A stretch of 64,000 nt of DNA. Origin: Aeromonas lacus (GTDB taxonomy: Bacteria > Pseudomonadota > Gammaproteobacteria > Enterobacterales > Aeromonadaceae). Location: NCBI RefSeq assembly GCF_000764665.1, contig NZ_JRGM01000136.1, positions 62,001 through 126,000 on the forward strand, written 5' to 3'. The translations under genes were made by a program, and so were the position numbers. The first letter of the stretch is position 1; every line of letters starts with the position of its first letter. A model generated the notes under the pieces. That model did not search any database. It was not told where the DNA came from and was given only the letters and a program-made list of their open reading frames with translations. Below are positions 1 to 64,000 of this stretch, in pieces.

Positions 1-51
1 TGGTTGCTGCAGTTTTTGGGGATCCTGCCGCTGCAAGCCGGCGCGGCCTGA
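1..51 (+). CDS. C-terminal tail of an upstream gene (possible)
   Basis: Frame 1 is open from the window edge and ends with TGA at 49-51, giving 16 residues rich in Leu, Gly and Ala. A hairpin followed by T residues at 142-170 supports a gene ending upstream on this strand. The fragment is too short to identify, and the reading frame could be chance. Confidence 0.25.
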   Translation, partial: WLLQFLGILPLQAGAA

Positions 52-141
52 GCCCGGTTTGTCAGCGACCCCCTTCGGGTGCTAGATTTTGTAGCAAAAT
101 GAAGGATCAAGCGCTGCGATGTCGGGATCGGATGATACACT

Positions 142-170
142 GGCCGCCCTTTGTGGCGGCCTGTTTGTCT
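142..170 (+). terminator. intrinsic terminator upstream of cysB
   Basis: GGCCGCC (142-148) pairs with GGCGGCC (155-161) and is followed by TGTTTGT. It probably ends the gene cut by the left edge, but cysB begins only 40 bases downstream, so it could also lie in the cysB leader. Confidence 0.5.
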
Positions 171-206
171 GGCGTGATCGCCGCACCAGCTTGAGAGGGT
201 GAAGCC

Positions 207-1178
207 TTGAAACTACAGCAATTGAAGTACTTGATCGCGATCCGGGACCACAACCTCAACGTCTCGGTGGCATCCGATGCGCTCTATACCAGCCAGCCCG
301 GGGTCAGCAAGCAGATCGGCCTGCTGGAGAGCGAGCTGGGAGTGCGGATCTTCGAGCGCCGTGGCAAGCATCTGCATCGCATCACCCCGGTTGGCGAGGA
401 GATCATCAAGTGTGCCGAGGCGATGCTCAACATCGAGAGCAAGATCAAGGCGATCTCCCGCGAGTATCTGGATCCGACCGTGGGTACCCTCAACATCCAC
501 ACTACCCACACTATCGCCCGCTACCTGCTGCCCAAATCGGTTACCTACTTCACCAAGAAGTACCCCAAGATCTCGTTCCACCTCCATCCGGTGATGTCGG
601 CGAGCAAGGAGCAGATCAGCAAGGGTTACTCCGATTTCTCCATCGTTGCCCACGAGATTGGCTTCGACAAGGAGCTGATCGCGCTGCCCGCTTACCTCTG
701 GACCCTCTCGCTGGTGGTGCCGCAGGATCACCCGCTGGCCAAGGTGAAGAAGCCGACGCTGGAGCAGCTCTGCCACTACCCCATTCTCAGTTACGAGAGC
801 GGTGCCACCGGTCGGCAGGTGCAGGACGAGGTGTTTCAGGCGGCGGGGCTGACCCCGAGCTACTACATGACGGTAATGGATGCCGGGGTGATCAAGCGCT
901 ATGTGGAGCTGGGCTTTGGCATCGGCATCATCTCCTCGTTGGTGGCCAACGACACCGACAGCCCCGGGCTGGTCTCCATCAATCTGGAGCATCTGTTCAA
1001 GCCCTGCCCGGCCCAGATCTGCTTCAGCAAGAGCATTCTGCTGCAGAACTACATGTATGACTTCATCAGCTCCTTCTCGCCCCACCTCACCAAGGAGGTG
1101 ATCCAGAGCGTGATGCAGCAGCCGACCCAGGCGCGCATCGACGAGCTGCTGGCCGGGGTGGAGCTGCCCATCTATTGA
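207..1178 (+). CDS. cysB: LysR-type transcriptional regulator CysB
   Basis: This 323-residue LysR-family protein is the activator of cysteine biosynthesis and sulfate assimilation genes. CysB works as a tetramer with N-acetylserine as inducer and sulfide or thiosulfate as anti-inducer. The N-terminus (MKLQQLKYL, then NLNVS and YTSQPGVSKQ) is the CysB winged-helix region at residues 1-60. The effector domain carries CysB-typical stretches such as the THT-ARY motif near residue 100 and VIKRYVELGFGIG near 230. Length equals the 324 residues of E. coli CysB. The start is a TTG at 207 preceded by GAGGG about eight bases upstream; no ATG gives the conserved N-terminus. The adjacent plus-strand sugar kinase is probably unrelated. 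Cystine and cysteine genes at 59-62 kb of this window are plausible targets, which is inference only. Confidence 0.93.
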   Translation: MKLQQLKYLIAIRDHNLNVSVASDALYTSQPGVSKQIGLLESELGVRIFERRGKHLHRITPVGEEIIKCAEAMLNIESKIKAISREYLDPTVGTLNIHTTHTIARYLLPKSVTYFTKKYPKISFHLHPVMSASKEQISKGYSDFSIVAHEIGFDKELIALPAYLWTLSLVVPQDHPLAKVKKPTLEQLCHYPILSYESGATGRQVQDEVFQAAGLTPSYYMTVMDAGVIKRYVELGFGIGIISSLVANDTDSPGLVSINLEHLFKPCPAQICFSKSILLQNYMYDFISSFSPHLTKEVIQSVMQQPTQARIDELLAGVELPIY

Positions 1179-1284
1179 TCCCGATCGGATTCCCGATCGC
1201 TGCCGGTTGTCTCTTCTGTCAGGCTGGGCTCTACTCGGGGTCCAGCCTGTCTCTTTTGGGCTATCTCCATCGTCCGAGGTCTCT

Positions 1285-2124
1285 ATGTCCCGCATTCTGC
1301 TGCTTGCCAATCTCAACTGTGATCATGTGCTCTCCCTCTCCGAACCGCTGGTGGCGGGGGCCCGGCTGCAATACGTGGATCAGGGGCGCAGGCTGGGGGG
1401 CGGTGCGGCCAACACCGGCATCGGGCTGGTGTGGGCGGGTCACGAGGTGACCATTGCCTCCCGCATCGGGCTGGACGAGACCGGCGACTGGTTGCTGGAG
1501 CAGGCGGCTGGTTATGGGCTGGATTGCAGACATGTGGAACGCTTTGGCGGCGAGACCGGCGAGCTGCTCATTCTGGTGGACTCCACTGGCGAGCGCACCA
1601 TACTGCGCCGCCCGCGGCGTCCCGATCTGCCCGGAGATCTGCCGCTGGAGGGGATCGACTGCCTCTATGTGAACTATCCCGGCACCGCCATCATCAGCTA
1701 CATGCGCCAGATGCTCGGCAAGAGCTTCGTGGTAGCCCAGTATCCCAAGGGGGGGCAGGCGCGCCGTCCCTGCCACGTGCTGGTGGCCTCCCGCTCCGAT
1801 CTCGGCGAGGTAAGTGACCCCTGGCAACACGCCTGTCAGCTGGCGGGCGAGCAGCTGGAGTGGTTAGTGCTGACCGAGGGTAAGGCAGGCGCGGTGGCCA
1901 TCCACGGCGAGGAGCAGATTAGGGTCGCCGCCCGGCCGGTCTCGGTGGTCGATACCACGGGGGCGGGAGATGCTTTTGCGGGTGGATTGATCCATGGTCT
2001 GGCGCGGGGCATGGCCATCAAGGATGCGTTGCAGTGTGCGGTGGACTGGGGCGCATTTGCCGTCGCCTCCGAGAGTTCAATCCCCTCGGTCGCGCTGAAA
2101 AACTGGCTGAAACAGCCTCACTGA
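1285..2124 (+). CDS. PfkB-family carbohydrate (ribokinase-like) kinase
   Basis: A 279-residue member of the ribokinase/PfkB superfamily, which phosphorylates sugars or nucleosides with ATP. The N-terminal family signature is seen as GGGAANTGIGLVWAGH near residues 40-55. The C-terminal signature DTTGAGDAFAGG begins at residue 223, with the catalytic base Asp229 in GAGD. I chose the ATG at 1285 because MSRILLLANLN is the usual first beta-strand and CCGAGGT lies just upstream; an in-frame start at 1207 would add a non-homologous tail. The substrate cannot be assigned from sequence. The length is slightly short compared with ribokinase (about 309). Confidence 0.85.
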   Translation: MSRILLLANLNCDHVLSLSEPLVAGARLQYVDQGRRLGGGAANTGIGLVWAGHEVTIASRIGLDETGDWLLEQAAGYGLDCRHVERFGGETGELLILVDSTGERTILRRPRRPDLPGDLPLEGIDCLYVNYPGTAIISYMRQMLGKSFVVAQYPKGGQARRPCHVLVASRSDLGEVSDPWQHACQLAGEQLEWLVLTEGKAGAVAIHGEEQIRVAARPVSVVDTTGAGDAFAGGLIHGLARGMAIKDALQCAVDWGAFAVASESSIPSVALKNWLKQPH

Positions 2125-2458
2125 CGCCCCGTTCATTCACTGTTCGAAGGGGGATTTCCCCTCTTGTCTGTTGGGGGCGGCGGCGAGGAATTTCGGGAAA
2201 TTTAGCCGCCAGAATGGAGGCAAACGCCGGGCTAACCCGGCAAGTTTGCGATCAATCAAAGAAAGTGTCGATTTATGTGCATCTTCATCGACACCCGGTT
2301 GTGCTGCTCTTAACCTTGTCACTCCGCAACTCAGATTAAGAGACAGGCCCCCCCCTCTGGCGAACCAATGGCGAACAGAGGCAAACCGGTTGTCTCCTGC
2401 CTCTTAGCTCAATGTTGTCGTCCTGATTCCTGGCTTGTAGTAAGAGGCAAGTGCGACC
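2125..2458. other. intergenic region upstream of nsrR
   Basis: 334 bases without a credible gene. A short hairpin (AGGGG/CCCCT around 2146-2160) may end the kinase gene. A better hairpin occupies 2221-2248, where CAAAC GCCGGG pairs with CCCGGC AA GTTTG around a four-base loop; it has no T tract, so it is not an obvious terminator. The nsrR promoter must lie in the second half but no clear sigma-70 boxes stand out. Confidence 0.4.
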
Positions 2459-2911
2459 ATGCAACTGACACGATTTACCGACTATGCCCTGCGTACCCTG
2501 ACCTTTCTGGCGGTGCAGCCGGGCGATCGCCTGTCGACCATTACCGAAGTGGCCGATACCTTCGGCATCTCTCGCAACCACGTGGTCAAGATAGTGCACC
2601 AGCTCGGCATCAAGGGGTACATCGAGACGGTGCGTGGCAAGCATGGCGGTATCCGCCTCGGCCGTTCAGCGGTCTCCATCAATCTGCGCGATGTGGTGAT
2701 GGATATGGAGCACGTGCTCTGCCCGGTCGACTGCAAGCGCGAGAACTGCCGTCTCTCCGGTGGCTGCCGCATTCAGGGTATCCTGCGCCGCGCCATGAAC
2801 GCCTTCCTTGAAGTGCTGGGCGAGTACACCCTGGCCGATGCGGTGCGCGATCCGAACCGCCTCTGTCACCTGCTGGGCATCGAGCAGGAGTCCATTCTGG
2901 CGATGGCCTGA
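2459..2911 (+). CDS. nsrR: Rrf2-family nitric oxide-sensing repressor NsrR
   Basis: A 150-residue Rrf2-type regulator that uses an Fe-S cluster to sense nitric oxide and represses NO-detoxification genes. The N-terminus MQLTRFTDYALR, the HTH segment GISRNHVVKI and the wing VRGKHGGIRLG match NsrR closely. Cluster ligands known for NsrR are three Cys plus Asp8; here they correspond to Cys92, Cys97, Cys103 and Asp8, with an additional Cys88. This distinguishes it from IscR. It faces napF (minus strand) across a shared terminator. No NO-detoxification gene is adjacent, so targets lie elsewhere. Confidence 0.92.
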   Translation: MQLTRFTDYALRTLTFLAVQPGDRLSTITEVADTFGISRNHVVKIVHQLGIKGYIETVRGKHGGIRLGRSAVSINLRDVVMDMEHVLCPVDCKRENCRLSGGCRIQGILRRAMNAFLEVLGEYTLADAVRDPNRLCHLLGIEQESILAMA

Positions 2912-2936
2912 TGGGCAGGAAACAAGAACAGATGTG

Positions 2937-2962
2937 AAAGGGGCCTGATGGCCCCTTTTGCT
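2937..2962. terminator. bidirectional terminator between nsrR and napF
   Basis: AAAGGGGCC (2937-2945) pairs with GGCCCCTTTT (2950-2959) around a TGAT loop. A- and T-runs on both sides let it serve the convergent nsrR (plus) and napF (minus) transcripts. Confidence 0.8.
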
Positions 2963-2964
2963 TG

Positions 2965-3486
2965 TCAGCGATTGCCCGGCTGGCGGATCAGGGTGATGGC
3001 GCCGTGCAGACAGGCGAGGCCGCAGGCACCGCAGCCATTGCAGGCGTCCATATTGACGTTGATGCCATCGGCAGTGGCCTTGATCGCCTGCTGGGGGCAG
3101 GCATCTTCACAAAGCAGGCAGTAGAAGCCCTGACGGGCCTGACAGCTCTCTTCAATCTGTACCCGGGTCTGCACCTGACGGCCCAGTTGCAAGTCGAGCG
3201 CACCGGTCGGACAGGCTCTGGCGCAGCTGCCGCAGTAACTGCACTGGCCGCAGGCGAGATCGAGCACCGGGGTGCCGGCAATCGGGCTCCCTTCGTACTC
3301 CTCCTGGGTGGCCGGTTTGAGCAGGCCGCGCGGGCAGGCCTTGAAACACTCGCCACAGCGGGTGCAGAGCGTGAGGTACTGGGACTCCTCGATCGCCCAC
3401 GGCGGGCGCGCTTCATGGCAAACCACTGCGGGTTTGCGCGAAGCTTGCCAACCTTGTGTCAGCCAACGGAGGAAATAATGAGTCAT
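2965..3486 (-). CDS. napF: ferredoxin-type protein NapF
   Basis: A 173-residue iron-sulfur protein of the NapF family, a cytoplasmic accessory factor for the periplasmic nitrate reductase NapA. Four cysteine clusters are visible: CxxCxxCxxxCP at Cys41-Cys51, then CGQCSYCGSCARACP, then CEDACP, and finally CNGCGACGLACLHG, consistent with several [4Fe-4S] centres. The ATG at 3486 (MTHYFLRWL) is preferred over an in-frame GTG six bases upstream because AGGGG is better spaced. No napDABC genes are within the window, so this is an isolated copy or sits apart from its operon. It converges with the NO sensor nsrR. Confidence 0.85.
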   Translation of the reverse strand: MTHYFLRWLTQGWQASRKPAVVCHEARPPWAIEESQYLTLCTRCGECFKACPRGLLKPATQEEYEGSPIAGTPVLDLACGQCSYCGSCARACPTGALDLQLGRQVQTRVQIEESCQARQGFYCLLCEDACPQQAIKATADGINVNMDACNGCGACGLACLHGAITLIRQPGNR

Positions 3487-3627
3487 GCCCACCCCTGATA
3501 CCTATTAGGGGTTAATTTTATCGAAGTTTGCGAGGGCAGGCCAGAGAATAGCAGCCGTCAGGATCGCAAGGGCTGTTGCCCTTGTGTAAGCTAGGCGGGT
3601 CTCTTTTCCGTGGTTGAATGAAAACAT

Positions 3628-3843
3628 ATGTGGTTATTTCTCTGGCGTTCGTCCCTGCTCTATATCTTTCCCCTGCTGATGTGGGGCTACTGCCGCATCA
3701 AGGGCATCGAGTTCGTCGAGCTCGATACCGGGGTCAACAGCCACAAGTGGGTGGTGCTCGCCGCCTACCTCATCTACGTGCTGCTCTGGCTGCTGGCCAA
3801 CCGCTATCTCGAACTCTTCCTGCGCCAGCGGAGCCGTAAATGA
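3628..3843 (+). CDS. small two-helix membrane protein
   Basis: A 71-residue protein with hydrophobic segments at about residues 4-21 and 43-61 and a basic C-terminus (RQRSRK). Its last bases overlap the rmuC start codon (ATGA overlap at 3840-3843), indicating translational coupling. No family is recognised. The start at 3628 lacks a strong ribosome binding site; an overlapping frame starting at 3618 is less hydrophobic and less likely. Function unknown; the coupling with RmuC is the only contextual clue. Confidence 0.6.
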   Translation: MWLFLWRSSLLYIFPLLMWGYCRIKGIEFVELDTGVNSHKWVVLAAYLIYVLLWLLANRYLELFLRQRSRK

Positions 3844-5180
3844 TCGAGCCCGGGCTCTGGGTCATCCTGCTGCCAGCCGCCCTGCTGGCCCTCGGAACAG
3901 GCTGGCTGATTGGTCGGCGCAGCAGCACGGCGCAGGCTCAGGCGCTGCTGCTGGCACAGGAGCGTTATCAGGCACTGCAGGAGCGTTTTGACGAGTTGCA
4001 GGATGAGCGACAACAGGGGCAGCAGAAGCTGGATCAGCAGCAGACCCTGCTCATCAAGCTCACCGCCCGCCTCAAGGATGCGGAAGCGACCCTGCGCAGC
4101 GAGCGGCTGGCTGCCGCCGAGAAGCTGCAACTGCAACAGGAGGCGGAGCAGCGCCTCAGCCAGCAGTTCGAGAACCTTGCCAACCGGATCTTCGAGCAAA
4201 ACTCCGGCAACTTCCGCGAATTGAACCAGAACAGCCTCGATCTGCTGCTCACCCCGCTCAAAGAGCAGCTCGAGGGCTTTCGTCGTCAGGTGGGTGAGAC
4301 TCACGCTCAGGAGACGGCCCAGCGCCACAGCCTCAAGTTCGAACTGGAGCGCCTCGCCGAGCTCAATGCCCGCATGACCGAAGAGGCCGCGGCACTGACC
4401 CGAGCCCTCAAGGGCGACAGCAAGCAGCAGGGCAACTGGGGGGAAGTGGTGCTGGCGCGGATCCTCAGCGAGTGCGGTCTGCGCGAGGGTCACGAGTACC
4501 ACACCCAGGTCAATATCGAGGTGGAGAAGGGCAAGCGTTACCAACCTGACGTCATCGTCCACCTGCCGCAAGACAAAGACATCATCATCGATGCCAAGGT
4601 GTCGCTGACCGCCTACGAGCGCTGGTACAACGCCGATGACGAGCTGGAGAAGGCTGTGGCGCTGAAAGAGCACGTCGCCTCGGTGCGCAACCATATCCGC
4701 GAGCTGGGTCGCAAGGATTACCAGCAGTTGCCCGGGGTGCGCACCCTCGACTATGTGCTGATGTTTGTGGCGGTGGAGCCCGCCTTCCTCACTGCGATGG
4801 AAGCCGATCCCTCGCTGGTGCGTTACGGTCTCGACAACAACATCCTGCTGGTGAGCCCTACCAACCTGATGGTGGCGCTGCGAACCATTGAAAACCTGTG
4901 GCGCTACGAGCGGCAGAATCAGAATGCCCGCCAGATTGCCGAGCGGGCCGGTCGCCTCTACGAAAAGCTGCGGCTGTTTGTCGAGGAGATGCAGCAGATG
5001 GGCGGCAGCCTGCACAAGGCGCAGGAGAGCTACGACAAGGCGATGGGAAGGCTGGTCAACGGTCGTGGCAACCTGATTGCGCAGGTCGAGCGTTTCCGCG
5101 AGTTGGGGGTGGAGGTAACCAAGAGCCTGCCCGAGCCGCTGGTTGAGCGGGCGCTGGAGCGTGACAAGGAGCGGGAGTAG
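3840..5180 (+). CDS. rmuC: DNA recombination protein RmuC
   Basis: A 446-residue RmuC protein, named for limiting recombination at inverted repeats and predicted to have a restriction-endonuclease-like fold. Residues 5-25 form an N-terminal membrane anchor. Residues 30-190 are Gln/Glu/Arg-rich coiled coil. The conserved core contains GNWGEVVLARIL near residue 200, IIIDAKVSLTAYERW near 250 and RTIENLWRYERQNQNA near 345. Length is close to E. coli RmuC (475). It overlaps the preceding small membrane protein by four bases. Its own terminator follows at 5203. Confidence 0.92.
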   Translation: MIEPGLWVILLPAALLALGTGWLIGRRSSTAQAQALLLAQERYQALQERFDELQDERQQGQQKLDQQQTLLIKLTARLKDAEATLRSERLAAAEKLQLQQEAEQRLSQQFENLANRIFEQNSGNFRELNQNSLDLLLTPLKEQLEGFRRQVGETHAQETAQRHSLKFELERLAELNARMTEEAAALTRALKGDSKQQGNWGEVVLARILSECGLREGHEYHTQVNIEVEKGKRYQPDVIVHLPQDKDIIIDAKVSLTAYERWYNADDELEKAVALKEHVASVRNHIRELGRKDYQQLPGVRTLDYVLMFVAVEPAFLTAMEADPSLVRYGLDNNILLVSPTNLMVALRTIENLWRYERQNQNARQIAERAGRLYEKLRLFVEEMQQMGGSLHKAQESYDKAMGRLVNGRGNLIAQVERFRELGVEVTKSLPEPLVERALERDKERE

Positions 5181-5202
5181 TTTTCCCCGTACAGTAATCA
5201 GT

Positions 5203-5232
5203 AAAAGGCCCAAACCCGGTTTGGGCCTTTTA
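5203..5232 (+). terminator. rmuC terminator
   Basis: AAAAGGCCCAAA pairs with TTTGGGCCTTTT around a short CCCGG loop, followed by TAC. Positioned 22 bases after the rmuC stop. Confidence 0.85.
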
Positions 5233-5278
5233 CAATCTACCGTCTGCCCAGCGCTTACCCATCATTAGAAATCCGCAA

Positions 5279-5316
5279 AGCAAACGGCCCACTTCAGTGG
5301 GCCGTTGCTATTTATT
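5279..5316 (-). terminator. add terminator
   Basis: AACGGCCCAC (5283-5292) pairs with GTGGGCCGTT (5298-5307). It sits 14 bases beyond the add stop on the minus strand; T-rich sequence is present on both sides, so it may also act as backup for rmuC. Confidence 0.75.
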
Positions 5317-5329
5317 CTACCGCTGTTAA

Positions 5330-6331
5330 TCAGCGGCTGGCAGCGCGGGCGCTCAGTTCTGCTTTCTCGCTATCGCTCAGGAAGGCCAGGGTCAGGCCGT
5401 TCTGCTGGGCGGTGCGGATCTCGCTCACGGTCATACCCGCGGCCGGGGCGGCCACCTCATATTCGTGGGGCAGGTCGATCCCTTCCACCGCCGGATCGTC
5501 GGTGTTGAGGCAGGCCAGCACGCCGGCAGCCAGGAACTGGCGGATCGGGTGCTCAGTCAGGCTTGCCACCGTAGTGGTCTGGACGTTGGAGGTGAGGCAG
5601 GATTCGATGCCGATGCGGTGCTCGGCCAGATAGGCCATCAGGGCCGGATCCTGAATCGCTTTGACACCGTGGCCGATACGCTCGGCACCCAGCTCGCGAA
5701 TGGCCTGCCACATGCTCTCGGGGCCAGCGGCTTCACCGGCGTGTACGGTGACGCGCATGCCTGCATCGCGCACCTTGCGGAAGTGGTCGACAAAGAGTTC
5801 CCCCGGGAAGCCCAGCTCGTCACCGGCCAGATCGATGGCAACCAGCTTGTCGCGGTGGGCCAGACAGGCGGCCAGCTCCTGATTGCACTGCTCGGTGCCG
5901 AAGGTGCGGCTCATGATGCCGATCAGGTTGGCCTTGATACCGAAGTCACGGCTGCCAGCGGCCACGCCATCGATGATGGCTTCCACCACACCCTGCGGGT
6001 GCAGCTTGTGGGCCATCGCCATGTAGGCCGGGCTGAAACGCAGCTCGGCATAGTCGATATCGGCGCGCAGCAGATCTTCCACGTTCTCGTAAGCGACCCG
6101 GCGGCAGGCGTCATAGTCGGCCAGCACGGCTACCCCCCAGTCCAGCTTCTTGAGGAAGGCGACCAGGCTAGGCTCGTTCTCGACGATCTGTACGTGAGGG
6201 CGCAGTGCTTCCAGCTCGAAGGCTGGCAGCTGAATATTGTGTTGGCGACCCAGCTCGAGGATGGTTTGCGGACGGATGTTGCCGTCCAGATGGCGGTGCA
6301 GGTCGGTCAGGGGGAGAGATCTGTCAATCAT
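5330..6331 (-). CDS. add: adenosine deaminase
   Basis: A 333-residue metal-dependent adenosine deaminase converting adenosine and deoxyadenosine to inosine and deoxyinosine in purine salvage. The zinc-binding HRHLDG motif is at residues 12-17, the catalytic [12 protein letters not shown] segment near residue 197, the SCLTSNVQT motif near 250 and the metal-binding LNTDDPA near 276. Length equals that of E. coli Add (333). It lies downstream of ntrC on the same strand but is separated from it by a terminator at 6386-6424, so it is probably an independent unit. Confidence 0.95.
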
Positions 6332-6385
6332 GGGGGCGCCCTCGTCGAGTCAGGTTTGAAAGCCTGCCATTCTAGGCGGGGCTTT

Positions 6386-6424
6386 CAAAAAAGATACCCC
6401 GTTTGCTGGCAAACGGGGTCTTAT
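6386..6424 (-). terminator. ntrC terminator
   Basis: ACCCCGTTTGC (6396-6406) pairs with GCAAACGGGGT (6409-6419). The A-run at 6387-6392 becomes the U tract on the minus strand. Confidence 0.88.
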
Positions 6425-6472
6425 TGGTCGGTGATTTACCAAGGCGTGATGGGAATCGTTTTTTCCCGGGAC

Positions 6473-7891
<1,419 letters not shown>

Positions 7892-7900
7892 GGTGTTCCC

Positions 7901-8956
7901 TTACTTGCGAAGCGGTAGAAAAATGGTGAATTCGGTGTGGCCCGGCCAGCTGATGCAGTCGATTTTCCCCTTGTGCTGGTCGATCAGGTTCTGGGCGATG
8001 GAGAGGCCAAGCCCGGTGCCGCCCTCTTTGCCGGTGATCATGGGATAGAACAGGGTGTCGCGGATGGCATCCGGAATACCGGGGCCGTTGTCGATGATCT
8101 TGATCTCCGCCGCCAGCCGGTAGCGCTGGCCGTGGATGGTGATCTGGAACGCGGTGCGAGTCTTGATACGGATAAGCCCGGTCTGATCGCCCAGCGCTTC
8201 GGCGGCGTTGCGCACTATGTTGAGAAACGCCTGCTGCAGCTGATCCGGCTCCATCTCGAATTCGGGGATGCTGGGGTCGTAATCCCGCTCGATGCGAACC
8301 GAGGGTGGCAGCTCCAGCTCCACCAGTCGGCGTACCTGCTCCAGTACCGAATGGACATTGTGCATCTGGTGGCGGCCGGGGCGCTGGGGGCCGAGCAGCC
8401 GATCGACCAGTACCCGCAGCCGGTCAGCCTGTTCAATGATGATGCCGGTATATTCGCGCAGGGCCGGGTCCGGCAGCTCTTTTTGCAGCAGCTGGGCCGC
8501 GCCGCGCAGGCCACCGAGGGGATTCTTGATTTCGTGGGCGAGACCACGTACCAGCTCCTTGGCTGCCAGCTGCTGGGCATGCTGCTGCTGCTCCTGACTG
8601 ATCTTTTTCTGCTGGTCGATCTTGCGCAGCTCCACGACCAGCAGGCGCTGCTCGTGGTCGGCCATGGGAGTAGCACTCAGCTCTACCAGCCGCGGTTCTC
8701 CCTCTACCACCAGAGTCACTTCGCTATCGGTAAAGCCCTGCCCTGAAACGAGGCACTGTTTCAGTCGTTGCAGGTCGAGGGAGATATGTTCCAGCAGATG
8801 GGGCAGTTCGATGCCGATCAGCCTACGTTCACTGAGGGAGAGCAGCTGTTCAGCCGCCGGGTTGACGAACTGGATGCAGAGCCGATCATCCATCAGGATC
8901 ACGGCGGTCAGCAAATTATCCAAGAGTGTTTTGGCATTGTCCGAGCGGGTTGGCAC
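7901..8956 (-). CDS. glnL: nitrogen sensor histidine kinase NtrB (NRII)
   Basis: A 351-residue cytoplasmic PAS-type histidine kinase/phosphatase that controls NtrC in response to PII. The PAS region spans roughly residues 8-100. The H box GLAHEIKNPLGG carries His141. ATP-binding N, G1 and G2 boxes are seen as NIVRNAAEAL, DNGPGIP and GKEGGTGLGL. No membrane segments are present. It starts 35 bases downstream of an NtrC-type palindrome and precedes ntrC by nine bases. Unlike the E. coli glnALG order, a DUF4124 gene lies between glnA and this gene. Confidence 0.95.
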   Translation of the reverse strand: MPTRSDNAKTLLDNLLTAVILMDDRLCIQFVNPAAEQLLSLSERRLIGIELPHLLEHISLDLQRLKQCLVSGQGFTDSEVTLVVEGEPRLVELSATPMADHEQRLLVVELRKIDQQKKISQEQQQHAQQLAAKELVRGLAHEIKNPLGGLRGAAQLLQKELPDPALREYTGIIIEQADRLRVLVDRLLGPQRPGRHQMHNVHSVLEQVRRLVELELPPSVRIERDYDPSIPEFEMEPDQLQQAFLNIVRNAAEALGDQTGLIRIKTRTAFQITIHGQRYRLAAEIKIIDNGPGIPDAIRDTLFYPMITGKEGGTGLGLSIAQNLIDQHKGKIDCISWPGHTEFTIFLPLRK

Positions 8957-8991
8957 AGGTTTCTCCCTAAAACGGTGCTGTGCACCTGTAA

Positions 8992-9008
8992 TGCACCGAT
9001 ATGGTGCA
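8992..9008 (-). promoter_or_regulatory. NtrC-binding palindrome upstream of ntrB
   Basis: TGCACC-N5-GGTGCA is a perfect inverted repeat matching the NtrC consensus. A further GGTGC/GCACC arrangement lies at about 8974-8986, between the palindrome and ntrB. The position just upstream of ntrB suggests autoregulation like the E. coli glnL promoter, where NtrC acts as repressor. No GG-N10-GC sigma-54 element was noticed here. Confidence 0.8.
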
Positions 9009-9036
9009 TTGAGTTTACCCGCATCGGTGCGCTATA

Positions 9037-9618
9037 TCACCCCTGGTTGGCTTTGGGGGTGGGTTTGGGAGCCGGATCCACGCTTGCTCTATGCAGGTAA
9101 AAGGTGACTGGAGTGGATTTAGCAAGGATCGTACCGTCTTTGGTAAGCAGTTCGAGCTGGGCCTCGTGGGCGCCGCGGTCGACGTTTTCGACCCGGATCG
9201 AGAGGCTGTTGCTGACAAGGGGAGCTGCTTTGCCATCCAGAGTCAACCGGACATCATACTGGGTGGGGGGTTTGGGGCTGATCTGGCCCTGAAAGACGAT
9301 ATTGCCAGTGTTGTCGCGCAGGGTGCTGCCCTGTTCCGGTGAAAGCAGGGCGATGACCAGCTTGGTCGCCTCTTTCTTCTTGTTGGCATCGACGCCGGTC
9401 AGGGAGTTGAAGTTCTCCACCTGTACCGAACGGGGGGCACCGCTTAAGAAGGGGGCCGTGCGCAGATCGACTTCCTTTACCTTCTTGCCGGGAGGTGGTG
9501 CATCCGTGTAGTGGGTGACGCCATTGCCATCGACCCAGGAGTAGACCTTGGCGGCATGCGTACCAAACGAGGTCAGCAACAGGAGGGCGACAAGCCCGAT
9601 GCCATACTTGTTGTTCAT
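9037..9618 (-). CDS. DUF4124 domain periplasmic protein
   Basis: A 193-residue exported protein of unknown function. Residues 1-22 form a signal peptide (MNNKYGIGLVALLLL, ending THA). A DUF4124 domain follows, with the family hallmark KVYSWVDGNGVTHYTDAPPPG at about 24-44. Residues 100-180 look like a small beta-sandwich. I chose the ATG at 9618 because GGAGAGATGG precedes it; the longer in-frame start would bury the signal peptide. It sits between glnA and ntrB on the same strand, after the glnA terminator. Its presence in a nitrogen-regulatory block is suggestive but gives no function. Confidence 0.8.
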   Translation of the reverse strand: MNNKYGIGLVALLLLTSFGTHAAKVYSWVDGNGVTHYTDAPPPGKKVKEVDLRTAPFLSGAPRSVQVENFNSLTGVDANKKKEATKLVIALLSPEQGSTLRDNTGNIVFQGQISPKPPTQYDVRLTLDGKAAPLVSNSLSIRVENVDRGAHEAQLELLTKDGTILAKSTPVTFYLHRASVDPAPKPTPKANQG

Positions 9619-9658
9619 CCATCTCTCCTTGACGGTATCTTGCTTAATCCTATCAGAG

Positions 9659-9686
9659 AAAAAACCCGCCAGATGGCGGGTTTTGT
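9659..9686 (-). terminator. glnA terminator
   Basis: AAAAACCCGCC pairs with GGCGGGTTTT around AGAT; the A-run at the left becomes the U tract of the glnA transcript. It separates glnA from the DUF4124-ntrBC unit. Confidence 0.88.
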
Positions 9687-9732
9687 CACGATTGGGCAAG
9701 CTGGTCCGATTAACCGGACAGCTGTTCCCGGC

Positions 9733-11142
9733 TTAGACGGAGTAGTACAGCTCGAACTCCAGCGGGTGCGGGGTCATGCGCACACGGTCAACATCCTGCT
9801 GTTTCAGTTCCAGGTAGGAGTTGATGAAGTCATCGCTGAACACGCCGCCACGGGTCAGGAACTCGCGATCGCTATCCAGAGCGGCCAGTGCTTCGTCCAG
9901 AGAGCCGGCAACGGTCGGTACTTCTGCAGCCTCTTCCGGCGGCAGGTCGTACAGGTTCTTGTCCATGGCATCGCCCGGATGGATCTTGTTGATGATACCG
10001 TCCAGACCGGCCATCAGCTGAGCTGCGAAGGCCAGGTACGGGTTGGCTGCCGGATCCGGGAAGCGCACTTCGATACGACGGGCTTTCGGGCTCGGAACCA
10101 CCGGGATACGGATGGAGGCAGAGCGGTTGCGGGCAGAGTAGGCCAGCATGACCGGTGCTTCATAACCCGGAACCAGACGCTTGTAGGAGTTGGTGGTCGG
10201 GTTGGCGAAGGCGTTGATGGCCTTGGCGTGCTTGATGATACCGCCAATGTAGTGCAGCGCCATCTCGGACAGACCGCCATACAGGTCGCCGGCGAACAGG
10301 TTGACGCCGTTCTTGGCCAGAGACTGGTGGCAGTGCATGCCGGAGCCGTTGTCACCGAACATGGGTTTCGGCATGAAGGTGACGGTCTTGTTGTAGGCGT
10401 GGGCTACGTTGTGGATCACGTACTTCAGCACCTGCACTTCGTCCGCCTTCAGCGTCAGAGTATTGAAGCGGGTAGCGATCTCGTTCTGACCGGCAGTAGC
10501 CACTTCGTGGTGGTGAGCTTCAACAACCTGGCCCATCTCTTCCAGCACCAAGCACATGGCGGCACGGATGTCCTGGGAGGAGTCAACCGGCGCAACCGGG
10601 AAGTAACCGCCTTTCACGAACGGACGGTGACCCTTGTTGCCATGCTCATAGGCAGTGCCGGAGTTCCAGGCAGCTTCTTCGGATTCGATCTTCACGAAGC
10701 TGTGGCCCATGGTATTGGAGAAGGTGATGTTGTCGAACATGAAGAATTCCGGCTCCGGCCCGAACAGCACGGTGTCAGCGATGCCGCTGGACTTCAGGAA
10801 ATCTTCGGCGCGCTTGGCGATGGAGCGCGGGTCGCGGTCGTAGCCCTGCATGGTGGCAGGCTCCAGCACGTCACACACGATGTTCAGAGTGGTCTCTTCG
10901 GTGAAGGGATCCAGCTTGGCGGAGGCGGCATCCGGCATCAGTACCATGTCGGATTCGTTGATGCCTTTCCAGCCACCGATGGAGGAGCCGTCGAACATCT
11001 TGCCGTCTTCGAAGAAATCTTCATCAACCTGATGGGCAGGGATGGATACGTGCTGCTCTTTGCCCTTGGTGTCGGTAAAGCGCAGATCAACAAACTTGAC
11101 TTCGTGTTCCTGGATCAGGGCCAAAACGTTCTGGACTGACAT
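9733..11142 (-). CDS. glnA: glutamine synthetase type I
   Basis: A 469-residue GSI-beta enzyme forming glutamine from glutamate, ammonia and ATP as a dodecamer. Visible signatures are FDGSSIGGW near residue 50, the [10 protein letters not shown] metal/ATP segment near 266-275 and the loop [17 protein letters not shown] near 314-330. Tyr398 in the NLYDLPPEE segment corresponds to the GlnE adenylylation site. Length equals E. coli GlnA (469). Transcription is predicted to use the sigma-54 promoter at 11201-11216 with NtrC boxes further upstream. It is divergent from bipA as in enterobacteria. Confidence 0.97.
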
Positions 11143-11200
11143 GCTAAATAACCTCCGGTGTTAAAACTCTCTGGGTGAATGCGTCGTCGTATTCACATAA

Positions 11201-11216
11201 GCCAGTATCGTGCCAA
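11201..11216 (-). promoter_or_regulatory. sigma-54 promoter of glnA
   Basis: On the minus strand the sequence reads TTGGCACGATACTGGC, giving the invariant GG-N10-GC spacing of a -24/-12 promoter (consensus TGGCAC-N5-TTGC). The predicted transcript start is near 11189, about 47 bases ahead of the glnA ATG. Confidence 0.82.
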
Positions 11217-11288
11217 GTTTGTGACAGCCTGATTTCAGGGCAATCCCGTCTCGGTGGTTCCCCAAAAGCAGGCAATCTCGACTGGTGT

Positions 11289-11305
11289 TGCATCAAAATG
11301 GTGCG
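11289..11305 (-). promoter_or_regulatory. NtrC enhancer box, glnA-proximal
   Basis: TGCATC-AAAAT-GGTGCG matches the palindrome TGCACC-N5-GGTGCA at ten of twelve positions. Its centre is about 108 bases upstream of the predicted glnA start, where the E. coli glnAp2 strong site also lies. Confidence 0.78.
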
Positions 11306-11309
11306 ACCG

Positions 11310-11326
11310 TGGATCGTTTTGGTGCA
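11310..11326 (-). promoter_or_regulatory. NtrC enhancer box, glnA-distal
   Basis: TGGATC-GTTTT-GGTGCA keeps a perfect right half and four of six bases on the left. It is 21 bases (two helical turns) from the proximal box, suitable for cooperative binding of NtrC dimers. Confidence 0.65.
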
Positions 11327-11493
11327 CTGAAATAGTGCGCAAGATGCGGTCGCACCCCATATAAGCAGGGTTTACAGACGAGGTCTATGATCCAGATCCG
11401 TTGTCATGCGCGAATGTACTGCAATTCTGCTAGGCAGATCACAAAGGCAAGAGTACAATTAGCGCCCAATTTTACCCGGTGATTGAGGCGAGA

Positions 11494-13305
11494 ATGTTAG
11501 AGAATTTACGCAATATTGCGATTATTGCGCACGTTGACCACGGCAAAACGACGCTGGTGGACAAACTGCTGCAGCAGTCCGGTACCCTGGACCGCTCCAC
11601 GGAAGGCCAGGAACGGATCATGGACTCCAATGATCTGGAACGGGAACGTGGCATCACCATTCTCGCCAAGAACACTGCGATCCGCTGGAATGACTACCGC
11701 ATCAACATCGTTGATACCCCGGGTCACGCCGACTTCGGTGGTGAAGTAGAGCGCGTACTGTCCATGGTTGACTCCGTGCTGCTGCTGGTTGACGCCGTAG
11801 ACGGCCCGATGCCGCAAACCCGTTTCGTGACCCAGAAAGCGTTCGCTCAGGGTCTGAAGCCGATAGTGGTCATCAACAAGGTTGACCGTCCGGGTGCTCG
11901 TCCTGACTGGGTAATGGATCAGGTATTTGACCTGTTCGACAACCTGGGCGCGACTGACGAACAGCTGGACTTCAAAGTGGTTTACGCCTCTGCACTGAAC
12001 GGTTGGGCCACCATGGATCAGGACGTCGAGTCCGAGAACATGGAGCCGCTGTTCCAGGCCATCGTCGACAACGTTGAAGCGCCGAAGGCTGATGCTGACG
12101 GTGGTTTCCAGATGCAGATCTCCCAGCTGGACTACAACTCCTACGTGGGCGTTATCGGTATCGGCCGTATCACTCGTGGTCGCGTCAAGACCAACCAGCA
12201 GGTCACCATCGTTGGTGCCGACGGCAAGACCCGCAACGGTAAAGTCGGTCAGGTGCTGGGCTATCTGGGCCTGTCCCGTACCGAAGTTGCCGATGCGCAA
12301 GCTGGCGACATCATCGCCATCACCGGTCTGGGCGAGCTGAAGATCTCCGACACCATCTGTGACAACGGTGCTGTTGAAGCGCTGCCGCCGCTCTCCGTCG
12401 ACGAGCCGACCGTGAACATGACCTTCCAGGTCAACACCTCACCGTTCGCTGGTAAAGAGGGCAAGTTCGTGACCTCCCGCAACATTCTGGAGCGTCTGAA
12501 CCAGGAGCTGGTCCACAACGTGGCCCTGCGCGTGGAAGAGACTGATGATCCGGACAAGTTCCGCGTATCCGGTCGTGGTGAACTGCACCTCTCCATCCTG
12601 ATCGAAAACATGCGTCGCGAAGGTTACGAGCTGGCGGTATCCCGTCCGGAAGTAATCCTGCGTACCGTTGACGGCGAACTGCAAGAACCGTTCGAAACCG
12701 TTACTGTGGACGTGGAAGAAGCGCACCAGGGTTCCGTGATGGAGCAGCTGGGTCTGCGTAAGGGCGAAATGACCAACATGACCCCGGATGGCAAGGGTCG
12801 TGTCCGCCTGGACTTCATGATCCCGAGCCGTGGCCTGATCGGCTTCCAGACCGAGTTCATGACCATGACCTCCGGTACCGGTCTGCTGTACCACACCTTC
12901 GACCACTACGGTCCGCACAAGGGTGGCAGCATCGGTGAGCGTCAGAACGGCGTGCTGATCTCCAACGCTACCGGTAAGGCACTGACTTACGCCCTGTTCG
13001 GTCTGCAAGACCGCGGTCGTCTGTTCATCGGTCACGCGACCGAAGTGTATGAAGGCCAGGTGATCGGTATCCACTCCCGTTCCAACGACCTGACCGTTAA
13101 CTGCCTGAAAGGTAAGCAGCTGACCAACATGCGTGCCTCCGGTACCGACGAAGCTCAGGTTCTGACTCCGCCGATCCGCATGACTCTGGAACAGGCTCTC
13201 GAGTTCATCGACAACGATGAGCTGGTAGAAGTGACTCCGAAGAGCATCCGTATCCGTAAGAAGCTGTTGACCGAGCTGGATCGCAAGCGCTCTGGCCGTG
13301 GTTAA
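11494..13305 (+). CDS. typA: ribosome-associated GTPase BipA/TypA
   Basis: A 603-residue translational GTPase of the EF-G class that aids 50S assembly and adaptation to cold and stress. G1 AHVDHGKT lies near residues 12-19, with the G2-region [12 protein letters not shown]3 [12 protein letters not shown]4 NKVDRPGA and the BipA-specific C-terminal region including [17 protein letters not shown] chose the ATG at 11494 ([11 protein letters not shown]) with GAGGCGAGA upstream; the GTG five codons earlier would place that site inside the gene. It is divergent from glnA and ends with a strong terminator. Codon use is highly optimised, as for an abundant protein. Confidence 0.96.
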
Positions 13306-13358
13306 TCCCATGTGCTGAGTCCCGGTAGCCCTCGCGGCTGCTGACGATTCGCTGATAG

Positions 13359-13391
13359 AAAGGCCCAAACCTCCGGTTTGGGCCTTTTTTT
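13359..13391 (+). terminator. typA terminator
   Basis: AAAGGCCCAAACC pairs with GGTTTGGGCCTTT, followed by a run of seven T. Confidence 0.92.
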
Positions 13392-13736
13392 ATTTGCGTT
13401 GGGCTGGGCTGATCGGTTGCACCTTGCTTTGCGGATAAACGCTGCTGCCGAGCATGGCAGGCTATCAATGGGCATTCGTTTTGGAGTTGTATCTGGCTCG
13501 CCATGGCTGGGGCTGTGGGCGTGTTCTGAAAGCAGGGCTCTGCAGATCGGAAGATGGCTTTACCGGGCCTGCTGGCAGGGGCGGGGCCTTATGAGTGAGC
13601 CAAATCAATCGCTATAAATTTAATTTATGGACTTAGCCTTAATGGCCCAACTTTATCTTATGCGAACGAATTCGGCTGCCTGAAGCACTCTGCGGCTCAT
13701 GCCAGGCCGTTACAGGGCTGTGCCCGATCCGGGGGC

Positions 13737-13785
13737 ATAAAAGACGACGCCCTCCACCGGTTGCTATCAACCGGTGGAGGGCGTC
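13737..13785 (-). terminator. trkH terminator
   Basis: An exceptionally long perfect stem of 18 bp (13746-13763 with 13768-13785, loop CTAT). On the minus strand it is followed by GTCTTTTATG. It ends the trkH transcript and probably the whole def-fmt-rsmB-trkA-trkH unit. Confidence 0.85.
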
Positions 13786-13797
13786 GCTACTTGCGTG

Positions 13798-15240
13798 TTA
13801 CTGGCGCCAGAACGAGGGGAAGAACAGCACCGCGACCGTCAGGATCTCCAGTCGGCCCAGCAGCATGCCGAACGACAGCAGCCACTTGGCCGAGTCGGGC
13901 AGGCTGGCGAAGTTGGTGCTGGGGCCCACCACCGGCCCCATCCCTGGCCCCACGTTGGCAACCGCGGTGATGGAGCTGGAGATGGAGGTGAGGGGGTCTA
14001 GCCCGATGGCGGCCAGCAGCGCCGCGATCACCAGAATGATGGTGAAGTAGGCCAGCACGAAGGAGATCATCGAGCGGATGATGGCATCGTTGACCGTCCG
14101 GCCGTTGTACTTCTGGGGAAATACGCCGGAGGGGTGCATCAGCTGGCGCATCTGCTTCTTGAACAGGGCAAAGGCCACCTGTACCCGGAAGATCTTGAGG
14201 CCGCCCGCAGTCGAGCCTGAGCAGGCGCCAAGCGCTAGCAGCACGATGAAGGTGATGCTGGCCAGCGGCCCCCAGGTGCCGAAGTCACCGAGGCCAAAGC
14301 CCGTGGTGGTGAGCACCGAGACGATGTTGAAGCAGCTGATGCGTAGGGCATCCCAGAAGCCGAACAGGTCTCTCTCCCACAGATAGAAGGTCATGATGAC
14401 GGTGACCCACACCACCAGCCAGAAGAAGCCGCGCACCTGGGCATCCTTGAACAGGCTGTAATCCCGGTGGTTGAGGCTCTGCACATAGAGCAGGAAGGGC
14501 AGGCCACCGAGGAACATGAACAGGGTGCCAATCCAGTGTGCCGAGTTGGAGAAGTGGGACATGGATTGATCGGAGGTGGAGTAGCCGCCGGTACTGAGGG
14601 TGGTCATCGAGTGGTTGATCGCCTCGAACAGCGTCATGCCGCTGGCCCAGTAGGCCATCATGCAGAGCATGGAGAGCACCAGATAGACCACTACGATGTT
14701 GTTGGCGACCGTCTTGGCCCGTGGCGCACTTTTATCTGACCAGTCCGAGCTCTCGGTCTGGAACAGTTTCATGCCGCCGACGTTGAGGTAGGGCAGCACC
14801 GCCACCGCCATCACGATAAAGCCGACCCCGCCCAGCCACTGCAGGATGGATCGCCACAGCAGGATGCTGTGAGCCATGTTGTCGAGGCCGGAGAGCACGG
14901 TAGAGCCGGTGGTGGTCACCCCGGACATGGTCTCGAAGTAGGCGTCGGTAAAGTTGATGTGGGTGATGAAGACAAAGGGCAACGCCCCGAAGATACAGGC
15001 CACCACCCAGACCGAGGTGGTGAGCAGGAACATCTCCCGTACCCCCAGATGGAACTCCGCCTTGCGCCCGTAATGGAGGCAGAGCAGGGCGGCGCCGTGG
15101 GTGATGAGCACCGATTTAAGAAACTCGACGAACCCCTCGGAGCCGGTCAGCAGGGCCAGCAGGGTCGGCAGCCACATGAAGAGCGCCAGCTTGGAGAGCA
15201 CCAGCCCGAGAGTAAAGATGATGGGACGCAGCTTGATCAT
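13798..15240 (-). CDS. trkH: Trk-type potassium uptake protein TrkH
   Basis: A 480-residue inner-membrane K+ translocating subunit of the Trk/Ktr/HKT superfamily. Four pore-loop repeats are visible through motifs such as MSGVTTTGSTVL, TLSTGGYSTSD, VLTTTGFGLGD and NVGPGMGPVVG; the glycine in each is the selectivity filter residue. Membrane helices fill the remainder. Length is close to E. coli TrkH (483). The ATG at 15240 (MIKLRPIIF) is preferred over one at 15282, which has a purine run directly against the codon. It follows trkA by about 96 bases, so both Trk subunits are encoded together. Confidence 0.92.
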   Translation of the reverse strand: MIKLRPIIFTLGLVLSKLALFMWLPTLLALLTGSEGFVEFLKSVLITHGAALLCLHYGRKAEFHLGVREMFLLTTSVWVVACIFGALPFVFITHINFTDAYFETMSGVTTTGSTVLSGLDNMAHSILLWRSILQWLGGVGFIVMAVAVLPYLNVGGMKLFQTESSDWSDKSAPRAKTVANNIVVVYLVLSMLCMMAYWASGMTLFEAINHSMTTLSTGGYSTSDQSMSHFSNSAHWIGTLFMFLGGLPFLLYVQSLNHRDYSLFKDAQVRGFFWLVVWVTVIMTFYLWERDLFGFWDALRISCFNIVSVLTTTGFGLGDFGTWGPLASITFIVLLALGACSGSTAGGLKIFRVQVAFALFKKQMRQLMHPSGVFPQKYNGRTVNDAIIRSMISFVLAYFTIILVIAALLAAIGLDPLTSISSSITAVANVGPGMGPVVGPSTNFASLPDSAKWLLSFGMLLGRLEILTVAVLFFPSFWRQ

Positions 15241-15336
15241 GTTCGATAACCTGGTCGGTGATTGAAAAAAGACCCGGACCATCCCTCTGTTGGGGCTGAG
15301 CCGGGTCTGGCGTGACAGTGAGCGGCCATGGGCCCG

Positions 15337-16713
15337 TTACAGGAAGAAGGGGCTGGGCTGGAACAGCCGTTCCACTTCCGGGATGTACTTCTTGTCCACC
15401 AGGAACATGACCACGTGGTCATCCTGCTGGATCCTGGTGCGATCGTGAGCGATCAGCACCTCATCCCCACGCACCACGGCACCTATGGTGGTACCCGGCG
15501 GCAGCTTGAGCTCGCCCACCGTCTTGCCGACCACCTTGGAGGTGTTCTCGTCGCCGTGGGCAATCGCCTCGATCGCCTCGGCGGCGCCGCGGCGCAGACT
15601 GTAGACGTTGGCGATATCGGCCCGGCGCACGTGGGTCAGCAGGGCCGAGATGGTGGCCTGCTGCGGCGAGATGGCGATGTCGATGGAACCACCCTGCACC
15701 AGATCGACGTAGGCGCCGCGCTGGATCAGCACCATGGTCTTCTTGGCGCCCATCTTCTTGGCGAGCAGGGCCGACATGATGTTGGCCTCATCCTCGTTGG
15801 TCACGGCGATGAAGACGTCGATCTGGTCGATATGTTCCTCGGCCAGCAACTCCTGATCCGCTGCATCGCCGCAGAAGACGATGGTGTTCTCCAGCAGTTC
15901 GGAGAGCTGCTCCGCCCGCTTCTGGTTACGTTCAATGAGCTTGACGCTGTAGCGCTTCTCCAGCTGACGGGCGAGACCGGCACCGATGTTGCCACCACCG
16001 ACGATCATGATGCGACGGTAGGGGCTCTCGAGGCGCTGCAGCTCCGACATCACGGCGCGGATATGGCCCGCGGCGGCGACAAAGAAGACCTCGTCATCCG
16101 CTTCGATGATGGTGGTGCCTTGCGGGCGGATTGGGCGGCCCTGACGGAAGATGGCTGCCACCCGGGTCTCGATATTGGGCATGTGCTCGCGCAGGGTGGA
16201 GAGGGCATTGCCGACCAGAGGGCCGCCGTAGTAGGCCTTGACCGCCACCAGACCGACGCGGCCACCTGCGAAATCAACCACTTGCAGGGCGCCCGGGTAC
16301 TCGATCAGGCGACGCACATAGTCGGTCACCAGCTGCTCCGGCGCGATCAGGTGATCCACCGGCACCGATTCCGGCAGGAACAGGCGATCCCGCTCGGTCA
16401 GATAGGCGGGCGAACGGATCCGCGCCACCTTGTTCGGAGTGTTGAACAGGGAGTAGGCCACCTGACAGGCGATCATGTTGGTCTCGTCACTGTTGGTGAC
16501 GGCGACCAGCATGTCGGCATCCTGAGCCCCCGCTTCGCGCAGCACCTTGGGGTGAGCGCCATGGCCGTTGACTACCCGCAGGTCAAACTTGTCCTGCAGT
16601 TCGCGCAGGCGCTCGCTGTCGGTATCGACGATGGTGATGTCGTTGTTCTCTCCGGCCAGGTTCTCGGCCAGAGTGCCGCCGACCTGGCCGGCTCCCAAAA
16701 TGATGATTTTCAT
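15337..16713 (-). CDS. trkA: Trk potassium transport NAD-binding subunit TrkA
   Basis: A 458-residue cytoplasmic gating protein for TrkH/TrkG. It has two tandem RCK_N/RCK_C units. The first dinucleotide-binding motif is [13 protein letters not shown] at residues 7-19; the second is [15 protein letters not shown] near 238-252. Acidic residues following each (DTDSER; ERNQKR) fit NAD binding. Length equals E. coli TrkA (458). It lies downstream of rsmB by 79 bases, as in E. coli, where the order is def-fmt-rsmB-trkA; here trkH follows in place of the enterobacterial mscL. Confidence 0.96.
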
Positions 16714-16792
16714 AGGGAACGTCTACTCACGTTGAGGCAGTAAAGGGGCATGCCGCCAGCATGGCGATTGCCCCGGAAGAAGCATGTCAGCG

Positions 16793-18085
16793 TCACAGCT
16801 TGACCAGCTTGGCGTAGTAGAAGCCATCCATCTCGGCTTCACCCGGCAGAAACTGGCGACCCGAGCACTCCGGGGTGTCCTGTTCGTGCAACGGTACCAA
16901 TTTGGCATCTTTGGTCGCGGCAAGGAAGGCGCGGATCTGTTCGCGGTTCTCTTCCGGCAGGACGGAGCAGGTGGCGTAGAGCAGGGTGCCGCCGCTCTTC
17001 AGCTTGCCCCAGAGGGCATTGAGAATCCGGCGCTGCAGCTCGGCCAGCTCACGAATGTCCTGATCACGGCGCAGCCACTTGATGTCGGGGTGGCGACGGA
17101 TAACGCCGGTGGCGGAGCAGGGGGCATCCAGCAGAATGCGGTCGAACTGGCCCTCCGGCCACCACTGTTCCGGTGCCGCGGCATCGCCGTGGATCACTTT
17201 GGCGGTCAGGCCGATGCGATCCAGGTTCTCCTGCACTCGCTTGAGGCGGTTCTCGTCGGCATCGACGGCGACCACGCCAGCCAGCTTGGGCTGACGCTCC
17301 AGCAGGTGGGCGGTCTTGCCGCCGGGGGCGGCGCAGGCATCCAGCACCCACTCACCCGGTTGCGGGTCGAGCAGGGCGGCCGCCTGTTGTGCTGCGCCAT
17401 CCTGTACCGAGCAGTCACCGACTTCGAAGCCGGGCAGCTTGGTCACATCGCAGGGACGCTCCAGCAGGATGCAATCCTCGCCCTCTTCACCGGCCACCGC
17501 ATTGATGCCGGCTTCGGCCATGCGGGCCAGCATCTGCTCGCGGCTCTGGCGCTGACTGTTGTTGCGGATCCACATGGGGGGGCGCTGGTTGTTCGCCTCC
17601 ATGATGAACTCCCACTCGTCGGGATAAGCCTGACGCAGGCGCTTGGTGAGCCACTCGGGGTGACCGAGGCGCACGCTCGGCACGCGGTCGATACGCAGCA
17701 GAATCACTTCGGCGCTGCGCTGGAAGTTGCGCAGCACACCGTTGATGAGGCCACGCAGGGAGGTGCCCTTGAGCAGCTTGACCGCGTTGACGGTCTCGGC
17801 CACCGCGGCGTGAGCCGGAATGCGGGTGTAGATGAGCTGGTAGAGGCCGACCAGGATGAGGTAGTGGAAGATGCGGCTCTTGTTCTTGAGCGGCTTGTCC
17901 ATCATCTCGCCGACCGCCGCATCGAGGCGGGGCAACCAGCGCAGGGTACCGTAGCAGAGTTCTTGCAGGAGGGCGCGATCGCGGGGCGCAACCTTCTCCT
18001 GGGCAGCAGGCAGAACGGCGGAGAGGGACTGGCCCTGATCCAGCACCTGTTGAATAACGAGAGCAGCCTGTGCGCGTGTTTTCAT
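16793..18085 (-). CDS. rsmB: 16S rRNA m5C967 methyltransferase RsmB
   Basis: A 430-residue SAM-dependent methyltransferase (Sun/Fmu) modifying C967 of 16S rRNA. The N-terminal NusB-like RNA-binding domain covers residues 1-140. The SAM motif I is VLDACAAPGGKTAHLLE near residue 253. The two active-site cysteines lie in DAPCSATGVIRRHPDIKW and in the YATCSVLPEEN segment. Length matches the E. coli protein (429). It is 60 bases downstream of fmt in the def-fmt-rsmB-trkA order. Confidence 0.95.
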   Translation of the reverse strand: MKTRAQAALVIQQVLDQGQSLSAVLPAAQEKVAPRDRALLQELCYGTLRWLPRLDAAVGEMMDKPLKNKSRIFHYLILVGLYQLIYTRIPAHAAVAETVNAVKLLKGTSLRGLINGVLRNFQRSAEVILLRIDRVPSVRLGHPEWLTKRLRQAYPDEWEFIMEANNQRPPMWIRNNSQRQSREQMLARMAEAGINAVAGEEGEDCILLERPCDVTKLPGFEVGDCSVQDGAAQQAAALLDPQPGEWVLDACAAPGGKTAHLLERQPKLAGVVAVDADENRLKRVQENLDRIGLTAKVIHGDAAAPEQWWPEGQFDRILLDAPCSATGVIRRHPDIKWLRRDQDIRELAELQRRILNALWGKLKSGGTLLYATCSVLPEENREQIRAFLAATKDAKLVPLHEQDTPECSGRQFLPGEAEMDGFYYAKLVKL

Positions 18086-18145
18086 AGTGTTACCTTAGAT
18101 GCGCAAGTCGGGGCCTGGGCCCCGCTTGTGTCAATTCAATCCAGT

Positions 18146-19090
18146 TCAATTCAATTGCGTGCCGGGTTCAAACCAGTCGCGGCGAGAGTTGAGCAGGTCC
18201 GTCACGGACATCGCCTTCTTGCCGGGCGGCTGCAGGGTCAGCAGGCGCAGTACCCCTTTGCCGGTGGCGATATCGATCCCCTGCTTGTCAGCCTTGAGCA
18301 GGGTTCCGGCGCGCTGGCCATGGTCGCTGTCGATGACGGCGGCTTGCCATACCTTGACGGTCTGGTCAGCCACTTCGAACCAGCTGATGGGCCAGGGATT
18401 GAAGGCGCGGATGCAGCGCTCGATGGCGACGGCCTCCATCGACCAGTCGATGCGGGCCTCTTCCTTGGAGAGCTTCTCGGCGTAGTTGGCCAGCGCATCA
18501 TCTTGCGCCTCGGCAGCGGTTTCACCGGCGGCCATGGCATCGATGGTGTCGACCAGCGCCTGCGGACCCAGCTCGGCCAGCTTGTCATAGAGGCTGGCGG
18601 AGGTCTCGTCGGCGGCGATGGGGCAGGTCACTTTGCGGATCATGGCGCCGGTATCCAGCCCCACATCCATCTGCATGATGGTGACGCCAGTCTCGGCATC
18701 GCCCGCCCAGATGGAGCGCTGGATCGGGGCCGCACCGCGCCAGCGCGGCAGCAGGGAGCCGTGCACGTTGATGCAACCCAGACGCGGGGTATCGAGCACC
18801 GCTTTGGGCAGGATCAGGCCATAGGCCACGACGACCATCAGGTCGGCGCCAAGGGCTGCCAGTTCGGCCTGTGCCTCTTCCTTGCGCAGGGAAGCTGGTT
18901 GGTAAACTGGCAGATTATGGGCCAGCGCCAGCTCTTTGACCGGGCTGGCGGTGAGCTTCTGGCCGCGACCGGCGGGCTTGTCCGGCTGGGTATAAACGGC
19001 GACGACCTCGTGGTCGGAAGACAACAACGCCGCCAGGTGACGGGCGGCGAAGTCGGGAGTACCGGCAAAAATCAGTTTCAACTTATTCAA
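18146..19090 (-). CDS. fmt: methionyl-tRNA formyltransferase
   Basis: A 314-residue enzyme transferring formyl from 10-formyl-THF to initiator Met-tRNA. The N-terminal formyltransferase fold has the tRNA-contact loop [12 protein letters not shown] near residue 35, the catalytic Asn-His region [19 protein letters not shown] near 107-124 and the Asp-bearing [12 protein letters not shown] near 140-150. The C-terminal OB-fold starts near residue 205. E. coli Fmt is 315 residues. It starts 12 bases after the def stop, so the two are co-transcribed. Confidence 0.96.
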
Positions 19091-19102
19091 CGGGGCAGAT
19101 CC

Positions 19103-19615
19103 TCAGAGGGCTTTGCGATCTTCACGGGCCATCTTTTCCAGCTTCTGACGAATGCGCTGGCGCTTGAGCGGGGACAGGTAATCCACAAACAGCTTGCCCA
19201 TCAGGTGATCCATCTCGTGCTGGATGCAGATGGCGAGCAGGTCGTCCGTTTCCAGTTCAAACGGCTGGCCGTGGCGATCCAGCGCGCGGATCTTGATCTG
19301 TTCGGCACGCGGCACCAGAGCGCGGCTGCCGGGCACGGAGAGGCAACCCTCTTCGATGCCGGTGCTGCCGCACTGGGAGATGACTTCCGGATTGATCAAT
19401 ACCAGAGGGTCTTCACGGTTTTCAGAGACATCGATCACTATGATGCGCTGATGAATGTCCACCTGAGTTGCAGCCAGGCCGATGCCTTCCTCTGCGTACA
19501 TGGTTTCGAACATATCATCTACAATTTGCTGTAACTCGGGTGTAAAGGTCTCGACAGGGGCTGCGACGGTGCGCAAGCGCTCATCGGGAAAACGCAATAC
19601 ATCTAGAATGGCCAT
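19103..19615 (-). CDS. def: peptide deformylase
   Basis: A 170-residue Fe2+-dependent deformylase removing N-formyl from nascent proteins. The three conserved motifs are GIGLAATQV (residues 44-52), EGCLSVPG with the metal Cys near residue 91, and [12 protein letters not shown] with the two metal His and catalytic Glu near 133-137. Length is typical (E. coli 169). It is the first gene of the minus-strand unit and is divergent from the LysM gene; the shared promoter region is about 108 bases. Confidence 0.96.
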
Positions 19616-19723
19616 AGTTTTTTCTTTAGTTTCGTATAAATGCAGTCAATATTGGCGTAATTCTAGTCATTTACGCCGACAAAAAACAGCAACACTTTGC
19701 GCGCAGAAGTAACAGGGAGTGTT

Positions 19724-20815
19724 ATGTATCTGAAGCGAACCATCCTGGCCTGTCTGCTGGTTGCCGCGAGCCCGACTCTGCTGGCCGACCAGCTGCGGCT
19801 TAAAGCCGGCTATCCCGAGAGTTATGTCGTGCAAAAAGGCGACACATTGTGGGATATCTCCGGCAAATATCTCTCCGAGCCATGGCTATGGCCCCATCTC
19901 TGGAATATCAATCCGCAGATTGCCAACCCGCACTGGATCTACCCGGGTGACGTGCTGCAACTGAGCTGGGTCAATGGCGAACCCCGTCTTGGCAAGGCGA
20001 TGCAAGGGGGCAAGCAGGTCATCCGCCTGAGCCCGAAAAACCGCTACGAGAGCAAAGCCAATCCTATTCCCACCCTTCCTATCAGCGAGATTGGCCCGTT
20101 TTTGCAGACCGACCATATTCTTGCCAACGCTCAGGAAGGCAAAAAACTGCCCTATCTGCTGGGGTCGGATGAGAAACATATCGGTATGCTGGAGGGGGAC
20201 ACCCTCTATGTGCAGGGGACTTTGACCCCTGGCCAGATGTATGGTGTGTACCACCTCGGCGCAATCTACAAGGATCGTGATACGGGCGAACTGCTTGGGC
20301 AGGAGGCCGTGCTAACCGGTATCGTTCGCGCTGTGGCGCGCCTGGATGGTGATCGCACCGAAGTGACTCTGACTCACAACCAGAGGGAGGTGTTGCAGGG
20401 TGACAAGGTGATGCAGCTACCCGAGCAGGAGAGCATGCCTGCCGTATTCATGCCAAAGGCGGCACCTGCCATCCAACCGGGCTATATCGTCGACCTGCCA
20501 AGCAAGGTGCGAGGCGGCGGCAAGTTCGATGTGGTGCTCATCAACAAGGGGAGTCGGGATCAGCTGTCGGCGGGTGATGTGCTCGATATTCGCCGTCCCG
20601 GTGCGGCACTGGTGACCAAGAACGGTACTGTCCAGTACAAAGAGCTCTCGTCGGTCTACAACAAGGTGTTTTACAGCAGCAACAAAAAAGCGCCACTGCC
20701 TTCCGAAGCGATTGCCCGGGTCATGCTGTTCAAGGTGTATGACAAGCTGAGTTACGGCCTCATCATGCAGAGCAAGGACATGGTGAGTACTGGTTATCAG
20801 GTAACTCACTTCTGA
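19724..20815 (+). CDS. LysM domain exported protein
   Basis: A 363-residue exported protein of the group found ahead of dprA in many gammaproteobacteria. Residues 1-22 form a signal peptide. A LysM peptidoglycan-binding domain follows, with YVVQKGDTLWDISGKYL at about 36-52 and NPHWIYPGDVLQL near 72-84. The remainder (about 110-363) is an uncharacterised beta-rich region. The ATG at 19724 with AGGGAG upstream is preferred because it gives the signal peptide directly. It ends two bases before the dprA GTG, so the genes are coupled. A cell-wall role is inferred from LysM only. Confidence 0.85.
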   Translation: MYLKRTILACLLVAASPTLLADQLRLKAGYPESYVVQKGDTLWDISGKYLSEPWLWPHLWNINPQIANPHWIYPGDVLQLSWVNGEPRLGKAMQGGKQVIRLSPKNRYESKANPIPTLPISEIGPFLQTDHILANAQEGKKLPYLLGSDEKHIGMLEGDTLYVQGTLTPGQMYGVYHLGAIYKDRDTGELLGQEAVLTGIVRAVARLDGDRTEVTLTHNQREVLQGDKVMQLPEQESMPAVFMPKAAPAIQPGYIVDLPSKVRGGGKFDVVLINKGSRDQLSAGDVLDIRRPGAALVTKNGTVQYKELSSVYNKVFYSSNKKAPLPSEAIARVMLFKVYDKLSYGLIMQSKDMVSTGYQVTHF

Positions 20816-20817
20816 CC

Positions 20818-21933
20818 GTGCACTATCCTGACGATCGCCTTGCACTCTGGCTCGCGCTGGATGCCGTCACCGGGATTGGCCCGGTGACGGCATCCCGTCT
20901 GTTGGAGCGGGTTGGCGGCGATATTCAGCAACTGTTTCAGTGTGACGAAACGCAGTTGCACCAGATGGGGCTGGCGCCAGAGCAGATCCGCCAGTTGCGC
21001 TGGCCATCACCTGTTGTCGAGCAGAGCCTGATGTGGGCTACCCAGCCCGGCAATGCACTACTCCCGCAGGATCATCCCGCTTACCCTGCCTTGCTCAGGG
21101 AGATCCCCGCCGCCCCCTTGCTGCTCTACTGCCGTGGCGAGCTTTCTGCTTTGTCTCTTCCACAGCTGGCGATGGTGGGGACCCGCCATCCAACCTATGC
21201 CGGCAAGGATAATGCAGCCCGTCTTTGTAGCGAGCTGGTTGGCTGTGGCTTGGCAATTACCTCGGGTCTCGCGCTTGGCATCGATGGCGTCTGCCATCAG
21301 CAGGCCCTGACCGCCGGAGGCATGACCTTGGCGGTGCTGGGGTCTGGGCTGGATCAGCTCTATCCCAAACGTCATCAAGCGCTGGCTGCGGCGATACTCG
21401 AGCGGGGCGGCGTATTGATTTCCGAGCTGGCGCCGGACAAAGGTCCGCTGGCTGAACATTTTCCCCGCCGCAACCGTATCATCAGTGGCCTATCCCTTGG
21501 CACTCTGGTGGTTGAGGCAACCGAGCAGAGTGGCTCGCTCATTACGGCGCGCTATGCGCTTGAGCAGGGGCGTGAGGTATTTGCGGTGCCCGGAGCGCCG
21601 CAAAACGGGCAGGCAACCGGGTGCAATAAATTAATTCAGCAGGGGGCCAAACTTGTGTTGAGTGCGGCCGATATAGTGGAAGAGCTGCCCGAATGGGCAG
21701 TGCGGTTGCCGGAACCGGTCGTATCATCTGAGCAATCGCATAATAGCGAATTGCCTTATGCAGATTTGTTGGATAACGTAGATTACGAGCCCACAAGTGT
21801 GGATACCGTCGCCGAGCGGGCCCAGCTTCCTGTCGAAGTGGTATTAGGCAGGTTGGTAGAGCTGGAGCTGGCCGGAGCAGTCACGGCGGTCGCCGGTGGA
21901 TACGTCAGAGCGAGGAGGGTGAATCATGTTTGA
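20818..21933 (+). CDS. dprA: DNA processing protein DprA (Smf)
   Basis: A 371-residue Rossmann-fold ssDNA-binding protein that loads RecA on incoming DNA in natural transformation. An N-terminal HhH/SAM-like region contains AVTGIGPVTASRLLER. The Rossmann core has MVGTRHPTYAGKD near 120, SGLALGIDGVCHQQAL near 150, VLGSGLDQLYP near 170 and FPRRNRIISGLS near 215. A C-terminal winged-helix segment (about 305-368) follows. It starts with GTG immediately after the LysM gene and overlaps smg by eight bases. Confidence 0.93.
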   Translation: MHYPDDRLALWLALDAVTGIGPVTASRLLERVGGDIQQLFQCDETQLHQMGLAPEQIRQLRWPSPVVEQSLMWATQPGNALLPQDHPAYPALLREIPAAPLLLYCRGELSALSLPQLAMVGTRHPTYAGKDNAARLCSELVGCGLAITSGLALGIDGVCHQQALTAGGMTLAVLGSGLDQLYPKRHQALAAAILERGGVLISELAPDKGPLAEHFPRRNRIISGLSLGTLVVEATEQSGSLITARYALEQGREVFAVPGAPQNGQATGCNKLIQQGAKLVLSAADIVEELPEWAVRLPEPVVSSEQSHNSELPYADLLDNVDYEPTSVDTVAERAQLPVEVVLGRLVELELAGAVTAVAGGYVRARRVNHV

Positions 21934-22399
21934 TGTATTGATGTACCTTTTCGAGACCTACATCCACAGCGATGCAGATGTGATGGTCGAGCAGAATGAA
22001 CTCACCGACGAGCTGAGCCGTGCCGGCTTTGACAAGGAAGAGATCGAGAAGGCGCTGACTTGGCTGGAGCGGCTGGCCAACCTGCATGACAGCGAGCGGG
22101 AGGTCTATGTAGCCGCCAGCGCGCAAGGCTCCATGCGTATCTATGCTCCGCAAGAGCTGGCTCGTCTCAGCACCGAGTGCCGCGGTTTCCTGCTGTTTCT
22201 GGAACAGGCTCAGGTGCTTAACGCCGAGACCCGCGAGATCTGCATCGAGCGCCTGCTCGAGCTGGATAAGCCGGACATCGAACTAGATGATCTCAAGTGG
22301 GTCGTCATGATGGTGCTATTCAACGTGCCGGGCAGTGAAAATGCCTACCAGCAGATGGAAGAGCTGGTGTTTGACGAGTCAGACGGCGTCATTCACTGA
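21926..22399 (+). CDS. smg: Smg family protein (DUF494)
   Basis: A 157-residue protein of the Smg/DUF494 family with no established function. Conserved features are the N-terminal MFDVLMYLFETYI, an acidic central part and the C-terminal LDDLKWVVMMVLFNVPG followed by the acidic tail. Length equals E. coli Smg (157). It overlaps the end of dprA, which implies translational coupling, and is followed by yrdD as in E. coli. Confidence 0.93.
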   Translation: MFDVLMYLFETYIHSDADVMVEQNELTDELSRAGFDKEEIEKALTWLERLANLHDSEREVYVAASAQGSMRIYAPQELARLSTECRGFLLFLEQAQVLNAETREICIERLLELDKPDIELDDLKWVVMMVLFNVPGSENAYQQMEELVFDESDGVIH

Positions 22400-22454
22400 C
22401 AGTCCGGTGCCGCGCTGGTAGAATTCAGGCCATCTGGATTTCAAGGCGCGGCCC

Positions 22455-23012
22455 ATGTCAAAAATCGATCATCACCTCTTTTCAGCCCACGAACATGCCT
22501 TCGAGCGCGAGCCGTGCCCGCAGTGCGGGGCCGAGCTGGTGATCCGTCAGGGCAAACATGGCCCCTTTCTCGGTTGTTCTGCCTACCCCGCCTGTGACTA
22601 TATTCGCTCCCTGACGCCATCCGGCCGCGATATCGAGAAGGTGCTCGAGGGCTCTGCCTGTCCCGAATGCGGTCAGCCGCTGGCGATCAAGAAGGGGCGT
22701 TATGGTCTGTTTGTCGGCTGTACTCACTATCCGGCCTGTCAACATATCGAATCCCTGCAGGAGAGCGACGATACCCAGATCCTCTGCCCGGAGTGTGGCA
22801 AGGGCCATCTGGTGAGCCGCACCTCCCGCTACGGCAAGCAGTTTTACTCCTGCGACGGCTATCCACACTGCAAATATGTGGTGAATGAGAAGCCGGTTCC
22901 CATGCCTTGCCCGCAGTGTGGCTGGGGCATCATGGTGGAGAAAAAGGTGCGGGGAACGCTGCGCTGGGTCTGTCCGCAAAAGAAATGCGGCCATCAAAGT
23001 GAGCGGGTATAA
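22455..23012 (+). CDS. yrdD: topoisomerase I-type zinc-ribbon protein YrdD
   Basis: A 185-residue protein made of repeated C4 zinc ribbons like those at the C-terminus of topoisomerase I. Units begin at CPQCGAELVIRQG, CPECGQPLAIKKG, CPECGKGHLVSR and CPQCGWGIMVEKK, each followed by a distal Cys pair. No topoisomerase catalytic domain is present. In E. coli the orthologue lies beside smg and tsaC, as here. Nucleic acid binding is inferred from the domain; no specific role is established. Confidence 0.9.
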   Translation: MSKIDHHLFSAHEHAFEREPCPQCGAELVIRQGKHGPFLGCSAYPACDYIRSLTPSGRDIEKVLEGSACPECGQPLAIKKGRYGLFVGCTHYPACQHIESLQESDDTQILCPECGKGHLVSRTSRYGKQFYSCDGYPHCKYVVNEKPVPMPCPQCGWGIMVEKKVRGTLRWVCPQKKCGHQSERV

Positions 23013-23086
23013 TCGCGCCGCCATAACGGAACTAAAACGTTTTCGGCGAACTTCAACCTCCCACTTGGAGTAAGGAAATTCCCACC

Positions 23087-23590
23087 ATGAAGAAACCCTT
23101 TGTTGCCGTACTGATGGGCTCTGACTCTGATTTCCCCGTGATGCAAGCCACCCTTGAAGTGCTCAAGTCGTTTGATATCACAGTGGAAGTCAAAGTGACT
23201 TCAGCCCACCGGACTCCGGCTGCGACCCACCAGTATGTGACCGATGCCGAGGCCCGTGGCTGCAAGGTATTTATCTGTGCTGCCGGTCTTGCTGCCCATC
23301 TGGCAGGGGCAGTTGCAGGTATCACCACGCGTCCCGTGATCGGGGTGCCCATCGATGGTGGCCCGCTGAAAGGGCTGGATGCGCTGCTCTCTACCGTGCA
23401 GATGCCGGGCGGCGTACCGGTAGCGACGGTTGCCATCGGCAAGGCGGGTGCCAAGAATGCCGGATATCTGGCAGCTCAGCTGCTGGCTGTCGCTGACGAC
23501 GAGCTGGCCGCAAGAGTGCGTGCCGAACGCCAGAAGAGCGCCGAAGAGGTGATGGCGAAAGATGCTGCCTTGCAGGCGCAGCTTAAGTAA
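23087..23590 (+). CDS. purE: N5-carboxyaminoimidazole ribonucleotide mutase PurE
   Basis: A 167-residue class I PurE that interconverts N5-CAIR and CAIR in purine synthesis. The signature MGSDSDFPVM is near residues 10-19, the catalytic SAHRTP near 43-48, and the GGPLKGLDALLSTVQMPGGVPVATV segment near 88-112. Length is close to E. coli PurE (169). purK, its usual partner, does not follow; instead a structured intergenic RNA and tsaC come next, so the enzyme pair is split in this genome. Confidence 0.95.
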   Translation: MKKPFVAVLMGSDSDFPVMQATLEVLKSFDITVEVKVTSAHRTPAATHQYVTDAEARGCKVFICAAGLAAHLAGAVAGITTRPVIGVPIDGGPLKGLDALLSTVQMPGGVPVATVAIGKAGAKNAGYLAAQLLAVADDELAARVRAERQKSAEEVMAKDAALQAQLK

Positions 23591-23600
23591 GTTTCTAGGT

Positions 23601-23709
23601 GGCCGCCAGTTGCACGGTGCTCCCCTCCGGGGCGCCGGGTTTGCAACGGTGGTCATTGTGTTGATAGCAACCCAATGATGAGGCGGCAGCTGGACTGCCG
23701 CATTTTTTC
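23601..23709 (+). ncRNA. structured leader or attenuator between purE and tsaC
   Basis: A compact fold is visible in the gap. GGCCGCC-A-GTTGC (23601-23613) pairs with GCAACGGTGGTC (23643-23654) and encloses a CCCC/GGGG hairpin (23622-23632). A terminator-like hairpin follows: GCGGCAG (23683-23689) with CTGCCGC (23695-23701) and ATTTTTT. The tsaC ATG at 23712 comes three bases after the T run, with no visible Shine-Dalgarno. It may be an attenuator, a purE terminator with a complex 3' end, or a small RNA. Confidence 0.5.
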
Positions 23710-23711
23710 TG

Positions 23712-24272
23712 ATGCAAAACGAATTTGAACAAGCGGTTGCCGCGCTCGAGAACGAAGGGGTGATCGCCTATGCGACCGAGGCGGTCTTCGGTCTGGGTTG
23801 TGATCCGGATTCTGAACTGGCCGTGCAGCGTCTGCTTGATATCAAGCAGCGCCCGGTGGAGAAGGGCTTGATCCTGATTGCGGCCGAACTGGGGCAACTG
23901 CTCGATTATATCGACCTGAGTCAGCTCACCGCAGAGCAGCTGGCTCGGGTTGAGGCCAGCTGGCCAGGCCCCTTTACCTGGATCATGCCTGCCAAGCCCG
24001 ACACACCCTCATGGCTGACCGGTCAGTTCGATACGCTGGCAGTGCGGGTCACGGCGCATCCGCAGGTACAAGGGCTGTGCCGCGCCTTTGGCAAGCCGCT
24101 GGTCTCTACCAGCGCCAACCTGACTGGTGAAGAGCCGGCTCGCCGCGTGGCCGATATCGGCGAACTGCTGGCAAGCAAGCTGGCTTATGTCCTGCCGGGT
24201 GAGGTGGGTGGGCAAGCCAACCCCTCGGAAATCAAGGATGCCAGAAGCGGCGCAATCATCCGCCCTTCCTGA
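23712..24272 (+). CDS. tsaC: threonylcarbamoyl-AMP synthase TsaC
   Basis: A 186-residue YrdC-fold enzyme making threonylcarbamoyl-AMP from threonine, bicarbonate and ATP for t6A37 modification of ANN-decoding tRNAs. Family motifs are [13 protein letters not shown] near residue 20, [13 protein letters not shown] near 45, the WPGPFTWI segment near 80 and the [13 protein letters not shown] segment near 130. Length is close to E. coli TsaC (190). The start codon lies immediately after a terminator hairpin and has no clear ribosome binding site, so initiation or read-through may be regulated. Confidence 0.93.
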
Positions 24273-24361
24273 ATGGCAGACCGCTTTGCGGCCATGCCGG
24301 CGGGCTAGCCCGTCTGTAATATCACTATAAAAATGAGCGGGACTCTGTAGATCCCGCCTGA

Positions 24362-25282
<921 letters not shown>

Positions 25283-25285
25283 ACG

Positions 25286-25310
25286 AAGGGGCCATAACGG
25301 CCCCTTTTTG
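25286..25310 (+). terminator. hemF terminator
   Basis: AAGGGGCC pairs with GGCCCCTT around ATAAC, followed by TTTTTG, directly after the hemF stop. Confidence 0.88.
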
Positions 25311-25385
25311 TTGGCCGATATTCGACTTGTTCCCGCAGGGGAAAAACCGTTAAATCGGGAGATTGCCCTATAAAGGAACTGTTTG

Positions 25386-26207
25386 ATGGATCGTTATCTG
25401 GTTTTTGGCCACCCGGTGCGCCACAGTAAATCCCCTTTCATTCACACCCTGTTTGCCAGACAGACCCAGCAAGAGCTGGAGTATGGGCTGGCCGAACCTG
25501 CGGTGGATGAATTTGCCAACACTCTGCGGGACTTCTTTGCTCGGGGCGGCAAGGGCTGCAACGTCACCGTGCCGTTCAAGGAGCAGGCATTCGCGCTGGT
25601 TGATCGGCTGAGCCCAAGGGCCAAACGGGCGGGGGCAGTCAATACCATCAAACTGACCGATGATGGTGTGTTGCTTGGGGATAACACCGATGGTGCCGGG
25701 CTGGTGGCGGATCTCAAGGCTCATGGCGTGATGTTGACCGGCAGCCGGATCCTGCTGCTGGGGGCTGGAGGCGCCGCTCGAGGTGCTCTGGCTCCACTGC
25801 TGGCTGAACATCCGGCCGAGGTGGTGATCGTCAACCGTACCCACGCCCGGGCAGAACAACTGGCTGCCGAATTCCGCGACCTGGGTAGTGTCAGCGCCCT
25901 GACGTATGAACAGCTGGCCGGTCATTTCGATCTTGTTATCAACTCCACATCGGCCAGTCTGCAGGGTGAACTGCCGCCGCTGGCTCCCGGTCTGATCCAC
26001 GCCGATATTGCTATCTACGACATGATGTATGGTGCAACGGATACCCCCTTCATTGGTTGGGCCAAGCAACATGGCGCCCGTCAAACCATGGATGGGCTCG
26101 GCATGCTGGTCGAACAGGCTGCCGAGGCGTTTACCGTGTGGCGTGGAATCCGTCCCGGGACTAAACAGGTATTGAGAGAGTTGAAGCGTAACTTGGGGGT
26201 GATATGA
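25386..26207 (+). CDS. aroE: shikimate dehydrogenase AroE
   Basis: A 273-residue NADP-dependent enzyme reducing 3-dehydroshikimate in aromatic amino acid synthesis. The shikimate-binding [13 protein letters not shown] is near residues 6-18, catalytic Lys in [10 protein letters not shown] near 60-69, Asp in NTDGAGL near 101, the nucleotide-binding [10 protein letters not shown] near 127 and GLGMLVEQA near 240. Length is close to E. coli AroE (272). ATG at 25386 has AAGGAACT upstream. It overlaps yrdB by four bases. Confidence 0.96.
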
Positions 26208-26464
26208 ACCAGGGTATTCTGTTTCCTGATCTGATGGAGTGGCAGGCCCAGGAGATGCGGGTGCATTTTCCTGCCCAGCAGATGGGGGCACTGATCAACT
26301 GCTATATCAGTCTGCGTCGGTTGGAGAAGATGACTGGTCTGGCTCTGAGCCGAGAGGATGACATCCTGCGAGCGTTCGAAAGCGTGCGTTTTGATATTGA
26401 GGATTTTGTGGAAAAACTCATTGAAGAACAATCGTTTGCTGAAGATGGCGCCATCTATCTGTAG
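26204..26464 (+). CDS. yrdB: DUF1488 family protein YrdB
   Basis: An 86-residue DUF1488 protein. Family-typical features are the N-terminal [12 protein letters not shown], a central CYISLRRLE and an acidic C-terminus. Its start overlaps the aroE stop, so it is translationally coupled. The aroE-yrdB pair is also found in E. coli. Function is not established. A TTCG-loop terminator lies about 95 bases downstream. Confidence 0.88.
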
Positions 26465-26560
26465 ATTTTCAAAGTTTTTTTCCTTTGCAGCGGAACTTTA
26501 TCGATTTTCTGCTGACTAACTTGATAGTTGAGGAAGTGCTAGCTAGTCACCTTTATAACT

Positions 26561-26589
26561 CCCCAGTATTCGTACTGGGGATTTTTTTA
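26561..26589 (+). terminator. aroE-yrdB terminator
   Basis: CCCCAGTA pairs with TACTGGGG around a TTCG tetraloop, followed by ATTTTTTT. Confidence 0.92.
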
Positions 26590-26653
26590 TCTATTTGAAA
26601 TAAAAGTGTTTTTTATAAAGCAAAAAGTCATGAAACTAAATTACATAAATTAC

Positions 26654-26682
26654 TTTCACTTTTTGCTGCTTTGCTGTACAGT
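26654..26682 (+). promoter_or_regulatory. spf promoter
   Basis: TTTCAC (26654-26659) and TACAGT (26677-26682) are spaced 17 bases apart and end seven bases before the predicted Spot 42 start at 26690. The upstream stretch is AT-rich. No convincing CRP palindrome was seen, although E. coli spf is CRP-repressed. Confidence 0.6.
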
Positions 26683-26689
26683 TGTCTGC

Positions 26690-26794
26690 GTAGGGTACAG
26701 AGGTAAGATGTTCTATCTTTCAGACCTTTTATTTCACGTAATTGAATGTGGCTGAATAGCGGCCCCGATGAGTTTCTCGTCGGGGTGTTTTTTT
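26690..26794 (+). ncRNA. spf: Spot 42 small RNA
   Basis: The first 60 bases are almost identical to E. coli Spot 42: GTAGGGTACAGAGGTAAG, then ATGTTCTATCTTTCAGACC and CACGTAATTG. Only the terminator differs: CCCCGA pairs with TCGGGG and is followed by a T run. Spot 42 is an Hfq-dependent RNA that represses carbon-use genes and is itself repressed by CRP-cAMP. In E. coli it also lies upstream of engB (yihA). About 105 nt here versus 109 nt in E. coli. Confidence 0.95.
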
Positions 26795-26837
26795 ATGCGC
26801 AGCATTTAGAGTAAAAGCTTTAATTTGTCGATGCATT

Positions 26838-26846
26838 TGCTAAAAT
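26838..26846 (+). promoter_or_regulatory. extended -10 promoter of candidate small RNA
   Basis: TGCTAAAAT is an extended -10 (TGn followed by TAAAAT). No good -35 box is present, which is tolerated by extended -10 promoters. Predicted start is near 26853. Confidence 0.45.
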
Positions 26847-26852
26847 GGGGTC

Positions 26853-26960
26853 GATTCTTGAGGTACACCGGTCGTCTGGTGCTCGAGATTCAGCTTCTTC
26901 CCAATTTTTGAACTTATTGTTTAAGGCTGGATGGCAGAACTGTCGTCCGGCCTCATTTTT
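26853..26960 (+). ncRNA. candidate small RNA downstream of Spot 42
   Basis: A stand-alone transcription unit of about 108 nt is suggested by an extended -10 promoter, a 5' hairpin (CACCGG with CTGGTG, 26868-26883), an unpaired AU-rich linker (CCAATTTTTGAAC) and a very stable 13-pair terminator stem (26925-26937 with 26940-26952, loop AA) ending in TCATTTTT. This layout resembles Hfq-binding RNAs. No open frame of note is inside. I do not recognise the family; a small RNA adjoining spf is known in some Vibrionaceae, but I cannot show relatedness. Confidence 0.55.
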
Positions 26961-27239
26961 ATCCCTTCTCTGCCAGATCTGTAATTAAATTTCATTTTTG
27001 GTTGTTTTTGGTGATTTTCATCCCCGATATGGGGGCAGATATGAAAACGATATCAAAAACATGAAAGGTTAATTCTTGTCGAGAATTAATTTCCTATCTA
27101 TATGAATTTCAACCACTAACTCGCTCTTGCCAAGAGTGATATCTGATGTGTTGGCTGGATTGTGAGGACTGTAGGGATCTGAAAGTCTTTCAATCAGCGG
27201 AGGGGGACTCCGCCAATTGCGAGACTAGCGAGGAGTGGA
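26961..27239. other. AT-rich region between candidate small RNA and engB
   Basis: No gene seen. It contains AT-rich sequence to about 27120, then CGGAG/CTCCG (27198-27213) hairpin sequence just beyond the engB stop that may form a weak end for the engB transcript. Confidence 0.35.
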
Positions 27240-27896
27240 TCACTCCCCGGTGGGTTCTTGCTCATCCGTTGCGATGTGAGAGTCATCGGCTCCGGTGACA
27301 TACCAGTTGGTCAGGGTCTGTGCCAGTTTTTCTACCCCGATATTGCTGAGGGAGGAGAAGGCTTCAACCTGGATCTGGGAACCCAGACTGGCGACGGCCT
27401 GACGCACCTTGATCACCTGATTGTTGCGCGGGCCAGGGCTCAGCTTGTCGGCCTTGGTCAGCAGCAGCATAACCGGCAGTTCGCGATGAGCGCTCCACTC
27501 CAGCATGTTCATGTCGGTATCTTTGAGCGGATGACGGATATCCATCAGGATTACCAGTCCTTTCAATGACTCACGACGCTGCAGGTATTCTGCCAGTGAT
27601 TTTTGCCACTTGAGCTTCATTTCCAGCGGAACCTGGGCATAACCATAACCCGGCAGGTCGACCAGACGTTTGCCCGGTTCCAGCTCAAACAGGTTGATCA
27701 GCTGGGTGCGGCCGGGGGTTTTACTGGTTCGGGCCAGGTTCTTGTGTTTGGTTAACGTGTTCAATGCAGATGACTTACCGGCGTTGGAACGGCCAGCAAA
27801 CGCGATCTCGACACCCCCATCATTTGGCAGGTGGCGGATGTCGGGTGCGCTGGTCACAAAATGCACCTTATTGAAATTGAGAGTTTGTGTATCCAA
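27240..27896 (-). CDS. engB: ribosome biogenesis GTPase EngB (YihA/YsxC)
   Basis: A 218-residue TrmE-Era-type GTPase needed for 50S subunit assembly. G1 GRSNAGKS is at residues 35-42, followed by the G2 segment [14 protein letters not shown]3 DLPGYGYA, G4 LLTKADKL and G5 EAFSSLSN. Length is close to E. coli EngB (210). It is divergent from the cytochrome c4 gene and lies downstream of Spot 42 in the reverse orientation, matching the E. coli neighbourhood. Confidence 0.96.
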
Positions 27897-28038
27897 CGTA
27901 AATTCCCCATGGAGATAGAGGGTTATAGAGTTACTTTTTTGTAAAAAGGTGTAAAATGGCGTCGCTTAAACGCGTTTATTTTAACATGCCTTCAGCGGCA
28001 TGGGATCTGGAAGCCTAATAACTAAAAGTTGGAACGCC

Positions 28039-28656
28039 ATGAAGAACCTAGTCATTACTCTTGCTCTGATGGTTGGCGTAACGGGGATGGCACAAGCCAA
28101 AGGCGATGCCGCTGCGGGACAGGCCAAGGCTGCAGTTTGTGCGGCTTGTCATGGACCGGACGGAAACAGCCTGATTGATATGTACCCCAAAATTGCTGGT
28201 CAGCACGCATCATATATCAAAAAGCAGTTGGTTGAACTGAAGGCTGCCGCTTCTGGCCAAATTGGTCGGGTTGCGCCCGTTATGGGGCCGATGGCTCTGC
28301 CTTTGTCGGATCAGGACATGGATGACCTGGCGGCTTACTTCTCCAGCCAGAAAGTGACTCCGGTGGCCGTTCCTGATGACGTTGTTGCTGCAGGCAAGGC
28401 GCTTTATATGGGTGGCGACATGAGTCGCGGCCTGCCAGCCTGTACTGCTTGCCACGGACCGCGAGGTTCCGGGGTTGAGCAGGCCAAATATCCCAGTCTC
28501 TCCGGGCAGCACCCTGCCTATATCAAAGCGCAGCTGACCGGTTTCCGTGCCGGTACTCGGGACAACGACCCGAATGGCATGATGCGCGACGTTGCCAAGA
28601 AGCTGACTGATCAGGATATCGATGTGTTGTCCAAGTATGTTGCCGGACTGCACTAA
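28039..28656 (+). CDS. dihaem cytochrome c4
   Basis: A 205-residue periplasmic dihaem cytochrome c that passes electrons toward terminal oxidases. Residues 1-20 form a signal peptide ending AQA. Two haem-binding CxxCH motifs are at Cys34-Ala-Ala-Cys37-His38 and Cys135-Thr-Ala-Cys138-His139, each in a domain of about 90 residues with Met ligands likely in the VMGPMALPL and NGMM segments. The ATG at 28039 gives a clean signal peptide. Divergent from engB, upstream of the CsrB-type RNA. Confidence 0.92.
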   Translation: MKNLVITLALMVGVTGMAQAKGDAAAGQAKAAVCAACHGPDGNSLIDMYPKIAGQHASYIKKQLVELKAAASGQIGRVAPVMGPMALPLSDQDMDDLAAYFSSQKVTPVAVPDDVVAAGKALYMGGDMSRGLPACTACHGPRGSGVEQAKYPSLSGQHPAYIKAQLTGFRAGTRDNDPNGMMRDVAKKLTDQDIDVLSKYVAGLH

Positions 28657-28685
28657 GCTGATTGCGTTACCTGCAATTGATGAGA

Positions 28686-28716
28686 AACGGGGAGCTTGGG
28701 CTCCTCGTTGTTTTTA
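28686..28716 (+). terminator. cytochrome c4 terminator
   Basis: AACGGGGAGC pairs with GCTCCTCGTT through ten base pairs, with a short loop and GTTTTT following. Confidence 0.82.
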
Positions 28717-28753
28717 TGGTTTCCACGTCATTCTCGGTTTAATCCTCTCGTTA

Positions 28754-28764
28754 TGTAAGAGATC
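28754..28764 (+). promoter_or_regulatory. UvrY/SirA (GacA)-type box upstream of first Csr RNA
   Basis: TGTAAGAGATC lies about 160 bases upstream of the predicted RNA start. The known enterobacterial UvrY operator is TGTGAGAGATCTCTTACA at a similar distance. The other half is degenerate here. The ten-base core GTAAGAGATC recurs, in the matching orientation, upstream of the second Csr RNA. Confidence 0.65.
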
Positions 28765-28884
28765 CTCCATTTTCGCAGCAGGCCAAGGCTCATAGATTTG
28801 TATAAAATTTAAAATAAATGATATTTATCAATCTGTTATGCTTTTATTGCGGTTTTCTGCGGTATTGGGATGTATTCAGGTAGA

Positions 28885-28912
28885 TTGAGCGCCTTTATAG
28901 AGCTGATACATT
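28885..28912 (+). promoter_or_regulatory. promoter of first Csr RNA
   Basis: TTGAGC (28885-28890), 16-base spacer, TACATT (28907-28912) with an upstream TGA giving an extended -10. Start predicted near 28919. Confidence 0.6.
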
Positions 28913-28918
28913 AAGTTC

Positions 28919-29280
28919 AATGGATTTATCCACGGAATGGATAGCGGTTTCACAGTGGGATGCTGTGAGCACAGGATGTTTGGCATGGCGGGATGCCGTG
29001 GGTTCGCAAGAACTGGCAAGGGATTGAAAGATCAGGATGGTGACCATCTCCGGAGCGGGATGGGGTTGCGGGATGCAGGCTCCCCGGCACGATGGCAGGA
29101 TGCGGTCGGAACGGGTCAAACAGGCACACGCACATTCAGGAACGACCACAAGAAGGTCAGGATGACCATATAAAGATATGATGTGGCAACAAGTCGTCAT
29201 GGACGGGACAAAACAGACTGTTTTGCCATTCAGGATGATCCTCACACAGACATATCAAGGCAGCTTCGGCTGCCTTTTTT
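28919..29280 (+). ncRNA. CsrA-sequestering RNA, CsrB/CsrC family (first copy)
   Basis: About 362 nt with no real gene but 18 GGA triplets on the plus strand, many in CAGGATG or CGGGATG context and presented in hairpin loops. This is the hallmark of CsrB-type RNAs that sequester the translational regulator CsrA. A TTCG-loop terminator (AAGGCAGC/GCTGCC TTTTTT) closes it at 29257-29280. E. coli csrC lies in the same place, between yihA(engB) and yihI; size is like E. coli CsrB (369). An upstream UvrY/GacA-type box supports BarA/UvrY control. Whether to name it csrB or csrC is arbitrary from sequence. Confidence 0.88.
29257..29280 (+). terminator. terminator of first Csr RNA
   Basis: AAGGCAGC pairs with GCTGCCTT around a TTCG tetraloop, followed by a T run. 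Confidence 0.92.
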
Positions 29281-29497
29281 CTTATTGGGTCATTAACCCG
29301 ATCAGCCTTTCTGTGTCAAAATACCAGCAATATGCCCAGAGGATACCGATCCTGCGGTGTTCAGTGGCCCTAAAGGGCCGGATTGATGCGGGATCCTGCT
29401 GATGTTCCGGTTTCACTGTTCCCCAGAATTGCATCCCGCCGGGTGAGATCATCCCGGAGTCGGGCTCAATCCAGTTATTTTTCGGAGTTATCCATTC

Positions 29498-30079
29498 ATG
29501 TCTGCCAAACAACCCAATCGCAAGCCTGCTGGCAAGCGCAAAGAATCAGAAGCCAGTGCTCAGGAAGGTCGTGAGCGGAAACGTGCGGCCAAGCGCAAGG
29601 GCTTGAAAGCGGGCTCTCGCCAGCAAGTCGAGCAGCAGAAAGGCAAGTCAGCCGGCAAACAGGCCAAGGATCCGCGTATCGGCTCACGCAAGCCGGTCGC
29701 GTTGATTGTTGAAGAGAAGGGCACCAAGTCCACCGTATCCAAGGCGGTAAAAGAGAAGAAGCTGGTGATGACTCCGGAGCAGGAGCTGGCATCCATCGAG
29801 AATGATGACCGTCTCAATGATTTGCTGGATCGTCTCGATGCCGGTGAAACTCTGGAGGCGGCTGAGCAGGCCTGGGTTGACCAGCGGGTTGATCGTTATC
29901 AGGAGCTGATGGATGAGCTCGGCATCATCGACAACGACGATGATGAAGAGGCTGACGAAGCCTTCGAGGAGAGCGACTATGAAGAGTCGTTCCAGCCGGC
30001 TTCCGAAGATGAGTTGTGGGATCGCTTTACCCAGGTCGATTATCAGCCCGAGACCAAGCCTGAGCCGAAGAAGAAGTGA
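29498..30079 (+). CDS. yihI: Der GTPase-activating protein YihI
   Basis: A 193-residue highly charged protein. E. coli YihI activates the GTPase Der (EngA) and negatively influences ribosome maturation. The N-terminal 85 residues are basic and Lys/Arg/Gln-rich (RKRAAKRKGLKAGSR). The conserved central part runs from TPEQELASIENDDRLNDLLD to RYQELMDELGI. The C-terminus is strongly acidic and ends in a Lys-rich tail. The order Csr RNA-yihI-hemN is the E. coli order. Its stop overlaps the next gene's ATG by one base. Confidence 0.92.
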   Translation: MSAKQPNRKPAGKRKESEASAQEGRERKRAAKRKGLKAGSRQQVEQQKGKSAGKQAKDPRIGSRKPVALIVEEKGTKSTVSKAVKEKKLVMTPEQELASIENDDRLNDLLDRLDAGETLEAAEQAWVDQRVDRYQELMDELGIIDNDDDEEADEAFEESDYEESFQPASEDELWDRFTQVDYQPETKPEPKKK

Positions 30080-30531
30080 TGAGTGGATCGATGCTGGCCG
30101 CCCTGTCGGGCGGCCTGATTTTGTCCGGGCTGGCCATTTATGCAGGTATGCTGCTGGCCAGACTCCGGCGCCAGCAGGTGATGCAGTGGCAGGCCATTGC
30201 AGCTCGCAATGAACGAATCCTGGAGAGCGTGCGGGTCATTGCCCATGCGGTGCAGGAGGGGCAGTGCGACTACTCCGAAGGAGCCATTCGGCTGACCAAT
30301 CTGCTGGATGCTCTGCAGATCAAGGATGGGCGCCCTTTTGCCAGCGAATTTCCCGGTCTCTACGGGTTATACGAGAAGGTGAAGGATATGCCGACCCATG
30401 AGGCGCGGCGTGCACTCAAGCGCAATGAAGTGATGAAGATGGATCTCGAGCGCAGCGGTTATGAGGCCGAGCTGGAAGCCCAGATCCTCAAGGATGTGGC
30501 ACAACTGAAGGATTTTCAGTTAAGCCGATAA
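30079..30531 (+). CDS. DUF2489 family protein
   Basis: A 150-residue protein with one N-terminal membrane segment (about residues 8-27) followed by a helical cytoplasmic domain of the DUF2489 family. Recognisable family features are a basic stretch after the helix (RLRRQQ), the ESVRVIAHAVQEGQCDYSEGAIRL segment and the conserved YEKVKDMPTHEARR stretch near 95-108. The ATG overlaps the yihI stop (TGATG). No function is established; it lies between yihI and hemN in related genomes as well, which suggests coexpression. Confidence 0.78.
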   Translation: MSGSMLAALSGGLILSGLAIYAGMLLARLRRQQVMQWQAIAARNERILESVRVIAHAVQEGQCDYSEGAIRLTNLLDALQIKDGRPFASEFPGLYGLYEKVKDMPTHEARRALKRNEVMKMDLERSGYEAELEAQILKDVAQLKDFQLSR

Positions 30532-30562
30532 GCCATTGATAACAAAAAGAGAGGAAGCGAGC

Positions 30563-31936
30563 GTGCAAGCAGGACAGATTGTGTGGGATCAGGCCCTGAT
30601 CGAAAAATATAACTACAGCGGCCCGAGATATACCTCCTATCCCACGGCACTGGAGTTCAACGAGAACTTCGGTTACCCGGATTTTGTTCGCGCTGCCGGG
30701 CAGTATCCCGAGCGTCATCTTTCTCTCTACGTTCACATCCCCTTCTGCCATAAACTCTGTTACTACTGTGGCTGCAACAAGGTCATAACCCGTCATCAGC
30801 ACAAGGCTGACGAGTACCTCGACTATCTCGAACGGGAGATCAAGGCGCAGGCTCCGCTATTCAAACAGCGGCTGGTTACCCAGCTGCACTGGGGCGGTGG
30901 CACTCCTACCTATCTCAATGAAAGCCAGACCCGGCGTCTGATGGCCATGCTGCGTGAGCACTTCCATTTTGCCGATGAAGGCGAATTCAGTATCGAAGTC
31001 GATCCGCGCGAGATAGAACTTTCGATGCTGGATGTGTTGCGAGCAGTCGGTTTTAACCGTATCAGTCTCGGCGTGCAGGACTTCAACAAGGATGTGCAGG
31101 TTGCCGTAAATCGCGAGCAGGATAACGACTTCATTCGTGCCATGCTGGAACGAGCCAGAGAGCTGGGCTTTCGTTCAACCAACCTTGACCTTATCTATGG
31201 TCTGCCGCATCAGAACAGGGAGAGCTTCCACCATACGCTGGAAGAGGTGCTCAAAACAGATCCGGCGCGCCTCTCCATCTTCAACTATGCCCATCTACCC
31301 AGCCGCTTTGCTGCGCAGCGCAAGCTGAAGGAAGAGGATATGCCTGCTCCGCAGGAGAAGCTGGCCATGTTGCAGGGGACTATCGAGTTCCTTACCGGTC
31401 GCGGTTACCAGTTCATCGGCATGGATCACTTTGCCAAGCCGGATGATGAGCTGGCTGTGGCACAACGCGAAGGCAAGCTGCATCGCAACTTCCAGGGCTA
31501 TACCACCCAGGGGGATTGTGATCTGCTTGGGCTGGGCGTCTCCTCCATCAGCATGATCGGCGATGCCTATTCGCAGAATCAGAAAGAGCTCAAAACCTAT
31601 TACGCTCAGGTTGAGGAGTTGGGGCATGCGCAATGGAAAGGGTGCTCGCTGAATCAGGATGACCTGATCCGTCGTGAAGTGATCAAGCGGCTTATCTGCG
31701 ACTTTCGTTTGAACTTCGCCACCATTGAGCAGACATTTGGCTTGGATTTCAAAGAGTACTTCGCCGAGGATCTCAAGCTGCTACAGACCTTTATCGACGA
31801 TGGGCTGGTGCGTATGACGGATTCGGGGCTCGAGGTATCTTCCACAGGGCAGCTGTTGATCCGCAATATCTGCATGTGCTTCGACCTCTACCTGCGCAAC
31901 AAGGCTCGCCAGCAGCAGTTCTCTCGCGTTATATAA
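30563..31936 (+). CDS. hemN: oxygen-independent coproporphyrinogen III dehydrogenase HemN
   Basis: A 457-residue radical SAM enzyme performing the oxygen-independent decarboxylation of coproporphyrinogen III. Cys62, Cys66 and Cys69 in CHKLCYYCGC bind the [4Fe-4S] cluster, with Cys71 next to them as in E. coli. GGGTPTYL and the C-terminal LLIRNICMCFD are conserved. I chose the GTG at 30563 with GAGAGGAAG upstream, giving exactly the E. coli length and N-terminus (QIVWDQALIEKYNYSGPRY). An upstream ATT/ATG extension is not conserved. Pairs functionally with aerobic hemF at 24.4 kb. Confidence 0.96.
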   Translation: MQAGQIVWDQALIEKYNYSGPRYTSYPTALEFNENFGYPDFVRAAGQYPERHLSLYVHIPFCHKLCYYCGCNKVITRHQHKADEYLDYLEREIKAQAPLFKQRLVTQLHWGGGTPTYLNESQTRRLMAMLREHFHFADEGEFSIEVDPREIELSMLDVLRAVGFNRISLGVQDFNKDVQVAVNREQDNDFIRAMLERARELGFRSTNLDLIYGLPHQNRESFHHTLEEVLKTDPARLSIFNYAHLPSRFAAQRKLKEEDMPAPQEKLAMLQGTIEFLTGRGYQFIGMDHFAKPDDELAVAQREGKLHRNFQGYTTQGDCDLLGLGVSSISMIGDAYSQNQKELKTYYAQVEELGHAQWKGCSLNQDDLIRREVIKRLICDFRLNFATIEQTFGLDFKEYFAEDLKLLQTFIDDGLVRMTDSGLEVSSTGQLLIRNICMCFDLYLRNKARQQQFSRVI

Positions 31937-31962
31937 GTTTTTGTTTGCAGCTCAGAAAACAG

Positions 31963-31991
31963 AAAAGGGCGCCATCAGTGGCGCCCTTTTC
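31963..31991 (+). terminator. hemN terminator
   Basis: AAAAGGGCGCC (31963-31973) pairs with GGCGCCCTTTT (31980-31990) around ATCAGT. Confidence 0.9.
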
Positions 31992-32079
31992 ATATGTAGT
32001 GTGCTTGAACTGTGACTTAGGGAGGTTTTGGCAAGAAGGCGCTGCGATGAGGCAAGCAATTGCACAGTGAAACGCAGAT

Positions 32080-32353
32080 AAAAAGATGGGGGCGACTTGC
32101 GTCGCCCCCGGTAGTCGTATCGCTCTAATCCTTGAACGAAGTTGCTCCCTGCAATCCCTGACTGTTTACCTCTTCCTTTAGGTTTCCCCTTCCCAATCCT
32201 TTGGGGTGTCCTTTAGCCATCTTGGCCTGACGAGTCATCCTTTCCCGCCGCACTTTCTCCGTCCTGGGAGGTGTCCTTTGCCACGTCCTGTGACTAGTCC
32301 ATTTGCCCAACCCTGGCAGCCAGTCTTCCTGACCGACTTCATTGCGTCCGTGC
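32080..32353 (-). ncRNA. CsrA-sequestering RNA, CsrB/CsrC family (second copy)
   Basis: On the minus strand this 274-nt stretch holds 17 GGA triplets, mostly as AAGGA, CAGGA and AAGGG, spaced about every 15 bases, and ends in a perfect GGGGGCGAC/GTCGCCCCC terminator with a U tract (32109 down to 32080). A -10 box TATAGT (32366-32361) and a TTGTCG box 16 bases ahead place the start near 32353. A UvrY/GacA-type box lies about 205 bases upstream. The 76-codon frame it overlaps has low-complexity Lys/Arg/Gly content and is an artefact of the repeats. Likely redundant partner of the first copy. Confidence 0.82.
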
Positions 32354-32360
32354 ATGAGTA

Positions 32361-32388
32361 ACTATAAGGATTTTCCGAGAGGCGACAA
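32361..32388 (-). promoter_or_regulatory. promoter of second Csr RNA
   Basis: Reading the minus strand, TTGTCG, a 16-base spacer and TATAGT (complement of 32361-32366) form a plausible sigma-70 promoter with a start near 32353. Confidence 0.55.
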
Positions 32389-32553
32389 TGGCAAGTTGGA
32401 AAACGTTTTTGTGTTGATAGTTAACGAAAGCAATCTCTTTCGATTTATTTGATATAAAACATTGTGTTATTGAAATTTACTACTGTTTTTAAGACGTTAT
32501 CTTCCGATTATTTCGAGAACATTTTGAGCTTATTGCTCACATCTTTAATGGCT

Positions 32554-32563
32554 GATCTCTTAC
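32554..32563 (-). promoter_or_regulatory. UvrY/SirA (GacA)-type box upstream of second Csr RNA
   Basis: GATCTCTTAC on the plus strand (GTAAGAGATC in the orientation of the RNA) matches the right half of the known UvrY operator exactly. It lies about 205 bases upstream of the predicted RNA start. The same ten bases occur at 28755-28764 ahead of the first Csr RNA. Confidence 0.65.
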
Positions 32564-32658
32564 GCGGCATTATGGTTGCTGTGGAAACAAATATGTCGTC
32601 CTGATGGTGATGTCTTTCACCAACAGGAAAAGGGGAACTTGAGCAAGAAAAGGCGGGG

Positions 32659-33027
32659 TCAGGAGCGCTGATTGAGGCGTTCGTATATGGTCTGCCGCTC
32701 TTCAGGGCTGAGCGATGAGAAGTAGTGAGTAAAGAGGCGCAGCAGCAGAGATTTGTTCATGCCGTCCTGCTGGGTCAGATTACCCAACTCATCGATGGCG
32801 ACGGTACTCATGGAGAAGGTCGCCTTCTTGTAACTGGGCTTGAGGTGTTCACCGCTCTCGATGAAGGCCAGTGCCGTCAGGGCTTCGTCCCGGTGCAGGC
32901 TCAGCTCCAGACTGACGACCTTGGGCTTGCCTTTGGCGTAGAACTCCGCATCTTCGATAAACTCGTCGACGGTAAAGTTCTTCTGGTGATGAAGCTGGTG
33001 CTTCTTCTTCAGATCGGCCAGACCCAT
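32659..33027 (-). CDS. ParA-partner hypothetical protein
   Basis: A 122-residue protein encoded one base after the parA-like stop, so the two are co-translated. It begins MGLADLKKKHQLHHQKNFTVDEFIED, with a basic helix, then an alternating hydrophobic segment, and ends PEERQTIYERLNQRS. No family is recognised. Position behind a ParA ATPase suggests an adaptor or DNA-binding partner (ParB-like in role, not in sequence). The longer upstream frame (start 33090) overlaps parA and has no ribosome site. Confidence 0.65.
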   Translation of the reverse strand: MGLADLKKKHQLHHQKNFTVDEFIEDAEFYAKGKPKVVSLELSLHRDEALTALAFIESGEHLKPSYKKATFSMSTVAIDELGNLTQQDGMNKSLLLRLFTHYFSSLSPEERQTIYERLNQRS

Positions 33028-33028
33028 C

Positions 33029-33676
33029 TCATACCCCCACTTGCAGGAACTCTTTGGCGATGGCACGGATCTCTTCGGCGGATTTGCCATCCGGCTCGAT
33101 CTCCATCACCGACAACCCCTTCTCCTCGCTGTCGTCGTAGACGTTGCGGCCATAGGTGATGGCATTGAGCACATCTACCCCAAAGGAGGAGCAAACCTCT
33201 TTCGCTTCAAGAATCCGTTTCACCTGATTGGGCAGGGAAGGGCACTGGGTCAGCACCACAGCCGCATTGAGGGTCGGGTTGACCATCTTGCAGGTGGTGA
33301 TGAGATCTTCCATATGGGGCAGGGTCTTGAGATCCCGACGTTTGGGGCGCAGCGGTATAAGAGCGTGGGTGGCGACTGCCATGGTAGAACGTAGCGCCCG
33401 GTTGTCTTGTCCACCACAGTCAACGATGACGTAGTCGTAGCGGTTTTTCAGGCTGAGCAGGTCGTTGCGGATATTGCCGTAGAGCTGGACGCAGTTGATT
33501 TGTGGCAGTTCCGGATTGTCGTTGCGCTCCTGGATCCAGTCGGAGGTGGTGCGCTGGGGATCGCAGTCGACCAGCAAAACTTCCCCCTGAAACTGGGATC
33601 TGAGGTAGACCGCCAGATTTTGCGCCAGGCAGCTCTTGCCACTCCCTCCTTTTTCTCCGCCCACCAACAAGATCAT
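33029..33676 (-). CDS. ParA/MinD-like ATPase
   Basis: A 215-residue P-loop ATPase of the ParA/MinD superfamily. The deviant Walker A KGGSGKS is at residues 9-15 with the signature Lys9, Walker A' LLVDCDPQRTTSDW near 34-47 and Walker B YVIVDCGGQD near 83. It lacks an N-terminal HTH, like short chromosomal or cargo-positioning ParAs. Paired with a small downstream gene of unknown family; no chemotaxis, carboxysome or plasmid genes adjoin. It may be an orphan positioning system or a relic of a plasmid partition locus. Confidence 0.85.
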   Translation of the reverse strand: MILLVGGEKGGSGKSCLAQNLAVYLRSQFQGEVLLVDCDPQRTTSDWIQERNDNPELPQINCVQLYGNIRNDLLSLKNRYDYVIVDCGGQDNRALRSTMAVATHALIPLRPKRRDLKTLPHMEDLITTCKMVNPTLNAAVVLTQCPSLPNQVKRILEAKEVCSSFGVDVLNAITYGRNVYDDSEEKGLSVMEIEPDGKSAEEIRAIAKEFLQVGV

Positions 33677-33771
33677 GACGTTCCCCTATCCATGAGAAAA
33701 CCGCTGTTTTCAGTATAGGAGGGGCTGCTCTCATAACAAGGCAGGAGGTGGTTTGCCTCCCGCCCAATCTA

Positions 33772-33948
33772 TCAGTAGTGCTGACTACCGCCGCTGGAGC
33801 GGCACACATAGTCGGGTACCAGCGTCTGGGGAGCCTTGTCGACATGGCATACCACCATGGGCATGGCCGGGGCTCCTTCTGCCTGCGTGAGGCTGGGTAC
33901 GAGAGGCAGCAACAGGGTTGCGAACAGCAGCATGGACTTCATTTTCAT
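33772..33948 (-). CDS. small exported protein
   Basis: A 58-residue protein with a 20-residue signal peptide (MKMKSMLLFATLLLPLV, ending TQA) and a short mature part containing two Cys (VVCHVD and DYVCRSS) that could form a disulfide. The ATG at 33948 has AAGGAG seven bases upstream; the longer in-frame start has none. No family recognised. A CRP-core palindrome is located 29 bases upstream of the start. Confidence 0.6.
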   Translation of the reverse strand: MKMKSMLLFATLLLPLVPSLTQAEGAPAMPMVVCHVDKAPQTLVPDYVCRSSGGSQHY

Positions 33949-33976
33949 AACAACTCCTTGGTAACACCATTCATAC

Positions 33977-33990
33977 GTGATCTGGATCAC
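33977..33990 (-). promoter_or_regulatory. CRP/FNR-type palindrome
   Basis: GTGATC-TG-GATCAC is a perfect inverted repeat that contains the CRP core GTGA-N6-TCAC. It lies 29 bases upstream of the small exported protein start and far (over 700 bases) from arcA, so the former is the likelier target. FNR sites have TTGAT-N4-ATCAA, which fits less well. Confidence 0.55.
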
Positions 33991-34383
33991 TTTTTGAGTT
34001 AAGCCGAGGTTCGACCCAGCGCAAGGAAGAGCGAATAAATTCAGCCAATGAAAAAACTCTCAAAATGAACCTGACGTCAGGCTCTGAATGTCTGGCGGCC
34101 AAGATGCTGACTTTGTGCATATTAATGAGCAACAGATAGCTGGGCGGTAATGATATGAGCCGCAGTGCGACCAAGCTGGCGTGAATGCCATGATCTGGGA
34201 CAAGAAAACAATTATGCAGAGTGAGAAGGATGGGTGACTTTTTATTTATTGGTTAGAGGCGATGAGAGGGTGACATTATTCATAATAGTGCATGGTAAAT
34301 TCACAGAATATTTTTGATTTAATTTAACCAATTGAAATTAATGATATTGTCTTTTTGTTTCTATCCATTTTGAGAGTGACGCC

Positions 34384-34497
34384 ATGAATGAAATGGCTTT
34401 CAATATGAAATATAAAGGGCTTTTTTTAAGTATGTATGCGGGCTTGGTGAATAAGAGAATGTGGGATCTGTTACCCCTATCAAAGATCTTTTCATGA
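34384..34497 (+). CDS. possible 37-residue leader or small protein upstream of arcA
   Basis: ATG at 34384 with GAGAGTGACG upstream opens a frame (MNEMAFNMKYKG...) of 37 codons ending TGA at 34497. It is AT-rich, unlike the genome, and has no recognised family. It lies about 200 bases upstream of arcA and could be a leader peptide or a chance frame. Confidence 0.22.
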   Translation: MNEMAFNMKYKGLFLSMYAGLVNKRMWDLLPLSKIFS

Positions 34498-34507
34498 ATT
34501 TATTCAG
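34492..34507 (+). promoter_or_regulatory. possible ArgR half-sites upstream of arcA
   Basis: TCATGAATTTATTCAG contains TGAAT and ATTCA, the arms of the ARG box (TGAAT-N4-ATTCA), but with two bases between instead of four. TGAATGTGATCAAT follows about ten bases on. Tandem imperfect ARG boxes would fit control of arcA by the ArgR encoded at 39.6 kb. Evidence is weak. Confidence 0.35.
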
Positions 34508-34639
34508 TTCTGGGTGAATGTGATCAATCTCTAAGTTTGCAGTGATTGGCAGGTCTAACCTCGGTCTCGAAAGGCAAGGGCAGGATAGAACATAAGCCGA
34601 TTACCCTACATAAAGAATATCCCGCCTTAGCCACGAGCA

Positions 34640-34660
34640 TGAATAGAAGGAATCTATTCA
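34640..34660 (+). repeat. inverted repeat in the arcA leader
   Basis: TGAATAGA-N5-TCTATTCA is a perfect 8-bp inverted repeat ending 38 bases before the arcA ATG. Its ends read TGAAT and ATTCA, but they are 11 bases apart, longer than in a single ARG box. It may be an operator or an mRNA hairpin. Confidence 0.6.
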
Positions 34661-34697
34661 ATCACTCGCAGGGACCACTGCTAGACGGAATATAATC

Positions 34698-35918
34698 ATG
34701 AGCAAATTTTATGTAGGTTCTGAAGTTGGCCAATTGCGCCGTGTCATGTTGCACCGCCCCAACCTCAGTCTGAAGCGTCTGACCCCTTCCAACTGCCAGG
34801 ATCTGCTGTTCGATGACGTCCTGTCTGTTGAACGCGCCGGTCAGGAGCACGACAAATTCGCTCAGGTACTGCGCGATCAGAATGTCGAAGTTTTCCTGCT
34901 GACCAATCTGCTGGCCGAGACCCTGGATGTGCCGGAAGCCAAAACCTGGCTGCTGCAACATCAGGTCTCCGACTATCGCCTCGGTTCTTCTTTTGCCAAC
35001 GACGTGCGCTGCTTCCTGGCTGACATGCCGCACCGCGAACTGGCCCGCATTCTCTCCGGCGGCCTGACCTACTCCGAGATGCCCTACAGCGGCGTCAACA
35101 TGGTAGTAGGCATGCACGCACCGACCGATTTCATCATCGAGCCGCTGCCCAACCATCTCTTTACCCGTGACACATCCTGCTGGGTTTACGGTGGCGTCTC
35201 CATCAACCCGATGGCCAAACAGGCTCGTCGCCGTGAAACCAACCATGTGAAGGCCATCTACCGCTGGCACCCGATGTTTGCCGGTCAGGACTTCATCAAG
35301 TACTTCGGTGACGAGGAGCGCGACTACGACAACTCCACCATCGAGGGTGGCGACGTACTGGTTATCGGCCGCGGCGCCGTGCTGATCGGCATGTCCGAGC
35401 GCACCACCCCGCAAGGTGTCGAGCACTTGGCTCGCAGCCTGTTCAAACATGGTCAGGCCAAGCAGGTCATCGCCATGGAGCTGCCGAAACACCGCAGTTG
35501 CATGCACCTGGATACCGTCATGACCCACATGGATGTCGACACCTTCTCCGTCTATCCGGAAGTCATCCGCAAGGACGTGCAGTGCTGGAGCCTGACTCCG
35601 GGCGGTGCTACCGGCATGAACATCAAGGAAGAGGGTTACTTCGTCACCGCTATCGAGAAAGCACTGGGCGTAGATCAGCTGAAGATCATCACCACTGGTG
35701 GTGACAGCTTCGAAGCCGAACGCGAGCAGTGGAACGATGCTAACAACGTGCTGACCGTACGTCCCGGCGTGGTGGTGGGTTACGAGCGCAATACCTACAC
35801 CAACGAGAAATACGACAAGGCCGGTATCACAGTTCTCTCCATCCCGGGTGACGAACTGGGACGTGGCCGCGGCGGCGCACGCTGCATGAGCTGCCCGATG
35901 GAACGCGACAGCATCTGA
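34698..35918 (+). CDS. arcA: arginine deiminase
   Basis: A 406-residue amidinotransferase-fold enzyme hydrolysing L-arginine to citrulline and ammonia, first step of the ADI pathway that yields ATP anaerobically. Conserved motifs include FTRDTS near 158, EGGDVLVIG near 220, the catalytic His region SCMHLDTVM near 270 and the nucleophile Cys396 in GGARCMSCP. Start ATG 34698 is preceded by ACGGAAT. It begins the arcA-arcC-arcB-carrier cluster, followed by arcC after 62 bases. ADI genes are typically induced by arginine and low oxygen. Confidence 0.96.
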
Positions 35919-35980
35919 TGAGACGGCGTGGCGCTGGCAGAAGTTGGCGCCACACAGAACCAAACTCGAGATTAACCACT

Positions 35981-36907
35981 ATGAAAAAACCAACTGTCGT
36001 CGTCGCTCTGGGTGGCAATGCTCTGCTCCGTCGTGGTGAGCCCCTTGAAGCGGATATCCAGCGCAAGAACATCGCAACTGCCGCCAAAACCATCGCCCTG
36101 ATCGCTCAGGAGTACAACGTGGTGCTGGTGCATGGCAACGGCCCGCAAGTCGGCTTGCTGGCCCTGCAAAACAGTGCCTACACCAAGGTCTCCCCCTATC
36201 CGCTGGATGTGCTGGGTGCCGAGTCCCAGGGGATGATCGGCTACATGCTGATTCAGGAGCTCAAGAATCTGATGCCGAGCCGCAACGTCACCGCGCTGCT
36301 GACTCAGGTGCAGGTTGATCCCAAGGATCCGGCCTTCGCCAATCCGACCAAATTTATCGGCCCCGTCTACGAAGAAGCGGAAGCCCGCACCTTGGCAGAA
36401 GAGAAGCACTGGGTGGTCAAGGCTGACGGCAAGTTCTTCCGCCGCGTAGTGCCGTCCCCGCTGCCCCAGCGCATCGTCGAAGGCGACGCCATCGAAACCC
36501 TGATTGCCCAGGGCCACCTCATCATCTGTACCGGTGGTGGCGGCATCCCGGTGACCTGGGATGGTCAGAGCCTGACCGGTATCGAAGCGGTCATCGACAA
36601 GGATATGTCTGCCGCCTATCTGGCCAAGCAGATCAAGGCTGATGCCCTGCTGATCCTGACCGATGCCGATGCCGTCTACCTGGATTGGGGCAAACCGACC
36701 CAGCGTCCGCTGCGAGTCACCAGCCCGGACGAGCTGGCCGGGGTCAAGTTCGACGCAGGTTCCATGGGACCGAAAGTCGAAGCCTCTTGTGAATTTGTCA
36801 AAGCGACCGGCGGCATGGTCGGCATCGGCTCTCTGGAAGATGGCCTCGCCATCCTCAAGGGTGAAGCTGGTACCAATATCGTCGCCACCCGTACCGTGAA
36901 TGCGTAG
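35981..36907 (+). CDS. arcC: carbamate kinase
   Basis: A 308-residue amino acid kinase-family enzyme making ATP from carbamoyl phosphate and ADP, the last step of the ADI pathway. Signatures are VVALGGNALLRRGEPL at residues 6-21, VLVHGNGPQVGLLALQ near 45-60, ICTGGGGIPV near 186 and LILTDADAVYLDWG near 227. ATG at 35981 gives the conserved N-terminus MKKPTVVVALGGNA. The gene order arcA-arcC-arcB differs from the Pseudomonas arcDABC order. Confidence 0.96.
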   Translation: MKKPTVVVALGGNALLRRGEPLEADIQRKNIATAAKTIALIAQEYNVVLVHGNGPQVGLLALQNSAYTKVSPYPLDVLGAESQGMIGYMLIQELKNLMPSRNVTALLTQVQVDPKDPAFANPTKFIGPVYEEAEARTLAEEKHWVVKADGKFFRRVVPSPLPQRIVEGDAIETLIAQGHLIICTGGGGIPVTWDGQSLTGIEAVIDKDMSAAYLAKQIKADALLILTDADAVYLDWGKPTQRPLRVTSPDELAGVKFDAGSMGPKVEASCEFVKATGGMVGIGSLEDGLAILKGEAGTNIVATRTVNA

Positions 36908-36984
36908 TTACAAATCTGTACTGAAGAATGCGTAGTCAACACTACTGCCTAAATTGGTCTGAACAAATATAGAGAGAACTCATC

Positions 36985-37989
36985 ATGGCTTTTAATCTGC
37001 GTAACCGTAACTTCCTGAAACTGCTGGACTTCACCCCGCGCGAAATCCAATACATGATCGATCTGGCCATCGACCTGAAGAAAGCCAAATACGGTGGCTA
37101 CGAGCGCAAGCATCTGGTCGGCAAGAACATTGCTCTGATTTTCGAGAAGACCTCCACCCGTACCCGTTGTGCGTTTGAAGTGGCGGCCTTCGACCAGGGC
37201 GCGCAAGTTTCCTACCTTGGCCCAAGCGGTTCCCAGATCGGTCATAAGGAGTCCATGAAGGACACCGCCAGGGTACTGGGTCGCATGTATGACGGTATCG
37301 AATACCGTGGCTACGGTCAGGAGATCGTGGAAGAGCTGGGTGCCTACGCCGGTGTACCGGTCTGGAACGGCCTGACCAACGAATTCCACCCGACCCAGAT
37401 CCTGGCAGACTTCATGACCATGCTGGAGCACGGCAAGGGCAAGCGTCTGGATCAAATCAAGTTCGCCTACCTGGGTGATGCCCGCAACAACATGGGTAAC
37501 TCCCTGATGGTCGGTGCCGCCAAGATGGGCATGGACATTCGTCTGGTTGCGCCGAAAGCCTTCTGGCCGGAAGAGGAGCTGGTTGCCAAGTGCCGCCTGA
37601 TCGCCGAAGAGACCGGCGCACGCATCACCCTGACCGAAGATGTGAAAGAGGGTGTGCTGGGCACTGATTTCCTCTACACCGACGTTTGGGTATCCATGGG
37701 TGAAGCGAAAGAAGCTTGGGATCAGCGCGTCAAACTGATGACCCCGTATCAGGTCAACATGGATGTCATCAACGCCACCAAGAACCCCGATGTGAAGTTC
37801 ATGCACTGCCTGCCGGCGTTCCACAACGACGAGACCACCATGGGCAAGGAAGTGGCTGACAAATATGGCATGAAAGGCCTGGAAGTGACCGAGGATGTGT
37901 TCGAATCCGAGCACAGCATCGTGTTCGACGAGGCCGAAAACCGGATGCACACCATCAAGGCAGTGATGGTTGCTACGCTGGGCGACTAA
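36985..37989 (+). CDS. arcB: ornithine carbamoyltransferase, catabolic type by context
   Basis: A 334-residue OTCase. The carbamoyl phosphate site STRTR is at residues 57-61 within [19 protein letters not shown] is seen in [12 protein letters not shown] near 133, and the ornithine site HCLP is near 273 in [11 protein letters not shown]. In the cell it phosphorolyses citrulline to ornithine and carbamoyl phosphate when part of the ADI pathway; the sequence also resembles the anabolic ArgF/ArgI enzymes. Position between arcC and the carrier supports a catabolic role. 77 bases follow arcC. Confidence 0.92.
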
Positions 37990-38112
37990 GGTCGCAGTAG
38001 TGGTGCCGGGGGGCGACCCCCGGCTTTTCGACCATGTGACAGCGGCATAATACCTCTAACCCTACAACCCGCAGCCTGCATGGATACCACACCCACAGAA
38101 GGAAGCTGGACC

Positions 38113-39516
38113 ATGACCAAATTCAAGTTCCCGTCAGCCTACACGATACTGTTTGTGCTGATCGCCCTGGTGGCCGCCCTGAGCTGGATAGTGCCGGCCG
38201 GCAAATATGAGATGACCATGAACGAAGCCCTCGGCAAAGAAGTGCCGGTGGCGGGTACCTACAAGCTGGTAGAGGGCAATCCTCAGGGGATCGTCGACGT
38301 GCTGCTGGCACCTATCGATGGCCTCTACAACCATGACACCTATCAGGCAGGCGCCATCGACGTCTCCCTGTTTATCCTGATCATCGGTGGTTTTCTTGGC
38401 ATTGTGACCAAGACCGGTGCCATCGATGCCGGTATAGAACGTGTTACCGATCGTCTGCGTGGCCGTGAAGAGTGGATGATCCCGATCCTGATGGCGCTGT
38501 TCGCCGCAGGCGGCACCATCTACGGCATGGCCGAAGAGTCGCTGCCGTTCTACACCCTGCTGGTGCCGGTGATGATGGCCGCCCGTTTCGACCCGGTGGT
38601 GGCTGCGGCAACCGTGCTGCTGGGGGCCGGTATCGGTACTCTCGGTTCCACCATCAACCCGTTTGCGACCGTTATCGCGGCCAACGCGGCCGGTATCTCC
38701 TTCACCGACGGTATCTGGCTGCGCGTTGCCATGCTGGTCGCTGGCTGGTTGCTCTGTGTCGCCTACGTGATGCGTTACGCCAAGATGGTGCGCAATGATC
38801 CCAGCAGATCGCTGGTGGCTGACAAGTGGGAAGAGAACCGTGCCCACTTCCTTGGCAACAAGAGCGATCAGATGCTGGAGTTCACCCTGACCCGTAAAAT
38901 CGTGCTGGGTATCTTCGTCGCCGCCTTTGCCGTGATGATCTACGGTGTGGCCGTGCTGGGCTGGTGGATGGCGCAGATCTCCGGCGTGTTCCTGGCTGCC
39001 GCCATCATCGTCGGTATCATCTCCCGCATGAGCGAGGAGGAGCTGACCTCCAACTTCATCGATGGTGCCCGCGACCTGCTGGGTGTGGCCCTGATCATCG
39101 GTATCGCCCGCGGTATCGTGGTGGTAATGGATAACGGCATGATCACTCACACCATTTTGCACAGTGCAGAAGGGATCGTGACCGGCCTCTCCACCATCGT
39201 CTTTATCAACGTGATGTTCGTGCTGGAAGTGGTGCTCTCCTTCCTGGTGCCGTCCTCCTCCGGTCTGGCCGTGCTGACCATGCCGATCATGGCGCCGCTG
39301 GCCGACTTCGCCAACGTGGGTCGCGATCTGGTGGTGACTGCTTACCAGTCTGCTTCCGGTCTGGTGAACCTGGTGACCCCGACCTCCGCCGTGGTCATGG
39401 GTGGTCTGGCCATCGCCAAGGTGCCCTACGTGCGCTGGCTGAAGTGGGTGGCTCCGCTGCTCGCCATGCTGACCGTGCTGATCGTGGTCTGCCTGAGCCT
39501 GGGTGCCGTGCTCTGA
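38113..39516 (+). CDS. YfcC-family membrane carrier of the ADI cluster
   Basis: A 467-residue integral membrane protein of the YfcC / C4-dicarboxylate anaerobic carrier-like family, with about 11-12 hydrophobic helices. Conserved features are WIVPAGKYE near residue 20, the IGGFLGIVTKTGAID region near 87-101, a GTIYGMAEE motif near 135 and a SFLVPSSSGLAVLTMPIMAPL loop near 380. It replaces the unrelated arginine/ornithine antiporter ArcD in the cluster, and is therefore inferred to exchange arginine for ornithine. ATG at 38113 has AAGGAAG upstream; the ATG at 38080 has no clear site. Confidence 0.85.
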   Translation: MTKFKFPSAYTILFVLIALVAALSWIVPAGKYEMTMNEALGKEVPVAGTYKLVEGNPQGIVDVLLAPIDGLYNHDTYQAGAIDVSLFILIIGGFLGIVTKTGAIDAGIERVTDRLRGREEWMIPILMALFAAGGTIYGMAEESLPFYTLLVPVMMAARFDPVVAAATVLLGAGIGTLGSTINPFATVIAANAAGISFTDGIWLRVAMLVAGWLLCVAYVMRYAKMVRNDPSRSLVADKWEENRAHFLGNKSDQMLEFTLTRKIVLGIFVAAFAVMIYGVAVLGWWMAQISGVFLAAAIIVGIISRMSEEELTSNFIDGARDLLGVALIIGIARGIVVVMDNGMITHTILHSAEGIVTGLSTIVFINVMFVLEVVLSFLVPSSSGLAVLTMPIMAPLADFANVGRDLVVTAYQSASGLVNLVTPTSAVVMGGLAIAKVPYVRWLKWVAPLLAMLTVLIVVCLSLGAVL

Positions 39517-39541
39517 TTAGTTGACAAGAGAAAGCCGAAAG

Positions 39542-39567
39542 CGGGAGCCACTGGCTCCCGTTTTTTA
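39542..39567 (+). terminator. arc cluster terminator
   Basis: CGGGAGCCA pairs with TGGCTCCCG, followed by TTTTTT. Confidence 0.92.
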
Positions 39568-39600
39568 TGGGCGCAAGTGAAGGTCGCAAATGAGAGGCAA

Positions 39601-39624
39601 CAAAAAGGCGACCTGCGGGTCGCT
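39601..39624 (-). terminator. argR terminator
   Basis: GCGACC pairs with GGTCGC around TGCG; the preceding A-run provides the U tract on the minus strand, 24 bases past the argR stop. Confidence 0.82.
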
Positions 39625-39647
39625 TCGATGCATTTGGGGGAGGGGGC

Positions 39648-40139
39648 TTAACGGGCCTGAGCCAGCGTGCGCACCACGGCGGCGTGGGCCTGACGGGTAC
39701 GGCTGATATGGCGCGGCGCGACCAGCACCACGTCGTTGCCCGCGACGGCGCCCATGATCTCGGGATTGGCGTTGCGATCGAGCAGGCGGGCCACCACGGT
39801 GGCAGCGCCGGGAGTGGTGTGGATCAGCACCATCTGCTGGTTGTGCACCACGTCGCGCACCATGTCGTGGATGGAGCGGGTGCTGCCGGCGGGCTCCAGT
39901 TGCTCGTCGACCAGGGTGTAGACCTTCTTGCCGTTGGCATTTTGCGCCTTGGCGACGCCGAGACGGCGCAGCAGGCGGGAGATGGTGGACTGGCTGATGT
40001 CGGCAAAGCCCCGCTCCGACAGCTCGCGGCGGATCTCTTCCTGGGTGCTGTAGCAGTGCTGACCGATGATCTGGCGACAGGCATCCAGCTGGGCCAGATC
40101 GGGCTCTTGGGCAACGGGACGACTGAGGGTTTTGACCAC
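39648..40139 (-). CDS. argR: arginine repressor ArgR
   Basis: A 163-residue hexameric arginine-dependent regulator. The N-terminal winged helix has EIRRELSERGF and SQSTISRLLRRLGV near residues 36-63. The C-terminal arginine-binding and oligomerisation domain includes HTTPGAATVVARLLDR near 107-122 and EIMGAVAGNDVVLVAP near 127-142. Length is close to E. coli ArgR (156). It is convergent with the arc cluster, which suggests that arginine breakdown and its regulator form one locus, as also seen in other ADI-bearing bacteria. Confidence 0.94.
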   Translation of the reverse strand: MVKTLSRPVAQEPDLAQLDACRQIIGQHCYSTQEEIRRELSERGFADISQSTISRLLRRLGVAKAQNANGKKVYTLVDEQLEPAGSTRSIHDMVRDVVHNQQMVLIHTTPGAATVVARLLDRNANPEIMGAVAGNDVVLVAPRHISRTRQAHAAVVRTLAQAR

Positions 40140-40308
40140 GGCGAATTCCTTTGACTATGACCGGAGGTAAACGCGCGATATCTGCCATAGCAGTCAGTTA
40201 TCAGCCAAAAACACTGATAATCAATCTATATGCAGGGAATGAACGGGCATTACCATCTTGGGATGGCAAATTATAGCTGACTGGAAATTCGGTGATGTGA
40301 CAGGGTTC

Positions 40309-40333
40309 AAAAATGGGCCCCGCAGGGCCCAAT
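40309..40333 (-). terminator. pyrBI terminator
   Basis: TGGGCCC pairs with GGGCCCA around a TGCG/CGCA loop; the left-hand A-run (40309-40313) gives the U tract on the minus strand. Confidence 0.88.
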
Positions 40334-40339
40334 CAGATA

Positions 40340-40804
40340 TCAGTCACGCTCGCTGACGATGTCCTGAGTGAAGGACTTCTCACAATATTTGCACTTCATT
40401 CGCACCACGCCTTTTACTTCCCGTACCCGGAAGTAGCTGTCCACCGGCTCGTTGTGGGAGATGCAGTTGGAGTTGGGGCAGTGGAACACCCCGGTGATGA
40501 ACTCCGGCAGCTCCAGCTGGTGCTTCTTCACCACATTGAAGTCTTCGATGATGTTGACGGTCGCTTTCGGGGCGAACAGCGCCAGCTGGTTGGCCTGCTG
40601 CTCGGTCAGTCGGGTGTTCTCAATCTTGATGAGATCCTTTTTGCCCAGTGCGCCGGATTTCAGGTTGAAGCCGACGGTGATCCGCTCCTGGGTTTCAATC
40701 AGCTGGAACAGCTTGAGGATCTTGATGCCCTGGCCAGCGGGGATGTGATCGATGACGGAGCCGTGACGGATGGCTTCGACTTGCAGTTGGTTCTTGTCAG
40801 ACAT
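40340..40804 (-). CDS. pyrI: aspartate carbamoyltransferase regulatory chain
   Basis: A 154-residue allosteric subunit of ATCase that binds CTP, UTP and ATP. The N-terminal nucleotide-binding domain includes [19 protein letters not shown] near 10-28. The C-terminal zinc site is formed by Cys109-x4-Cys114 (HCPNSNC) and the later CKYC pair. Length is the E. coli size (153). It follows pyrB by 15 bases in the same transcript. Confidence 0.96.
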
Positions 40805-40819
40805 GATATTCCCCTAAGC

Positions 40820-41740
40820 TCAGACAGTTTCGTTCAGTACCAGTGCCAGCAGCGCCTGGCGTGCATAGACCCCGTTCTCCGCCTGCTGGAAGTAGCAAGC
40901 GTGGGGGGTCTTGTCGACCGCGACATCGATCTCGTCGACGCGGGGCAGGGGATGCAGGATCTTCATGGTGGGCTTGGCCCCTTCCAGGGTCGCCAGCTCC
41001 AGAATGAACTTGGCGGCCATGTGCTTGTATTCGGTCTCGTCGAAGCGCTCTTTCTGGACGCGGGTCATGTAGAGGATGTCCAGCTCCGGCATCACCTCTT
41101 CCATGGTCTGGTGGACGCTGAACTGGATGCCCTTCTCTTCCAGCTCTTCGCAGATGTAGTCCGGCATCGCCAGCGCTTCCGGGGAGATGAAGAAGAAGCG
41201 GCAGTTGAACAGGCTGAGGGCCTGGGCCAGCGAGTGCACGGTGCGGCCATATTTCAGGTCACCGACGAAGGCGACGTTGAGGTTGTCCAGACGACCCTGA
41301 GTTTCATGGATGGTGAACAGGTCGAGCAGGGTCTGGCTCGGATGCTGGTTGGAGCCGTCGCCGCCGTTGATGACCGGCACGCGGGAGAACTCGGAGGCGA
41401 GGCGGGCAGCCCCCTCTTTCGGATGACGCATCACCACCGCATCGGTGTAGGAGCCGATGATCTTGATGGAGTCAGCCAGGGTCTCGCCCTTCTTGGCGCT
41501 GGTGTTGCCACCGTCGGCGAAGCCGATGATGTTGCCGCCGAGGCGCTGCACCGCGGTCTCGAAGGAGAGGCGGGTGCGGGTGGAGGCTTCGAAGAAGCAG
41601 CTGGCAACCAGCTTGTCTTTCAGCAAGCGGGTGTCGGGCTCGGCCTTCAACCGTTGTGCGGTTGAGACTACCAGTTCCATTTCAGACCGGGTCAGGTCCG
41701 TGATGGAGATGACATGTTTCTTGTAGAGTGGATTGGTCAT
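40820..41740 (-). CDS. pyrB: aspartate carbamoyltransferase catalytic chain
   Basis: A 306-residue catalytic subunit condensing carbamoyl phosphate and aspartate, first committed step of pyrimidine synthesis. Motifs: [13 protein letters not shown] near residues 50-62, [12 protein letters not shown] near 105, [15 protein letters not shown] near 130, the RVQKER segment near 229 and HPLPRVDEI near 263. ATG at 41740 ([13 protein letters not shown]) agrees with E. coli; upstream in-frame ATGs are not conserved. Expression is predicted to be controlled by the leader peptide and attenuator immediately upstream. Confidence 0.97.
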
Positions 41741-41760
41741 CGTCTGCATTCCCTTTGACA

Positions 41761-41916
41761 TCATTGGAGGTTTTTCGGGCACAAAAAAAAGCCCCTGGAA
41801 ACAGGGGCTTTTTTTAAAAATAACTGGGGAACATCGGGTCGGAAACCGGAAACAACGGGGCCGCTCTGGTGCGCTCCACCCGTTTGCAAAGCTGTTTTTT
41901 TCATCAAAAACGGCAT
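41761..41916 (-). CDS. pyrL: pyrBI leader peptide PyrL
   Basis: A 51-codon frame beginning ATGCCG with GGAAG upstream and running straight through the attenuator hairpin, ending TGA only 20 bases before the pyrB ATG. Its end ([12 protein letters not shown]) resembles the E. coli PyrL end where translation crosses the terminator. In E. coli, high UTP lets RNA polymerase escape the U-rich pause ahead of the ribosome so the attenuator forms; low UTP keeps them coupled. A U-rich stretch (TTATTTTT) just before the hairpin fits the pause. Confidence 0.78.
41783..41816 (-). terminator. pyrBI attenuator
   Basis: AGCCCCTG pairs with CAGGGGCT around a TTTC/GAAA loop, with long A and T runs on both sides. 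It lies inside the PyrL frame and 43 bases before pyrB. Confidence 0.9.
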
Positions 41917-41947
41917 CTTCCTGTCCCGACCTTGTTCAAAACCGGAC

Positions 41948-41977
41948 AGATTATAGGGCTGCATTTTTAATTGTCAA
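41948..41977 (-). promoter_or_regulatory. pyrBI promoter
   Basis: On the minus strand TTGACA, a 16-base spacer and TATAAT form a consensus sigma-70 promoter (complement of about 41949-41976). The transcript start is predicted near 41942, placing pyrL about 25 bases inside. Confidence 0.82.
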
Positions 41978-42015
41978 AATTTTATTTTCCATGCCTGTTT
42001 TGGCCTGAAAAACGT

Positions 42016-42558
42016 TTAAGTAGCGGGAACAGGACGACAAATCCACACCCTGTGCGTCTCTTGCAGCGATTCCCCATCGCGGGCCATGGCGCGCAGATAA
42101 CCGAGTCTGTGGTGCCCCTCCAGCAAACAGAATGGGTGGGGCAGGGGATGGCCGTTCGGGTAGCTGGCTCCCGCCCCCGGCGCCAGCACGATGACCGGCT
42201 CGGGCCAGCTCCCTTCGCTCAGCATCTTCTCGCCGAGCCAGGAGCGACGGACATAGCGATTGCTGCGCAGCATCTCGCCCCAGCGCTCGATCACCTCCAT
42301 ATGGCGGGAGTCTATCTGCTCGATAATCTGCGCGGTGGGCCAGCTTTCGCATGCGAACTGGTGGCTGGCGAGATCGATAAAGCTCCAGTTGGACTCAAAA
42401 CCGCGCCAATGACGGTAAATCCACTGGGAAAGCACATTTTCGGGGATGAAGGGCACCAGCGGGGCGACCCGGGCTAGGTAGTCGGGCAGGGACTCTGTTT
42501 TGCGTTCGTCCCTGAAGTTGAGGGGCGCCAGTTGTTGGAGCAGTCGGTAATTGAGCAT
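42016..42558 (-). CDS. hypothetical protein with ParB/sulfiredoxin-like motif
   Basis: A 180-residue soluble protein without a recognised family name. The C-terminal half has PFCLLEGHHRLGYLRAMA near 145-162, which resembles the GxHR loop of the ParB/sulfiredoxin nucleotide-binding fold. The N-terminal half is Trp-rich (WIYRHWRGFESNWSF). ATG at 42558 has GGGAGG six bases upstream. Neighbours are pyrBI (separate promoter) and tRNA-Trp on the other strand. The fold assignment is inference from one motif. Confidence 0.65.
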   Translation of the reverse strand: MLNYRLLQQLAPLNFRDERKTESLPDYLARVAPLVPFIPENVLSQWIYRHWRGFESNWSFIDLASHQFACESWPTAQIIEQIDSRHMEVIERWGEMLRSNRYVRRSWLGEKMLSEGSWPEPVIVLAPGAGASYPNGHPLPHPFCLLEGHHRLGYLRAMARDGESLQETHRVWICRPVPAT

Positions 42559-42715
42559 AAGCAGCCTCCCGGTACCTGCTTTCACCCTACCCCCATTTAT
42601 GTCCCATTCCTACCCCGCTGAGTCTGGAAATACAGCAAGTTACCCCTCGTTGCTGCACAAATCGGCGCGACTTGTTCGGGATTTGTGCAATCGCATTAAA
42701 AGTGTGAAAAAAGCC

Positions 42716-42743
42716 TTTACCTTTGAAACCCGCTTTGTATACT
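42716..42743 (+). promoter_or_regulatory. tRNA-Trp promoter
   Basis: TTTACC (42716-42721), a 16-base spacer and TATACT (42738-42743), followed by GC-containing ACGCCTC. The tRNA starts 17 bases downstream. Confidence 0.7.
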
Positions 42744-42759
42744 ACGCCTCGTTTGTTGC

Positions 42760-42836
42760 AGGGGCGTAGTTCCAATTGGTAGAACAGCGGTCTCCAAAAC
42801 CGATGGTTGCGGGTTCGAGTCCTGCCGCCCCTGCCA
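42760..42836 (+). tRNA. trpT: tRNA-Trp (CCA anticodon)
   Basis: AGGGGCG at 42760 pairs with CGCCCCT before an encoded GCCA end at 42833-42836. The anticodon loop CTCCAAA carries CCA, and the T arm GCGGGTTCGAGTCCTGC is intact. 77 bases including CCA. Monocistronic, with its own promoter and terminator. Confidence 0.97.
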
Positions 42837-42847
42837 TTTAATTCAAG

Positions 42848-42875
42848 AAAAGCCAGCTCATCGAGCTGGCTTTTC
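42848..42875 (+). terminator. tRNA-Trp terminator
   Basis: AAAGCCAGCTC pairs with GAGCTGGCTTT around ATC, starting 11 bases after the tRNA. Confidence 0.88.
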
Positions 42876-43060
42876 GCTTTCTGGCGTTTGCCACTCTCCC
42901 CGCTAGCTCTCTTTCTTGCCGTTTGCCTCTGCCACATCTGTCAATTGAGGCCTCTCTACCCCTGTGCTACACCTTGCTTCTTGTCAGATGGTGCCCTGTT
43001 GCCCGGCGTCTGTACTGCATCCGGTTGGCCTGAGGCGCTTCAATCCAAGGAGACAGAACG

Positions 43061-44431
43061 ATGAACAAAGCGGTGGAGACTCGTCACAATCACACCCACG
43101 CTGGCGGCTGGGTACCCCGGGATCAGGTGCATGTAGAGCGCTGGGTGCAGCGGCTGCGGCAGGCGGTTACCCGTCAGCCCCGTCCGCTGGTGGCACCGAT
43201 CGCCGAGCTGAAGGCGCTGGTCGAGCAGGAGCCGGCGCTGCATTTGCAGGCGCAGGCGATGTTTGACGAGGCGTGGCAGCACAAGCACAGAACCCCGCTC
43301 GGCCAGGTCGAGGTGCGCAGCTTCGAAGAGTTTCTGCTGCTGCTCAACGGCATCATGACCACGGCGCCGGAAGCCTATCAGGATGTGCAGAGCCACGAGC
43401 CGGCGGGGCTCATCGGCTTTCCCATCAATGCCCTGCTCAACTGGCCCATGGCGACGGCCGCCGGCTACGGCTTCTTTGCCAACGAGCTGGTGAACCAGCA
43501 GCTGCGCAAGATCCTCGGCTACTGGGCCAATTTCCTGCAAAGCCCGGCGTCACGCTATGTGCTGACCGAGTCGGTCAGTCCCCTCGATCACCAGACCCTG
43601 ATTGTCCCCTGGTTGGGGGACGTGGCGAAACGGGAGATGGTCAAGGTGGCGCAGGGGGCGCTCGGTGCCGGTGACAACCCCACTCCGGACAGCTTCGAGG
43701 GGATTTTCCACTCCACCCCGGGGGCCGAATATGAAGGGTTTGCCAGCTGGGACGACTTCTTCACCCGCCGCTTTCGCCCCGGCGTGCGGCCGGTGACGGC
43801 CCCCGACGATGACAACGTGATCGCCAACGCCTGCGAATCTGCCCCGCTGCAGGTGGCCAAAAGAGTGCGCCGGCAGGACTCCTTCTGGCTCAAGGGGCAA
43901 CCCTATTCGCTGGACAACCTGCTCGACTTCGACCCGCGTGCCGCCGAGTTCGAGGGGGGCACCATCTATCAGGCCTTCCTCAGCGCGCTGAGCTATCACC
44001 GCTGGCACAGCCCGGTGAGCGGCACGGTGCATTCGGTCAAGGTGGTCAACGGCAGCTACTACCTTGCCAACCGCCATCAGGGTTTTGGCAACCTCGACGG
44101 CGCTGACCCGAGCGCCCCCAATCAGTCGCAACCCTTCCTCACCGCGGTGGCGACCCGCGCCCTGATCTTTATCGAGGCGGACAATCCCAAAATCGGTCTG
44201 ATGTGCGTGGTGCCGGTCGGGATGGCCGAAGTGTCGAGCTGCGAGGTGACGGTGCAGCCGGGGCAGCGGATCGAGAAGGGTGAGCAGCTCGGGATGTTCC
44301 ACTTCGGTGGCTCCACCCACTGCCTGCTGTTCCGCCCCGGGGTCGAGCTGGAGTTCGACTTCTACGGCCAGCAGCCGGGGCTGGAGGCGACCAACCTGAG
44401 GATCAATACGGCGCTGGCGCGGGTCAAATAA
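43061..44431 (+). CDS. phosphatidylserine decarboxylase-family pyruvoyl enzyme
   Basis: A 456-residue protein. Residues 1-190 match the PSD-associated N-terminal domain seen in non-canonical family members; the C-terminal PSD domain contains FTRRFRPGVRPV near 235, HSPVSGTVHSVKVV near 325-338 and the self-cleavage motif GGST at 416-419, where Ser418 would become the pyruvoyl group. Membrane-biosynthesis Psd proteins are shorter (about 285-320) and normally use LGST. This architecture is shared with fungal tryptophan decarboxylase PsiD, so the substrate may be an amino acid rather than phosphatidylserine. Start at 43061 has CCAAGGAG upstream. Confidence 0.82.
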   Translation: MNKAVETRHNHTHAGGWVPRDQVHVERWVQRLRQAVTRQPRPLVAPIAELKALVEQEPALHLQAQAMFDEAWQHKHRTPLGQVEVRSFEEFLLLLNGIMTTAPEAYQDVQSHEPAGLIGFPINALLNWPMATAAGYGFFANELVNQQLRKILGYWANFLQSPASRYVLTESVSPLDHQTLIVPWLGDVAKREMVKVAQGALGAGDNPTPDSFEGIFHSTPGAEYEGFASWDDFFTRRFRPGVRPVTAPDDDNVIANACESAPLQVAKRVRRQDSFWLKGQPYSLDNLLDFDPRAAEFEGGTIYQAFLSALSYHRWHSPVSGTVHSVKVVNGSYYLANRHQGFGNLDGADPSAPNQSQPFLTAVATRALIFIEADNPKIGLMCVVPVGMAEVSSCEVTVQPGQRIEKGEQLGMFHFGGSTHCLLFRPGVELEFDFYGQQPGLEATNLRINTALARVK

Positions 44432-44448
44432 CCCTGCCACCTGATAGT

Positions 44449-44482
44449 GCGAGGCCGCCCAAGGGCGGCCTCGCTGTTGTTA
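44449..44482. terminator. bidirectional terminator after the PSD-family gene
   Basis: GCGAGGCCGCCC pairs with GGGCGGCCTCGC in a perfect 12-bp stem, followed by TGTTGTTA. It also lies just beyond the CYTH gene stop on the minus strand. Confidence 0.75.
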
Positions 44483-44487
44483 ATCCT

Positions 44488-45006
44488 TCAGGGTTGCCGT
44501 TGCAGCAGGAGATCCAGATAGGCGCCTTCGATCAACCGGGAAGGATCGATACCGAGGCGCGCCATGATGTCGTGGGCTTCCTGCATCCCCACCTCGAGCG
44601 GTTCGTCATCCTCCAGCACCACTTCCAGTTCGAGGAAGTGACCCAGCCCTTCAACCAGATCGAGATGGATCCGGGTTCTGCCCGCCAGAAACAGGGTCCG
44701 CTGTTTCCGAACTCGGCCGATCTGGCCGCAAGCCAGCGTGAGCGTTTCCCGCAGATTGTCCGGCTCGCTGGTTGGCGTGATGTGGTAGTAGCTCTCCTTC
44801 GGACCCTGTTGATCAGGCCGGCGGTAGAAGATGAGCTGGCCTGCCGAAGGCGAGAGAGTACGCAATTTGAAGCGGCCCGATTCACAGCGGAAGAAGGTAT
44901 CGTCCTGGGCGATTTCGACGGGGCCCTTATCGGCGATGGCCGCAGCTTTGGGGATAAGGTCATCGACCCCGGCTATTCGGGCTTTGATCTCGATATTTCG
45001 TGGCAT
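44488..45006 (-). CDS. CYTH-domain protein (often annotated class IV adenylate cyclase)
   Basis: A 172-residue CYTH/triphosphate-tunnel protein. The N-terminus MPRNIEIKARI corresponds to the ExExK motif but has Asn in place of the first Glu. Tunnel-type basic residues occur in GRFKLRTL, FYRRPDQQGPK and RVRKQRTLFLAGRTRIHLD, and an acidic strand in LELEVVLEDDE. Members are often named class IV adenylate cyclase, but this one is not like the characterised Aeromonas CyaB, which begins with an EVEFKYR-type motif. Thiamine triphosphatase or inorganic triphosphatase activity is equally possible. ATG at 45006 is chosen by homology; AAGGAG is 11 bases upstream. Confidence 0.78.
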   Translation of the reverse strand: MPRNIEIKARIAGVDDLIPKAAAIADKGPVEIAQDDTFFRCESGRFKLRTLSPSAGQLIFYRRPDQQGPKESYYHITPTSEPDNLRETLTLACGQIGRVRKQRTLFLAGRTRIHLDLVEGLGHFLELEVVLEDDEPLEVGMQEAHDIMARLGIDPSRLIEGAYLDLLLQRQP

Positions 45007-45156
45007 GGCAGCGGGCTCTCCTTGAAAACGGGATACCCAATCTATCACAGCGCGCGTTGCCGAGAGGGGAGGCAACAGGGTGAGCACCCGTTTGATTCCG
45101 GATTGAGGCTCAATCTTTCGCAGACTCCGACAATCTCAATCGCCCTGAATGGCAGG

Positions 45157-46029
45157 TCAGCTGGCGCCGACCTGCGTCTTGAGAGTTTCCACCAGACGCT
45201 GGTGGCGGGCGGGGAGCGGCCACTCGGCGCGGTAGATCAGCCAGAGGGTGTCGATCACCTCGATCCGGCTCTGGATCACCCGGATCTTCTCCTGTTGGGC
45301 AAAAGCGGTGACGGCGAAGCGGGGCAGCACGGTAAAGCCGAGGCCTCGGGCGACCGGCTCCAGGATCAGACCGATCTGGTTGGTAAAACCACGCAGCGGG
45401 ATCTCGTCAAGGCGCTGGCCGGGGTAGCGTCGTCCCAGCAGGCGTTGTGCCATGCTGCGGCCATCCGGGTGATCGATAAAACCGAGTTGGCAGAGGTGCT
45501 GCCAGCTCTGCTCCTCGCCATCGTTGGGCACCACCAGACAGAGGGGCTCGCGGGCGAACGGCTCGGCGGCGAGGCTGGGGTGTTCCGGCGGCTGATCCAC
45601 CAGTCCCAGATCGCTGCGCCCCGCCAGCACCGCCTGCACTATGTCGGGGGTGGGGGCGAAACGGTGCTGGATGGTGAGCCCGGGGTGCTCCTGTTGCTGG
45701 TCGAGCAGCAGGGGATAGAGCAACAGACCGATGCTACCCGGGGTGGACAGGGTGATGGTGCCGCTATGGGGATCGTCGTCCGAGAGGCGGGCCCGCAGCT
45801 GTTCGGCGGCCTGCTCCTGCTGGCGGGCGAAGTCGAGCAGCACCAGCCCGCGTGGAGTGAGCTCCAGCTGACGGGGCTTGCGCAGCAGCAGGGGGCCGAA
45901 TTCGGCCTCGAGACGCGAGATGTGCTGACTGACGGCGGCCTGGGTGAGATCCAGCCGATCGGCGGCGCGGGTAAAACTGCCGGTTTCATGCACCACCAGC
46001 AGGGTGTGGAGCCAGAGTGGATTAATCAT
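45157..46029 (-). CDS. LysR-family transcriptional regulator
   Basis: A 290-residue LysR-type regulator. The winged-helix domain covers 1-60 (FTRAADRLDLTQAAVSQHISRLE), and the effector-binding domain spans 88-285 (GTITLSTPGSIGLLLYP and later GFTNQIGLILEPVARGLGFTVLP). It is divergent from the VOC gene with a 100-base gap, the usual layout for a LysR protein and its target. An AT-rich palindrome overlaps its start codon and could be its autoregulatory site. Effector unknown. Confidence 0.9.
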   Translation of the reverse strand: MINPLWLHTLLVVHETGSFTRAADRLDLTQAAVSQHISRLEAEFGPLLLRKPRQLELTPRGLVLLDFARQQEQAAEQLRARLSDDDPHSGTITLSTPGSIGLLLYPLLLDQQQEHPGLTIQHRFAPTPDIVQAVLAGRSDLGLVDQPPEHPSLAAEPFAREPLCLVVPNDGEEQSWQHLCQLGFIDHPDGRSMAQRLLGRRYPGQRLDEIPLRGFTNQIGLILEPVARGLGFTVLPRFAVTAFAQQEKIRVIQSRIEVIDTLWLIYRAEWPLPARHQRLVETLKTQVGAS

Positions 46030-46043
46030 AAATTTAATTTATG
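46028..46043. promoter_or_regulatory. AT-rich palindrome over the LysR start codon
   Basis: ATAAATT-T-AATTTAT is a perfect 7-1-7 inverted repeat that overlaps the LysR ATG (complement of 46027-46029). LysR boxes are T-N11-A palindromes and this fits. The identical 16 bases occur once more in the window, at 13614-13629. Confidence 0.5.
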
Positions 46044-46129
46044 CCTTCCATTAGTTTGACCTTATTTTTCATTATGGCGCCTCTTCCTATCATGTCACCT
46101 GTTTCCCACACACAGTTTCAAGGTGACTT

Positions 46130-46627
46130 ATGACTTACCCGCGCAACTTCTCCCACATCGGTATCACGGTGACTGACCTCGACCAAGCGGTCGAGTTTTA
46201 TACCCAGGTGATGGGCTGGTATCTCATCATGCCGGCAACCACCATCACCGAGGATGACTCCGCCATCGGCGTGATGTGCAACGACGTGTTCGGCCCGGGC
46301 TGGGGCTCTTTCCGCATCGCCCACCTCTCTACCGGCGACAAGATCGGCATCGAGCTGTTCGAGTTCCCCAACAGCGAGCGCCGCGAGAACAACTTCGAAT
46401 TCTGGAAGAGCGGGGTGTTCCACTTCAGCGTGCAGGATCCGGATGTCGAGGGGCTGGCGGCGCGTATCGTCGCGGCGGGCGGCAAGCAGCGGATGCCGGT
46501 GCGCGAGTACTACCCGGGCGAGAAGCCCTATCGCATGGTCTACATGGAAGATCCCTTCGGCAACATCATCGAGATCTACAGCCACAGCTATGAGCTGACC
46601 TACTCCGCCGGTGCATATCAGGGGTAA
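46130..46627 (+). CDS. VOC-family (glyoxalase/bleomycin-resistance) protein
   Basis: A 165-residue vicinal-oxygen-chelate protein with two beta-alpha-beta-beta-beta modules. Module 1 contains FSHIGITVTDLDQAVEFYTQVMGW (His8 as likely metal ligand). Module 2 has FHFSVQDPDVEGLAARI near 100 and ends PYRMVYMEDPFGNIIEIYSHSYE, the typical C-terminal metal Glu region. AAGGTGACTT precedes the ATG. Lactoylglutathione lyase or ring-cleaving activity cannot be told from sequence. Likely target of the divergent LysR regulator. Confidence 0.85.
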   Translation: MTYPRNFSHIGITVTDLDQAVEFYTQVMGWYLIMPATTITEDDSAIGVMCNDVFGPGWGSFRIAHLSTGDKIGIELFEFPNSERRENNFEFWKSGVFHFSVQDPDVEGLAARIVAAGGKQRMPVREYYPGEKPYRMVYMEDPFGNIIEIYSHSYELTYSAGAYQG

Positions 46628-46631
46628 GTGA

Positions 46632-46656
46632 CAGGCCGCCTTCGGGCGGCCTGCTG
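46632..46656 (+). terminator. VOC gene terminator
   Basis: CAGGCCGCC pairs with GGCGGCCTG around a TTCG tetraloop; the following CTGCTTGTT is only moderately T-rich. Confidence 0.7.
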
Positions 46657-46835
46657 CTTGTTGTGAAATGGCTCAGTAGCATGGAATAGCGAAGCGGAAC
46701 TCTTTGAAAGCAATCTCTGTTGTTGATAGATGTGAAAATATACAGATTCACTAAAGTCTGTTCATGTTGCGGCCGATAGCCCGGATCACACGGGGTTTTC
46801 CCTGCCTGACACAACAACAACAAGGATTTGTAGTC

Positions 46836-48728
46836 ATGACCCTCTCTTTGCGCGGCAAGCTGCTGGCCACCAGCCTTGGCGTGGTGCTGCTGATGGCAGC
46901 ACTGCTAGGTGTAGTGGCATTCCATACCCTCAAATCACGTACCATGGCCGCTATCCAGAGCGAAGCGGTCAACTATGGCCACGCCTACTCGGTGGCGATC
47001 GGTGAGTGGATGGAGGACCGTAAGAACACGGTCCATGCGCTGGTCAATCTGATCGGCGATAACCCGCAGGCCGAGCTGGTGCCTCACCTGAAGCAGGCCT
47101 ACACCTCCGGTGGCTTCGGGCTCGCCTATTTTGGCTCCGCGCAGGGGGTGATGACCCGGCAGGACCCCTCTCTCAACACCGGCAACTATGACCCGCGCGA
47201 GCGCCCCTGGTATCAGGATGCGGTGAAGGCGGGTCAGCTGATCATCACCGCCCCCTATGTCAGCGTCACCATGCAGAAGCTGGTGGTCACCCTCTCCGAG
47301 CCGGTGCGTCATCAGGGCGAGCTGGTCGGCGCCGTGGGGGCCAACCTGGCGCTCGACAAGCTGATCGACGAGGTGTTGGCGATGAAGGTGCAGGGTGAGG
47401 GTTACGCCATGCTGCTCGACAGCAGCGGCCTCATCGTCGGCCATCCGCAGAAGGATCTGGCGCTCAAGCCCATCGCCGAGCTGGCGCCGGGACTCTCTGC
47501 CGCCACCTTCCAGCAGTGGGGCCGCGAGAACAGCGAGCTGCACACCGCCACCATCGACGGGCGGGATGTGCTGCTGGCGGTACAACCGGTGGCGGGCACC
47601 GACTGGCTGCTGGCCATGGTGATGTATCGCGATGTGCTGGAGGCGCCGCTCAGCAACCTGCTGTGGCAGCTGGTGGGGCTGACGCTGGTGCTGATGCTGG
47701 TGTTCAGCGCCCTGCTCACCGCCACCTTCAAATACCTGTTCGCCGATCTCGGTCGGGTGGCGCACGCACTGCACGACATCGCCCACGGCGAGGGGGATCT
47801 CACCGTTCATATCGATACCCGCAGTCAGGACGAGGTGGGTCAGCTGGCGCGCAACTTCAACCAGTTCGTGGCGCGGCTGCACGGCATCGTTAGCCGGTTG
47901 CGGGATGTGACCGTCGAGCTGGCGGCCCAGTCCCGTGCCCAGGCGGCTGGCGCCCAGGCCCGCAGCCAGCGGGTGCGTCAGCAGCAGGACGAGATCGTGA
48001 TGGTGGCGACCGCGGTGACCGAGATGGCCTCCGCCACCCAGGAGATCGCCGGTAACGCCGAGTTTGCCGCTACCACCGCCACCGATGCAGTCGCCCTGGC
48101 GGTCGCGGGTCAATCCCAGGTTGGCCAGAGTCAGCGCAGCATTACCGGTCTGGCGGACGAAGTGGCCGATGCCAGTCAGGTGATCAACGAGCTCGACAGC
48201 CATGCCCAGAAGATCAGCGGCATTCTGGCTACCATCAGCGGCATCGCCGAGCAGACCAACCTGCTGGCGCTCAACGCCGCCATCGAGGCGGCCCGGGCCG
48301 GTGAGCAGGGCCGTGGTTTTGCGGTGGTGGCGGACGAGGTGCGGGTGCTGTCGCGCCGTACCCACGACTCCACCGACGAGATCCAGCAGATGATCGAGAC
48401 CCTGCAGCAGACGACCCGTCGCGCCGTGGGCGGCATGGAGACCAGCCGTCAGCTGGCGGGCACCAGCGTGGAGGATGCGGAAGCCGCCAACCTGAGCCTT
48501 GGCCGGATCAACGAGGCGATCGGCTCCATCAGCGACATGGCGACCCAGATCGCGGCGGCGGCCGAGGAGCAGACCTCGGTGACCGGCGAGATCAGCCGCA
48601 ATACCGAGAATATCCGCCACGTCTCGCAAGAGCTGGCCGAGCAGGCGGGCAACGAGGCGGCGCAGGCGGCCGAGCTCAAGTCGCTGACCGAGCGGCTGGA
48701 GCAGGAGATTGGCCGCTTCCGGCTCTGA
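46836..48728 (+). CDS. methyl-accepting chemotaxis protein with dCache sensor
   Basis: A 630-residue chemoreceptor. TM1 is about residues 8-30. The periplasmic dCache_1 domain (about 35-275) has the [17 protein letters not shown] motif. TM2 is at about 280-302, then HAMP and the cytoplasmic signalling hairpin with the highly conserved tip [19 protein letters not shown] near 490. The amino-acid-binding dCache motif is partly present (Tyr, Arg, Trp, Tyr in the RxxPWY segment), but the later GAD Asp is replaced: here the strand reads GANLAL. No CheR-tethering pentapeptide is at the C-terminus. Start at 46836 has AAGGA nine bases upstream. Confidence 0.9.
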
Positions 48729-48749
48729 TCCTCCGCCAACTCTCCATGC

Positions 48750-48779
48750 AAAAGGGCAGCCCGCGGGCTGCCCTTTGTT
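48750..48779 (+). terminator. chemoreceptor gene terminator
   Basis: AAAGGGCAGCCC pairs with GGGCTGCCCTTT with a tiny GC loop, then GTTATTG. Also ahead of the cyclotransferase end on the minus strand. Confidence 0.82.
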
Positions 48780-48793
48780 ATTGTCGCTGACCG

Positions 48794-49258
48794 TCAGGCG
48801 GCGCTCTCCAGCTGTGCCAGATGGAAGGCGCGCCAGTTGCCATCGGGCAGGTAGTGTTTGCCCTGCTGCCACTGGGGATCGTGCTGCACCACGTAGCGGT
48901 AGTGGTAGGCCAGCTGCTGGCCGACATAGCGCCCTTGCTGCGGGTCGAAGATCTCCACCTCGACAAGCTGGCGCAGATATTCGCTCTGCGGATCATCCTC
49001 GCCGTGGAAGTTCTCCATCTCGTCGAGCGCCGCGATGGCGGCGGGGAAGTCGTCCAGCACAAACAGCTCGCCATAGACCCAGTCATCACCCGGCAGCAGG
49101 GCCGGATAGCCCTTGTGCTGCAGGTGATAGAGGGCGCCGCGCACCCGGGCGCGTCGTGGCGGCTGGCTCACATAAGCGGCCAGATAGCGGCGGTAGTTGA
49201 AGAGCCCATCCATCAGACTGCCATAGACGAACAGCGGGCGTGGCTGGCAAAGCGTCAT
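48794..49258 (-). CDS. gamma-glutamylcyclotransferase-like (AIG2/GGCT) protein
   Basis: A 154-residue AIG2/GGCT-fold enzyme. The substrate-binding loop VYGSLMDGL spans residues 11-19 and the predicted catalytic glutamate is Glu82 in LDEMENFHGED. Such enzymes release 5-oxoproline (pyroglutamate) from gamma-glutamyl peptides or amines. Its ATG overlaps the pcp stop by four bases (ATGA), and both belong to the DUF969-DUF979-pcp unit. The cyclotransferase and Pcp both yield pyroglutamate, which supports a shared pathway. No downstream 5-oxoprolinase is in the window. Confidence 0.82.
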   Translation of the reverse strand: MTLCQPRPLFVYGSLMDGLFNYRRYLAAYVSQPPRRARVRGALYHLQHKGYPALLPGDDWVYGELFVLDDFPAAIAALDEMENFHGEDDPQSEYLRQLVEVEIFDPQQGRYVGQQLAYHYRYVVQHDPQWQQGKHYLPDGNWRAFHLAQLESAA

Positions 49259-49899
49259 GAAATCTCGCCACCCACGACCTTGAGGTCACCATCCTGTTGC
49301 AGCACCACCGCCTCGATGGCCAACGCCAGCGCACGGGTGATATCGCTCATGGCGAGGCAGGGCTGGTTCACCTTGTCCGCCACCTGTTCGGTGATGTAGG
49401 GGACGTGGATAAAGCCGCCGCGCACCGCCGGGAACTGCTGTTCGATCAGGTAGTGCAGCTGATACATGATGTGGTTGCAGACGAAGGTGCCCGCGGTGTT
49501 GGAGACCGCGGCAGGAATGCCGTTCTCCTTGATGCGCTGCACCATCCCCTTGATGGGCAGGCGGGAGAAGTAGGCCGGAGCGCCATCGGCCTGAATCACT
49601 TCATCGATGGGCTGCTGCTGCTCGTTGTCGGGGATGCGGGCGTCATCGAGGTTGATGGCGACCCGCTCCGGGGTAATGGCGAAGCGACCTCCCGCCTGAC
49701 CGACGTTGATCACCACATCCGGCTGGTGCTGATGCATCAGCTCCGCCAGCAGGGTGGCCGATTTGCCGAACACGGTGGGGATCTGGGCCTTGATCACGGT
49801 GGCATCCAGAATGGTGTCCGGCAGGCGTTTTACTGCCTCCCAGGCCGGGTTGATGGGCTCGCCGCCAAAGGGGTCAAAACCGGTAATCAGAACTTTCAT
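49255..49899 (-). CDS. pcp: pyrrolidone-carboxylate peptidase
   Basis: A 214-residue cysteine peptidase (family C15) that removes N-terminal pyroglutamate from peptides. The catalytic triad is Glu78 (FAITPERVAIN), Cys141 (NTAGTFVCNHIMY) and His165 (GGFIHVPYI). N-terminus MKVLITGFDPFGGE is diagnostic. ATG at 49899 has GGGAGA upstream; adjacent in-frame ATGs upstream add three to seven residues only. It lies 17 bases after the DUF979 stop and overlaps the cyclotransferase gene. Confidence 0.95.
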   Translation of the reverse strand: MKVLITGFDPFGGEPINPAWEAVKRLPDTILDATVIKAQIPTVFGKSATLLAELMHQHQPDVVINVGQAGGRFAITPERVAINLDDARIPDNEQQQPIDEVIQADGAPAYFSRLPIKGMVQRIKENGIPAAVSNTAGTFVCNHIMYQLHYLIEQQFPAVRGGFIHVPYITEQVADKVNQPCLAMSDITRALALAIEAVVLQQDGDLKVVGGEIS

Positions 49900-49916
49900 C
49901 ATCTTCTCCCGAATTC

Positions 49917-50840
49917 TCAAAATGCCCAGTAATACATGAGGACGATATGGACCAGCACCAGGGTCAGTGCCATCGGCACCTGCACCTTGATCACCTTGTT
50001 GAGATCCTTCATCTCCAGCAGGGCGGCGGGCAGGGCGTTGAAGTTGGCAGCCATGGGGGTCATCAGAGTGCCGCAGAAACCGGCGGTCATCGCCAGCGCA
50101 CCGGCCACGACAGGATCACCGCCCTGCGCGACCACGAAGGGGATACCGATCCCGGCGGTGATGACGGTGAAGGCGGCATAGGCGTTGCCCATGATCATGG
50201 TGAAGACCATCATCCCGAGGCAGTAGGCCACTACCCCGATGAAGGGGCTGCCGAGCGGGACCACGGTGGAGATCCCTTGCGAGATGACATCACCGACCCC
50301 GGACTTGTTGAAGATCACCCCGAGGGCGGCCAGCAGTTGCGGCAGGATGCCGGTGATACCCACCTGCTGGATCATCCGGTCGGAGTCTCCCACCACGGTG
50401 GAGGGGGTGGCACGAGTCAGCAGTACCGTAATGACGAAGGCGATGACCGCCGCCAGACCGATACCGACCTGACCGCCAAGGGGGGTGAACTGGGCGATCA
50501 CCACCGCCAGCACGGCCAGCAGGATGCAGGGGAGGAAGATCCGGTTGCCGATGCGGTTGGCGTGGCGCTGGGACTCCTCCTCGCTCGCCTGCTCCAGCTT
50601 GCCGATCTTCACCTGTTTGAGCAGGGTGATGACCCCCATGGCGAGGATCAGCACGCCATTGATGACATTGGGGATATAGCTGCCGAAGGCGAACAGCACA
50701 CCCAGGATGGTCCAGAACAGGGCGGTACCGATTTTGGCCGGGTGGTTGGGGTCACGCAGGACACGCCAGGCGCTGCTGAACAGGATGACGCCGATCAGCA
50801 CATAAAAGAATTCGAGCATGTTGGGGATGAGGGTCGCCAT
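49917..50840 (-). CDS. DUF979 family membrane protein
   Basis: A 307-residue integral membrane protein with about nine hydrophobic helices. The conserved GNAYAAFTVITAGIGIPFVVAQGGDP and TAGFCGTLMTPMAANFN segments near 220-270 look like transporter re-entrant loops. DUF969 and DUF979 always occur as a pair and resemble the two halves of an ion-coupled carrier. Proximity to pcp suggests transport of pyroglutamate or pyroglutamyl peptides, a comparative-genomics inference rather than proven activity. The ATG overlaps the DUF969 stop (TAATG). Confidence 0.85.
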   Translation of the reverse strand: MATLIPNMLEFFYVLIGVILFSSAWRVLRDPNHPAKIGTALFWTILGVLFAFGSYIPNVINGVLILAMGVITLLKQVKIGKLEQASEEESQRHANRIGNRIFLPCILLAVLAVVIAQFTPLGGQVGIGLAAVIAFVITVLLTRATPSTVVGDSDRMIQQVGITGILPQLLAALGVIFNKSGVGDVISQGISTVVPLGSPFIGVVAYCLGMMVFTMIMGNAYAAFTVITAGIGIPFVVAQGGDPVVAGALAMTAGFCGTLMTPMAANFNALPAALLEMKDLNKVIKVQVPMALTLVLVHIVLMYYWAF

Positions 50841-51535
50841 TATTGTTGCCCCTCCTCGTCGCTGCTCACGGTATATGTCTTGGCCATCTGACGGTCAAAC
50901 CACATATTGGAAATCGCCACCATCAGCAGGGCGATAATGGCGATCGGCATGGATGCCTTGGCAATATCGACGGCAGAGACGCTATATCCAAGAGATTCAA
51001 ATGTACCGACGATCAGCAATACCCCGGCGGAGGCGACGAAGGTATTCTGGGCAAAAAAGTTACCGTAGTTTTCGGTGGCGGAAACCCGCGCCTTGATATA
51101 TTCCTCGTCCTCTTCGCTTAATTTGCCGTGTACCTTGGTGGCGGCTGCCTGAGTCATGGGGTTGACCAGCGGACGAATAAACTGGGTGTGACCCTGAACC
51201 CGCACCGAGAAGAGACCGGCCAGCTCGCGGATAAACATATAGAGGGTCATGAACTTGCCCGGGGTGAGCTTCTTGATCCGCTCGATCAGGGTGACTGCCT
51301 GCTGTTTGAGGCCGTAGCGTTCACAGATGCCGATCATCGGCAGGGTCAGCAGAAACAGTGTCACCATGCGGTTGGAGACGAAGGCTTCTCCCAGCAGGGA
51401 GAGGCAATCGGTCATGGAGAGACCGGAGACCAGCGCCGTGGTGACGGCGGCCACCAGTACGACAGCCAGGGTGTCGAGTTTGAAATAAAAACCCAACAAA
51501 ATAATAAGAATGCCGCTCAGTTTAATCCATTCCAA
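50840..51535 (-). CDS. DUF969 family membrane protein
   Basis: A 231-residue membrane protein and first gene of a four-gene minus-strand unit. Helices cover residues 4-30, 45-70 and others; conserved features include SNRMVTLFLLTLPMIGICERYGL near 53-75 and RELAGLFSVRVQGHTQFIRPLVNPM near 103-127. Paired with DUF979 by a one-base overlap, so translation is coupled and they probably form one complex. Function is predicted only. Confidence 0.85.
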   Translation of the reverse strand: MEWIKLSGILIILLGFYFKLDTLAVVLVAAVTTALVSGLSMTDCLSLLGEAFVSNRMVTLFLLTLPMIGICERYGLKQQAVTLIERIKKLTPGKFMTLYMFIRELAGLFSVRVQGHTQFIRPLVNPMTQAAATKVHGKLSEEDEEYIKARVSATENYGNFFAQNTFVASAGVLLIVGTFESLGYSVSAVDIAKASMPIAIIALLMVAISNMWFDRQMAKTYTVSSDEEGQQ

Positions 51536-51945
51536 TTAGCCACCTCGTTAAAGTGAATATTTATGTGTAATTTTGGGTAGCCGAGTTGTTTATCACCAGA
51601 CTCCGGGGATGGCAACAAATAATCACCTTGGTGGGATTCGTTTGGTTTTTAATTGCGGTTTGCTGTTGGTTTATTGCTCTCTGGTCAATGGTGAATCCCA
51701 TTATTTTGGCGCTATTTCGTTTCACCTTAATCAGCTGTAGCAATCATTGCCGGTGCCTGTGTGGCAAGGCAGAACTGACAACATGGCTATTATTTGTTGC
51801 GTTATTGGTAGGGGCGGGTGCAGCTTCGCAATATATTGGCAACAACCAAGCGGCGGTATTTTTATGGCCGCGAAGGTGGCGTTGGGATATTAACTGGAAA
51901 GGGAAAACAAGCCGGTGGCGAAGGCGTTTCGCCACCGGTGCGGGG
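51536..51945. other. intergenic region upstream of DUF969
   Basis: 410 bases of AT-rich sequence that must carry the DUF969 promoter on its left side, plus the lipocalin terminator on its right. The plus-strand 153-codon frame starting at 51586 is hydrophobic early on but then overlaps the lipocalin end; I regard it as unproven. Confidence 0.4.
51903..51939 (-). terminator. lipocalin terminator
   Basis: GCCGGTGGCGAA pairs with TTCGCCACCGGT around GGCG; on the minus strand it is followed by TTGTTTTCC. Confidence 0.78.
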
Positions 51946-52458
51946 TCAGTGACTCTGTTTGACCCAGATAAGCTGGTCGGTAGCAAAGCCCAGCGATTTC
52001 GCTTTGGCGACCAGCGCATCCACCTTCGCCTTGGGCGGGTTGGGTGAGCGGGAGAGGATCCAGAGGTAGTCATGGTTGTAGCTGGTCACCAGCGAGAGCT
52101 GATAGTCGGGATCGAGGTCGATGACGTTGTAGCCGCCATAGAAGGGGCCGAAGAAGCTCACCTTGAGCCGAGCCTCGTCAGGGCTGCCGACGAAGTAGGC
52201 CTTGCCTTCGGCTTCGCGCCAGCTGCCATCGCTCTGCTTGCCGCGGTTGAGCACCTTGACGCCACCATCGTCACGCAGGCTGTAGGTGGCACTCACTTGC
52301 TCCAGCCCGCGCTCGAAACCGTGGTCGAGGCGGGCAATCTCGTACCAGGTGCCGAGATAGCGGTCGAGCTGGAAGCCGGTGACGGGACGGATGCCGTCGG
52401 CGAGGCCGGTGCAGGCCGTCAGCAGCCAGACGGTAAACAGACAAAGCAGTGAACGCAT
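51946..52458 (-). CDS. blc: outer-membrane lipocalin Blc
   Basis: A 170-residue lipoprotein lipocalin. The lipobox is LTAC with Cys16 as lipidation site after a short signal peptide. The lipocalin signature YLGTWYEIARLDHGFERGL starts near residue 35; VSATYSLRDDGGVKVLNRG and the C-terminal YLWILSRSP follow. Bacterial Blc binds fatty acids or lysophospholipids and is linked to membrane stress. The ATG at 52458 is 17 bases after the stop of the AraC-type regulator on the same strand, so they are co-transcribed. Confidence 0.92.
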   Translation of the reverse strand: MRSLLCLFTVWLLTACTGLADGIRPVTGFQLDRYLGTWYEIARLDHGFERGLEQVSATYSLRDDGGVKVLNRGKQSDGSWREAEGKAYFVGSPDEARLKVSFFGPFYGGYNVIDLDPDYQLSLVTSYNHDYLWILSRSPNPPKAKVDALVAKAKSLGFATDQLIWVKQSH

Positions 52459-52475
52459 AGGTAATCCCTCTCTTG

Positions 52476-53378
52476 TTATCCCTCTATGATACGAAGCTGG
52501 CCATCCCGAAAGCGGGAGGCCTGATCTGTCGGCGTGCTGCCGAAGAACCGTTTGTACTCCCGGCTGAATTGGGAGTTGCTCTCGTAACCGACTCTGGCGG
52601 CGGCCGCCCCCGCCTTGATGCCGTCGTGCAGCATCATCAGGCGCGCCTTGTGCAGGCGAAACGACTTGATGTACTGCAGCGGCGAGGTGGCGGTGACTGC
52701 CTTGAAGTGGTGGTGAAAGGCGGAGACGCTCATGTTCACCTCCCGCGCCAGCTCCTCCATGGTGAGGTTGTCGGCGTAGCGCTGCTCTATCATACGCAGC
52801 ACCCGGGCAATCTGGCCCACATGATTGTGGCGGTTGGCGAGCGCCTGCAACGCCGGGCCGCCCCCCTCGGTGAGGGCGTGAAACAGCATCTCTCGCACCG
52901 TCTGCGGCCCCAGTACCTTGGCGTGCAGCGGATTGTCCATCAGCTCGATCAGCCGCTCGGCGGCGCAGAACATGGTCTCCGACAGGGGGACCGAGTGGAC
53001 GCCGCTCTTTTGCGGAGCGGGGGCGGGCAGGGCATCGCCCAGCTCCAGCAACAGCTCCTGCAGGATGACCAGATCGATCTCGATGGTGAAGCCGATCAGG
53101 GGCTGCTCGGGGGAGGCGAAACACTCGCACTCGCAGGGCAGCGGCAGGGTCATCAGCAGGTAGTGGTTGGGGTCGTAGCGAAATACCTGATCCGCCAGAT
53201 AGCCCACCTTGTGCCCCTGCAGGATCACTATCATCCGCGGCTGGTAGAGCACCGGGGTGCGGCCGTGGTACTCGGTGGTGTAGATGAAGTTGACCTGTTT
53301 CACCGGTGACGGGGAGATGCCGGGGGTGGTGACGTGGCGGGCCACTCTGGCGGCGAGGTCGCTGTAACGGTTTTGCAT
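52476..53378 (-). CDS. yqhC: AraC-family regulator, YqhC-like
   Basis: A 300-residue AraC/XylS-type activator. The N-terminal AraC_N-type domain covers about 30-175 and has the Cys pair CECECF near 82-87. The C-terminal double HTH is at about 195-295 (NLTMEELAREVNMSVSAFHHHFK, then RVGYESNSQFSREYKRFFGSTP). It lies opposite yqhD, as E. coli yqhC does; that protein activates yqhD in response to aldehydes and glyoxal. The start at 53378 (MQNRYSDLA) is chosen by homology over 53432. Confidence 0.82.
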   Translation of the reverse strand: MQNRYSDLAARVARHVTTPGISPSPVKQVNFIYTTEYHGRTPVLYQPRMIVILQGHKVGYLADQVFRYDPNHYLLMTLPLPCECECFASPEQPLIGFTIEIDLVILQELLLELGDALPAPAPQKSGVHSVPLSETMFCAAERLIELMDNPLHAKVLGPQTVREMLFHALTEGGGPALQALANRHNHVGQIARVLRMIEQRYADNLTMEELAREVNMSVSAFHHHFKAVTATSPLQYIKSFRLHKARLMMLHDGIKAGAAAARVGYESNSQFSREYKRFFGSTPTDQASRFRDGQLRIIEG

Positions 53379-53535
53379 GGGGGCTCTTTGATTCGACTGT
53401 TCCGGTTTTCGCTGCTTTGTAGAAATAGGCAAGAATCAAGCAGGATGTTGTCTTGATGGTAGGGTTGTTCTGGAGAAAAATGCAATCACGATTTCGCGGC
53501 TAGGCCGCCCTGACTATCAGAAGAAGGCAATGTCG

Positions 53536-54699
53536 ATGAACAACTTTACTCTCCATACCCCGACCAAAATCCTGTTCGGCCAGGGGCAGATCGCCCAGTT
53601 GCGCGAGCAGCTCCCGAGCGATGCCCGCGTCATGATCACCTACGGTGGCGGCAGCGTGGTACGCAGCGGCCTGCTGGAGCAGATCCGCAGCGAACTGGCT
53701 GGCTTCACCCTGTTTGAATTTGGCGGCATCGAGCCTAACCCGGCCTACGAGACCCTGATGGGTGCCGTGGAGCTGGCCCGTGCCGAGCGGGTCGATTTCC
53801 TGCTCGCCGTTGGCGGCGGCTCGGTGCTCGATGGCTCCAAGTTTATCGCCGCTGCCGCGCACTACGATCTGGCCAAGGATCCCTGGCACATTCTCGAGAC
53901 CGTCGGCAGCGAAGTGCGCTCCGCCATTGCGCTGGGTTCAGTGCTGACTCTGCCAGCGACCGGTTCCGAAATGAACATGGGTGCCGTCATCACCCGTCGC
54001 AGCAGTGGCGACAAGGTGCACTTCTTCTCGCCGTTCGTGATGCCGCGCTTTGCCGTGCTCGATCCGGTGCTCACCTACACCCTGCCCGAGCGTCAGGTGG
54101 CGAACGGGGTTGTGGACGCTTTCGTCCACATCGTGGAGCAGTACCTCACCTATCCGGTCAACGCCAAGGTGCAGGATCGCTTCGCCGAAGGCTTGCTGTT
54201 GACCCTGATTGAAGAGGGCCCCAAGGCGTTGGCCGAGCCGCACAACTACGAGGTGCGCGCCAACATCATGTGGAGTGCCACCATGGCGCTGAACGGCCTG
54301 ATCGGTGCCGGTGTGCCGCAGGACTGGGCCACCCACATGCTGGGTCACGAGCTGACCGCCCTGCACGGCCTTGACCATGCCCAGACTCTGGCGGCCGTGC
54401 TGCCCGCTCTGCTGCAGGCCAAGCGCAAACAGAAGCATGCCAAGCTGCTGCAATACGCAGAGCGGGTGTGGGGTCTGCGCAGCGGCAGCGAAGCGGAGCG
54501 CATCGACGATGCCATCGCCGCGACCCGCGACTTCTTCGAGCGGATGGGGGTCAAGACCCGGCTGCGCGACTACGGTCTCAACGATCTGGGTATCGATACC
54601 CTGATCGGCAAGCTGGGTGAGCACGGCATGAGCCGTCTGGGCGAGCACGGCGATATCGATCTGGTGCAGAGTCAGCATATTTATGAAGCTGCCTGGTAA
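53536..54699 (+). CDS. yqhD: NADPH-dependent alcohol/aldehyde reductase YqhD
   Basis: A 387-residue iron-type alcohol dehydrogenase that reduces short-chain and toxic aldehydes with NADPH. Nucleotide-binding GGGS is at 37-40 and the GGGSVLDGSKF loop near 94. Metal ligands are Asp194 and His198 in GVVDAFVHIVEQY, and the two His in GHELTALHGLDHAQ near 267 and 281. Length equals E. coli YqhD. The second ATG (53536, AAGGCAATGTCG upstream) gives MNNFTLHTPT as in E. coli. It is divergent from the yqhC-blc unit. Confidence 0.93.
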   Translation: MNNFTLHTPTKILFGQGQIAQLREQLPSDARVMITYGGGSVVRSGLLEQIRSELAGFTLFEFGGIEPNPAYETLMGAVELARAERVDFLLAVGGGSVLDGSKFIAAAAHYDLAKDPWHILETVGSEVRSAIALGSVLTLPATGSEMNMGAVITRRSSGDKVHFFSPFVMPRFAVLDPVLTYTLPERQVANGVVDAFVHIVEQYLTYPVNAKVQDRFAEGLLLTLIEEGPKALAEPHNYEVRANIMWSATMALNGLIGAGVPQDWATHMLGHELTALHGLDHAQTLAAVLPALLQAKRKQKHAKLLQYAERVWGLRSGSEAERIDDAIAATRDFFERMGVKTRLRDYGLNDLGIDTLIGKLGEHGMSRLGEHGDIDLVQSQHIYEAAW

Positions 54700-55206
54700 A
54701 AGCCTCTGAACGGGCGCCAACCGGCGAAACGATTGAATATCGAGGGCCGCCTCCTGCCAGCTGGCGGGAGTGCGGCCCTGTCATTGTTGTGAAATTGTTA
54801 TTTTTCGGCCTTTGCCGCAGCCGTACAGAGCTCCGGCGCATTTAGTAAGAACAAAAAACGCTAAGATAGAGAGCCGGTGAAACATTTTTTTTGACTGGTT
54901 GGATCACTTTTTTCAGCCGTTTTTACTGGTATAAGCCTCTAATTTGGTTTGTTTTTTTTAATCCTCGGCGGGGATGGGCTGAAATCTGTACGCGTGCTGT
55001 CGGGCGTGCGGTTGTAATAAAACTCCAAAATTTGATACTAATCACCTTCGCGCCTGAAAAGCGGGGGCCTGACCATGACAGGAGGTTGAGGTAAAGCCTA
55101 CTGATTTTCATAACAAAGAGCCCAAGACCTGCACTTTGGTCATGTCTTGTTTCGCCAGAAATGAGACACTGGGCAGCGATTGTTTATTAACCATCAGGGA
55201 ATAGTC
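54700..55206. other. intergenic region between yqhD and pntA
   Basis: 507 bases. The left part holds the yqhD hairpin; the middle (54850-55060) is AT-rich with T runs, likely the pntA promoter and leader. No RNA gene or further operator is evident to me. The pntA start lies at 55207. Confidence 0.4.
54743..54784 (+). terminator. yqhD terminator (probable)
   Basis: AGGGCCGC (54743-54750) pairs with GCGGCCCT, enclosing an inner CCTGCCAG/CTGGCGGG hairpin. T-richness after it is modest. Confidence 0.6.
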
Positions 55207-56733
55207 ATGCAGATTGGAATACCGAGAGAGAGTCTCGTCGGTGAGACCCGGGTCGCAGCGACCCCGGCTACCGTCGAGCAGCTGAAAAAGCTCGGCTTCG
55301 AGGTCGCCATCGAGACCGGCGCAGGCCTGTCGGCCAGCTTCGATGATGCCGCCTTCGAGGCTGCCGGTGCCAGCGTGGTGCCGAATGTCTGGCAAGCCGA
55401 CCTTATCTTCAAGGTCAATGCGCCGACCGATGCCGAGATCGCACAAATTAAAGATGGCGCCACTCTGATTAGCTTCATCTGGCCTGCCCAGAACCCCGAG
55501 CTGGTCAAGAAGCTGTCCGAGCGCAACATCAATGTAATGGCGATGGATATGGTGCCGCGGATCTCCCGTGCCCAGTCCCTCGATGCCCTCTCCTCCATGG
55601 CCAACATCGGTGGCTATCGTGCCGTTGTTGAAGCTGCGCACCAGTTCGGTCGCTTCTTCACCGGCCAGATCACTGCTGCCGGTAAAGTGCCGCCTGCCAA
55701 GGTGCTGGTGATCGGTGCCGGCGTAGCCGGTCTGGCTGCCATCGGTACTGCCGGTTCCCTCGGTGCCATCGTGCGTGCCTTCGATACCCGTCTGGAAGTG
55801 GCCGAGCAGATCGAGTCCATGGGTGGCGAGTTCCTCAAGCTGGACTTCGGCGGTGAGGATGGTTCCTCCTCCGATGGTTACGCCAAAGTGATGAGCGAAG
55901 AGTTCATCAAGGCCGAGATGGAGCTGTTTGCCCAGCAGGCCAAAGAGGTGGACATCATCATCACCACCGCCCTGATCCCGGGCAAGCCGGCTCCCAAGCT
56001 GATCACCAAAGAGATGGTCGACAGCATGAAGCCGGGCTCCGTCATCGTGGACATGGCCGCTCAGGCCGGCGGCAACTGTGAATACACAGTGCCGGGCGAA
56101 CTGCATGTCACCGCCAACGGCGTCAAGGTGATTGGTTACACCGATCTGCCGGGTCGACTGCCTGCCCAATCCTCCCAGCTTTACGGTACCAACCTGGTCA
56201 ACCTGATGAAGCTGATGTGCAAGGAGAAGGACGGCAACGTCGCCATCGACTTCGAAGACGTGGTGCAGCGCAATATGACGGTGATCCAGGCCGGTGAAGT
56301 GACCTTCCCGCCGCCCGCCATCTCCGTCTCTGCTGCCCCGCAGAAACCGGCCGCCGCCAAACCGGCAGCCAAGAAGGAAGAGGCCAAGCCCTCCAACAAG
56401 AAGTTCGTGTTCGGTGCCCTCGGCATCGCCGCCTTCGGCTGGATCGCCTCCGTTGCCCCGGCAGCCTTCCTCTCCCACTTCACCGTATTCATCCTGGCCT
56501 GTGTGGTCGGTTACTACGTGGTGTGGAACGTCTCTCACGCCCTGCACACGCCGCTGATGTCGGTCACCAATGCCATCTCCGGCATTATCGTGGTCGGTGC
56601 CCTGCTGCAGATCGGGCAAGGGTCGACTCTGGTTACCGCGCTGGCGTTCGTCGCCGTGCTGATTGCCAGTATCAACATCTTCGGCGGCTTCACCGTCACT
56701 CAGCGCATGCTGAAGATGTTCCGTAAGGATTAA
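55207..56733 (+). CDS. pntA: NAD(P) transhydrogenase subunit alpha
   Basis: A 508-residue subunit with the NAD(H)-binding domain I (1-380), which includes GETRVAATP near 14, [24 protein letters not shown] near 173-196 and the RQD-loop-like segment at about 120-135. A Pro/Ala/Lys linker at about 380-395 leads to four membrane helices. It works with PntB to couple hydride transfer between NADH and NADP+ to the proton gradient. ATG at 55207 (MQIGIPRES) is 9 codons inside the longest frame; E. coli PntA is 510. pntB follows after 11 bases. Confidence 0.96.
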
Positions 56734-56744
56734 GGGGGTTTAAC

Positions 56745-58229
56745 GTGTCTCAAGGACTGGTAACAGCATCCTATATCGTTGCCGCCGTGCTCTTCATCCT
56801 CAGTCTCGCGGGACTGTCGAAGCAAGAGACGGCCAAACATGGCAACCTGTTCGGTATCGCGGGTATGGCCATCGCCCTGATCGCGACCGCGTTCAACCCG
56901 GAGACCAGTGGCGTTCACTGGATCATTCTGGCCATGGTGATCGGTGGTGCCATCGGCGTGCGTCTGGCGCTCAAGGTCGAGATGACCGAGATGCCCGAGC
57001 TGGTGGCCGTGCTGCACAGCTTCGTGGGTATGGCAGCAGTACTGGTGGGCTTCAACAGCTTCATCGACCTGCACCCCTCCGCACCGGCTGAAGTGGTTGT
57101 CTCCGTCGGTTCCAACCTGGATGCCACGCTGGCAGCCGCCCGTGCGGCGTTCGAGCAGGCAGCCAGCGTTGCCCAGGTCGAGCACCTGACCGGCGCCATG
57201 CTGAACATCCACCTGGTCGAGATCTTCCTCGGCGTCTTCATCGGTGCCGTGACCTTCACCGGTTCCGTGGTGGCGTTCGGCAAGCTGCGTGGTCTCATCT
57301 CCTCCAAGCCGCTGATGCTGCCGCACCGCCACAAGCTGAACCTGCTGGCTGTGGTCGCCTCGCTGGCGCTGATGGTCTACTTCGTCAACGCCGGTGGTTC
57401 CACCTTCGCTCTGCTGGTGATGACCCTGATCGCCTTCGCCTTTGGCTGGCATCTGGTGGCTTCCATCGGCGGTGCCGACATGCCGGTAGTGGTCTCCATG
57501 CTGAACTCCTACTCCGGTTGGGCGGCGGCGGCGGCGGGCTTCATGCTCTCCAACGACCTGCTGATCGTGGTGGGTGCGCTGGTAGGTTCCTCCGGTGCCA
57601 TCCTCTCTTACATCATGTGCAAGGCGATGAACCGCTCCTTCATCTCCGTGATCGCCGGTGGCTTCGGCTCTGATGGCGTGGCCTCCACGGCTGATCAGGA
57701 GATGGGCGAATACCGCGAAACCAGCGCCGAGGAAGTGGCTGACCTGCTGAAGAACTCCAGCTCCGTCATCATCACCCCGGGCTACGGTATGGCGGTGGCG
57801 CAGGCTCAGTATCCGGTTGCCGAGATCACCCAGAAGCTGCGTGACCGCGGCGTCAAGGTGCGCTTCGGTATCCACCCGGTTGCCGGTCGTCTGCCTGGCC
57901 ACATGAACGTGCTGCTGGCGGAAGCGAAAGTACCGTATGACATCGTGCTGGAAATGGACGAGATCAACGAGGACTTCGCCGATACCGACACCGTGCTGGT
58001 GATTGGTGCCAACGACACCGTCAACCCGGCTGCGATGGAAGATCCGGGCAGCCCGATCGCCGGTATGCCGGTACTGGAAGTGTGGAAAGCGCAGAACGTC
58101 ATCGGCTTCAAGCGCTCCATGAACACTGGCTATGCCGGTGTCCAGAACCCGCTGTTCTTCAAAGAGAATACCCAGATGCTGTTTGGCGATGCCAAGGCCA
58201 GCGTCGAGGCAATCCTGAAAGCACTGTAA
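56745..58229 (+). CDS. pntB: NAD(P) transhydrogenase subunit beta
   Basis: A 494-residue subunit with nine membrane helices and the NADP(H)-binding domain III at the C-terminus ([18 protein letters not shown] near 343, [25 protein letters not shown] near 376-400, [10 protein letters not shown] near 428). It begins with GTG after AAGGGGG. E. coli PntB has 462 residues; the extra length here is an insert of about 35 residues at 111-150 (Ala/Val/Glu-rich) in an external or membrane loop, absent from the E. coli protein. The rest aligns closely. Confidence 0.96.
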
Positions 58230-58252
58230 GTGCCATTCAGAGACTGGATATC

Positions 58253-58277
58253 AAGGAGGCTTCGGCCTCCTTTTTTA
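58253..58277 (+). terminator. pntAB terminator
   Basis: AAGGAGGC pairs with GCCTCCTT around a TTCG loop, followed by TTTT. Confidence 0.92.
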
Positions 58278-58327
58278 TTGCTCATCCCTTGTATATCCTC
58301 AATCCATACGGACCGTGAGGGATCTCC

Positions 58328-59107
58328 ATGATGTGGTGTCAGGGTTGGCGAAGGATCGGGTGTTACGGCTGGCTGCTGGCTTCCCTGCTTGGTGCCGGTT
58401 TGGCGGCTGCGGCGGACAAACCGCCGACCCTGACGCTGCTAACCGAGCTGTGGCCGCCCTACGTGATGCGTGATGATGGTGGTCGACTGGTGGGAGCCGA
58501 TCTCGATCTGGCTTGTACCGTGCTGCAGCAGCTTGGCTATCGCACCGAAATCAGGGTGCTCCCCTGGAAGCGGGTTTTGCAGCAGGCGATGCTGCGTGAA
58601 GGAGATGCGGTGATCGATATCTTCTATGTCGAGGCCCGCAAGAGCTGGCTCCACTATCCCGAGGAGCCGCTCTCCTACAGTGGCGAGGTGCTCTTCTATC
58701 CGGTGGATCGCCCACTCCACGTTGCCCAGCTGGCCGACCTCAAGGGGTTGCGGGTCGGCATTCAGGCCGACTATGCCTACAGCAAATCCTTCTTGACCGA
58801 TACCGGGGTGATCCGGGTGCCGATGACGGGGGAGGGGAATGCCGTCAAGCAGCTTCACCTGATGATGGCGGGCAGGCTGGATGGAGTGGTGCTGAACGAG
58901 CTGGTCGGGCGTTACCTGCTGCACACCCAGGGTTTGCAGGATCAGGTGAGCCACGGCTCCTATATGTTGACCGACGATAGCCGCAACTTTCTCGGATTTA
59001 CCCACAAACCCGGCCACGATCAGCTGGCTATCCGTTTCTCTGCCGCCCTGAAACAGTTCAAGCAGACCCCCGCCTACAAGCAGCTGCTGGCCCGCTATCA
59101 CCTCTAG
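58328..59107 (+). CDS. periplasmic family-3 solute-binding protein
   Basis: A 259-residue protein of the SBP_bac_3 fold with a signal peptide cut near residues 28-29 (GLAAAA-DKPP). The family start LTLLTELWPPYVMRDDGG leads into lobe 1; the hinge and lobe 2 include LKGLRVGIQADYAYSKSFL near 138-156. ABC permease and ATPase genes are absent nearby, so it may be an orphan binding protein, a sensor feeder or a remnant. Ligand unknown; amino-acid-like ligands are typical. It follows pntAB after a terminator. Confidence 0.78.
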   Translation: MMWCQGWRRIGCYGWLLASLLGAGLAAAADKPPTLTLLTELWPPYVMRDDGGRLVGADLDLACTVLQQLGYRTEIRVLPWKRVLQQAMLREGDAVIDIFYVEARKSWLHYPEEPLSYSGEVLFYPVDRPLHVAQLADLKGLRVGIQADYAYSKSFLTDTGVIRVPMTGEGNAVKQLHLMMAGRLDGVVLNELVGRYLLHTQGLQDQVSHGSYMLTDDSRNFLGFTHKPGHDQLAIRFSAALKQFKQTPAYKQLLARYHL

Positions 59108-59387
59108 GCGGGCCCGCCCTCTGTGCGTTGCCTCACAATTTGTCGCACTTTGTTAAAAGACGGGCATAATGGCGCTGAAAAAAGCGATATTGCGCAACTT
59201 AATTTGATTTTATTGATATTAGGATCAAATCCAGTTGATTTGCATGGGGCTGCCATCAGGTGGCTACCTCTCTCGCGACGCCGTTGCGGCGCTCCCCGAA
59301 TTGATGCTGACCCCGGGTCACCCTTTTTTGCCATGCTGTTGCCTGTAGCGATGACAGGCATTGCGCCACCAAGATGAGATTGCACAG

Positions 59388-60674
59388 ATGAAAGCACAAT
59401 GGACCGACTTTATTACCCTGCTCAAGCGTGAAGTGGTGCCGGCCCTTGGCTGCACCGAGCCAATGTCGGTCGCCCTGGCTGCGGCCAACTGCCGCAAGCT
59501 GCTGGGGCAGGATCCGACCCGTATCAGCGTATGGGTCAGCGGCAACCTGTTCAAGAACGGCATGGGCGTCGGGGTGCCGGGTACCGGCATGATCGGTCTG
59601 CCGGTGGCCGCTGCGGTCGGCATCACAGGTGGTAACCCGGATGCCGGGCTGGAGGTGCTCAAGACTCTCACGTCAGATCAGGTGGAAGCAGCCAAGGCGC
59701 TGCTGCCTGCCATCAAGGTGGATGTGAAGGATGTGCCGGACGTGCTCTACGCCGAGGTGCTGGCCGAGGTGGATGGCCACAGCGCCCGGGTGGTGATCTG
59801 CACCGACCACACCCGCATCATCCTGATGGAGAAGGATGGCGAGGTGCTGATGCAGCAGGACAACGCTCCCGGCGTGCAGATCCAGGCTGCTCCTTCCAGC
59901 AAGCCCGCCATGACCCTGCGCGAGATCGTTGATTTTGCCCTGCAGGTACCGCTGGCCGAGATCGACTTCATTCGGGAGGCGGCCACCATGAATCAGGCGC
60001 TGGCGGACGAAGGGTTGCAGGGGTATGGCCTGCGCATCGGCAAGATCCTCACCGAGCAGGTGGAGCGCAAGCTGCTCTCCGATGACCTGATGACCCTGGC
60101 GATGCGCCTATCTTCTGCCGCTTCCGATGCACGGATGGATGGCGCCATGCTGCCCGCCATGTCCAACTCGGGCTCCGGCAATCAGGGCATTGCCGCCACC
60201 ATGCCGGTAGTCGCCGCCGCCCGCTTCCTCAAGGTGAGCGACGAGCAGCTGACCCGGGCGCTGGTGATGAGCCATCTGGTGGCCATCTACATCAAGACCT
60301 ATCAGAACAAGCTGTCGGCCCTCTGTGCCGCCAGCACCGCCGCCATGGGCTCCGGTGCGGCCATCACCTGGCTGCTGGGCGGCCAGTTCGAGCAGATCAG
60401 CCACTGCATCAACAACATGATTGGCGATGTCTCCGGCATCATCTGTGACGGCGCCGGCAGCGCCTGTTCCATGAAGGTCTCCACCTCGACCTCGGCGGCG
60501 GTGAAATCCTCGCTGATGGCCATCAACAATCTGCATGTGCCCCAGAGTGAGGGGATCGTCTCCGACGATGTGGACCAGACAATCGCCAATCTGGGCCGCC
60601 TCTCCAAAGAGGGGATGCTGGATACGGATATCGAGATCATCAACATCATGCGAGCGAAACAGCAGAAGCCATAA
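59388..60674 (+). CDS. yhaM: L-cysteine desulfidase-type protein (YhaM/CyuA, UPF0597)
   Basis: A 428-residue UPF0597 protein related to CyuA/CdsA L-cysteine desulfidases, which use a [4Fe-4S] cluster to make pyruvate, ammonia and sulfide from cysteine. Four conserved cysteines are present: Cys22 (PALGCTEP), Cys313 (LSALCAAS), Cys353 and Cys360 (IICDGAGSACSMK), with the same seven-residue spacing as in the methanogen enzyme. The serine-rich SNSGSGNQGI near 260 is also typical. It lies upstream of the cystine carrier TcyP, which supports a cystine/cysteine catabolic role. ATG at 59388 lacks a strong ribosome site. Confidence 0.85.
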   Translation: MKAQWTDFITLLKREVVPALGCTEPMSVALAAANCRKLLGQDPTRISVWVSGNLFKNGMGVGVPGTGMIGLPVAAAVGITGGNPDAGLEVLKTLTSDQVEAAKALLPAIKVDVKDVPDVLYAEVLAEVDGHSARVVICTDHTRIILMEKDGEVLMQQDNAPGVQIQAAPSSKPAMTLREIVDFALQVPLAEIDFIREAATMNQALADEGLQGYGLRIGKILTEQVERKLLSDDLMTLAMRLSSAASDARMDGAMLPAMSNSGSGNQGIAATMPVVAAARFLKVSDEQLTRALVMSHLVAIYIKTYQNKLSALCAASTAAMGSGAAITWLLGGQFEQISHCINNMIGDVSGIICDGAGSACSMKVSTSTSAAVKSSLMAINNLHVPQSEGIVSDDVDQTIANLGRLSKEGMLDTDIEIINIMRAKQQKP

Positions 60675-60683
60675 GTTTGTAGA

Positions 60684-60713
60684 AACAAAGGGGGCTCAGA
60701 CCCCCTTGTTTAT
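60684..60713 (+). terminator. yhaM terminator
   Basis: AAACAAAGGGGG pairs with CCCCCTTGTTT across a CTCAGA loop. It lies only 97 bases before tcyP, so some read-through may link the two genes. Confidence 0.8.
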
Positions 60714-60810
60714 GTCGTGACGGGTCAGGCCGTCCGACACGGTTGCCAGGGCATGCGTCGTGCTTGCTCTTGTTTCCCGGGCATTGCCCGCTTTTTGGGG
60801 GGGTCATCTC

Positions 60811-62211
60811 ATGACACTTAGCGTTATCGGTAATCTGGCCATTACGGCCTTCTTGCTGTTCTTCCTCTATCGGTTGCAGCAAAAACATGTGAGCTTCACC
60901 CGCCGGGTGTTTGCCGGTCTGGGGCTGGGTATCCTGTTCGGCGCGGCCCTGCAGCTGCTCTACGGAGCGGGTTCTGCGGTGATTGGCCAGACCATCGACT
61001 ATCTCGATATCGTCGGTAGCGGCTATGTGAAGCTGCTGCAGATGATCATCATCCCGCTGATCATGGTCTCCATCATCAGCGCCATCCTCAAGCTCAACGG
61101 CGGTACCGCTCTTGGCAAGATCAGCGCCATGACCATAGGCGTGCTGATCTTCACCACCGCTATTGCTGCAGGGGCGGGCATCCTGATGTCCAACCTGTTT
61201 GGTCTGACGGCGGAAGGGCTCACTGCCGGTGCTGCGGAAAGTGCTCGCGGTGCGGCGCTGCAGAGCACCCTCGGCAGCGTCGAGAGCATGTCCTTTGCCA
61301 AGATGGTGCTGGAGTTCATTCCGGCCAACCCCTTCCTCGACATGACCGGCGGTCGCAAGACCTCCACTATTGCCGTGGTGATCTTCTCCATCTTCATCGG
61401 TCTGTCGGCTACCGGCATCGCCCGCAAGAAGCCGGAGATCTTCGCCAGCTTCAGCCACTTCATCGCCGTGGCCCATGCCATCGTGATGCGGATGGTGACC
61501 CTGGTGCTGCGCCTGACGCCGTTCGGCGTGCTGGCCCTGATGACCAAGGTGGTTTCCGGCTCCAACTACGCTGACATCATCAATCTGCTCAGCTTCGTCA
61601 TGGCCTCTTACGGCGCCATCGCCATCATGTTCGCCGTGCACCTGCTGCTGGTCGGCATGGTCGGCATCAACCCGGCCCGCTTCCTGAAGAAGATCACGCC
61701 GGTGCTGGCCTTTGCCTTTACCTCGCGCACCAGTGCGGGCTCCATCCCGATGAACGTGCAGACCCAGACCAAGTCGCTGGGTATTCCGGAGGGGATCGCC
61801 AACTTCGCGGCCTCCTTCGGTTCCACCATCGGCCAGAACGGCTGTGCCGGTATCTATCCGGCGATGCTGGCAGTGATGATTGCACCGACTGTCGGGGTCA
61901 ACCCGATGGACCCGAGCTTCATCATGACCCTGATCGCCATCATCACCGTCAGCTCCTTCGGGGTGGCCGGGATCGGCGGTGGCGCCACCTTTGCCGCGCT
62001 GATCGTGCTCTCCGCGCTGGACTTCCCGGTGGCGCTGGCCGGTCTGCTCATCTCCATCGAGCCACTGATCGACATGGGCCGTACTGCGCTCAACGTCTCC
62101 GGCTCCATCACCGCGGGCACGGTTACCAGCCGCCTGCTGGGGGAGACCGACATGAATGTATTCAACAGCGATCACGAAGTGAGTCTGGACGGCGAAGAGT
62201 CCACCATCTGA
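60811..62211 (+). CDS. tcyP: L-cystine uptake protein TcyP
   Basis: A 466-residue dicarboxylate/amino acid:cation symporter (DAACS/GltP fold) of the YdjN/TcyP L-cystine branch. Eight helices and two hairpins are evident; landmarks are GSGYVKLLQMIIIPLIMVSI near 83-102, AFTSRTSAGSIPMNVQT near 306-322 (Ser-rich hairpin HP1) and STIGQNGCAGIYPAML near 339-354. ATG at 60811 follows GGGGGGG nine bases upstream. Gene order yhaM-tcyP suggests import and degradation of cystine; control by CysB, as in E. coli, is inferred. Confidence 0.9.
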   Translation: MTLSVIGNLAITAFLLFFLYRLQQKHVSFTRRVFAGLGLGILFGAALQLLYGAGSAVIGQTIDYLDIVGSGYVKLLQMIIIPLIMVSIISAILKLNGGTALGKISAMTIGVLIFTTAIAAGAGILMSNLFGLTAEGLTAGAAESARGAALQSTLGSVESMSFAKMVLEFIPANPFLDMTGGRKTSTIAVVIFSIFIGLSATGIARKKPEIFASFSHFIAVAHAIVMRMVTLVLRLTPFGVLALMTKVVSGSNYADIINLLSFVMASYGAIAIMFAVHLLLVGMVGINPARFLKKITPVLAFAFTSRTSAGSIPMNVQTQTKSLGIPEGIANFAASFGSTIGQNGCAGIYPAMLAVMIAPTVGVNPMDPSFIMTLIAIITVSSFGVAGIGGGATFAALIVLSALDFPVALAGLLISIEPLIDMGRTALNVSGSITAGTVTSRLLGETDMNVFNSDHEVSLDGEESTI

Positions 62212-62290
62212 TCCGCTGCGGGAGGGGTAAACTTCCCGCCATCAACCACAGGGAGGGCATACCCTCCCTGCGTCATTGACAGGAGCAACT

Positions 62291-63619
62291 ATGAGAATCG
62301 TGATCATCGGTGGCGAAGCCGCCGGTATGAGTGCGGCCGCCAAAGCGCGCCGACTGGCCAAAGAGGCCGAAATCGTGGTGTATGAAGCCTCCGAGGTGAT
62401 CTCCTTCGGCGCCTGCGGCCTGCCCTACTTCGTCGGCGACGAGTTTCAGGAGCCCGGCTACATGGCCGAGTTCACCCCGGAGCAGTTCGCCGCCAAGGGG
62501 ATCGAGGTCAAGATTGGCCACCGGGTGCTGAGTCTGGATGCTGCCGCGCAGACGCTGACTGTCGAGCACAACGGCGACACCTTCACCGACCATTACGATC
62601 GGTTGATGATCGCCACCGGTGCCCGCGAAGTGATGCCCCCCATCCCCGGTTTGCAGCAGCAAGGGGTATTCGGTCTGCGCCGGATGGCCGATGGGCTGGC
62701 GCTGAAGGCGGCGGTACAAGACAAAAACAATCGCCGCGCCGTGGTGATCGGCTCCGGCTTTATCGGGCTGGAGGTGGTCGAGGCGCTGGTCCATCAGGGC
62801 AAAGAGGTGCGTCTCATCGAGCTGGCGGATCGGGTCATCCCCGGTGCGTTTGATGGCGAGATCACCCAGCACATCGAAACCGAACTGCGCGAGCAGGGGG
62901 TCTCTCTCCATCTGGGTGAGCGAGTTGAAGCGCTGCTGGGGGATGGCCGGGTGACCGGCGTGCGAACCAGCCAGGGCGAGTTCGAAGCCGATATCGTGGT
63001 GGTTTGCACCGGGGTCAAGCCCAACACCGAGTTTCTGGCCAATACCGGCATCGAGCTGCTCGGCAACGGCGCCATCAAGGTGGACCGGCAGGGGCGCAGC
63101 TCGCTGGCCAACGTCTGGTCGGCTGGCGACTGTGCCAGCGTCTGGCACAGCGTGAAGCAGCAGCAGGTCTATGTGCCGCTCGCCACCATCGCCAACAAGC
63201 TGGGGCGCATGGTGGGCGAGAACCTGGCGGGGGCCGAGCAGACGTTCCCGGGCACCCTCGGCTCTGCCGCGCTCAAGGTGCTGGGGCTGGAGGCGGGCCG
63301 TACCGGCCTCTGTGAGCAGGAAGCCAGGGCGATGGGGATCGACTATCGCACCGTGGTGATCAAGGACAAGTGCCACACCAACTACTGCCCGGGTCAGTCC
63401 GACATTCACGTCAAGCTGGTCTACGAGGCTGGCAGCAAGCGGCTGCTGGGCGGCCAGATCCTCGGTCGCAAGGGGGCGGTACACCGCATCGATGCGCTGG
63501 CGGTCGCCATCACCATGGGGGTGACCACCGAGCAGCTCGGCATGCTGGACTTTGCCTACGCGCCACCCTTCTCCCGCACCTGGGATGCCCTGAACGTGGC
63601 GGGTAACGTCGCCAGGTAA
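62291..63619 (+). CDS. CoA-disulfide reductase-like FAD-dependent oxidoreductase
   Basis: A 442-residue pyridine nucleotide-disulfide oxidoreductase with a single redox Cys (Cys42 in SFGACGLPY), as in CoA-disulfide reductases and NADH oxidases. FAD motif GGEAAGMSAA is at 8-17, the NAD(P)H motif GSGFIGLEVVEAL near 155-167 and the second FAD motif NVWSAGDCAS near 275-284. The C-terminal dimer domain (from about 325) includes KDKCHTNYCPG, with extra Cys. No rhodanese domain is present. AGGAG five bases before the ATG at 62291. Neighbouring sulfur genes suggest thiol/disulfide duty; the substrate is not proven. Confidence 0.85.
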   Translation: MRIVIIGGEAAGMSAAAKARRLAKEAEIVVYEASEVISFGACGLPYFVGDEFQEPGYMAEFTPEQFAAKGIEVKIGHRVLSLDAAAQTLTVEHNGDTFTDHYDRLMIATGAREVMPPIPGLQQQGVFGLRRMADGLALKAAVQDKNNRRAVVIGSGFIGLEVVEALVHQGKEVRLIELADRVIPGAFDGEITQHIETELREQGVSLHLGERVEALLGDGRVTGVRTSQGEFEADIVVVCTGVKPNTEFLANTGIELLGNGAIKVDRQGRSSLANVWSAGDCASVWHSVKQQQVYVPLATIANKLGRMVGENLAGAEQTFPGTLGSAALKVLGLEAGRTGLCEQEARAMGIDYRTVVIKDKCHTNYCPGQSDIHVKLVYEAGSKRLLGGQILGRKGAVHRIDALAVAITMGVTTEQLGMLDFAYAPPFSRTWDALNVAGNVAR

Positions 63620-63644
63620 CGGGCGCTGGTCAGGCGGAAAATGA

Positions 63645-63679
63645 GAAGAGGCGGCACAGGGTGCCGCCTCTTCTTTTTA
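63645..63679. terminator. bidirectional terminator between the disulfide reductase and arnF-like genes
   Basis: GAAGAGGCGGCAC pairs with GTGCCGCCTCTTC around AGG, followed by TTTTT. On the minus strand it also lies beyond the arnF-like stop. Confidence 0.88.
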
Positions 63680-63691
63680 CTTAAAACTGCC

Positions 63692-64000
63692 TCAGGGATC
63701 GGTAGGGGGCTCTTGCTGCTCCGGCTTGTCAGTTGCCGATTTGCTGCCGACCAGCACGGCGCCGAAGAAGATAAGCGCAACACCAGCCGCCTTGCTCGCC
63801 ACCAGCGGTTCGGCAAAGGCCGGCATGCTCACCGCCAGTAGATAGACCAGCCCGTAACTGGTGCTGAGTAGCGGGTAGGCGATATTGAGCGGGGTGGAGT
63901 GCAGCGCCGCCAGCCAGCAGAGCAGCGACAACCCGTAGCAGAGGATGCCGATGGCGATGGTGAGGAGTGGCAGGGGGTGAGCCAGCATCACGGCGGGATC
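63692..64000 (-). CDS. arnF: ArnF-like lipid-flippase subunit, N-terminus cut by window edge
   Basis: About 102 codons of a small four-helix EamA/SMR-fold membrane protein, open at the right edge. ILCYGLSLLCWLAALHSTPLNIAYPLLSTSYGLVYLLAVSMP matches the ArnF subunit that flips 4-amino-4-deoxyarabinose-undecaprenyl phosphate for lipid A modification and polymyxin resistance. The helix before ILCYG in ArnF falls outside the window; the frame is open to base 64000, and a GTG at 63991 is not a convincing start. The C-terminus is Pro/Glu-rich. The rest of the arn operon would lie to the right. Confidence 0.75.
   Translation of the reverse strand, partial: DPAVMLAHPLPLLTIAIGILCYGLSLLCWLAALHSTPLNIAYPLLSTSYGLVYLLAVSMPAFAEPLVASKAAGVALIFFGAVLVGSKSATDKPEQQEPPTDP

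Follow-up and report, generated by a model that had tools for sequence, protein, structure and literature searches.

A CsrB/RsmB-family small RNA gene convergent with hemN in Aeromonas lacus, one of three likely CsrA-sponge genes

Gene B and two further Csr-type loci

The DNA analysed was a 64-kb stretch of the Aeromonas lacus genome, referred to below in its full length of 64,000 nucleotides as the window. On its plus strand hemN occupies 30536-31936 (TIGR00538, 687.6 bits) and is followed by a terminator at 31962-31991. Convergent with hemN, on the minus strand, lies a small RNA gene of about 276 nt at 32079-32354, here termed gene B, the start of which was placed from its -10 element and the end of which is the T tail of its terminator. 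The Rfam model of the CsrB/RsmB family (RF00018) matches 32374-32078 of the minus strand over its full length (positions 1-356) with 88.6 bits against a cut-off of 71, while the CsrC model (RF00084) gave no match at gene B at E <= 1. The first-pass annotation had proposed a CsrB-type RNA on this strand and a covariance-model search against Rfam as a check; this score above cut-off, together with the base-pair covariation described below, bears the proposal out. Whole-genome searches of 14 control genomes with RF00018 found a match in E. coli only. The only other families above their own Rfam cut-offs in the window were one tRNA and the Spot 42 RNA, which lies at 26680-26794 on the plus strand upstream of yihA, the same place as in E. 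coli. Matches to STnc320 at 31945-32009 were below cut-off, coincide with the hemN terminator and were discarded.

Gene B was found in all 37 Aeromonas genomes, with a mean column identity of 95%, and its nearest relative, in genome G016, is 99% identical over the gene. When the 37 sequences were compared with up to 450 bp of upstream DNA, conservation clustered in an upstream box, in the promoter region and in the RNA as far as the terminator. The intrinsic terminator is as had been claimed: a stem-loop at 32088-32109 (minus strand) with a stem of nine pairs (32109-32088), eight of them G-C, which is invariant in 35 distinct sequences, followed by a T tail at 32087-32079.

A promoter scan gave a -10 element TATAGT (32361-32366, minus strand) and a weak -35 element TTGTCG (32383-32388, minus strand), a pair (32388-32361) that matches at 9 of 12 positions and fits a start near 32354. 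A -35/-10 pair at the start of the RNA had been noted before; the pair is present and its -10 block, CCTTATA, stands at the same place in 37 of 37 Aeromonas genomes, the -35 element being partly conserved, but the hexamers by themselves are no better than chance, as the scan found one such pair against 3.5 expected in shuffled sequences. Judged by conservation alone, gene B would thus have a promoter of its own. Just upstream of this promoter, not more than 90 bp from the start motif (32354-32440, minus strand), a block AACGTTTT is found in 34 of the 37 genomes.

Further upstream lies the box CGTAAGAGATCAGCCATT (32547-32564, minus strand), centred about 201 bp before the presumed start and, by sequence likeness, a UvrY/GacA-type site of the kind expected of a CsrB/RsmB gene. 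In all 37 genomes a box of the form (T/C)GT(A/G)AGAN(A/T)TNNNCC(A/G) precedes the conserved TGCACGGACGC by exactly 210 bp, and a second half-box, TGTGAG (32536-32541, minus strand), follows 23 bp nearer the gene, with NGTNAG there in 34 of 37. The text available of PMC4682653 gives TGTGAGACATTGCCGATA as the UvrY site of E. coli csrC and TGTGAGAGATCTCTTACA, centred at -183/-182, as that of csrB. Gene B is like E. coli csrB in having its box some 200 bp upstream, and in many relatives the B box (TGTGAGACATTCGCCATT and similar) is like the E. coli and Salmonella csrC box given there.

Two sponge RNAs had been counted in the earlier reading. This count, made from the window alone, fell short, since the genome has three such loci, the additional one being a longer CsrB on another contig (gene A; G000:C186:79693-79380, minus strand), which RF00018 matches over 314 nt with 122.9 bits. 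Gene A appears longer than this match: a promoter-like start and a box at the locus (L001, G000:C186) suggest an RNA of about 498 nt with 40 GGA. In G007, G019 and G024 additional partial matches lie beside gene A; these probably represent its upstream part and not separate genes. The set of A transcripts omits 7 of 30 A loci, at which the start or the end pattern was missing.

The other locus, gene C, is a GGA-rich RNA gene between yihA and yihI, on the plus strand at 28922-29282 (ends approximate), with a terminator at 29257-29276 and a UvrY-type box, recognised by the box pattern, at 28754-28771 on the same strand. With 15 GGA in 330 nt the triplet is not clearly enriched (158 of 2000 shuffles were as high), while CAGGA is (2 of 2000). 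Taken over a somewhat longer stretch, gene C has 18 GGAs, which are kept in a mean of 19.8 of 30 sequences where other triplets are kept in 13.6 (32 of 10000 random sets were as conserved). Individual GGAs range from three that are kept in 30 of 30 sequences to some that are kept in only 2. This count covers 30 genomes, those with fetched loci among the 34 in which C was matched; 28 of 30 C loci yielded a transcript. In the window genome gene C is below every Rfam cut-off (best rsmX, 21.5 bits, cut-off 56) and matches neither RF00084 nor RF00018; in seven relatives weak RF00018 matches of 22.6-26.9 bits were found at C, against the cut-off of 71.

One E. coli genome is annotated in the order polA, spf, yihA, csrC, yihI, hemN, with an Rfam CsrC match of 277.9 bits between yihA and yihI, and Salmonella csrC likewise lies between yihA and yihI according to the part of PMC2515195 available. 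With respect to yihA, yihI and hemN, gene C has the position and orientation of E. coli csrC, between yihA and yihI on the strand of yihI, with one further gene, putatively cytochrome-c-like, between yihA and C in Aeromonas. As an assignment by Rfam, CsrC was rejected, and position, GGA pattern and box alone point to csrC. Gene C is therefore taken as the positional counterpart of csrC; it has the box and a terminator, without matching RF00084 or RF00018. Gene B is unlike CsrC in that it lies outside the csrC place, and neither B nor C matches RF00084. In A. cavernicola (L107), C gave no match and yihI is preceded by a putative frame resembling a LacI-type regulator; gene B is still beside hemN there.

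Within the 4.39 Mb of the genome the box pattern GTRAGANATNNNCCAT has three occurrences, one in front of each of A, B and C, and its reversed form has none. Over the 37 genomes it occurs at 115 places, 34 of them upstream of B (37 genes), 34 upstream of A (35 genes), 27 upstream of C (34 found) and 20 elsewhere, so that 95 of the 115 lie upstream of A, B or C; 15 of the 37 genomes have exactly three sites, one per gene, and the reversed pattern was absent from all 37. Since the pattern was written from the boxes of A, B and C, matches there are expected and partly circular, and it is the rarity elsewhere that is informative. A fourth Csr gene was sought at 6 of the 20 stray sites and the idea was dropped: there were at most 10 GGA per 274 nt and no Rfam match. 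At two stray sites, L226 and L227 in A. bestiarum and A. piscicola, the box is identical to the box of gene A in those species, with no recognisable Csr RNA behind it; conserved between the two, it is possibly another UvrY target or a chance occurrence. The genome carries one csrA (PF02599, 92.4 bits, G000:C85:32867-33022), and UvrY is reported in A. dhakensis in the available text of PMC7250320. Gene B is, on this evidence, likely to be one of three CsrA-sponge genes.

Chromosomal setting of gene B

Genes B and C lie about 2.8 kb apart in the window, in agreement with the spacing given earlier, and they had been described as an unusual pair of sponges flanking yihI-DUF2489-hemN. The spacing is real; the pairing itself is less of a unit than this implied, as C sits in the E. 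coli csrC place and B is beside hemN (within about 1.5 kb) in only 11 of the 37 Aeromonas genomes. Ten of the 11 come from the group of A. veronii, A. sobria, A. enteropelogenes and the window genome, and the other is A. cavernicola. Within the A. veronii group, 10 of 12 genomes have B beside hemN, the exceptions being G030 and G035. In four other genomes with loci read (L103, L104, L105, L119), B is instead beside a chemotaxis-receptor gene and mglC. In G030 other sequence seems to follow B. In G035 (L050) a putative insertion-sequence-like stretch lies just past the B terminator and a ParA-like gene matches in four pieces, so that this genome seems to have been rearranged again at the 3' end of B.

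Two closed genomes, one paired (G034) and one unpaired (G036), were compared. In G034 the hemN-terminated block runs up to 1562218 and B follows from 1562379; after B comes its arc-gene side in inverted order, and mglC is 440 kb away. A simple origin-spanning inversion was rejected as the origin of the junction. It would have put the sequence that comes after hemN in unpaired genomes next to mglC in the paired ones, but this sequence was found about 23 kb away from C, on C's strand, and what comes after B in unpaired genomes is joined to a different place. The other ends thus misfit a single inversion, and the history involves several breaks. The B-hemN junction is best explained as derived by rearrangement, with the unpaired state tentatively taken as ancestral; this polarity is drawn from the commoner arrangement and from a weakly supported tree of 32 of the 37 genomes, in which the 12-genome group has a support of 0.15.

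Other arrangements occur elsewhere. In A. diversa, A. simiae and A. sp. RU39B (L100-L102), A and B stand in tandem between rsmJ and yhhN, about 250 bp apart and each with its own box. Outside Aeromonas, RF00018 matched at E <= 0.001 in all 38 genomes from four further genera of the same family; 34 of the 38 were above cut-off, and there were often two or three copies per genome. Among the 38 loci read there, which come from 21 of the 38 genomes, rsmD was within the fetched stretch of a CsrB copy in 13 of the 21 genomes; the same is true of 10 of 30 Aeromonas A loci, some of which end early at contig ends.

That 10 of the 12 A. veronii-group genomes and A. cavernicola keep B beside hemN might suggest that selection keeps B and C close together around yihI-DUF2489-hemN, perhaps to couple the two sponges locally or to link their dosage. 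We consider this unlikely, because the arrangement is absent from 26 of the 37 genomes, G030 and G035 of the same group included, because A. cavernicola has B beside hemN yet shows no C match, and because B and C each have their own box and terminator. The best reading of the pairing of B and C is that a lineage-specific rearrangement of the chromosome produced it, and not that function has preserved it. A bolder combination of ideas is as a whole improbable. In it the tight UvrY-type box would mark little beyond the three Csr promoters, and the short, slowly changing B would have moved repeatedly, with breakpoints at its 3' end; in relatives of A. veronii this would have placed it facing hemN, and read-through there might link the sponge to the oxygen-regulated synthesis of haem.

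GGA motifs, folding and conservation of the gene B RNA

The minus strand from 32353 to 32080 was recounted and has the 17 GGA in 274 nt reported for it, as well as 9 AGGA and 11 ANGGA; the opposite strand has one GGA. Dinucleotide shuffles have a mean of 11.3 GGA (sd 2.1), and 17 of 2000 reach 17, a moderate excess; the excess of ANGGA is stronger, with a shuffle mean of 3.3 and none of 2000 reaching 11, and that of CAGGA, present three times, is not clear (104 of 2000). Among 274-nt windows on both strands of the 64 kb, which have on average 3.9 GGA (sd 2.1), the B locus is the richest with 18 and the second richest lies on the plus strand at 28.9-29.2 kb with 15. Fifteen of the 17 GGA triplets are unchanged in 37 of 37 genomes and the remaining two in 31 and 36. 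Their mean conservation is 36.6 of 37 genomes against 31.3 for all triplets and 31.1 for the non-GGA ones, and 4 of 10000 random position sets were as conserved.

As a single sequence, gene B folds more stably than its shuffles (z -2.5; 2 of 100 shuffles equally stable). The consensus fold of the 37 sequences has 79 pairs, and in eight of these both partners have changed. Counted on 35 distinct rows, the eight compare with 1.8 such pairs in shuffles, none of 500 being as high, and with 0 to 3 when the pairing partners were slid. In the 35 distinct rows 99.5% of the cells of the consensus structure are paired, a figure biased towards the structure, since this was predicted from the same sequences, and the changes on both sides are the better sign. 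Folding had been proposed as a way of seeing whether the GGAs lie in loops. They are mostly unpaired, with a mean unpaired probability of 0.70 against 0.42 for all non-GGA triplets and 0.21 for GGC, GGG and GGT; placement in loops is partial, as in the consensus fold 9 of the 17 are fully unpaired and 7 lie wholly within hairpin loops.

With a longer, higher-scoring CsrB in the same genome (122.9 bits), gene B could be imagined as a decaying spare copy of gene A devoid of a function of its own. Its retention in 37 of 37 genomes at the identity given above, its nearly invariant GGAs and the persistence of covariation all speak against decay, and we regard this as very improbable.

An ATG-started, Lys/Gly/Arg-rich frame of 76 codons is present at 32125-32355 of the minus strand (32355-32125), and the reading that B is a small protein gene with GGAs reflecting codons is scarcely credible and was ruled out, as the frame has a start codon and is open in only 2 of 37 genomes, its length is not divisible by three in 25 of 37, the start-codon column is CTG in 19, ATG in 16 and TTG in 2, and variable sites fall evenly over the codon positions (21/23/24). 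The protein-type substitution pattern that was sought as a possible refutation of the RNA is accordingly absent, and the frame is the by-product of the repeats that it had been taken for. In E. coli NZ_CP104371.1 (L222), a frameshifted hypothetical-protein pseudogene is annotated at 3497-3663, inside csrC (Rfam match 3471-3724), and is a by-product frame like this one.

Relation to known Csr systems and proposed role

Gene B is very probably a genuine CsrA-sponge RNA gene and an ordinary member of its family. Like the CsrB/RsmB RNAs (RF00018, E. coli csrB), it has many GGAs in hairpin loops and linkers and ends in an intrinsic terminator; unlike them it is shorter, 276 nt with 17 GGA against 356 model positions, belongs to a three-locus set and has a genomic place that varies between Aeromonas species.

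V. cholerae has three partly non-redundant sponges, CsrB, CsrC and CsrD, under one response regulator, with 28, 23 and 23 GGA, according to the text available of PMC6550530, against 17 in Aeromonas B, 18 in C and 40 in A. Multiple csrB copies in Vibrio are explained by duplication and relocation in the accessible part of PMC6262261. Aeromonas is like V. cholerae in having three GGA-rich, probable sponges, presumably under one response regulator, and like Vibrio in its multiple copies. Where that part of PMC6262261 names Aeromonas salmonicida, once only and while dealing with Aliivibrio copies, Aliivibrio salmonicida seems to have been meant. Within the genus, A. veronii CsrB and CsrC are reported to exceed their stationary-phase level in rich medium more than 50-fold when the bacteria are inside the leech crop (PMC5061737, in the text available, citing Bomar and Graf 2012); they are given there without coordinates, so that they are not matchable to A, B or C. 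CsrB and CsrC are also named among the ncRNAs of A. salmonicida in the part of PMC8780938 available. In the literature covered, outside which most subscription journals lie, we found no map of the three Aeromonas Csr RNA genes and no description of the B-hemN junction. The kind of gene is well known; the particular Aeromonas map may be new.

By analogy with the E. coli and Vibrio systems, gene B would be transcribed from its own promoter, presumably on binding of UvrY (GacA/VarA type) about 200 bp upstream. The RNA would fold into short hairpins and single-stranded stretches presenting some 17 GGA motifs, and CsrA dimers would bind these and be drawn off their mRNA targets, so that CsrA-repressed genes would be released. 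As A, B and C carry the same box, they should respond together to BarA/UvrY. We hold with high confidence the joint reading that gene B (32354-32079, minus strand) is a CsrB/RsmB-family small RNA that would titrate CsrA, would be activated by UvrY and lies in a rearranged location.

What emerges is a likely three-sponge Csr system in which all three genes have the same promoter box, in a genus of opportunists that affect fish and humans, and with three sponges behind one box their redundancy is testable gene by gene. The closeness of two Csr RNA genes in this genome seems to follow from rearrangement, which suggests a warning against reading function into such pairs.
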